A DNA stretch of 33,738 bases from Sphingobacterium thalpophilum (GTDB lineage Bacteria; Bacteroidota; Bacteroidia; B-17B0; Aurantibacillaceae): the NCBI GenBank assembly GCA_943325195.2, contig CALPON020000018.1, positions 1 to 33,738 on the forward strand, in the 5' to 3' direction. Below are positions 1-33,738 of this stretch, in pieces; the stretch's first letter is position 1, and every line of letters starts with the position of its first letter. A program made the position numbers and the translations under genes. A model generated the notes under the pieces. That model was not told where the DNA came from. It made no database searches and worked only from the letters and a program-made list of their open reading frames with translations.

Positions 1-52
1 AAGGCAGGCTCAGATTTTGTACCTTCATATTATTAAAATTAATACTATACAA

Positions 53-454
53 ATGAGTCCACATGAAAGTCTGCATTACGCCATTGGCGAGATAGTATAT
101 GCTGTTGCAGCAGCCGATGGAGTAGTACAGCGCGAGGAGAGAAAGCGACTGGAGGAAATTGTGGCAGAAGAATTGAAGAGGCATCATTATGAGTATGATA
201 TCTCTCACATTATTTTTCAATTGCTCGACCGGCAGCACCCTAAACCGATTGAGAGTTATGAATGGGGTATGAATGGGCTGCGTTTGAATAGTCATTATCT
301 CAGCCCTGCTTTAAAAGCCGCCTTTCTGAGTATAATAGAAAAAGTGGCTGCTGCTTTTCCGCCGGTGACGGAAGAAGAGACCGATTTGCTAAGCCGATTC
401 AAGCGCGACATAGCGCCACTTCATGGCGATCCTGTGTATTATAGTAAACAATAA
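53..454 (+). CDS. TerB-like domain protein, 133 aa
   Basis: This is a small, soluble, mostly helical protein. The N-terminal helix contains AVAAADGVVQREE, the alternating acidic pattern (ADG-V...EE) seen in TerB/DjlA-type domains, where the aspartates and glutamates form a metal-binding site. There is no signal peptide or membrane segment. I start at the ATG at 53; a TTG at 17 would add 12 residues (MYLHIIKINTIQ) that do not look like the domain. The stop lies 4 bp before the universal stress protein start, so the two are probably co-transcribed. TerB-like proteins are often linked to stress or envelope functions, but nothing here shows a substrate, and tellurite resistance should not be assumed. 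The family call is fairly safe; the function is unknown. Confidence 0.7.
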   Translation: MSPHESLHYAIGEIVYAVAAADGVVQREERKRLEEIVAEELKRHHYEYDISHIIFQLLDRQHPKPIESYEWGMNGLRLNSHYLSPALKAAFLSIIEKVAAAFPPVTEEETDLLSRFKRDIAPLHGDPVYYSKQ

Positions 455-458
455 AAAA

Positions 459-1286
459 ATGATGAAAAAAATCCTTATCGCCACTGACTTTTCTATCTCT
501 GGAAATAATGCATTACGTTATGGCGCAAAACTGGCAGCGCACTTAGATGCTTCAATCATTTTGGCTAATGCCTTCTCTTTGCCCATGGGAGGATATGATA
601 GCATGGCCCCATTGACAGTTATTTCGGAAATGCAAACGTATGCGCTGGATGCACTCAAGGATTTGCGGAGGGAGCTTCAAAATGACTTGAATTTTAAAGG
701 CGATATTCAGTGTGTTGCTAAAGCGGGTTCCACTGAAGGCATTATAGCAGAGCTGGTCCAGGAACGATCAATCAATCTCGTGATACTGGGTATATCTGCC
801 AACGCTTCGGGCTTTAAAAAACATTTTCTGGGTAGCACTGTTACAGATGCTATTCATGAATTAAAGGTGCCTGTCCTGGTTATTCCTGAAAACACTCACT
901 ATTCCCGCATAGAGCGCGTCATGTTTGCTGTTGACCCGACTCATTACGAAGATTTTGCGGCATTTATCATTGTGCGCCAGCTTTGTGAAGTCTTAAAAGC
1001 TCAGTTGGAAATTTTATGTGTTCTGCCACTAACCGAGGATGCCGCATCCACGGAAGCGCTGAAGTGGCATTTCGCAAATAGTCTGAAGGATTTTCCACAC
1101 ACAGTAAAAATTGTCCGATCTAAAAACGTAGCAGATGGACTCGAGCATTACGTTCAAATCCATAATCCTGATTTGGTAATTTTTCATCCCCATCAGCACG
1201 GATTGCTTAGCCGACTTTTTGAAACGGGAATTACGGCGCGACTGGTCTATTCTGCAAAAGTACCGCTGCTCAGTTTTCACCAGTAA
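459..1286 (+). CDS. Universal stress protein with two tandem UspA domains
   Basis: The protein is 275 aa, the usual size for tandem-domain Usp proteins in Bacteroidota. Domain 1 (about 1-145) opens with KKILIATDFS, the first beta strand and Asp of the Usp fold, and ends with GSTVTDAIHELKVPVLVIPE, where GS-T...PVLV is the nucleotide-loop signature. Domain 2 (about 150-275) is more degenerate and ends with the matching VPLLSF strand. Usp proteins are cytoplasmic and accumulate in stress or stationary phase. The reading frame is open upstream to 423, but that would overlap the preceding gene; ATG 459 (or the adjacent ATG 462) gives the canonical MKKILIATD start. It probably forms a two-gene unit with the TerB-like gene. 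The ligand cannot be read from sequence. Confidence 0.88.
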   Translation: MMKKILIATDFSISGNNALRYGAKLAAHLDASIILANAFSLPMGGYDSMAPLTVISEMQTYALDALKDLRRELQNDLNFKGDIQCVAKAGSTEGIIAELVQERSINLVILGISANASGFKKHFLGSTVTDAIHELKVPVLVIPENTHYSRIERVMFAVDPTHYEDFAAFIIVRQLCEVLKAQLEILCVLPLTEDAASTEALKWHFANSLKDFPHTVKIVRSKNVADGLEHYVQIHNPDLVIFHPHQHGLLSRLFETGITARLVYSAKVPLLSFHQ

Positions 1287-1500
1287 ATACGGGGGGTTTA
1301 TCTTTTTTTTGAGAGCCTGCCTGACCGCCGCTGAAGCATGAATTTTATTAGTTTTTGAACTGATTTGTATCCGACACCTCCACCTTAGTTTGCTAAAATT
1401 AGCGCAGTGCAAGACCTTAATTTTGAACGCCTTTCTTTCTGCTGAAAAACTGTAAGGGGGAAAGGTCATTGTCCGCCGGTAAGTACATTGTGTCAAGGAC

Positions 1501-1793
1501 TTGGCGAAAGAGGTGCGAGTGAAATTACGGAGATATGAAAGAGTGGAGCAGGTCGACTATCTTCAACAAGGCGCTGATAGGTATGGTCTGGATAAACAGA
1601 GGATGAGCACCAGATTCCTCAATCTCCTGAGTATTGCCATCAAATTTCCCCCAGAAACGACTACTATTAAAGTGCGGACGCTCATCGACAAGAATAGTCT
1701 GCAGCTGATTACTCCAGCAAACCATTTTTCAATAGTGAGCTTCATAAGGTGATTGAAAGTCGCCTGTTCCATTTCCGTTTCAGATTATTTTAG
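1501..1793 (+). pseudogene. Probable relic of a sensor kinase / receiver protein
   Basis: In the frame starting at 1501, nt 1591-1710 read DKQRM...FLNLLSIAIKF, then PPETTTIKVRT and LQLI. This matches the N-box of histidine-kinase ATPase domains (usual form D..R..QVLLNLLSNAIKFTPE...I.V). The essential second Asn is Ile here (codon ATT at 1633 instead of an Asn codon), so the domain would be dead. The expected G boxes never follow. One base out of frame, nt 1707-1793 read DYSSKPFFNSELHKVIES, which resembles the end of a response-regulator receiver (D-Y-x-x-K-P-F...E-L...I, Lys-Pro at 1719-1724). Two juxtaposed fragments, a lost catalytic residue and a frame change suggest a deleted and decayed hybrid kinase. 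The match is by eye and the segments are short; chance similarity is possible. Confidence 0.45.
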
Positions 1794-1952
1794 ATCAGCG
1801 TACTAATGTCGGTCATAATAACGGCAGGCATGCGCAGAAAAAAAGGGGTTTTACTGCTAGAAAAGTATAGGGTAAAAGTCCAACAGAAGGAGGAGTGCAG
1901 AAATTCAGCGTAGGGCTCCAAATTCCTTTCCAGATTGGGACTGCCAATAAAA

Positions 1953-1981
1953 AAAGGGGAATTCCTACAAATCCCCCCTTT
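1953..1981 (-). terminator. Intrinsic terminator of the E2 gene
   Basis: AAAGGGGA at 1953-1960 pairs with TCCCCCCTTT at 1972-1981 around a loop of about 11 nt. Read on the minus strand, the stem is followed by a run of T (complement of the A run at 1949-1955). It sits about 20 bp beyond the E2 stop codon. Confidence 0.75.
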
Positions 1982-2001
1982 AACTTTATTAAGAATGTTT
2001 T

Positions 2002-3327
2002 TTATGCGGTACGGTTAACATCCCACTTCTCAAGATAGTCGGCCACACGCCTAACAAAACTGCCACCAAGTGAACCATCTACAACACGGTGATCATAGCT
2101 TAATGAAAGGAACATAAATTGACGGATACCAATCATATCGCCTTCCGGCGTTTCAATAACGGCCGGTTTTTTCTTGATGGCCCCCACTGCGAGAATGGCA
2201 ACCTGTGGTTGATTAATAATAGGCGTACCCATCACGTTTCCAAAATTACCGACATTGGTGAGCGTGAACGTGCCACCCTGTATTTCATCTGGTGTTAATT
2301 TATTTGCCCGTGCACGGCTCGCAAGATCATTCACAGCTTTGGTGATTCCTAGCAGATTTTTTTCGTCTGCGTTTTTAATGACTGGTACAATTAAGTTTCC
2401 ACTTGGAAGGGCTGCAGCCATTCCGATATTAATATTCTTGCGCTTAATAATTTTAGTTCCAGTCTGATCAACTGAAATGTTAATCATTGGGAAGTCCTTA
2501 ATCGCTTTGGCAACTGCTTCGATAAAGATGGGAGTAAAGGTTAATTTTTCGCCATCACGTTTCTCAAATTCTTTTTTCATTTTATCACGCCATTGAACCA
2601 GTGCAGTGACATCCGCTTCCACAAAAGAAGTGACGTGCGGTGAAACATGCTTACTCATGACCATGTGATCGGCGATGATTTTGCGCATACGATCCATTTC
2701 AATGATCTCATCTCCTCCGCCCACAGAGACAGAAGGACGATTAACGACCACCTGATTATCGCCTGCAGCAACAGGTTTAGCATCTTTGCGAACCTCTGGG
2801 ACAGAGGTTGTTGGTGCTGCTGAACTTGTTTTTGAGCGGTTTGGTAAATAAGCAAGAATATCGCCTTTGGTTACGCGGCCATCTTGACCAGTACCTTTTA
2901 TTGTATCGAGTTCAGAAAGACTGATGCCTTCCTCTTTCGCAATACTTTTTACTAGAGGACTATAGAATTTATCAGTTGCAGAATAATCGTTTGCGCTGGC
3001 GACACTGCTGCTCACTTCTGCGGCGACGAGCTTTGTTTCAGGAGCTTTCACTTCCGGTGTGGCAGGTGCGGCTACTGCTGCGCCAGCATCGCTACTGATG
3101 ACAGCAATGACTGCTCCTACTTGGACAACGTCCCCCTCGTTAAATAAACACTTTACCAGTGTGCCTTCGAAAGGAGAAGGTATTTCACTGTCCACCTTAT
3201 CCGTAGCTATTTCTAGAACGGTCTCATCAATTTTAATGTGATCCCCCTCCTTTTTACTCCACTTGATAATAGTAGCTTCTGCAACGGATTCGCCCATTTT
3301 GGGCATGATCAAATCAAAATTGGCCAT
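2002..3327 (-). CDS. 2-oxo acid dehydrogenase complex E2 (dihydrolipoamide acyltransferase)
   Basis: E2 transfers the acyl group from the lipoyl arm to CoA in a 2-oxo acid dehydrogenase complex. The order is typical: lipoyl domain at about 1-78 with lipoylation Lys44 in ATDKVDSE; an Ala/Val-rich linker; an E3/E1-binding domain at about 120-162 (SPLVKSIAKEEG...GTGQDGRVTKGDI); a second linker; and a catalytic domain from about 210 with DHRVVDG at 412-418 (His413 and Asp417 catalytic). At 441 aa it has a single lipoyl domain. Sequence alone does not settle whether the substrate is branched-chain, pyruvate or 2-oxoglutarate. The style, and the methylmalonyl-CoA mutase genes about 3 kb away, favour a branched-chain type; this is inference. 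E1 and E3 are not in the window. The ATG at 3327 lies 19 bp after a -7 promoter box. Confidence 0.93.
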   Translation of the reverse strand: MANFDLIMPKMGESVAEATIIKWSKKEGDHIKIDETVLEIATDKVDSEIPSPFEGTLVKCLFNEGDVVQVGAVIAVISSDAGAAVAAPATPEVKAPETKLVAAEVSSSVASANDYSATDKFYSPLVKSIAKEEGISLSELDTIKGTGQDGRVTKGDILAYLPNRSKTSSAAPTTSVPEVRKDAKPVAAGDNQVVVNRPSVSVGGGDEIIEMDRMRKIIADHMVMSKHVSPHVTSFVEADVTALVQWRDKMKKEFEKRDGEKLTFTPIFIEAVAKAIKDFPMINISVDQTGTKIIKRKNINIGMAAALPSGNLIVPVIKNADEKNLLGITKAVNDLASRARANKLTPDEIQGGTFTLTNVGNFGNVMGTPIINQPQVAILAVGAIKKKPAVIETPEGDMIGIRQFMFLSLSYDHRVVDGSLGGSFVRRVADYLEKWDVNRTA

Positions 3328-3346
3328 GACAATGTTTTAAGACCCA

Positions 3347-3377
3347 CAAAAATAGGTTTCCTGGCCCCAACTGCCAA
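3347..3377 (-). promoter_or_regulatory. Bacteroidota-type promoter of the E2 gene
   Basis: Read on the minus strand, TATTTTTG (3354 to 3347) matches the -7 consensus TAnnTTTG. A TTG (3377-3375) lies exactly 20 nt upstream, as expected for the -33 element. The box is 19 bp from the ATG. Confidence 0.7.
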
Positions 3378-3473
3378 TTTTTTAGACAAGAAAATTATTG
3401 CTAACTTACCCATTGCATCTAAAACCGATTTTGTGAGGGAGTTGTACAAAAGTGCTGCGACGAGCAGAGCTGA

Positions 3474-3977
3474 TTAGGGACTCACTCGTCCCTGTAAGCC
3501 GTTATCTAGGGGTTTCCCAATCACCGTTCCTCCAGCAATTTTAAGCATCTGAATAAGGTTATTTTGTGTATCCCAATAAGACCCACTCTCGGGACGTATA
3601 CAAATCAAACTTAGATCCGAATCATCTTTTCCTTCTGAAAACCAGGTCTTCACAAGCGGGGACCAAAGTTCCTCAATTTTGTTCTTGTTTCTGGAAATCT
3701 CTGCACTGCCATAAAGGGAAAGGTATTCGGAGGTATCTTTATTACTGAAAAAAAGTTGCACATGCTGATCTTTTCGGATATGGCTGTTTTGCTCGGAAGA
3801 CTTACTGCTGAAGAACCAAAGTGATCCATCCTCATCCACTTTGATGCAGTGCATGGGACGGACAGACACTGGCAAACTTGTTAAATTGGTTGCAAAAAGA
3901 CAGACATTTGCTTTTTCATATAGTTCTTTGATTTTTGCAGCGGCCTCTTTACCTGTTAAATTACTAGTGTCACCCAT
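3474..3977 (-). CDS. Pyridoxamine 5'-phosphate oxidase-like general stress protein
   Basis: This 167-aa protein has the split-barrel, flavin-binding fold of the general-stress-protein-26 group. Visible features are the first strand with CLFATN, then VSVRPMHCIKVDEDGSLWFFS, the (S/T)RPM-like motif and the W-F-F core strand. Downstream are HVQLFF and YLSLYGSAEI. The family binds FMN, FAD or F420 and is often of unknown substrate; these proteins are not true PNP oxidases. The end of the protein (SGSYWDT) is also typical of the group. The start ATG at 3977 is 12 bp after the stop of the tail behind the serine hydrolase, so it may be transcribed with that gene. No terminator is visible between this gene and the E2 promoter. 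Confidence 0.85.
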   Translation of the reverse strand: MGDTSNLTGKEAAAKIKELYEKANVCLFATNLTSLPVSVRPMHCIKVDEDGSLWFFSSKSSEQNSHIRKDQHVQLFFSNKDTSEYLSLYGSAEISRNKNKIEELWSPLVKTWFSEGKDDSDLSLICIRPESGSYWDTQNNLIQMLKIAGGTVIGKPLDNGLQGRVSP

Positions 3978-3989
3978 CGTCTTTTGTTT

Positions 3990-4299
3990 TCACAAAGGCT
4001 GCAAAATCCCTGCCTGCTTCGATTCCAAAGTGAGAAGTTGCAGCTCGGGGTTTTGGTAAAGTAGTAATTGCATCTGGTTCAGGATTGCCAGAGCAGAGAA
4101 GGTGCTGCTTTTCTCCAGCATCTCCTTAAAATCTGTTTCGGAATAAATACGATATTCAGGTTTATTTCTCCTGTCATTGCGATTCTCAAGTACATCGCTT
4201 AATTGTGCGATTTGTGTAATAAGTTCTTCGTGCTGATATAAAAGTTTATCCAGCGCCTTACGCCCGGTAAAGTATCCCAGAATCGCTTCAGCATAAGGA
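3990..4299 (-). pseudogene. Out-of-frame C-terminal coding segment behind the serine hydrolase
   Basis: Past the serine hydrolase stop, another minus-strand frame (+1 relative to the hydrolase) stays open for about 100 codons and looks like real protein: AEAILGYFTGRKALDKLLYQ, then HEELITQIAQLSDVLEN, YRIYSETDFKEMLEK and LAILNQMQLLLYQ, an amphipathic helical pattern. It has no ATG, GTG or TTG until an internal Met near 4127, so it has no start of its own. The same frame is open upstream to 4502, but there it only shadows the hydrolase. Either a frameshift has detached an original C-terminal extension from the hydrolase, or this is the 3' remnant of a lost gene. I do not recognise the domain. 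Confidence 0.45.
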
Positions 4300-5550
4300 T
4301 CAGATGGAACTTCTTTCCTGAAATAAGGGCGTGGAAAGTTGAAGAAAATGCCAAGGCAGGGCATCGAGTTCTTTCCAGAATTGGGGACTGTTATCGCCGC
4401 GTCCATTAAATAAAAAGGTCCAGCAGTAACCTTCTCTGGTAGTCCCTGTAAAGCTGGCAGTGCCGTCCAGACTGCCGGTATGCCAAAAGGTCCCTTTTGC
4501 ATTTACAAACCAGCCTTTGGCGTAATTTTTAGAGGCGCTGCTCGCTTGCAGCATCTGTTTTACCGCCGCCTCATTAAGCAGGGGGTATGGTCCCTCGTAA
4601 CGATTGAGATTGTTTACAAATCGGCAAATTTCATCTGCCGTCCCAAGCCAACCGCCATGCGCATTCATAGCTTCAATGTTATAGGCACCGTAGGCGCAGG
4701 AAACCAGCGTCTTATCTCCATAACAGGACAGTCCAAGTTCGTCACTAAAGTAATAAGTCTCTCGTTGCTGCTGCTCTGCCAGCCTTGTTTTACCTAGCAC
4801 AAAGTCACTAAGGCCCATTGGCTGAAATACTTCCTGTTGCATAAAATCAGCATAGGTTTCGCCCGTCACCTCTTCAATAATTTTCCCTAAAATCAAATAC
4901 CCGATGTTAGAATACGCGAAGACTTCTCCCGGCGAATGGTCAAGTCCGCGACGAAGCGAATAACGGATGAGTGCATCCTCCGTTACCGGATTGGTTGAGG
5001 ATTCCGTCCGCGTCACCAATAAAGGAATAAAAGGTGGGTCACCGGACCCTTGCTGATTTGTGTGGCTGAAACGATCCCAACCGGCAGTATGCTCCAACAG
5101 ATTTTGAACGGTAATGGCGTAAATAGCGGGATCAGAAATAACCTCTGTGTAAAAACGGTCTTCCAGCAATGCACCTGCCCCAAATACGCGCTGGCTGAGT
5201 GTGAGTCGATGTTCCTGAACTAATTTCATGATGCCGGCAGCGGTAAAACATTTTGAAATACTGGCTACTCTGAAACGGGTATCGCTCTGCACGGGCTGAA
5301 GGAGTTGCTGATCGCGGTAACCGAGTCCTTTTCGATAAACTACCTGACCCTCTTTATAAATAGCAATACTCGCACCCTGAATCAGCCAGCGCTTCATAAA
5401 TGAAGTAAAAAGGCTATCCGCTGCTTGCTCTCGATTTTGTGCCCGCAGCGAAAGCACACTGAGGAGGAAAATGAATGCTGTAATAAAAACGCGCTGATTT
5501 TTAATTTTCGATAGGAGCGAACTTACATAAGGTGTCTTCTGAATTCTCAC
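4300..5550 (-). CDS. Exported serine hydrolase of the beta-lactamase / class C penicillin-binding family
   Basis: The 416-aa protein has an N-terminal signal peptide (hydrophobic stretch at about 21-35 ending LSLRAQ). The three active-site motifs are present: SISK at 97-100 (nucleophile Ser97, Lys100), Y-S-N at 213-215 and H-T-G at 357-359. Family members are periplasmic or surface esterases, D-aminopeptidases or peptidases; true beta-lactamase activity is not implied. The fold normally ends about 50 residues after HTG, and here the last residues (TPLFQERSSI) look like out-of-frame sequence, with a coherent tail continuing in another frame. The start is GTG at 5550; no in-frame ATG exists before the signal peptide. 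A TAnnTTTG box ends only 4 nt upstream, so the mRNA may be leaderless. Confidence 0.88.
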   Translation of the reverse strand: MRIQKTPYVSSLLSKIKNQRVFITAFIFLLSVLSLRAQNREQAADSLFTSFMKRWLIQGASIAIYKEGQVVYRKGLGYRDQQLLQPVQSDTRFRVASISKCFTAAGIMKLVQEHRLTLSQRVFGAGALLEDRFYTEVISDPAIYAITVQNLLEHTAGWDRFSHTNQQGSGDPPFIPLLVTRTESSTNPVTEDALIRYSLRRGLDHSPGEVFAYSNIGYLILGKIIEEVTGETYADFMQQEVFQPMGLSDFVLGKTRLAEQQQRETYYFSDELGLSCYGDKTLVSCAYGAYNIEAMNAHGGWLGTADEICRFVNNLNRYEGPYPLLNEAAVKQMLQASSASKNYAKGWFVNAKGTFWHTGSLDGTASFTGTTREGYCWTFLFNGRGDNSPQFWKELDALPWHFLQLSTPLFQERSSI

Positions 5551-5554
5551 CTTG

Positions 5555-5562
5555 CAAAGATA
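5555..5562 (-). promoter_or_regulatory. -7 promoter box upstream of the serine hydrolase
   Basis: TATCTTTG on the minus strand (5562 to 5555) matches TAnnTTTG exactly and ends 4 nt before the GTG start. No TTG lies at the ideal 20-nt spacing; the nearest is about 24 nt upstream. This predicts transcription starting at or next to the start codon. Confidence 0.5.
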
Positions 5563-5803
5563 CGCTTAACAGGCCAGATGTTCGGTCAAAGCAGGTTTTT
5601 AAAGCCTGAAAAGATGTTAATAGTAGCCGCTCTGAAAGCCAATACTGATAAGGCTTTAAGGGTTTTTTCAACCTATTTTTTATTAAAAAATGGCAAGCCC
5701 CTTGTAACCTTTTTGAAGTGCTCCGTTTTATAACGGATACGGCGGCACAAGTACTTTTTTAATTCTTGTCAATAATGCCGATATTCGGGCTAATATTCAG
5801 CAT

Positions 5804-6328
5804 ATGGACACAGTCATTGATCTTCTTAAAATTTTATTACCAGCCGGTGCGGTTTTTGCAGCCGCTTATTTAATTGTGAAACGTTTTCTTGACAATGAAC
5901 GTGACCGGCGTGAACTTGAAAACAAAAGGCAGAATCAGGCTGCTGTGACGCCTCTTCGACTGCAGGCCTATGAGCGCATCGTGATTTTCTTGGAACGGAT
6001 TAATCCCAGCGCACTGGTTGTTCGTGTAGGTCGCAACGGACTTAATGCACAACAATTTCAGCTGGAATTAATAAAGGCCATCAAGGCGGAGTATGAACAT
6101 AATTTATCGCAGCAAATCTACATGAGTTATAATGCCTGGGAATTGGTGAAAACAACTAAAGAGGAAATAATTAAATTGGTTAACATTACTTCTACAAAAG
6201 TCCCACATGAAAGTCCTGCCAACGACCTGGCACTTGCCATTTTAAATATATCCGGCAGTCTGGGAAAAAAACTGCCAAATGATGTGGCACTTGAATTCAT
6301 AAAAAAAGAAGTAAGAGGAATTTTCTAG
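5804..6328 (+). CDS. Membrane-anchored conserved Bacteroidota protein upstream of mutA
   Basis: The protein is 174 aa with one N-terminal transmembrane helix (about 8-26, LLKILLPAGAVFAAAYLIV) followed by KRFLDNERDRRE, so the remainder is probably cytoplasmic. The soluble part is helical, with LQAYERIVIFLERINPSAL and later NAWELVKTTKEEIIKLVN. I recognise this as the type of conserved hypothetical protein found in many Bacteroidota (the DUF7935-like group, from memory), with no known activity. It ends 6 bp before the mutA ATG and is probably co-transcribed with mutA-mutB, which suggests a role linked to that enzyme or to its membrane context. That link is inference from position only. Confidence 0.75.
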   Translation: MDTVIDLLKILLPAGAVFAAAYLIVKRFLDNERDRRELENKRQNQAAVTPLRLQAYERIVIFLERINPSALVVRVGRNGLNAQQFQLELIKAIKAEYEHNLSQQIYMSYNAWELVKTTKEEIIKLVNITSTKVPHESPANDLALAILNISGSLGKKLPNDVALEFIKKEVRGIF

Positions 6329-6334
6329 TTGTTT

Positions 6335-7624
6335 ATGAAAGATTTGTTCAGTCAGTTCACACCGCTTACTGCGAAGGCCTGGAAGGTCCAGCTCGAAAAG
6401 GATTTAAAGGGCGTCTCGCTTGAAGATCTTGACTGGCAGAATGAAAATGGATTTGTGATTCATCCTTTTTACACCGCAGAAGATCAGCAGCAAGTCTATG
6501 CCCCTGCTTTTACCCACCGTGAATGGCGAATGATGGTGAAAGGGGAGGAAGGGAGTGATACGTTTCTTAATGAGTTTTTTCTGCGCTCTCTTAATGGCGG
6601 TGCTGATGCCTTGATGGTCAATCTCACAGCGCGCGATTTTTCTACATTGCTGAATAATATTCGTCTCGATTATATTGAATCCTGCTTTTTTGTGGGCACT
6701 GGAGAACTTAATCGTCTTAACAACTATCTCACAGAGCATTACCCCGAGGCTCTTCCTGCACTGCGACTGCTGCCAGTGGATATAAACGCTGCAGCGGCAT
6801 TAAAAGTCTGGCAGGATTCCGCTAGCAGCTTGCTAAAGGAACGTGTATCTGCAGCCGATGTATTCGTTTTCCATAATCAAAATTGTGGCGCAGCACTTGA
6901 AATTGCGCTCGTCTTTGCTATTTTAGCAGAGTATGCTGAATTTAATGAAGACCTGAGCGGACAGTGCACCATTCGTGCCGGTATCAGCGCTGATTACTTT
7001 GTGCAAATGGCTAAGCTGCGCGCAATACGGCGACTCTGGGAAGTATTCCGCACTGAATGGAAATTAACAAGCGAACCTTTTATTATTGCAGAAACAAGTC
7101 TGACTAATAAGACAATTTCTGACCGACACAATAACTTGCTTCGCACCTCAGTGGAAGCTATGGCTGCTATTTCTGGTGGTTGCAATGCTTTGGTAGTGAA
7201 TGATTACGAAGTATTGAAAGGCGATTCTGATGCTCTTTCCCAGCGAATGGCACTCAACCAACAACATATTCTAAAAGAAGAATCCTATTTTGATAAAATG
7301 GCAGACAGTGCCTGCGGTTCATTTTATATGGAACACTTAACAGATGCTCTGGCCGAAAAGGCCTTGCAACATTTTAAAATCATTCAGGAACAGGGAGGTT
7401 ACTTTAAATGTCTGCAGAGTGGGATGATTCAGCAACGTATTTCTGAGGTTGCACAGCAAAGTAATGAGGCATTTCTTAAGAATGAAGTCATCGTAACCGG
7501 CATCAACAAGTACCGAAATGAAAAGGAAAAAATTGCGCTCTCCGATGTCCGACTGAATTTCCTCAAAAACCTTCAGATTGAAAATCCCGCTCTTCGTTTT
7601 GAATTACAGAATTTTTTTAACTGA
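6335..7624 (+). CDS. mutA: Methylmalonyl-CoA mutase small (beta) subunit
   Basis: This is the non-catalytic partner of MutB in the adenosylcobalamin enzyme that interconverts succinyl-CoA and methylmalonyl-CoA. The start resembles other small subunits (LFSQFTPLTAKAWKVQLEKD), and family motifs later include LRTSVEAMAAISGG and CGSFYMEHLTDALAEKA. The barrel domain spans nearly the whole 429 aa. The C-terminal cobalamin-domain-like part of longer small subunits (over 600 aa, as in Propionibacterium) is absent, as in other short Bacteroidota versions. I use the ATG at 6335 rather than the TTG at 6329, which abuts the upstream stop. It is 3 bp upstream of mutB, a tight translational pair. Confidence 0.92.
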   Translation: MKDLFSQFTPLTAKAWKVQLEKDLKGVSLEDLDWQNENGFVIHPFYTAEDQQQVYAPAFTHREWRMMVKGEEGSDTFLNEFFLRSLNGGADALMVNLTARDFSTLLNNIRLDYIESCFFVGTGELNRLNNYLTEHYPEALPALRLLPVDINAAAALKVWQDSASSLLKERVSAADVFVFHNQNCGAALEIALVFAILAEYAEFNEDLSGQCTIRAGISADYFVQMAKLRAIRRLWEVFRTEWKLTSEPFIIAETSLTNKTISDRHNNLLRTSVEAMAAISGGCNALVVNDYEVLKGDSDALSQRMALNQQHILKEESYFDKMADSACGSFYMEHLTDALAEKALQHFKIIQEQGGYFKCLQSGMIQQRISEVAQQSNEAFLKNEVIVTGINKYRNEKEKIALSDVRLNFLKNLQIENPALRFELQNFFN

Positions 7625-7627
7625 CAA

Positions 7628-9754
7628 ATGTCCAGATCGTATTCTCATTTAACCTATGCTCCGAAGTCTGCTCCTGTCGGTACATCTTCTTCTTCCTTTA
7701 CAACGGCTGAACAGCTTGAAATTAAAAGCGTCTCCGAAAAATCGGATGTTAAGGAGTTGAATCACCTGAATTTTGTAGCGGGTGTCGCGCCTTTTTTACG
7801 TGGACCCTATAGCAGTATGTATGTCCGAAATCCCTGGACCATTAGGCAATATGCAGGCTTTAGCACGGCCGAAGACTCTAATGCGTTTTACAGAAGAAAT
7901 TTAGCGGGCGGACAAAAAGGTCTTTCCGTCGCATTTGACCTGGCAACTCACCGTGGATATGACAGTGATAATGAGCGGGTAGAAGGCGATGTGGGAAAAG
8001 CGGGTGTGGCCATTGACAGTATTCTGGATATGAAGATTCTGTTCGACGGAATTCCGCTCGATCAGATGAGCGTCAGCATGACCATGAACGGTGCGGTATT
8101 ACCTATCCTTGCCTTCTACATCGTGGCAGCAAAAGAGCAGGGTGTGAGTATGGAAAAGCTCAGCGGAACCATTCAAAACGATATTCTCAAAGAATTTATG
8201 GTGAGGAATACGTATATCTACCCACCGCTGCCCAGCATGAGAATTATCGCTGATATTTTTGAATTCACAAGTAAAAACATGCCGCGCTTTAACTCCATCT
8301 CCATTAGCGGCTACCATATGCAAGAAGCGGGTGCTACAGCTGATATTGAACTAGCTTATACATTGGCTGATGGCTTGGAATACTTGCGCACTGGTATAAA
8401 TGCGGGATTAGACATTGATGATTTTGCCCCCCGCCTTTCTTTCTTCTGGGCCATTGGCATGAACCATTTTATGGAGATTGCAAAAATGCGCGCGGCGCGA
8501 ATGCTCTGGGCAAAGATTGTTGCGCAATTTAATCCAAAGAACCCTAAGTCGCTGGCCCTGCGGACACATTGCCAGACGAGTGGCTGGAGTCTGACGGAAC
8601 AAGACCCCTACAACAATGTGACCCGGACCTGTGTGGAAGCGCTTGCCGCAGTCATGGGCCATACACAGAGTCTTCATACCAATGCGCTGGATGAAGCGAT
8701 TGCCCTGCCTACCGACTTTAGTGCGCGTATCGCTCGAAATACACAAATCGTTTTGCAAACTGAAACCAATATCTGTCGCGTCGTGGATCCATGGGGAGGC
8801 AGCTATTTCGTAGAGAAATTAACTGCTGATCTGGCAGAGAAAGCTTGGCTGCTCATTGAAGAAGTGGAGGCACTTGGCGGCATGGCTAAGGCAATAGAGA
8901 CTGGACTTCCAAAGATGCGGATTGAAGAAGCAGCAGCAAGAAAACAGGCGCGTATTGATGGGGGCATGGACGTCATTGTTGGCGTTAATCGTTTCCAGGT
9001 GAATGAAAAAACCGAGATGGAAATTCTCGATGTGGACAATACAAAAGTACGCACACAACAAATTGAACGACTCCGTCAATTAAAGGCAGAACGTGATAAC
9101 TTAAAGGTGCAGTCTGCCCTGACTGCCCTGACTGAAGCCGCCCGCAGCGGTAAAGGAAATCTGTTGGAATTAGCTGTTAGCGCCGCAGAATGCCGCTGCT
9201 CACTTGGCGAAATTTCTTCTGCTCTGGAAGAAGTCTATGGTCGTTATAAAGCACAAATACGTTCTGTTTCGGGTGTGTATAGCAAAGAAATTAAAATGGA
9301 TAAAGATTTTGTGGAAGCACGACGTCTGGCTGATGTGTTTGCCGAAAAAGACGGGCGACGTCCCCGCATTATGGTCGCCAAAATGGGACAAGATGGGCAT
9401 GATCGTGGCGCAAAAGTGATTGCGACGAGTTTCGCCGACATGGGTTTTGATGTGGATATTGGTCCGCTCTTCCAGACCCCTCTTGAAGCGGCGAAGCAGG
9501 CCATGGAGAATGATGTTCATATTCTGGGTATCTCGAGCCTCGCTGCGGGGCACAAAACCCTCGTCCCTCAGGTCATTGCCGAATTAAAAAAACTTAATCG
9601 CGAAGATATTATGGTGGTCGCTGGGGGTGTTATTCCTCGGCAGGACTATGAATTTCTCTTCCAGGCCGGGGTTTCTTTTATCTTTGGTCCTGGCACCGTG
9701 ATTAGTAAAAGCGCAATTGACATTTTACAGAAACTCCTGAAAGAACAGGATTAA
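7628..9754 (+). CDS. mutB: Methylmalonyl-CoA mutase large (alpha) subunit
   Basis: This is the catalytic subunit: (R)-methylmalonyl-CoA <-> succinyl-CoA, using adenosylcobalamin. It has a barrel domain at about 50-560 with [20 protein letters not shown] and [17 protein letters not shown], the substrate-channel signatures of the family. A B12-binding domain from about 575 carries DGHDRG at 589-594 (His591 is the lower cobalt ligand), then GISSLAAGH and VVAGGVIP. At 708 aa it is full length. With propionyl-CoA carboxylase and an epimerase, not seen here, it would link odd-chain fatty acid, Ile and Val breakdown to the TCA cycle, or run in reverse to make propionate. No cobalamin riboswitch is visible upstream of the operon. 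Confidence 0.97.
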
Positions 9755-9787
9755 TTAGTTACATCATTTTTTTTTAAATATAATAAT

Positions 9788-10564
9788 ATGAAGACAGCTC
9801 TTATTACCGGTGCATCAAATGGTATTGGAAAAGAACTTGCATTGATCCACGCCGCAAATGGCGATCAACTCGTACTCGTGGCCAGAAGTGAAAAAAAACT
9901 GCAGGACCTCAAACTGCAGATTGAGCAGAAATGGAAAGTCCCTGTGCATGTCATTGTCAAAGATCTAAGCCAGGCGAATGCAAGTGAAGAGCTCTACGCA
10001 CAAACAAAAGCATTGAATTTAAAAATTGACTTTCTGATTAATAATGCAGGCTTTGGCAACTTTGGGTTCTTCTCGCAAACAGAATGGTCCAAAGAGCATC
10101 AAATGATTGATCTAAATATCACAGCCCTAACTGCCTTGAGTAAATTTTACCTTCAGGACATGCTAGCGCAGAAAAGTGGAAGAATATTAAATGTCGCATC
10201 TACGGCTGCTTTTCAGCCAGGACCCATATTTGCGGTCTATTGCGCTACCAAGGCGTATGTCCTCAGTTTTTCAGAAGCCCTCGCGAACGAAGTGCAAGGG
10301 ACTGGCGTCACAGTGACTGCTTTGTGTCCAGGCGCTACTGAAAGCGGATTTATGGAAGCAGCTGCCATGAACGAAAGCGCTCTCTTTAAAGGCAAACGGC
10401 TACCGGATTCCAAATCAGTCGCTGAATTTGGCTATAAAGCCATGATGAAAGGAAAAGCGGTGGTGATTCACGGAACCTTAAACTTTATTCTTGCCAATAC
10501 AGTTCGCTTTACACCGCGGAGTTTGGTCACACGAATTACGCGTCTTGTGCTGGACAGAAAGTAA
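9788..10564 (+). CDS. Short-chain dehydrogenase/reductase (SDR) family oxidoreductase
   Basis: This 258-aa classical SDR has the Rossmann cofactor motif TGASNGIG at 7-14, an N-N-A-G motif near 86-89, and the catalytic Ser138, Tyr151 and Lys155 (YCATK). The pattern PGATESGF follows the active site. The basic residue after the first strands (ARSEKK) suggests NADP(H) preference, which is inference. The end (FILANTVRFTPRSLVTRITR) resembles the DltE-like/ketoreductase subgroup of SDRs with a hydrophobic C-terminus. The substrate cannot be assigned. It starts 33 bp after mutB and may be read through from it, but the intervening A/T-rich stretch could be a promoter. Its stop is only 2 bp from the stop of the convergent neighbour. 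Confidence 0.9.
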   Translation: MKTALITGASNGIGKELALIHAANGDQLVLVARSEKKLQDLKLQIEQKWKVPVHVIVKDLSQANASEELYAQTKALNLKIDFLINNAGFGNFGFFSQTEWSKEHQMIDLNITALTALSKFYLQDMLAQKSGRILNVASTAAFQPGPIFAVYCATKAYVLSFSEALANEVQGTGVTVTALCPGATESGFMEAAAMNESALFKGKRLPDSKSVAEFGYKAMMKGKAVVIHGTLNFILANTVRFTPRSLVTRITRLVLDRK

Positions 10565-10566
10565 TT

Positions 10567-11010
10567 TTATTCCTTCTTAATCAGACCCTTATCGTTCAGA
10601 TCTTTGTAAAGTTTTTCTCCTAATTCTTTACCCCATTTCTGTCCCGCCTGCATCGATTCCTGAGAAATGAGGGGCGTCACGGTAATTACTTTTCTGCCGA
10701 TTGGCGTCGCATAAAAATCGGTCAGCTCTTTTATTTCTGTTTCCGTATAATATTTGTCATATATCGGAATAACCATCTCTACTAGTACTTCGCTGTTTAG
10801 TTCTTTTTTAAAGCCTTCCCAGAACTCATCAGGAACAGAGGGGTAAACTTTTTTAAAACTGACAATCATGTTCTGCGCCACCTGAACGCCAATCTTCCCA
10901 CTACCAGTCAGCTCTAATAATTTGCGGATATTCTCCGTCTTTGTCGCCGTCTGAGCGTAACTGCAAATTGACAGGACGGCAAGGAATAGGACCATGCTAC
11001 TTTTTTTCAT
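10567..11010 (-). CDS. Exported DUF2059 domain protein
   Basis: The 147-aa protein has a signal peptide (KKSSMVLFLAVLSICSYAQ) and a helical mature part. The second half carries the DUF2059 hallmark: PIYDKYYTETEIKELTDFY followed by TPIGRKV. The family is periplasmic and of unknown function. It begins 12 bp downstream of the preceding exported protein gene (11023-11481), with which it likely forms an operon. The gene ends 2 bp from the SDR stop, leaving no room for a separate terminator. Confidence 0.85.
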   Translation of the reverse strand: MKKSSMVLFLAVLSICSYAQTATKTENIRKLLELTGSGKIGVQVAQNMIVSFKKVYPSVPDEFWEGFKKELNSEVLVEMVIPIYDKYYTETEIKELTDFYATPIGRKVITVTPLISQESMQAGQKWGKELGEKLYKDLNDKGLIKKE

Positions 11011-11022
11011 AAGGGATGTGTT

Positions 11023-11481
11023 TTACTTTTTATCTGGAACAAGATTTAGTTTAATGGCATCTTGCAATTCATCATCAAATTCAGGAGAGAATGATAAATT
11101 CTGTACCTGCCATTTTTCGTTAGACTTGTAGAAGATAAATGTCAAACGCAAGGGTTGACGATCATACTTAACAAAGTAACTGACGATCTTCAGACAGTTA
11201 CCAGTGGTTTTTTCCATGATTAATTCATAACCATAATATTTACCACACTGATTAACTGCATTTTCTAATTTGTTTTTTACATCAATAACCGATTCATTTT
11301 TTAAGTCGAAGTACTTGTTAGTTGAAAAGGCATAATCAAAGGCACGAATCGGATCTTTGGCATATTTACTAAAAAAGTTATCCGTAATATCGGTCGTCTG
11401 CGATTGAGCTTGCAGGGCACTTGCAGAAAAAACAGAAATTACAAGTACCAGAAATAAGTGTAGTGTTTGGTTTTGTTTCAT
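11023..11481 (-). CDS. Exported hypothetical protein, 152 aa
   Basis: I do not recognise this family. There is a clear signal peptide (LHLFLVLVISVFSASALQAQ). The mature part of about 125 aa alternates helices (NFFSKYAKDPIRAFDYAF) with strands, including RLTFIFYKSNEKWQVQNLSF. The W-Q-V-x-x-L strand after a short hairpin resembles the end of NTF2-like/SnoaL-type folds, as in several small periplasmic proteins; this is a guess from pattern. Two Cys residues (in NQCGKYYG and TGNCLKI) may pair in the periplasm. It is the first gene of a probable pair with the DUF2059 gene. Confidence 0.7.
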   Translation of the reverse strand: MKQNQTLHLFLVLVISVFSASALQAQSQTTDITDNFFSKYAKDPIRAFDYAFSTNKYFDLKNESVIDVKNKLENAVNQCGKYYGYELIMEKTTGNCLKIVSYFVKYDRQPLRLTFIFYKSNEKWQVQNLSFSPEFDDELQDAIKLNLVPDKK

Positions 11482-11564
11482 AAGCTCTCGTCAATAACAA
11501 TTTCAGCACCCAAGATATTCATTTAAGCGGAAAGTGCATGGAAAAACGAAGGCAGAGTTTCCCT

Positions 11565-12128
11565 TTATTGTAAACTAGAAGGGGAGGAGATACTGGGCAA
11601 ATCTGTCTTTATGCACTTCAGCAAGTCTTGAGCGAGCTGCAGATCGTCGGGACTAATAATAAGTATTTGTTGATTGGCGAGACGCAGGGCCAGATAATTT
11701 TTTCTTTGCGTGACAAACCAGGTCATTTTCCCAAAATGATCGTTTCTGAATTTTCCAAAGTAGCCGAATACGCCTCCATTCCCGAAGATTCGCATGGTGT
11801 AGGACATTTGTTTTTTACTAGGAACTTCCACGCCGATCAGTTGGCTGAGAGGAATAGACTTGTCTACAAGTGGCCGAAGAATAATTAGATCCGTAGCAGT
11901 TAATTGGTAAGCGGTGACATGATAAAGGTAAGACCCCGCAAAGATAACAAGCATGAGCAGACTCGATAAAATGAGCGTCATGATAATTTCGGGATTCCCC
12001 GCTGCCTCAGGAAGTTTGGTCAAATTAAAATATAAAAGAGCGCTGAAGAGGAGGCCAATACCGGAAGTCACAATAAGGGAGGTCTTGTCCAGGGAGGCGT
12101 TGTAGGTTTTAATTCCTTGTGTATTCAT
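11565..12128 (-). CDS. Bacterial PH-domain membrane protein
   Basis: The 187-aa protein has two N-terminal transmembrane helices (about 17-36 and 47-68) and a cytoplasmic PH-like domain. The domain contains YQLTATDLIILRPL, then IPLSQLIGVEVPSKK, a Gly/Phe-rich strand pair (FGNGGVFGYFGKF) and YLALRLANQQILIISPDD. This order, with glycine-rich FGYFG between strands, is characteristic of Bacteroidota bacterial PH proteins. Their role is unknown. The gene is separated from accC by the accC terminator and from the exported-protein pair by 83 bp, so it is probably its own transcription unit. Confidence 0.8.
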   Translation of the reverse strand: MNTQGIKTYNASLDKTSLIVTSGIGLLFSALLYFNLTKLPEAAGNPEIIMTLILSSLLMLVIFAGSYLYHVTAYQLTATDLIILRPLVDKSIPLSQLIGVEVPSKKQMSYTMRIFGNGGVFGYFGKFRNDHFGKMTWFVTQRKNYLALRLANQQILIISPDDLQLAQDLLKCIKTDLPSISSPSSLQ

Positions 12129-12162
12129 GCTGCTAGGGCTGTGGTATCGCTTACATTGATTT

Positions 12163-12194
12163 TAAAAAAAACGTCCGGCTGAGATGCCGGACGT
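12163..12194 (-). terminator. Strong intrinsic terminator of accB-accC
   Basis: ACGTCCGGC (12171-12179) and GCCGGACGT (12186-12194) form a perfect 9-bp stem with a 6-nt loop. On the minus strand it is followed by a T run (complement of the A run at 12164-12171). It lies 14 bp beyond the accC stop. The stem core GTCCGGC/GCCGGAC recurs in the terminator at 27181-27211. Confidence 0.9.
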
Positions 12195-12208
12195 CTAGTG
12201 TCAAAGAA

Positions 12209-13549
12209 CTAGGCTTTAAAATCCCAGGTCTCCAAAAATTTAGTCGTATAATCCCCAGCCTTAAATTGCTCATTTTGCATTAGTTTGAGGTGAAAAGGAA
12301 TAGTGGTTTTAACACCTTCGATAACGTATTCACTCAGAGCACGGTGCATTTTGGCAATTGCTTCTTCACGGGTTTGTGCAACCGTGATAAGTTTACCGAC
12401 CATGCTGTCATAATTCGGTGGTATGCGATAACCGCTGTACACATGAGAATCGACGCGGATTCCATGCCCTCCCGGAGTATGAAGCGTGGTGATGACGCCA
12501 GGTGATGGCGTAAAATTCATAAAAGGATTTTCTGCATTAATCCGGCACTCGATGGCATGTAACTGGGGATAATAGTTTTTTCCGGAAATAGGCACGCCAG
12601 CAGCTACTAGAATTTGTTCCCGAATCAAATCATAATTGATGACTTCTTCTGTAATGGGATGCTCCACCTGAATGCGGGTATTCATCTCCATGAAATAGAA
12701 GTTTCTGTGTTTATCGACCAAAAATTCAACGGTGCCCACACCTTCGTAGGCAATGGACAGGGCAGCTTTGATAGCAGCAGCACCCATGGCATCGCGCAGT
12801 TCAGGGGTCATAAATGGAGAAGGTGTTTCTTCTACCAGCTTTTGGTGACGACGTTGAATACTACAGTCCCGCTCACTGAGGTGACAGGCTTTACCAAACT
12901 GGTCGCCCACAATTTGAATTTCGATATGACGCGGTTCTTCAATGTATTTTTCCATATACATGGCACCATTGCCGAACGCAGCTGTTGCTTCATGCACAGC
13001 ACTATCCCAGGCCGCTTCTAATTCTTCTTCTTTCCAGATAATGCGCATTCCTTTTCCACCTCCACCGGCAGTAGCTTTGATGATCACAGGATATTTTATT
13101 TCCTTGGCAATCTTTTTGGCATCTTCGGTGTTGGCGATAAGGCCCTCAGAGCCTGGTACGCAGGGTACACCTGCTTCAAGCATGGTGGCTTTGGCATTAC
13201 TCTTGTCACCCATCTTATTGATCATCTCGGGAGATGCACCAATAAATTTAATTTTATTCTGACGGCAGATTTCAGAGAATTTGGCATTCTCACTCAAAAA
13301 TCCATATCCCGGATGAATGGCATCTGCATTGGTAATCTCCGCTGCAGCAATAATATTGGCCATGTTCAAGTAACTTTCTTTGCTTGGAGGAGGACCAATG
13401 CAAACAGCTTCATCCGCGAATTTCACATGCAGTGAATCTTTATCCGCCGTTGAGTAAACCGCTACCGTTTTGATCCCCATTTCACGACAGGTGCGTATTA
13501 TGCGCAGCGCAATCTCGCCGCGATTGGCTATTAGAATTTTTTTAAACAC
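12209..13549 (-). CDS. accC: Biotin carboxylase subunit of acetyl-CoA carboxylase
   Basis: AccC carboxylates the biotin of BCCP using ATP and bicarbonate, the first step of malonyl-CoA synthesis. The N-terminal pre-ATP-grasp domain starts [15 protein letters not shown]. The ATP-grasp Gly-rich loop [12 protein letters not shown] follows, then [12 protein letters not shown] and the catalytic [10 protein letters not shown]. At 446 aa it is the standard single-subunit length, without a fused BCCP. The start is GTG (13547-13549); no ATG fits and the first residues match the family exactly. It lies 59 bp downstream of accB. The mutAB genes nearby raise the option of a propionyl-CoA carboxylase role, but the AccB partner is of the acetyl-CoA carboxylase type. 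AccA and AccD are not in the window. Confidence 0.96.
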
Positions 13550-13608
13550 GTGTGTTAGATTTAAAGTTCAACCTTAAGTACTGGATTCATTAAAAGAGCC
13601 TTAGCTCC

Positions 13609-14091
13609 TCAGGATGGATCAACCAGAAATAATGGCTGGTCGTATTCAACCGGCGTTGCATCATTCACCAAAACTTTAACAATTTTGCCCTTAATGTCAC
13701 TTTCGATTTCATTAAACAACTTCATTGCCTCGATAATGCAGACCGCCTTTCCGGGTGTCACTTCATCACCTATATTCACGAATACAGGCTTGTCAGGACC
13801 CGAAGAACGGTAAAACGTACCAATCATTGGTGATTTAATGGTCAGATATTTACTTTCTTCACTTACTGCAACTACAGGTGGTTTCACCTCTGCTGGTGCC
13901 GGAGCCTGCATTTGCTGGGGCATTTGCTGCATCGGCATCGCCATTTGGGTCTGCTGCATCATCATATTGGCGCCGCTAGCCGTCTTAGGAGTTCTAATTA
14001 CAATCTTGATCTCCTTCGTCTCCAGTTCTACTTCACTTACGCCACTTTTTGAAACAAATTTTATAAGATCCTGAATCTCGTTTAATTTCAT
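13609..14091 (-). CDS. accB: Biotin carboxyl carrier protein of acetyl-CoA carboxylase
   Basis: The 160-aa protein has an N-terminal helix typical of AccB (MKLNEIQDLIKFV...ELETKEI). A flexible linker at about 41-70 is unusually rich in Met, Gln, Pro and Ala (MAMPMQQMPQQ). The biotinyl domain at about 80-158 has the biotin acceptor Lys124 in IEAMKLFNEIE. It carries CO2 from AccC to the carboxyltransferase. It is first in the accB-accC operon, with a TAnnTTTG box 23 bp upstream. The efp gene, a common neighbour of accB in other bacteria, is not adjacent. Confidence 0.95.
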   Translation of the reverse strand: MKLNEIQDLIKFVSKSGVSEVELETKEIKIVIRTPKTASGANMMMQQTQMAMPMQQMPQQMQAPAPAEVKPPVVAVSEESKYLTIKSPMIGTFYRSSGPDKPVFVNIGDEVTPGKAVCIIEAMKLFNEIESDIKGKIVKVLVNDATPVEYDQPLFLVDPS

Positions 14092-14114
14092 AATTAGTCA
14101 GTTTTAATTGCTCG

Positions 14115-14122
14115 CAAAAGTA
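14115..14122 (-). promoter_or_regulatory. -7 promoter box of accBC
   Basis: TACTTTTG on the minus strand (14122 to 14115) is an exact TAnnTTTG match, 23 bp before the accB ATG. I see no TTG at the ideal distance upstream, so the -33 element is weak. Confidence 0.5.
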
Positions 14123-14251
14123 GAAGTAATTTCTATTAAATCCGTGTTTTTGGATTAGAAATTCACTAAATCATCGACTTTTTGTGTGATTTCTGGCTTT
14201 TTTTCAATAAAAAGTGTGTTTTCTTCCTTGTCTGCTAGAACCCGCTGAAAT

Positions 14252-15097
14252 TTAAAACATAATACCCAGCGTGAGCTTGAGGGCAGATTGTTTTAAGTTT
14301 TGACGGATATAGGCGTAGGTCGCCGTGCCACCGTTAATCTCCGTCCGATAATACGCATAGTCCGATGTCTTGCTCATTAAATTGGTAAAACTTCTGAAGA
14401 AATTAATACTAAAAAATGCCGAAGTGGTCCCCCCGAGGCGATATTCTGAGCCAAGTCCAACATTCAGCCCCAGACGAAAGGGTAACAAGGTCGTCTCATC
14501 AGAAATGTTAATGTCTTTTTCTTCCGAATCAGTGGCAACCACCGTCATGGCTTTTGTCACGGCATCCTGCTTGCGGATTTCGAAATAAGAATCATTCGCT
14601 GTCGCCTTTACGCGCAGCCCTGCTTCCAGTCCAAACATCCCGAAGTATTTGAAACCACCGTATTCGGCTGTGTTCAGTTTCAAAATCAGGGGAAGCGTAA
14701 CATGCGTGGTTTTAATGGTTCTAGATTTTAAGGTGCATTCCTGACGGGTAGTGGAGACGTTGTCCGGGGTGACAAATTCATCGGCATCGCGCACATATTT
14801 TACAACATAGTTTCCTGCAAGATCGTTTTTGAAATTATAAGTTCCGCCTTCAAAATCTCCCCCCACGCCCCATAAAATGGCAGCAACGGATGAAAACCGA
14901 TATTCAACATTTAATCCAAATCCGCTCCCAAAATTTCTCCCGGCGGGTACATTGTTCTTGTCCGAACTAATTAGCCAGACGGATTGTGGTGTTACGCGAA
15001 GGCCAAAGCGCAATTTTTTATCAATCGCGCTATTTTGCGATACACCCTGACTCAGCACGGCAATAACGGAGAGGGCAGTGATTACGGTTTTTTTCAT
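14252..15097 (-). CDS. Outer-membrane beta-barrel protein
   Basis: The 281-aa protein has a signal peptide (KKTVITALSVIAVLSQG) and a mature part made of alternating strands that ends in LKLTLGIMF, a C-terminal aromatic typical of barrel insertion signals. Strand-turn pairs such as FGLNVEYRFSSVAAILWGVG and TLLPFRLGLNVGLGSEYRLG fit the small PorT/OmpW-like barrel class of Bacteroidota. It has no plug or OmpA domain, so no specific function can be given. It is divergent from gldB across 89 bp. Its stop is 160 bp from the accB start; that stretch holds the accB promoter and no clear terminator. Confidence 0.8.
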   Translation of the reverse strand: MKKTVITALSVIAVLSQGVSQNSAIDKKLRFGLRVTPQSVWLISSDKNNVPAGRNFGSGFGLNVEYRFSSVAAILWGVGGDFEGGTYNFKNDLAGNYVVKYVRDADEFVTPDNVSTTRQECTLKSRTIKTTHVTLPLILKLNTAEYGGFKYFGMFGLEAGLRVKATANDSYFEIRKQDAVTKAMTVVATDSEEKDINISDETTLLPFRLGLNVGLGSEYRLGGTTSAFFSINFFRSFTNLMSKTSDYAYYRTEINGGTATYAYIRQNLKQSALKLTLGIMF

Positions 15098-15186
15098 GAG
15101 TAGTAGTTTAATACTAAGCTGTCAATAAACAGGCAAATTTCGGTCACCTTCAGCTTAATAATTGATTAGTTTTACAAATATAATCA

Positions 15187-16209
15187 ATGCATGTGCCTGT
15201 TATGAAAGTACTTCCCTATTTTATCACCTCCGTATTGTTTGTTTTCATGGCATGTGAGGATAACCCCCTCCAGGTGCCGACAGAAGATGTTCAGGTGCCC
15301 GAAATAAAAGTCCTCCGTATGGAAGAGGATCTCTTTCAATTAAAAACGGGCACGGTGCAGCAGCAGATCATTACCCTGCATCAAAAATACGGTCTATTAT
15401 TTGATCACTTTCTAATGAATCCCCTGCGCCTGAATGGTAGTACAGATAGTGCTGCCCCGCATGAGCTGCTTGCTTTTACGATGGATAAAGAAGTACGTGG
15501 CGCATGGAAAGAGGCTAGCACGCTATATGGGGATATGACGCCTTACACGGAAGCGTTTAAAGAGATGCGAAAACGCTTCCACTATCACTTCCCGACACGC
15601 CCCCTCCCTAAACAACTGGTAACGACCATTAGCGGCTGGAACTACGCGGTGGCTTATATGGATAGTTCTTTAATTTTGTCTCTAGACATGTATTTGGGCG
15701 ATACTTCTGTTTATTATCAAATGCTGCGCTATCCGCAATACCAGACCCGAAAAATGAATAAAGCGAACATCGCGACAGATCTGGCTCGGGGATGGATTCT
15801 GACTGAATTCGAAAAACAGAAACCAGAGAATACACTTTTACACCATACTATTTTTTACGGAAAAATCTTCTATGCAATTCAGGCCCTCCTTCCCGATGTC
15901 GCAGACAGCCTCATTATCGGTTACTCTGGGGAACAAATTAAAACCTGCAAGAAGTACGAAAAACAATATTGGGGCTACTTCGCTGAGAAAGATCGTCTCT
16001 ATGAAAACAGTCTCATCACCGTCAGGGAATTGACCACCGACGGACCCTTCACTGCGGCCATTTCCCGCGAGTGTCCGCCGCGCATCGCCATGTGGGTCGG
16101 TTGGCAGATTGTCCAGTCCTACATGAAAAAAAATAAAGTGAGTCTCGAACAACTGATGATGGAAAAGGACCCGCAGAAAATCCTCGCTAAAAGCAAATAC
16201 AGGCCTTAA
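15187..16209 (+). CDS. gldB: Gliding-motility lipoprotein GldB homologue
   Basis: GldB is an envelope lipoprotein needed for gliding in Flavobacterium; its biochemical role is unresolved. The 340-aa protein begins with a hydrophobic segment ending FMAC (Cys23), a weak lipobox. The family core follows: EIKVLRMEEDLFQL near the start, a long helical middle, LSLDMYLGDTSVYY, then RYPQYQTRKMNKANIATDLARGWI. The downstream PPRIAMWVGWQIVQSYM is also family-like. ATG 15202 would give a cleaner signal (MKVLPYFITSVLF) and is an equally good start. gldC, the usual neighbour of gldB, is absent here. It is divergent from the barrel gene. Confidence 0.85.
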   Translation: MHVPVMKVLPYFITSVLFVFMACEDNPLQVPTEDVQVPEIKVLRMEEDLFQLKTGTVQQQIITLHQKYGLLFDHFLMNPLRLNGSTDSAAPHELLAFTMDKEVRGAWKEASTLYGDMTPYTEAFKEMRKRFHYHFPTRPLPKQLVTTISGWNYAVAYMDSSLILSLDMYLGDTSVYYQMLRYPQYQTRKMNKANIATDLARGWILTEFEKQKPENTLLHHTIFYGKIFYAIQALLPDVADSLIIGYSGEQIKTCKKYEKQYWGYFAEKDRLYENSLITVRELTTDGPFTAAISRECPPRIAMWVGWQIVQSYMKKNKVSLEQLMMEKDPQKILAKSKYRP

Positions 16210-16306
16210 ATCCCGTCTACTTCGTTCTCTTCACTTTGTGCACCTGACAAGACCTTAGTAGTTGTTCCTAAGATTGAAGGGTATTAATCAATTGGATAAA
16301 GCGGGC

Positions 16307-16702
16307 CTAAGGTTTTTCGAAGTGCTTTTTCATGAAGCTGAAATAATACTCTTTCCAGCCTTTTTTGAAGCTATCCCCTAATCCATCTGGAATAGCGGTG
16401 TGGGTGATGCTCATGAGTGTATGTTCATCCTTAAAAGTGAAGAAAATTTCAATCTGCGAGTCTTCATCCTCCGCAGAAAAATCTTTTGTTCGCCATTTTT
16501 GGATAATCTTCTTATAGGGGAAAATTTCCACATTGGTCCCCGTTATATAACCATCCCAGGCTGTAAAACTGCCCCCTTCGTTTGGACTTGTGGTTGCTGC
16601 TTTGCCGCCGGTAAAAGCGCTATGACTTGCATTATTGAGCCAACCTGTAAAAACATCTTTTGCTGAGCACTGTAATTTTACAGAGACTTTAAATTTTTCC
16701 AC
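16307..16702 (-). CDS. AHSA1/START-like (SRPBCC) protein
   Basis: The 131-aa cytoplasmic protein has a single SRPBCC hydrophobic-pocket fold. Typical features are the opening strand and KDVFTGWLNNASHSAFTGGK, then GSFTAWDGYITG, KIIQKWRTKDF, a beta strand with IEIFFTFKDEHTLMSITHT and the C-terminal helix WKEYYFSFMKKHF. AHSA1-type proteins bind hydrophobic ligands or act as co-chaperones; no ligand can be assigned. The start lies 11 bp after the dxs stop, so it is almost certainly co-transcribed with dxs. Confidence 0.87.
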   Translation of the reverse strand: MEKFKVSVKLQCSAKDVFTGWLNNASHSAFTGGKAATTSPNEGGSFTAWDGYITGTNVEIFPYKKIIQKWRTKDFSAEDEDSQIEIFFTFKDEHTLMSITHTAIPDGLGDSFKKGWKEYYFSFMKKHFEKP

Positions 16703-16713
16703 TATGTAACTTG

Positions 16714-18696
16714 TTATTTAGTACCGGTAAAAGTCGCTTGAATTCGCCCCGTGTTAGTAATTCGGATCGCCGCAGCAGCAATCTGTGCAGCTGAGAAACC
16801 GCATTCTTCATACAATTCTGCCGGTTCACCGTGTTCGATAAAATTGTCAGGAATCCCAAGCCGGACGACCTGTGCCTGATAACCGTGGTCCGCCATGAAC
16901 TCAAGAATTGCTGATCCCATTCCTCCCTGTATGCAGCCATCTTCCACGGTAATTACTTTATCGAAGCGTGCAAAAACGGAATGGAGCAGCGCTTCATCGA
17001 GTGGTTTCACAAAACGCAGATCGACATGGGCTGCAGATAAACCTGCCTCCTGAATCGCGGTCAGCGCATCGGTCACCATATTTCCGGGATGTCCGATTGA
17101 AATAATGGCTAAATCTTTTCCATCTTGCACCAATCTTGCTGTACCCGGTTTTATTTTTTTAAATGGTGTTTTCCAGTTAACGGTCCCGTCCACATTCCCT
17201 TTCATTACTCCCTGTCCACGTGGGTAACGAATACTAAAAGGTCCCGTAATTTCATCCAATTGAGCCGTATACATCAAGTCGCGGAGTTCTTCCTCATTCA
17301 TTGGCGCACTCACAATCATGTTGGGAATACAACGGAAAAACGCAAGGTCGAAGGCACCGTGATGGGTTGGACCATCAGCACCTGCGAGTCCGCCACGGTC
17401 AAGACAGAAAACAACTTTTAAATTTTGTAATGCCACATCATGAATCACCTGATCATAGGCTCTCTGCATAAAGGACGAATAAATATTACAAAAAGGTACT
17501 AATCCTTGCGTGGCCAGTCCCGCACTGAAGGTCACCGCATGCTGTTCCGCGATACCCACGTCAAATGCTCTGTCCGGCATGGCTTTCATCATAATGTTCA
17601 GAGAGCAGCCAGAAGGCATAGCTGGTGTCACCCCCATGATTTTGGTATTCTTTTCGGCCAGCTCTACAATGCTGTGTCCAAATACATCTTGATATTTCGG
17701 AGCTTGCGGTGTTTTAGGGACCACCTTAATAATCTCCCCAGTGTGTTTGTTAAAGAGACCTGGTGAATGCCAAACGGTTTCGTTGCCTTCCTCACTGAAT
17801 TTAAATCCCTTCCCTTTTTTGGTGAGGACATGCAGTAATTTCGGTCCCGGAATATCTCTCAAATCCGCCATGACTTTGGCAAGGCGGACCACATCGTGCC
17901 CGTCTACCGGTCCGAAATAACGAAACCGGAGCGATTCAAAAAGATTACTTTGTTTTAGTAAACTTGTCTTGATCGCATTTTCAACCTTGCTCGCAATTTC
18001 TTGCGCATTGGGACCGAATTTGCTGATTTTACCCAGCAGTTCCCACACTTTATCTTTTGCTTTATTGTAGGTATGCGAGGTGGTGATGTCCGTCAAGTAT
18101 TCTTTCAGCGCACCAACATTCGGGTCAATGCTCATGCAGTTGTCATTCAGGACCACCAGTAAATTAGCATTCTCTACCCCAGCGTGATTCAGACCTTCAA
18201 AGGCCAATCCCGCTGTCATCGACCCATCACCGATGACGGCAATGTGATGACGATCCTCTTGTTTTTTGTAACGACTGGCAACTGCCATGCCCAGAGCGCC
18301 ACTAATGGAGGTTGACGAGTGTCCTACTCCAAAAGTATCATATTCACTTTCACTTCGTTTTGGAAAACCGCTCAGGCCTTTATAAATCCTGTTGGTATGA
18401 AAAAGATCGCGACGACCGGTTAAAATTTTATGACCATAGGCCTGGTGACCCACATCCCAAACTAATTGATCGTAAGGCGTATTAAAAACATAATGAAGTG
18501 CGACAGTGAGTTCCACCACACCCAGCGAAGCGCCAAAGTGTCCACCTTTCACCGATACCAGATCGATGATGTATTGTCGCAATTCAGCACTGAGCTGTTC
18601 CAGTTGCTCTTCCTGTAATTTTTTAAGATCTGCAGGTGAATTGATTCCTGCGAGCAAATCACCGGGAACAAATCCGGACCCTTTTACAATTTCCAT
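16714..18696 (-). CDS. dxs: 1-deoxy-D-xylulose-5-phosphate synthase
   Basis: Dxs condenses pyruvate and glyceraldehyde-3-phosphate, the first step of the MEP isoprenoid pathway; it is cytoplasmic and thiamine-diphosphate dependent. The N-terminal TPP site has GHQAYGHKILTGRR and GDGSMTAGLAFEGLNHAG...NDNCMSI. The pyrimidine domain carries FDVGIAEQHAVTFSAGLA and the Dxs signature DRGGLAGADGPTHHGAFDL. The C-terminal transketolase domain is complete (VITVEDG...GIPDNFIEHG). It is 660 aa from ATG 18696. A TTG at 18708 would add four residues, but it lies inside the TATCTTTG promoter box and cannot be the start. It is followed closely by the AHSA1-like gene. Confidence 0.97.
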   Translation of the reverse strand: MEIVKGSGFVPGDLLAGINSPADLKKLQEEQLEQLSAELRQYIIDLVSVKGGHFGASLGVVELTVALHYVFNTPYDQLVWDVGHQAYGHKILTGRRDLFHTNRIYKGLSGFPKRSESEYDTFGVGHSSTSISGALGMAVASRYKKQEDRHHIAVIGDGSMTAGLAFEGLNHAGVENANLLVVLNDNCMSIDPNVGALKEYLTDITTSHTYNKAKDKVWELLGKISKFGPNAQEIASKVENAIKTSLLKQSNLFESLRFRYFGPVDGHDVVRLAKVMADLRDIPGPKLLHVLTKKGKGFKFSEEGNETVWHSPGLFNKHTGEIIKVVPKTPQAPKYQDVFGHSIVELAEKNTKIMGVTPAMPSGCSLNIMMKAMPDRAFDVGIAEQHAVTFSAGLATQGLVPFCNIYSSFMQRAYDQVIHDVALQNLKVVFCLDRGGLAGADGPTHHGAFDLAFFRCIPNMIVSAPMNEEELRDLMYTAQLDEITGPFSIRYPRGQGVMKGNVDGTVNWKTPFKKIKPGTARLVQDGKDLAIISIGHPGNMVTDALTAIQEAGLSAAHVDLRFVKPLDEALLHSVFARFDKVITVEDGCIQGGMGSAILEFMADHGYQAQVVRLGIPDNFIEHGEPAELYEECGFSAAQIAAAAIRITNTGRIQATFTGTK

Positions 18697-18705
18697 GTCG
18701 TCTGG

Positions 18706-18713
18706 CAAAGATA
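18706..18713 (-). promoter_or_regulatory. -7 promoter box of dxs
   Basis: TATCTTTG on the minus strand (18713 to 18706) is an exact TAnnTTTG match, 9 nt before the dxs ATG. The expected leader is only a few nucleotides. No TTG is seen at the ideal -33 position. Confidence 0.6.
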
Positions 18714-18801
18714 AGTATTTAACGTGTTTCCGCTCCTTGTTATTGTAACAAAAGCGGGGATTTCATTTAATTAACGCATGGACAAGCGTAAGGTTCGCTC
18801 A

Positions 18802-20424
18802 CTAGGGTGTTTTTTTGAAAAGATAACCTTTCTCCACCTTAGGCGTTTCTTTCGTATTCAAAGGAAGCTCAAAAGTATCTGTGATTGTTGTATAGCCATT
18901 TTTTCGAATTTCGAGTTTATAGCTTCCAGCGGGTAAGGTCAAAAAATACTCCCCGGTTTCACCAGTTGCCGTTGAAGCGACAATTTGATCTGTCTCCGAT
19001 TTCACAACGACTTCTACATCTTGCACACCGTACCCCTCGCTGCCTTCCCGAATTGTTCCCCTCAAGATACCCAGACCGCTTGCGTTTTTGCGTTTGCCGT
19101 CCTTTTCAAGAATAGCGTAATTTTTCAAGTCAATTTTATAAATATCACTTTCACCGAGGCCTCCTTCTCGATTACTCGAAATATAGGCATAGCGTGCATC
19201 GGCACTGATGGTCATCTGTCCCTCATGGGCGGGGGTATTCACGGGGAAACCAAGATTCTCAGGCTTCGACCATTGACCGTTTTCATAGTTACTGCGGAAC
19301 ACGTCGTAGCCACCCATGCTGCTGGGACCGTTGCTGCAAAAGAAAAGAGTTTTACCATCTGGCGCGAGAAAAACGCCACCTTCATCATTGGCAGAATTAA
19401 TTTCCGGACCTAGATTTTCTGGTTTTCCCCATTCATTTTTTCCCTTCTTTTCTACCATCCAGATATCACTCAGCCCAAATCCCCCTTTGCGTTCACTGGT
19501 AAAAAAATATTTTTTTCCATCTGGACTTAGGCAGACACCACCTTCCCAATACGAGCTGTTTATGGGTTTCCCTAGGTCTTCGGGCGTTTTCCATTTACCG
19601 TCGGCTACCTTGCTGGCAAAGAGGTTACCGCCGCGCCCATTGCCGGTTGCGGTGTTATAGTAAATAAAAATCTGCTTGCCATCTGCACTGATGCCGGTTA
19701 CTGCATCATGACCTTTGACATTTATATTAGCACTAACGGGCATCGCTTTCCCGAAGTTTTGCGTCGCGCTGTCGCGCTGTGCCAGATAGATGTCTTCAAA
19801 ATATTTATTATCCCCTTCTACATCTACTGGCGCATTGGTTGTCTCCGGCCTTCTGGTGGTGAAGACCAGACGAGCGCCATCTGCAGTTATGCAGGGATTC
19901 TTATCGTCCCATTTACTATTCACATCGGCTCCAAGATTGATGACTAGAACGTCCAGAGGAGCAGCCATGAATTGTTTGGCATTTCGGCACTGACTCAACA
20001 CAATTCGTGCTTCTTCGAGTTCAAACTTATCAGCTTTCGGTTGAGACACATAGGTTTCGAGTCTAGAAATGGCGAGATCAAATTTTTGTTCCGCCTGATA
20101 AACCCGTCCCAGATAAAAGAAACTTTCGGGTACTACATTGGACGCATTGACCGCTTTTTCCAGACTGGAGCTGGCATTGGCCATTTGTTTTAAATAGAAA
20201 TAACAATAGCCTAAGTAAAAATTCACAGGGCCGTTATCGGTGTTGTTTTTTTCAACTTCACGGAACGCATTTAATGCAGCAACATAATCGCCGGCATACA
20301 TTTTCTGCTTGCCTACAGCAATTTTAGCAGCATCCGCAGGATTCAGAGCGGTCTTGTTTTTAGAGTCTGCCTGAGAAAAGCAGAGGCCAGAAAGGAGGAT
20401 AAAGGGAAGCAGAAGTTTTAACAT
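18802..20424 (-). CDS. PorE-like TPR / PD40 propeller / carboxypeptidase-regulatory-like protein without OmpA domain
   Basis: The 540-aa exported protein starts with a signal peptide (MLKLLLPFILLSGLCFSQ). The order is TPR-like helices at about 25-140 (QKMYAGDYVAALNAFREVEK, FFYLGRVYQAEQKFDLAI), then a PD40/WD40-like propeller at about 170-420 with repeated blades such as GGVCLSPDGKKYFFTSERKG, SDIWMVEKKGKN and FLAPDGKTLFFCSNG, then a carboxypeptidase-regulatory-like domain near 445-525 (EGYGVQDVEVVVK...AGSYKLEIRKNGY). PorE of the type IX secretion system has this order followed by OmpA, which is missing here. It may be a T9SS-associated accessory or a cell-envelope sensor; this is inference. 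ATG 20424 is preferred over an upstream TTG at 20451. Confidence 0.85.
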   Translation of the reverse strand: MLKLLLPFILLSGLCFSQADSKNKTALNPADAAKIAVGKQKMYAGDYVAALNAFREVEKNNTDNGPVNFYLGYCYFYLKQMANASSSLEKAVNASNVVPESFFYLGRVYQAEQKFDLAISRLETYVSQPKADKFELEEARIVLSQCRNAKQFMAAPLDVLVINLGADVNSKWDDKNPCITADGARLVFTTRRPETTNAPVDVEGDNKYFEDIYLAQRDSATQNFGKAMPVSANINVKGHDAVTGISADGKQIFIYYNTATGNGRGGNLFASKVADGKWKTPEDLGKPINSSYWEGGVCLSPDGKKYFFTSERKGGFGLSDIWMVEKKGKNEWGKPENLGPEINSANDEGGVFLAPDGKTLFFCSNGPSSMGGYDVFRSNYENGQWSKPENLGFPVNTPAHEGQMTISADARYAYISSNREGGLGESDIYKIDLKNYAILEKDGKRKNASGLGILRGTIREGSEGYGVQDVEVVVKSETDQIVASTATGETGEYFLTLPAGSYKLEIRKNGYTTITDTFELPLNTKETPKVEKGYLFKKTP

Positions 20425-20705
20425 AGGATTGTTTCTTCTTCTAAAATACAAGTTATTTTTAAAAACGCAGGATGCTAATTGGAAAAAGTTTCAGATTTTT
20501 ATAAATCAAACCGACCTCAGAAGGATGCTAATAGTTACCAGCAGGAGACTTATAGCGTCAGCACTTGTTAGTTGCAAAAGGGAGTCCTGCGAATCTCGCA
20601 GTGCTTGACATGCGGCACGAAGATGGATTTATTACACAAAGCAGAGCCATGGGAACGGGCACCATGAAGCTTTTATACGAGAACAAAAAAGTTGTAAACC
20701 GTGAA
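20425..20705. other. Intergenic stretch with an unrecognised plus-strand coding-like fragment
   Basis: About 280 bp lie between the minus-strand genes der and the PorE-like gene. On the plus strand, 20556-20705 is open and reads like protein: LLVAKGSPANLAVLD, then GFITQSRAMGTGTMKLLYEN. GxPANLxxxD recalls the end of amidohydrolases such as dihydroorotase, but the rest does not follow. The frame continues only into the der shadow, and no convincing start exists. It may be a decayed gene end. An 11-nt direct repeat (AGGATGCTAAT) occurs at 20469-20479 and 20522-20532; I attach no function to it. Confidence 0.3.
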
Positions 20706-22013
20706 TTAGGTTTTTTTACGCATGCTGACCACAATTGGCACACCACTGAAGTCATAATGTTCGCGGATCTTATTCTCCAGAAAACGCTTATAAGCTTCCG
20801 TTACATACTGCGGCAGATTGCAGTAGAACATAAACAGTGCTTCTCCTTTTAATTGGGTAATGTATTTTACTTTGACGTATTTCCCTTTGACTGCCTGAGG
20901 TGGCTGGTTTTCAATAATTGGTAGCATCAAGTCATTTAACTGACGCGTAGGAATGTGGCGGGTTTTGTTAGCGTACACCATCATGGCCAATTCTACGGCT
21001 TTTAAAATTCTTTGTTTGTCGTGAACGCTTATAAATAGAATGGGAATGTCCTTGAATGGTTTTATCCGCTCACGAATCCGGTCTTCGTATTCTTTAGCTG
21101 TTTTGGTATCTTTCTCTAATAAATCCCATTTATTAACCAGAATCGCCACTCCTTTGCGGTTTCGTTCAATCAGGCTGAGAATACTAAGATCCTGCGCCTC
21201 CATGCCCTGAGTAGCATCAATCATGAGCAAGCAGACGTCGCTGTTCTCAATAGCAGAAATACTGCGTAAAACGCTATAAAACTCTAAATCTTCATGCACT
21301 CTGGCTTTGCGGCGCATACCCGCTGTATCGATGAGCCAGAAATCATGACCATATTTCGTGTAGCGTGTGTTAATCGTATCCCGTGTCGTCCCCGCAATTG
21401 GGGTCACGATGTTACGTTCTTCGCCCAGAAGCGCATTGGTAAGTGATGATTTTCCGACGTTAGGACGGCCCACGATGGCAATGCGCGGGATTTTAAGTTC
21501 TTCTAAGCCCCTCTCGTCTGGTGGTAATAGTTTCACCAGCGCATCCAGCATATCACCGGTGCCGGTGCCCATTCCCGCAGAAATTGCAAATACATCACCC
21601 ACACCGAACTTATAAAATTCAGCAGCGAAATGCGCTTTATCATGATTATCGGCTTTATTCGCCAGTAAGAGGACCGGTTTTTTGCTTTTTCTCAGCAGGC
21701 GTGCCACTTCCTCATCAAAAGGGGTAGGACCTTCATTAATGTCCACCACAAACAAAAGAGCGGTACATTCCTGAATAGCAATTTCTACCTGTTTGCGGAT
21801 TTCGCTTTCCAGCATATCGTCGCTTCCGCTGATGTAGCCGCCAGTGTCCACAAGGCTAAATTCCACGCCCTGCCATTCTGCTTTGCCATAATGGCGGTCC
21901 CGCGTAACCCCCGCCACTTCATCCACGATGGCCTGACGGGTCTCCGTGAGACGGTTGAAGAGTGTTGATTTACCCACGTTTGGGCGACCTACTATGGCGA
22001 CGATATTTGGCAT
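20706..22013 (-). CDS. der: Ribosome biogenesis GTPase Der (EngA), double-Era-like
   Basis: Der is an essential GTPase that assists assembly of the 50S subunit. It has two GTPase domains in tandem, both with G1 GRPNVGKS (about 8-15 and 180-187). The G3 sites are DTGG in domain 1 and DTAG in domain 2; the G4 sites are NKAD and NKWD. The C-terminal KH-like domain (about 350-435, ending [15 protein letters not shown]) is present. At 435 aa it is full length. The ATG at 22013 lies 7 nt after a TAnnTTTG box. It is divergent from the T9SS giant and followed, after a gap, by the PorE-like gene. Confidence 0.97.
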
Positions 22014-22020
22014 AAGGCTG

Positions 22021-22028
22021 CAAAGTTA
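22021..22028 (-). promoter_or_regulatory. -7 promoter box of der
   Basis: TAACTTTG on the minus strand (22028 to 22021) matches TAnnTTTG, 7 nt before the der ATG, implying a very short leader. The -33 element is not obvious. Confidence 0.55.
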
Positions 22029-22104
22029 CTCATTTTTTTCCTGCTTCTTGTCATTCCATCCAAGGTCCCTAGCCTTAGCTTCCTTCAATTTGCATTCCGA
22101 TTAC

Positions 22105-22135
22105 TTGGACTGAAAAGCTATTTTCTGTATATTTG
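22105..22135 (+). promoter_or_regulatory. Promoter of the T9SS type B giant
   Basis: TTG at 22105-22107 and TATATTTG at 22128-22135 are 20 nt apart, the same spacing as in the E2 promoter. The -7 box ends 4 nt before the ATG at 22140, so the transcript is predicted to be leaderless or nearly so. Confidence 0.7.
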
Positions 22136-22139
22136 GTTA

Positions 22140-25100
22140 ATGCGCTTCCGAAAAACTTTTATACTCAGCCTCCTCTTCTTGAGCGCTTTTTTCAAAGCCC
22201 AGCATCAGGATAATCCCCGTGTGGTGACGCCACATGTTAGTCCAGCCCTCAGGTTCACTGAAAATCAGGGACAATGGGAAGAAAAAATTCTTTTTCGCAG
22301 TACACTCTGGGGCGGTGCTTTGTATGTGGAGAAAAATGCGTTGACCTTTAGTTTTTTTGATCAGAAAAAATTAAGTCTTATTCACCAAGCCGGCATTAAT
22401 AAAGGGCAGGTGACCGACCTGACCATTAAACGACATGCATATCAGGTGCGTTTCGAGAATGCCAATCCAGAACCCCATGTTGAAAAACAGCAAATGGGTT
22501 CCGATTATGAAAATTTTTATCTCGGCAATGATCAGTCCCGCTGGCGCGGCAATGTGCACAATTACCATCAAATTTTTTTACGTGCCCTTTATCCCGGAAT
22601 TGATTACGAATTAATAACGGCTGTTAAGGGTATGAAGTATAACTTCCACATTCGTGCGGGATCAGAACCTTCGCAGATCCGCATGAAGTATGATGGCGTG
22701 GATAAAATGTATCTTAAGGATGGCGCTTTGTATGTTAAGCTGCAGGTCAATGAAGTCAAGGAACAGCGGCCCTATGCGTATCAGCGGATTAATGGGGAAA
22801 TTAAAGAGGTTGCCTGCAGTTACAAATTAGAAAACAATGTCCTTGGTTTTGTTTTCCCAAAAGGCTACGATAAAAAATATGACCTGGTGATTGACCCGAT
22901 CTTGGTATTTGCTGCGCAAAGTGGCAGCACTGCTGACAATTTTGGGATGACAGCCACCTACGATGCGCAGGGCAATTTATATGCAGGTGGAACTTGTTTT
23001 GATACGGGCTATCCTGTCAGTATGGGGGCCTTTAGTACCAGTTTTAACGGCAACCCAAGCGCGGGGATTTCAGATGTCGTAATCACAAAATATAATTCCA
23101 CCGGAAATGCTTTACTTTTTTCCACCTACATAGGCGGCTCACAGGCAGAGATTGTAACCAGTCTGGTGGTTGATCACAGTAATAACCTCTGTTTCTATGG
23201 TGCTACTGGTTCATCTAATTTCCCCATGCTGAGTAATTCTTTTGATGCAAGCTTTAATGGGGGAACAGGATTGAGTTTTATTTTTAATGGCACCTCCTTC
23301 AATTTCGGAACCGATATTTACCTCGCAAAATTTAATGCTTCCGGTACATCGCTTTTGGCTAGCACGTTTCTGGGGGGCAGTGGTAATGATGGCGTCAATC
23401 ACGTCAACCATTTAACAGTATTGCAGTTTCCTTCTTTTTCTGTTCTTGAATATTTTACTGATTCCTTACAATTTAATTATGGCGACCAGTACCGGGGAGA
23501 AATTCAAGTCGATGTCGCAAATAATATCTATATCGCCAGCAGCACCCGTTCCAGCAACTTTCCGATTGTGAACGGATTTGACAATAGCTTAGGAGGGAAG
23601 CAGGATGCTGTAGTTTGCAAGTTAAACAGTTCTCTTTCGCAATTAATTTACTCCACCTATCTCGGCGGTAGCAGCAATGAAGCGGGAAATGCATTAATTG
23701 TGAAGGATAATATGGAGGTCTACGTCACTGGTGGCACCTGCTCTCCTGATTTTTCCACCACCAATGGTGCTTTCGATCAGACCTACAATGGGGGATCGGC
23801 AGATGCATTTGTTTCTCATATCAGCGCAAATGGAAGTGTTTTGCTGCAATCTACTTTCCTGGGGACGAGTAATTATGATCAGTCCTATTTCGTGCAAGAC
23901 GACAAGTACGGCAACATCTACTTGTATGGACAGTCCTTAGGTAATATTTCGGTGCTCGCAGCCTCTAATGCCACAGCAGTATTCAGTAATCCAGGTAGAC
24001 ATCAGTTTATCACCCGTTTCAACAGCACGCTCGCGACGCGGAATCTCTCCACTGTCTTTGGATCACAGACGACAAATGTTGACATTTCACCTTGCGCGTT
24101 TGCTGTAGATAAGTGTAATAACATTTACCTGAGCGGTTGGGGCGGAAATATTATTACGCAGGGAGCGCCTCTTCTCAGCAATATGCCTCTGTTTCAGCCG
24201 ACGCAAGGTACAACTACGGGATTTGATTTTTATTTTTTAGGATTAGACAGTAATGCACAGGCGATTAAATACGGGTCTTATTTTGGTGGCGCTTCTAGTC
24301 AGGAGCATGTGGATGGGGGCACTTCCCGTTTTGATCCGGCGGGCCGTATTTATCAATCCGCCTGCGCTGGCTGTGGTGGTTTCGATGACTGGCCGGTCAC
24401 ACCCGGAGCTTGGCCCCTTCAGCCTGGCAATCCCAATAATTCATTTAATTGCAATAATGGCGTGGTAAAACTTGATTTTCAGTTGCAGACCGCCCTTGCC
24501 ACGATACAGACGGCGACTATGGCAGGATGTGCGCCTTTTGTTGCCACCTTTACCAGCGCCACGCCCCCCACGGGTTCGGGCTCGACCTATGTCTGGTACT
24601 TGGCGCCGGGACAAACAACCTCTAATAATCCCACTCCAACTATTACTTACACTGCGGCTGGTGTCTACACGGTTGCTTTGGTTGTGAAGGACAATCTGAC
24701 CTGCAACAAGAAAGATAGTGCCGTTACCTATGTCACGATTTATCCGAAACCAACGGCTCTGATTAGCTTCACGGGCGCAGGCTGCAGCAATGTTATCTCC
24801 GTTCAGGCAAATTCTACTGGGAATTTGGGAACGAATCCGCACTTCTGGAATTTTGCACCCATTACCAGTACAGCGGCAGCTCTGAGTTATACCTATCCCG
24901 CCAATGGGAATTACAATTTAAGCTATACGGTAACGGACCTGAATGGCTGTAAAGATGTCAAGACGCAGACCGTTTCCGTATTTAGTTTTAGTCCCGGCGC
25001 TGTGACCAGCGCAAGTCTTTGCGCAGGAAAAACGGCTACACTGAATGCCAGTGGTGGCACAAGTTACAGCTGGTCACCGACTTCTAATTTGAATGGCAGC

Positions 25101-26708
25101 ACACTTGCAGCACCTCAGGTATCACCTCCCACCAGTACTAGTTACAGTGTGGTCATTACGAATAATACGCCCGGCTATAATTGCACTGCGACCTTGGTCA
25201 CACAAGTGATTGTCCTACCCAATCCAACAGCCAACTTTAGTCTAAATTCTTCTCCGTGCTCCAACACCGTCATCACCAATAATTTTTCTTCCGGTAATCT
25301 GGGACCTGTTCCTTTTCAGTGGGCTTTTGGAAATGGCAGTGGTCCAAATACCAATGTAGCGCCGTTTTATACTTATCCCGGCAACGGTACTTTTTCAGTG
25401 ACACTGACGGTGACGGATATAAATGGCTGTCAGAGTGCACTCACAAATACCATTGCCATTTTTAATTTTACGCCCGGTGTGGTCAGCAGTTCCAGTCTTT
25501 GTTATGGCAATACAACCACGCTAGTCGCACAGGGAGGTAATAGTTATAGCTGGACACCCGCTGCTTCTCTCAGCAGCAGTTTAACTGGTTTGACAGCTGC
25601 CAATCCTACCACCACCACCATTTATACAGTACAGATTGAAAACAATACGCCGGGCTACACCTGCGCTCGGACCTTAACCACACAAATCCTCGTTCGACCC
25701 ACACCGACTGCCAATTTTGATTTTAACATCAATCCCTGCGGCGGGGGTGTTAACTTTATTGATCAGAGTGCCGATGAGGTGGTCAGCTGGAGCTGGACCC
25801 TGACACCGACTCGGACCAGCACGCTTCAGAATCCATATAATTTTTATACAGCAGGGGGACAGTATACCATTACATTAACCACCACCAATATTTACGGCTG
25901 TCCAAATACGCGGACAAAAGACCTCGGCGTTCCTGTGCCGCCCCCATTGCGGGCTTCCGGAGACAGCAGTATCTGCAAGGGTTCAAGTATACAATTGGCT
26001 GCAGAAGGCGGCGTATCCTACGACTGGTCGCCACCGGGGACACTCGATTTTCCGGCTTTAAACAATCCGATTGCTACGCCCTTGGTGACGACCGATTACA
26101 GTGTGAATATTACGACATCGCAGGTGGTGAATGGAAACGTGTGTAAATTTATTCTCACCGTGAAGGTAAAGGTCGATTTGCTGAGTACCACACCCATCAG
26201 TGGCAATGCCAATCCGGTGATAGTGACAGTAGGTGATCCAAGTCAACTGACGTATGTTGGCCAAGCCGGTGCAGTGATTAAATGGTTACCATCTGGTTCA
26301 ACCACTCCAGCCACAGGCTACACTGTGCTGGCATATCCTATGCGACCAACTACCTATACGGCTGTTGCGTCACGCGGTGCCTGCACCGAAGAAGTGGAGG
26401 TGCATGTGGATGCCTACACAGCTGGATGTGCCACCAAGGATTTTTTCATTCCAAATACCTTTACTCCTAACGGCGATGGACATAATGATATCTTATACGT
26501 GCGCAGTCTGAAGACAGATGAACTTTATTTTTCTGTTTATAACCGATGGGGTGAACTTGTTTTTGAAACAACGGATGCAGCGCAGGGTTGGGATGGTCGT
26601 TTCAAAGGCAAGGAGGCCGATTCAGGGGTCTTTGGTTATTATTTGCGCGTGAAGTGCGCAAACGGAGGGGAGACCTTTAGCAAAGGAAATGTGACACTGA
26701 TTCGCTAA
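22140..26708 (+). CDS. Giant secreted surface protein with DUF7948-like N-terminus, SBBP repeats, PKD modules and T9SS type B sorting domain
   Basis: The 1522-aa protein has a signal peptide (RKTFILSLLFLSAFFKAQ). Residues about 35-255 resemble the DUF7948-type N-terminal domain (FTENQGQWEEKILFRS, GIDYELITAVKGMKYNFHI). Residues about 260-780 hold SBBP-type propeller repeats (DVVITKYNSTGNALLFSTYI, DIYLAKFNASGTSLLASTFL, then DAVVCKLNSSLSQLIYSTYL). From about 785 follow PKD-like domains in a tandem module (separate entry). Residues about 1436-1522 are the type B sorting domain: FIPNTFTPNGDGHNDIL, YNRWGELVFET, then GWDGRFKG. Type B domains target export by T9SS and surface attachment or release. 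A role in adhesion or gliding is plausible but not shown. The gene is monocistronic, divergent from der. Confidence 0.92.
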   Translation: MRFRKTFILSLLFLSAFFKAQHQDNPRVVTPHVSPALRFTENQGQWEEKILFRSTLWGGALYVEKNALTFSFFDQKKLSLIHQAGINKGQVTDLTIKRHAYQVRFENANPEPHVEKQQMGSDYENFYLGNDQSRWRGNVHNYHQIFLRALYPGIDYELITAVKGMKYNFHIRAGSEPSQIRMKYDGVDKMYLKDGALYVKLQVNEVKEQRPYAYQRINGEIKEVACSYKLENNVLGFVFPKGYDKKYDLVIDPILVFAAQSGSTADNFGMTATYDAQGNLYAGGTCFDTGYPVSMGAFSTSFNGNPSAGISDVVITKYNSTGNALLFSTYIGGSQAEIVTSLVVDHSNNLCFYGATGSSNFPMLSNSFDASFNGGTGLSFIFNGTSFNFGTDIYLAKFNASGTSLLASTFLGGSGNDGVNHVNHLTVLQFPSFSVLEYFTDSLQFNYGDQYRGEIQVDVANNIYIASSTRSSNFPIVNGFDNSLGGKQDAVVCKLNSSLSQLIYSTYLGGSSNEAGNALIVKDNMEVYVTGGTCSPDFSTTNGAFDQTYNGGSADAFVSHISANGSVLLQSTFLGTSNYDQSYFVQDDKYGNIYLYGQSLGNISVLAASNATAVFSNPGRHQFITRFNSTLATRNLSTVFGSQTTNVDISPCAFAVDKCNNIYLSGWGGNIITQGAPLLSNMPLFQPTQGTTTGFDFYFLGLDSNAQAIKYGSYFGGASSQEHVDGGTSRFDPAGRIYQSACAGCGGFDDWPVTPGAWPLQPGNPNNSFNCNNGVVKLDFQLQTALATIQTATMAGCAPFVATFTSATPPTGSGSTYVWYLAPGQTTSNNPTPTITYTAAGVYTVALVVKDNLTCNKKDSAVTYVTIYPKPTALISFTGAGCSNVISVQANSTGNLGTNPHFWNFAPITSTAAALSYTYPANGNYNLSYTVTDLNGCKDVKTQTVSVFSFSPGAVTSASLCAGKTATLNASGGTSYSWSPTSNLNGSTLAAPQVSPPTSTSYSVVITNNTPGYNCTATLVTQVIVLPNPTANFSLNSSPCSNTVITNNFSSGNLGPVPFQWAFGNGSGPNTNVAPFYTYPGNGTFSVTLTVTDINGCQSALTNTIAIFNFTPGVVSSSSLCYGNTTTLVAQGGNSYSWTPAASLSSSLTGLTAANPTTTTIYTVQIENNTPGYTCARTLTTQILVRPTPTANFDFNINPCGGGVNFIDQSADEVVSWSWTLTPTRTSTLQNPYNFYTAGGQYTITLTTTNIYGCPNTRTKDLGVPVPPPLRASGDSSICKGSSIQLAAEGGVSYDWSPPGTLDFPALNNPIATPLVTTDYSVNITTSQVVNGNVCKFILTVKVKVDLLSTTPISGNANPVIVTVGDPSQLTYVGQAGAVIKWLPSGSTTPATGYTVLAYPMRPTTYTAVASRGACTEEVEVHVDAYTAGCATKDFFIPNTFTPNGDGHNDILYVRSLKTDELYFSVYNRWGELVFETTDAAQGWDGRFKGKEADSGVFGYYLRVKCANGGETFSKGNVTLIR
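24750..26180 (+). repeat. Tandem 158-160-residue PKD plus Ig-like modules inside the giant protein
   Basis: Three successive units begin with P-T-A at nt 24750, 25224 and 25704 (residues 871, 1029 and 1189), giving periods of 474 and 480 nt. Each has a PKD-like half (PTANFSLNSSPCSN, PTANFDFNINPCGG, with YTYPGNGTFSVTLTVTD and NGC) and a second half opening with SLCxGxTxTLxAxGGxSYSW and containing NNTPGY.C. The second unit is the closest to the first; the third is more divergent (SSICKGSSIQLAAEGGVSYDW). This is in-frame domain duplication, not a DNA repeat at nucleotide level. Confidence 0.8.
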
Positions 26709-26779
26709 AACACTACAGATTATTTTTCAGTGGTATTTTTATATTTCTAATTTTTTCTGTAATTTCGCAGTCCTTAAAC

Positions 26780-26854
26780 GGTAGGTATAGCTCAGTTGGT
26801 TAGAGCATCGGTTTGTGGTACCGAGGGTCGTGGGTTCGAGTCCCATTACTTACC
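26780..26854 (+). tRNA. tRNA-His (anticodon GTG)
   Basis: A full cloverleaf can be drawn. G at -1 (26780) pairs with C73 (26854), the mark of tRNA-His. The acceptor arm GTAGGTA pairs with TACTTAC with one G-U. The D arm is GCTC...GAGC. The anticodon arm TCGGT-TTGTGGT-ACCGA carries anticodon GTG. The variable loop is 5 nt, and the T arm GTGGG-TTCGAGT-CCCAT is normal. CCA is not encoded. An imperfect -7 box (TAATTTCG, 26760-26767) lies 12 nt upstream. Confidence 0.97.
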
Positions 26855-26865
26855 CGGAGAAAAAA

Positions 26866-26890
26866 AACCCGGTGAATACCGGGTTTTTTT
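26866..26890 (+). terminator. Intrinsic terminator of tRNA-His
   Basis: AACCCGGT (26866-26873) pairs with ACCGGGTT (26878-26885) around a GAAT loop and is followed by T residues. It begins 11 bp after the tRNA. Confidence 0.9.
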
Positions 26891-26970
26891 ATGGGGATAC
26901 TTGGTGTTTATTCTCGTTTGATTCAAACTTTCCTTTTATAGTTCTGGAATCAAGATTGCATCCTTGGAAC

Positions 26971-27180
26971 ATGAATTATTCACGATTAACGATAGCCTTT
27001 TTTTTTATAGTATTAATCACAGGCTGTCATAAGAAACGGGCTGCCTGCTATGATGAGGCCCTAAAAAAAAGCACAGAGACGGTACGCTGCAGCTCCGATT
27101 GTCCCGGTATAAAAGGCTGCGATGGAAATTTTTACTGTAATGAATGCGTGGCTGCCATGTCTGGCATTCGCCCTGAATAA
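26971..27180 (+). CDS. Small Kazal-like cysteine-rich lipoprotein
   Basis: The 69-aa protein begins with a lipoprotein signal (LTIAFFFIVLITGC, lipobox ITGC, lipidated Cys19). The mature part of about 50 aa has six further Cys: RAAC, VRCSSDCPGIKGCDG, then FYCNEC, followed by VAAMSGI. Spacing and the CPGIKGCDGNFYCNEC core resemble Kazal-type inhibitor domains (C...GCDGxxYxNxC), here in a compact form. It may inhibit proteases at the surface, but many small Kazal-like lipoproteins have no known target. I start at ATG 26971; the frame is open upstream to 26815, but that would run through the tRNA and its terminator. The gene ends at a bidirectional terminator shared with topA. Confidence 0.7.
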   Translation: MNYSRLTIAFFFIVLITGCHKKRAACYDEALKKSTETVRCSSDCPGIKGCDGNFYCNECVAAMSGIRPE

Positions 27181-27211
27181 AAAAAGTCCGGCAAGCGCTG
27201 CCGGACTTTTT
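27181..27211. terminator. Bidirectional terminator between the lipoprotein gene and topA
   Basis: AAAAAGTCCGGC (27181-27192) and GCCGGACTTTTT (27200-27211) form a perfect 12-bp stem around a 7-nt loop, flanked by A and T runs, so it works in both directions. It starts right after the lipoprotein stop and ends 18 bp before the topA stop. Confidence 0.9.
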
Positions 27212-27229
27212 TAATGCTGATACATTTAT

Positions 27230-29875
27230 TTATTTTTTCGTTGCCTTTTTTGCCGCAGCTTTTCTTGGCGCCGCTTTTTTAGATGCTGCTTTTTTTACGG
27301 TTGTTTTCTTTGCCGCTTTCTTTGCAGGTAATTTTTTTATTTTAGCCTCCGTTGATTTTGCCGCACCTTTCTTTCCTTTTTTGTCAAAGGCATTGGGCAC
27401 CTGATCCAGAATCATTTTCTTCACCTCGTCCAGTGCTAGTGTTTTCAGGTCTTCTGGCGTGAAACGTTCTCCTTTATCCGAGCGGAGTTTTAACATGTCT
27501 TTTCCAAAACGAATAAAAGGACCCCAACGGCCATTTTCGATTGCAATTTTTTCTTCCGGCCATTGCTGAATAAACCGATTCGCTTCTTTATCTAATTTTT
27601 TACTGACGAGTTCATCAATATCTCCTTGTGAAAGATTTTCAAAATCGTAAGCACGCGGCACATTGATAAATAAATCGCCGTACTTAATAAATGGTCCAAA
27701 CCGACCTTTTCCTTTTGTAACGGGGTTTCCATTAAAAAAAGCGACAGGGGCATCCGCTAATTCTTTTTCAGTAATGAGCGCAACTGCCCGGTCCATATCT
27801 ACTTTCACCGGATCTTCAGAGCGCGGGATGGAAATGTAAGCCTCACCCCATTTCACATAGGGACCGAAACGTCCAACACCTATGATCACTTCTTTTGATT
27901 TATAATCGCCAAGATTGTGCGGTAATTTAAAAAGATCGAGCGCATCTTCTAGGCTGATGGTCTCAATACTTTGTTCCTTGCGCAAGCTTGCAAAGGTTGC
28001 TTTTTCGCCGGTCTCTTCATTGGTTTCTCCAATTTGTGCAAGAGGACCAAAGCGGCCAATTCGCACCAGAACTGGTTTACCGGACTTCGGGTCTATTCCT
28101 AAGGCACGTTCACCGCTGGCGCGTTCAGAATGATCGGTGGTTCTTTCAACCGTTGCGTGAAACGGTTTATAAAACTCTGCCAACATATCCGTCCATTTCA
28201 TGTTACCTTCCGCAATTTCATCAAACTCTTCTTCCACTTTCGCTGTGAAGTTAAAATCGAGGATGTCCGGAAAATATTGAAGCAGAAAATCATTCACGAC
28301 CATTCCAATGTCGGTAGGAAATAACTTATTCTTCTCTGCACCCGTGTTTTCGGTCTTTACTTCTTTCTTAATGGCAGCGGAAGTCAGAGTGAGTGTCGTG
28401 TAATTTCGTGGTGATCCCTCACGGTCTGTTTTTTCGACGTAATTTCTTTTTTGAACAGTCGAAATGGTCGGCGCATAAGTAGAAGGACGTCCAATACCAA
28501 GTTCTTCGAGCTTCTTCACCAGACTGGCTTCCGTGTAACGCGGAGGATGATGCGTGAAACGCTCCTGAGCTGCGATCTCGCGCATAGTCAGGCGGTCACC
28601 GGTTTTCATTGGAGGGAGAATACTTTCATTTTCCTCCGAATTTTCTTCCTCCTCCTCATCACGACTTTCCATGTACACCTTAAGAAAACCATCAAATTTG
28701 AGGACTTCACCTTGCGCTACGAAAAGTTCTGGACGCGTGCTGATACCAATTTTTGCAGTCGTTTTTTCAAGTTCTGCATCCGCCATCTGACTAGCGATTG
28801 TTCTTTTCCAAATCAGATCGTACAGACGTTGTTCATTCCTTTCGCCAGTTATGGATGTGTTTTGAATATAGGTGGGACGAATGGCCTCGTGCGCCTCTTG
28901 CGCACCTTTTGACTTGTTTTTGTATTGACGGGGGAAGTGATACTTCTCGCCATAATTTGCAGTGATCGCTTCCTTTGCCTGTCCCAGTGCAGTTTCCGAC
29001 AAATTTACCGAATCGGTACGCATGTAAGTGATTTTCCCAGCTTCGTAAAGACGTTGTGCAACAACCATTGTTTGCGATACGCTAAAACCTAATTTCCGGG
29101 ACGCTTCCTGCTGAAGGGTGGATGTGGTGAAGGGTGCGCTTGGCGTGCGTTTCGCGGGTTTGGTCTCCACGCTGGTGATGGTAAATAAAGCAGCCTTGCA
29201 TTTTTCAAGAAATTCCTGTGCTTCTGGCTCTGTCTTGAAACGCGCTTCCAGTTCGGCCTTCATCACCGCTTTTTCGCCGACGATAAAAACAGCACTGACT
29301 TTAAAAGCAGAAGTCGATTTAAATGACTGAACTTCCCGCTCCCGCTCCACAATAAGTCGCACAGCTACCGATTGGACGCGACCTGCCGAAAGACTTGGAC
29401 GAATTTTTTTCCATAAAATCGGCGACAGTTCGAAGCCGACCAAGCGATCTAAAATGCGACGTGCCTGCTGCGCGTTTACAAGATTAATGTCGATTTCGCG
29501 CGGATTCTGTATGGCTTTCAGAATCGCAGGTTTTGTGATCTCATGAAACACAATCCGTTTTGTGTTTTGCTTATTCAGACCTAGGGTCTCGAATAAATGC
29601 CAGCTAATGGCCTCTCCCTCACGGTCCTCATCGGACGCGAGCCAGACCATTTCGGCAGTTTTACACAATTTTTTTAATTCGGCAATGACCCGTTCCTTAT
29701 CGGGCTGCACCTCATAGGTGGGTGTAAAGTTTTTCTCCACATCAATACCATAGCCCTTTTTAACAAGGTCCCTCACATGTCCGAAACTCGATTTTACTGT
29801 ATAATCCTTGCCCAAGAAACCTTCAATCGTTTTTGCCTTGGCAGGGGACTCGACAATGACCAGATTTTTACTCAT
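27230..29875 (-). CDS. topA: DNA topoisomerase I (type IA)
   Basis: TopA relaxes negative supercoils through a transient 5'-phosphotyrosine. The N-terminal Toprim domain has SKNLVIVESPAKAKTIEGFL (Glu9) and the acidic triad in SDEDREGE (Asp82, Asp84). The active-site Tyr284 lies in ITYMRTDS. From about 590, four C-terminal repeats carry GRFGP or GRWGP (VRIGRFGPLAQIG, VGVGRFGPYVKWG-like, KGRFGPFIKYG, NGRWGPFIRFG), which replace the zinc fingers of the E. coli enzyme. The last 50 or so residues are a Lys/Ala tail (KKAAKKTTVKKAASKKA), like histone-H1-type tails, probably aiding DNA binding. At 881 aa it is the usual Bacteroidota length. The start is ATG 29875. Confidence 0.97.
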   Translation of the reverse strand: MSKNLVIVESPAKAKTIEGFLGKDYTVKSSFGHVRDLVKKGYGIDVEKNFTPTYEVQPDKERVIAELKKLCKTAEMVWLASDEDREGEAISWHLFETLGLNKQNTKRIVFHEITKPAILKAIQNPREIDINLVNAQQARRILDRLVGFELSPILWKKIRPSLSAGRVQSVAVRLIVEREREVQSFKSTSAFKVSAVFIVGEKAVMKAELEARFKTEPEAQEFLEKCKAALFTITSVETKPAKRTPSAPFTTSTLQQEASRKLGFSVSQTMVVAQRLYEAGKITYMRTDSVNLSETALGQAKEAITANYGEKYHFPRQYKNKSKGAQEAHEAIRPTYIQNTSITGERNEQRLYDLIWKRTIASQMADAELEKTTAKIGISTRPELFVAQGEVLKFDGFLKVYMESRDEEEEENSEENESILPPMKTGDRLTMREIAAQERFTHHPPRYTEASLVKKLEELGIGRPSTYAPTISTVQKRNYVEKTDREGSPRNYTTLTLTSAAIKKEVKTENTGAEKNKLFPTDIGMVVNDFLLQYFPDILDFNFTAKVEEEFDEIAEGNMKWTDMLAEFYKPFHATVERTTDHSERASGERALGIDPKSGKPVLVRIGRFGPLAQIGETNEETGEKATFASLRKEQSIETISLEDALDLFKLPHNLGDYKSKEVIIGVGRFGPYVKWGEAYISIPRSEDPVKVDMDRAVALITEKELADAPVAFFNGNPVTKGKGRFGPFIKYGDLFINVPRAYDFENLSQGDIDELVSKKLDKEANRFIQQWPEEKIAIENGRWGPFIRFGKDMLKLRSDKGERFTPEDLKTLALDEVKKMILDQVPNAFDKKGKKGAAKSTEAKIKKLPAKKAAKKTTVKKAASKKAAPRKAAAKKATKK

Positions 29876-30059
29876 TCTTATATAGATGTATGAAAAGTTG
29901 TATCAATTTTGAAGCCGAAACTCCGTAAATGCATTTTAAAATTGGGCAAAGGAAAAAAAATATTCATCAGAAACACAAATAATAAGTTCTTTTATCTTGA
30001 AATCGGACAAGAAATCCTCCATTAAACGTTAAAAAGATGTCAATTTGTCATTCATTTTG

Positions 30060-30067
30060 TATTTTTG
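30060..30067 (+). promoter_or_regulatory. -7 promoter box of the miaB operon
   Basis: TATTTTTG at 30060-30067 matches TAnnTTTG, 9 nt before the miaB ATG at 30077. No TTG lies at the ideal -33 distance. The TTG at 30065 that could extend miaB lies inside this box. Confidence 0.6.
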
Positions 30068-30076
30068 GGACACAAA

Positions 30077-31510
30077 ATGAACCAAGGGGATAAAATTATT
30101 GATGAAAAAGTTCAGGGTACGGCTCTGATTATTGACACGAAGGTGGTGGGTGGTAAAAAACTCTTTTTAGAGAGTTACGGCTGTCAAATGAATTTCAGCG
30201 ACAGTGAAATTGTGGCTTCCATTTTAATGAAGGAAGGCTTTTCTACGACTGATGATTTTGAGGAGGCAGATGTAATTTTTTTGAATACCTGCGCCATTCG
30301 CGAAAATGCAGAATTACGCGTCCGCAACCGATTAAATGATTTTAAGCGGGTGAAGAAAAAAAATCCAGCCGCTCTAGTGGGTGTGCTTGGTTGTATGGCT
30401 GAGCGCCTGAAAGCGCAGTTGATGGAAGAAGAAAAGTTGGTGGACATGGTTGTAGGTCCCGATGCATACCGTGATTTACCCAATCTGATTGAAGAGGCGG
30501 GGGAGGGACACAAAGCCATTAATGTGATTCTGAGCAAAGAAGAAACCTATGCGGACTTGACGCCGGTTCGTCTCGGCACCAATGGTGTTCAGGCTTATAT
30601 TAGTATTATGCGTGGTTGTGATAACATGTGTAGTTTTTGCGTGGTACCCTTTACCAGGGGACGGGAGCGTAGCCGTGATCCCGAAAGCATTGTTGCAGAA
30701 GCACGTGATTTATTTGAGAAGGGCTATCGGGAGGTGACGCTTCTTGGTCAGAACGTCGACAGTTATTTGTGGAGTGGCGGTGGATTGCGCAAAGAGACGC
30801 TCACGGACGAGCAGAAAGCCGCTTCGGTAAATTTCGCGGGTCTGTTGGAAAAGGTTGCTTTAATTGACCCCCTCTTGAGGGTTCGTTTTAGTACCTCGCA
30901 TCCCAAAGACATGACGGATGAGGTGCTAGAAACTATTGCGAAACATCATAATATTTGTAAGTACATCCATTTACCGGTTCAGAGCGGGAGTACGCGTCTA
31001 CTCGAAATGATGAACCGTGGTTACAGCAGGGAGTGGTATCTGGATCGTATGGCGGCCATTGAGCGCATCCTTCCGGGTTGCGGTATCAGTACCGATATCA
31101 TCACTGGTTTTTGTTCAGAGACCGAAGAAGATCATGAGATGACCCTGAGTCTGATGCGCACGATAAACTATGATTTTGCCTACATGTTTGCTTACAGCGA
31201 ACGTCCTAAAACACTGGCAGAACGCAAGTATGCGGATGATGTGCCAGAGTTAGTAAAGAAGCGTCGTCTAGCTGAGGTGGTTGATCTGCAGCGTGCCAGC
31301 AGTAAGAGTAGGACAGAAGTGGGCGTCGGTAAAACACATGAAGTGCTAATCGAAGGATTCAGTAAAAAATCAGAGGAGATGCTCATGGGTCGTAACTCTC
31401 AAAATGCCGTGGTTGTTTTCCCGAAGGGCGACCATAAAAAAGGCGATTACGTCCTGGTGAAAGCACACAGTTGCACACCAAGTACGTTAATCGGAGAAGT
31501 GATAGGGTGA
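30077..31510 (+). CDS. miaB: tRNA-2-methylthio-N6-(dimethylallyl)adenosine methylthiotransferase MiaB
   Basis: MiaB is a radical-SAM enzyme that adds the 2-methylthio group to i6A37 in tRNAs reading UNN codons. The 477-aa protein has the N-terminal iron-sulfur domain with Cys36 (LESYGCQMN), Cys72 (NTCAIREN) and Cys106 (GCMAER). The radical-SAM motif CxxxCxxC is at Cys181, Cys185 and Cys188 ([11 protein letters not shown]). Downstream are HLPVQSGS and [13 protein letters not shown], and a C-terminal TRAM domain with [10 protein letters not shown] and VLVKAH. ATG 30077 is chosen because the TTG at 30065 lies in the -7 box. It heads the operon, 33 bp before the sigma-54 activator; a small 5-bp hairpin (31517-31531) sits in that gap. 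Confidence 0.97.
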
Positions 31511-31543
31511 TTAACCGCGGAGTACTTCCGCATTTAAGACAAC

Positions 31544-32779
31544 ATGAATACACAGGAACTCAAACAGAAGTTTGGAATAATAGGCAGTAATGTTTTGCTA
31601 GCGCGTGCTGTCGATATTGCTCGCCAGGTAGCACCCACCGACCTCAATGTGGTCATTAACGGGGAAAGCGGCACTGGTAAAGAGGTTTTTCCTCAAATCA
31701 TTCATCAAAACAGTTCACGGAAGCATGGGCCTTATATCGCAGTTAACTGTGGCGCTATTCCTGAAGGCACGATCGATAGTGAGTTGTTTGGACATGAAAA
31801 AGGCGCCTTTACGGGAGCGACAGAGGCACGTAAGGGCTATTTTGAAGTCGCTAATACCGGCACTATTTTTCTGGATGAAGTGGGGGAGCTGCCCCTTGCC
31901 ACTCAGGCACGACTACTGCGTGTGCTGGAGGCAGGTGAGTACATTCGTGTAGGTAGCAGCAAAGTGCAGAAAACAGATGTGCGCGTCGTCGCCGCCACCA
32001 ATATTAATTTTTATCAGGCGCTGGAAAAAGAAAAGTTCCGGTCGGATTTATATTACCGTCTCAATACCGTTCCTATTTACCTGCCGCCCCTGCGCGAGCG
32101 GAAAGAAGATATTCATTTATTGTTTCGCAAGTTTGCGAATGATTTTGCAGCGAAATACAGAATGCCGGTTGTACGGCTCACTGCCGACGCAGAGCAGGTG
32201 CTGGTCAATTATTACTGGCCGGGAAATATCCGTCAGCTTAAAAATATTGCCGAACAGATTTCTATAATTGAAAAGAGCCGGGAGATTAATGCCGAAGAGT
32301 TAATTAAATATCTGCCGCAATACAGTTCTAATAATGTTCCTAGTGTGCGGAGCGATAATCCTCTTGGTTTTAATTCATTTGAAAATGACCGGGAGATTAT
32401 TTTTAAAGTGCTGCGTGACACCCGAACAGAACTAAATGAACTTAAAAAACTAGTATACGATCTGGTGAGCAGTTCCGGTGCCTCTTTAAAATCCATTCCA
32501 GCAGATCAGTTGCAATTAATTAATCGTAATTTTAAATCTGAAAATGAATCGTCGGCTCACAATGCTGTAACAATTCATAATTCCGCACTGCCTTCTGTCA
32601 ATCAGTCCACTCAAGTGATTGAAGTCGAAGAGACCCTTTCCTTGCAAGAGAAAGAAATTGATATGATTAAAAAAGCCTTACGGAAATATAAAGGCAAACG
32701 GAAAAATGCGGCAAAAGAACTGGGTATCAGTGAACGAACGCTTTACCGGAAAATAAATGAGTACGCCATTGAGGAATAA
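31544..32779 (+). CDS. Sigma-54-dependent transcription activator without a sensor domain
   Basis: The 411-aa protein begins directly with the AAA+ domain; there is no receiver, GAF or PAS domain. Walker A is GESGTGKE at 40-47 and the sigma-54 contact loop GAFTGA is at 87-92, then the Walker B FLDEVGELP. The sensor region LPPLRERKEDI is also present. A linker of about 100 residues follows, and a Fis-type helix-turn-helix closes the protein (RKNAAKELGISERTLYRKI). Such proteins drive RpoN promoters; this one must be controlled by level or by a partner protein. The same gene order (miaB, this activator, lptE) recurs in Bacteroidota, from general knowledge. Its target is unknown. The last 23 bp overlap lptE. 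Confidence 0.94.
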   Translation: MNTQELKQKFGIIGSNVLLARAVDIARQVAPTDLNVVINGESGTGKEVFPQIIHQNSSRKHGPYIAVNCGAIPEGTIDSELFGHEKGAFTGATEARKGYFEVANTGTIFLDEVGELPLATQARLLRVLEAGEYIRVGSSKVQKTDVRVVAATNINFYQALEKEKFRSDLYYRLNTVPIYLPPLRERKEDIHLLFRKFANDFAAKYRMPVVRLTADAEQVLVNYYWPGNIRQLKNIAEQISIIEKSREINAEELIKYLPQYSSNNVPSVRSDNPLGFNSFENDREIIFKVLRDTRTELNELKKLVYDLVSSSGASLKSIPADQLQLINRNFKSENESSAHNAVTIHNSALPSVNQSTQVIEVEETLSLQEKEIDMIKKALRKYKGKRKNAAKELGISERTLYRKINEYAIEE

Positions 32780-33287
32780 CAGACATAGTCGTTTTGTTTT
32801 TTTTATAATTAGTGTAGCTGGATTGCTCATCTCTGCCTGCAAGCCAACGGTGTCTCTCAGTGGCGCTAGTATTCCTGCAGAAGCTCAGACGGTGAGTGTC
32901 GGCATTTTTAAGAATAATTCGACTCTTGGTCCGCCGGACCTTCCGCAACAGTTCACCGAGAAATTACGTGATCTCGTCGCACAGCAGACGCGGCTCGCGA
33001 TGATTGCGAAAAGTGGTGACCTTCAATTTGAAGGTTACATCAGTGATTACAATGTGAGTCCCGTTGCCGCTAATGGCGATCAGGCTTCGCAAAACCGGCT
33101 CACCATTACTGTCCAGGTGATCTTCTTTAATAAATTTGAGCCAGCAAAAAATTTTGAGCGGACTTTCAGTGGATTTGCAGATTTTGCGGGCACTGAAAGT
33201 ATTACCGCAAGGGGTCCCGCCTTGGTTCAAGAAATATTTAGACAAATAAGCGGCGATGTGTTTTACGCGGCTTTTAATAATTGGTAA
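32757..33287 (+). CDS. lptE: LptE-family LPS-assembly lipoprotein
   Basis: The 176-aa protein has a lipoprotein signal (FVFFIISVAGLLISAC, lipidated Cys28). The mature part begins SGASIPAEAQTVSVGIFKNN, the LptE-like core of a strand followed by helix (QFTEKLRDLVAQQTRLAMI) and beta hairpins (FEGYISDYNVSPVA, LTITVQVIFFN). It ends with the helix ALVQEIFRQISGDVFYAAFNNW, typical of Bacteroidota LptE. With LptD it would place lipopolysaccharide in the outer leaflet. The start ATG 32757 overlaps the activator by 23 bp; a TTG at 32769 is an alternative. The stop overlaps the next start by one base, which implies translational coupling. Confidence 0.88.
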   Translation: MSTPLRNNRHSRFVFFIISVAGLLISACKPTVSLSGASIPAEAQTVSVGIFKNNSTLGPPDLPQQFTEKLRDLVAQQTRLAMIAKSGDLQFEGYISDYNVSPVAANGDQASQNRLTITVQVIFFNKFEPAKNFERTFSGFADFAGTESITARGPALVQEIFRQISGDVFYAAFNNW

Positions 33288-33738
33288 TGCGGCCCTCAGA
33301 ATTTAAAAAATATTTGGGGAATCCCCTGTTGCTGGAGCCGGCGCACATCGCTGAGTTACAGCAGCTCGTATTGGAGTTCCCTTACTTTCAGGCGGCACAT
33401 CTATTACTGACCCTTGCAGGAAAGCGGCATGACGCAAGAGTTTATCAGCAGAGTTTAAAAAAGACAGCTATTGTGGCCAGTAGTAGATTACAGCTTTACC
33501 ACTTGGTGGAGCGCATGGATCTTGAAGCGCATAAAATTCAGATACAAGAAGAAGCGCCTGTTCAGGAAGCAGCTCAAGAATTAAATATTTTAAAGGCAGC
33601 TGAATTAAGCACCGGCTTCTCGGAAGCAGAGGCTGCAAAAACAGCTCAACTCCCAGAAGAAACGGTCACAGCTGAAGCGGAGCTCCCTACATTGCTTGTT
33701 GAAGCCGCAGAAACGCGGATGCCAGCGGAACCAAACAA
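33287..33738 (+). CDS. Conserved Bacteroidota hypothetical protein, 5' part only
   Basis: The gene starts at ATG 33287, sharing one base with the lptE stop (TAATG), and runs off the window after 150 codons with no stop. The first 80 residues are helical and TPR-like: LQQLVLEFPYFQAAHLLLTL, then RVYQQSLKKTAIVASSRLQ and LYHLVERMDL. After about 85 the sequence becomes Ala/Glu-rich and low in complexity (EEAPVQEAAQELN, ETVTAEAELP). Genes of this type lie between lptE and secG in many Bacteroidota (from memory); the function is not known. No signal peptide is seen, so it is probably cytoplasmic. Confidence 0.75.
   Translation, partial: MRPSEFKKYLGNPLLLEPAHIAELQQLVLEFPYFQAAHLLLTLAGKRHDARVYQQSLKKTAIVASSRLQLYHLVERMDLEAHKIQIQEEAPVQEAAQELNILKAAELSTGFSEAEAAKTAQLPEETVTAEAELPTLLVEAAETRMPAEPN

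Follow-up and report, generated by a model that had tools for sequence, protein, structure and literature searches.

A probable small orphan gene, its start obscured, behind a serine hydrolase gene in a Bacteroidota genome

Long overlaps between neighboring genes on the same strand were examined by Palleja et al., and in the available parts of that article not one of the 715 same-strand overlaps of more than 60 bp was accepted as real, with 409 of the 715 attributed to problems at the 5′ end of the downstream gene and 163 to fragmentation by a frameshift (Palleja et al., 2008; PMC2478687). The same parts indicate that well-characterized genes were covered, and that an overlap that is not conserved might still be real. 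The overlap considered here, between a serine hydrolase gene and an open reading frame that we call the tail, resembles those cases in lying on one strand, in exceeding 60 nt and in involving the 3′ end of an upstream gene that is itself complete. It differs from them, as far as these parts of the article describe them, in that no orthologue of its downstream gene is known and that none of this gene’s later starts would yield most of its product; the 409 5′-end cases had usable later starts downstream, whereas the first later start in the tail is at 4121. Because none of the 715 overlaps was judged real in what is available of this survey (PMC2478687), it would be unusual for a same-strand overlap of 65 nt to be a working one.

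The hydrolase itself can be compared with two kinds of described proteins. Short-form Bacteroidota PF00144 hydrolases, exemplified by the one in JAJONO010000023.1 (loci L064 and L003), carry the same motifs as our hydrolase and end a few residues from it, and this example is about 45-47% identical to ours over most of the length. It differs from our locus in what comes next, which by eye is an unrelated PAS-like ORF, without the tail ORF. Long-form homologues, found in Hymenobacter, Rufibacter and others, share the catalytic domain with our hydrolase, but in place of our helical tail they have a C-terminal extension of their own, about 200 residues long.

The window, by which we mean the whole 33,738-nt stretch of DNA that was analyzed, is a single contig of a 2.9-Mb genome assembled in 217 contigs, and the features around the junction are collected in Table 1. 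A sequence-only reading of this DNA had placed the end of the hydrolase at 4300 and had the +1 frame staying open to 3990, and we confirmed the TGA codon at each of these ends. The tail stop is followed after 12 nt by the PNPOx-like gene. Elsewhere in the window, a DUF7935 (PF25589) gene (5804-6328, + strand) lies immediately 5′ of a methylmalonyl-CoA mutase-family gene (6329-7624), and a repeat-rich, probably secreted protein of 1522 aa is encoded at 22140-26708 (+ strand), with a C-terminus resembling what we take to be a gliding-motility/sorting domain. A tRNA-His gene (26781-26855, + strand) overlaps the 5′ end of an ORF that was listed mechanically (26815-27180), which makes the listed start of that ORF doubtful.

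Table 1. Features at the junction of the serine hydrolase gene and the tail, in window coordinates
Feature	Position	Strand	Description
Serine hydrolase	5550-4300	-	PF00144, beta-lactamase/AmpC-like family, 416 aa, start GTG 5550
Serine hydrolase stop	TGA 4302-4300	-	Read from sequence
Tail ORF	4364-3990	-	ATG 4364 to TGA 3992-3990, 124 codons, predicted helical, without known family
Tail part past hydrolase stop	4298-3993	-	102 whole codons, frame +1 (one base downstream)
Hydrolase/tail ORF overlap	4300-4364	-	65 nt, if the tail starts at ATG 4364
Startless coding stretch of tail	4122-4299	-	By coding score; without in-frame ATG/GTG/TTG past the hydrolase stop
Third-frame ATG	4294-4292	-	5 nt past the hydrolase stop; frame open for 31 codons
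PNPOx-like gene (pyridoxamine 5′-phosphate oxidase-like)	3474-3977	-	PF16242, Pfam E = 8.5e-42

Serine hydrolases of the PF00144 family are marked by the motifs S-x-x-K, Y-x-N and H/K-T-G, and sequence and alignment placed these in our hydrolase as SISK (residues 97-100), YSN (213-215) and HTG (357-359). The match to PF00144 covered residues 45-388 (E = 1.2e-55; 189.5 bits against a curated cut-off of 27), none of the best 25 of 50 NCBIfam families reached its curated cut-off, and by eye the N-terminus is signal-peptide-like. For the C-terminus, we used the best 80 of 102 homologue loci, from named genomes, together with four duplicates of these. The duplicates (L003, L004, L005 and L006, taken as copies of L064, L068, L142 and L113, respectively, because their contigs are equally long) were left out of the end counts, as was L115, which runs off its contig. 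This left, from the best 80 of 102, 79 distinct homologues whose stop could be read. Of these, 21 stop within query-equivalent positions 411-432, a range that includes the query’s own end at 416, and 58 end beyond 432. The six best homologues (L064-L069) end at 413, 424, 431, 468, 417 and 431; the other short-form homologues are mostly distant, at about 31-39% identity, and the nearest homologue found is only about 45-47% identical. The commonest longer end, at 590-632 (42 of the 58), corresponds to an extension of about 200 residues, which in many long homologues begins near ‘HDLFAPE’ and is unlike the helical tail. The family as sampled in L064-L143 comprises two classes, the short form and the long form with this extension, and all 26 Hymenobacter-titled loci among the best 80 of 102 have at least 183 residues past the match. 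Because the motifs are present and the C-terminus lies within the range of the short-form homologues, our hydrolase looks complete, as a predicted PF00144 enzyme.

These ends bear directly on the reading in which hydrolase and tail are a single gene, the enzyme having gained a helical C-terminal extension that a mutation or assembly indel near 4359-4305 then split from it. Such a history would fit a family in which C-terminal extensions are as common as the 58 of 79 longer ends (from the best 80 of 102) suggest, and a coding signal that changes frame where the hydrolase ends, with no gap to be seen; fragmentation also accounted for its share of long overlaps, 163 of 715, in the available parts of the survey (PMC2478687). 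The tail, however, is found in 0 of the 79 homologues (from the best 80 of 102), the usual long end is of the other, ‘HDLFAPE’ kind (42 of 58), and the 416-aa form already ends where the short class does. We consider a split gene unlikely, though it is the alternative that we would take most seriously. Neither the ends of the 79 distinct homologues with a stop nor a tail tblastn gave a case of tail and hydrolase in one frame, the nearest of these proteins being 45-47% identical; the best tblastn match of the tail over the homologue loci (best 80 of 102) had E = 0.68, and the ORFs 3′ of the L064-L069 hydrolases appeared by eye to be unrelated to the tail. A recent fusion of hydrolase and tail within this organism’s own lineage is possible, since the nearest hydrolase homologue found is no closer than that.

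The sequence-only reading had also raised recoding, with two forms of the enzyme as its outcome: programmed +1 frameshifting near the hydrolase stop would give a short form of a presumably secreted hydrolase and a minor, long one with a new helical C-terminal domain. The tail does occupy the +1 frame, and its score is that of coding sequence, but by eye the hydrolase stop shows no slippery context of the prfB kind, and no such frame break was seen in the 79 homologues (from the best 80 of 102). Programmed frameshifting was not mentioned among the literature matches listed. Recoding, which would be notable if true, is supported by nothing past the frame relation, and we regard it as highly unlikely; with a hydrolase that looks complete, homologues examined that lack the tail and no frameshift signal seen by eye, the proposal of a two-form enzyme found no support.

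To score coding potential, we built a period-3, order-4 model from 188 ORFs of at least 250 codons, found in 400 kb of this genome’s other contigs; one half of them served for training, unfiltered for shadow ORFs, and the other half for testing. The tail (4298-3993) scored +10.4 nats, at the 29th percentile of tail-sized true-frame segments (n = 405; mean 13.3, s.d. 6.3), and outscored all 2025 wrong-frame segments, whose maximum was 9.3. An open frame of the size of the tail arose with a frequency of 0.0023 in an order-1 Markov simulation (20,000 trials). On the strength of this score and of the rarity of such an open frame in simulation, the tail is very probably real coding sequence, and its earlier description as protein-like is borne out. 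That the frame is non-coding and open by chance would suit its want of homologues and the low confidence of its modeled fold, but a chance frame would have had to outscore 2025 of 2025 wrong-frame segments and to belong to the 0.0023 of simulated cases, and we hold this to be extremely unlikely.

The start of the tail is less plain. The earlier statement that it has no start of its own held for the region between the hydrolase stop and 4121, where the first in-frame ATG, GTG or TTG occurs, too late for most of the protein; it did not hold upstream, as tail-frame ATGs are present at 4364, 4406 and 4502, all within the hydrolase ORF. Over the overlap (4364-4303), the tail frame had a coding score of -5.3, against -0.3 for the hydrolase frame. 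The 20 nt upstream of ATG 4364 are 55% A+T, at the 15th percentile of the first ATGs of 274 long ORFs, which counts weakly against a start there. Codon by codon, 4317 was the best point for the switch from the hydrolase to the tail frame, and the other points between 4359 and 4305 were worse by at most about 3.3 nats. Given this spread, and a class of homologues that ends there, the claim that the last ten hydrolase residues are out of frame is not demonstrable. We also considered the third-frame ATG at 4294 as a lost start of the tail. Its frame scores below the tail frame once the fourth codon is reached, so an indel would need to lie close to ATG 4294 for it to have had this role, which is a possibility only.

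The search for other startless tails covered 712 gene ends and 184 same-strand pairs in 833 kb of the genome, with a scan to which a deep overlap and a frameshift look alike. At a threshold of 75 nt there were two cases, and only ours was judged valid among the 184 same-strand pairs. The second was a gene for elongation factor Tu (by eye) behind an upstream ORF taken as spurious; an extra case at 36 nt (in the window, + strand, 5731-6326), the DUF7935 gene, likewise lay behind an ORF taken as spurious, and both cases were dropped. A stricter scan (434 kb, 325 gene ends) returned one case, which was ours.

Relatives of the tail were sought in sets of relatives, genus, class, order and phylum genomes (60, 40, 395, 87 and 395, respectively), which overlap and include the organism’s own genome. 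Neither the 39 other genomes of the genus nor the 394 other phylum-sample genomes gave a match at E ≤ 0.01, and no homologue was found in the 60 relatives (own genome included). The best matches elsewhere had E = 0.008 in the 395 class genomes and E = 0.003 in the 87 order genomes (own genome included in each count), and those read proved to be unrelated proteins or frames interrupted by stops. Most of the weak matches were read, those to L027, L035, L036 and G312 being left out. By eye, four of them (G003, G016, G030 and G404) were to the coiled coil of GyrA and were rejected as chance; although these were the only mutually agreeing matches among those read, we discounted them because GyrA is expected in every genome. 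The match to an asparagine-synthetase-like C-terminus (G441; E = 0.003; by eye) contains two stops and was also put down to chance, as were sub-threshold matches, by eye, to a tetratricopeptide-like protein (G458), a coiled-coil protein (G008) and others.

Nothing passed in searches of the genome contigs, viral contigs, plasmids and phages with the tail, and the best match among PDB sequences had E = 0.83. Pfam gave no match up to E = 10 (hmmscan, whose filters drop most matches above 0.1), NCBIfam no family, and PHROGs a single match at E = 0.28. At 10 loci of PNPOx homologues in related genomes, one of which (L052) starts so near a contig end that it is uninformative, we saw by eye no tail-like or common gene upstream. 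An AlphaFold model from the single sequence was of low confidence (mean pLDDT 57.8, pTM 0.46); it predicts helix from residue 23, which, counted from ATG 4364, is the first whole codon past the hydrolase stop. The overlap encodes the first two blocks of ten residues in the model, and these had mean pLDDT of 30 and 37. A Foldseek search of solved structures with this low-confidence model gave a best E of 5.1. As far as can be seen from sequence, then, the tail would be an orphan, lineage-restricted gene, with a coding signal and no homologue in the collections searched. The sequence-only reading was to give way if homologues ended where the 416-aa form does and an independent complete gene matched the tail elsewhere; homologues ending like that form were found, whereas no independent complete gene was.

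The same searches weigh on a further account, in which a deletion brought the hydrolase end together with the 3′ portion of some other gene, leaving the tail as a 5′-truncated remnant and the last hydrolase residues as new. A stretch with a good coding signature, yet without a start past the hydrolase stop, is what such an event would leave, and the hydrolase C-terminus does vary among homologues. No fuller gene matching the tail turned up in the relatives, the genus, class, order and phylum genomes or the genome contigs, however, and the deletion would have to be recent, because the tail has no internal stop. This we judge improbable.

Overall, the tail is probably a small gene in its own right, specific to this lineage, with a start that either lies inside the hydrolase gene or has been broken by an indel. 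We read it as separate because no homologue examined has it as a part of the enzyme. Its coding score, the 21 of 79 short homologue ends, the homologues without a tail and the 12-nt spacing to the next gene support this reading, as would the first helix of the model, predicted to start right past the hydrolase stop. Against it stand the 58 of 79 homologues (from the best 80 of 102) with longer C-termini, though not with this tail, the frame switch, which also fits a frameshift within one gene, and the searches, in which no tail homologue, and so no stand-alone example, was found. The small gene would sit between a complete serine hydrolase gene and the PNPOx-like gene on the same strand, the three would probably be carried in one transcript, and its product would be a short helical protein. 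Translation may begin at ATG 4364, with the 65-nt overlap, or an indel near the junction, whether a mutation or an assembly error, may have separated the gene from a start that lay near the hydrolase stop. Between these, a broken 5′ end is slightly likelier than a working overlap, because long same-strand overlaps are disfavored in the available parts of the survey (PMC2478687) and no other valid startless tail occurred in the 833 kb. What the data show directly is that the hydrolase agrees with homologues up to its end, that the tail has a coding score and that it is missing from the homologues examined; its status as a gene of its own, the common transcript and the choice between the two starts are inferred. 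The frameshift mutation or assembly indel suggested earlier is possible near the junction.

The locus would accordingly be one more case, from a member of the Bacteroidota, of a small orphan gene whose start is obscured. It may also serve as a worked example of how a coding signal and the ends of homologues, taken together, can separate an enzyme with a lost tail from an enzyme followed by an unrelated gene.
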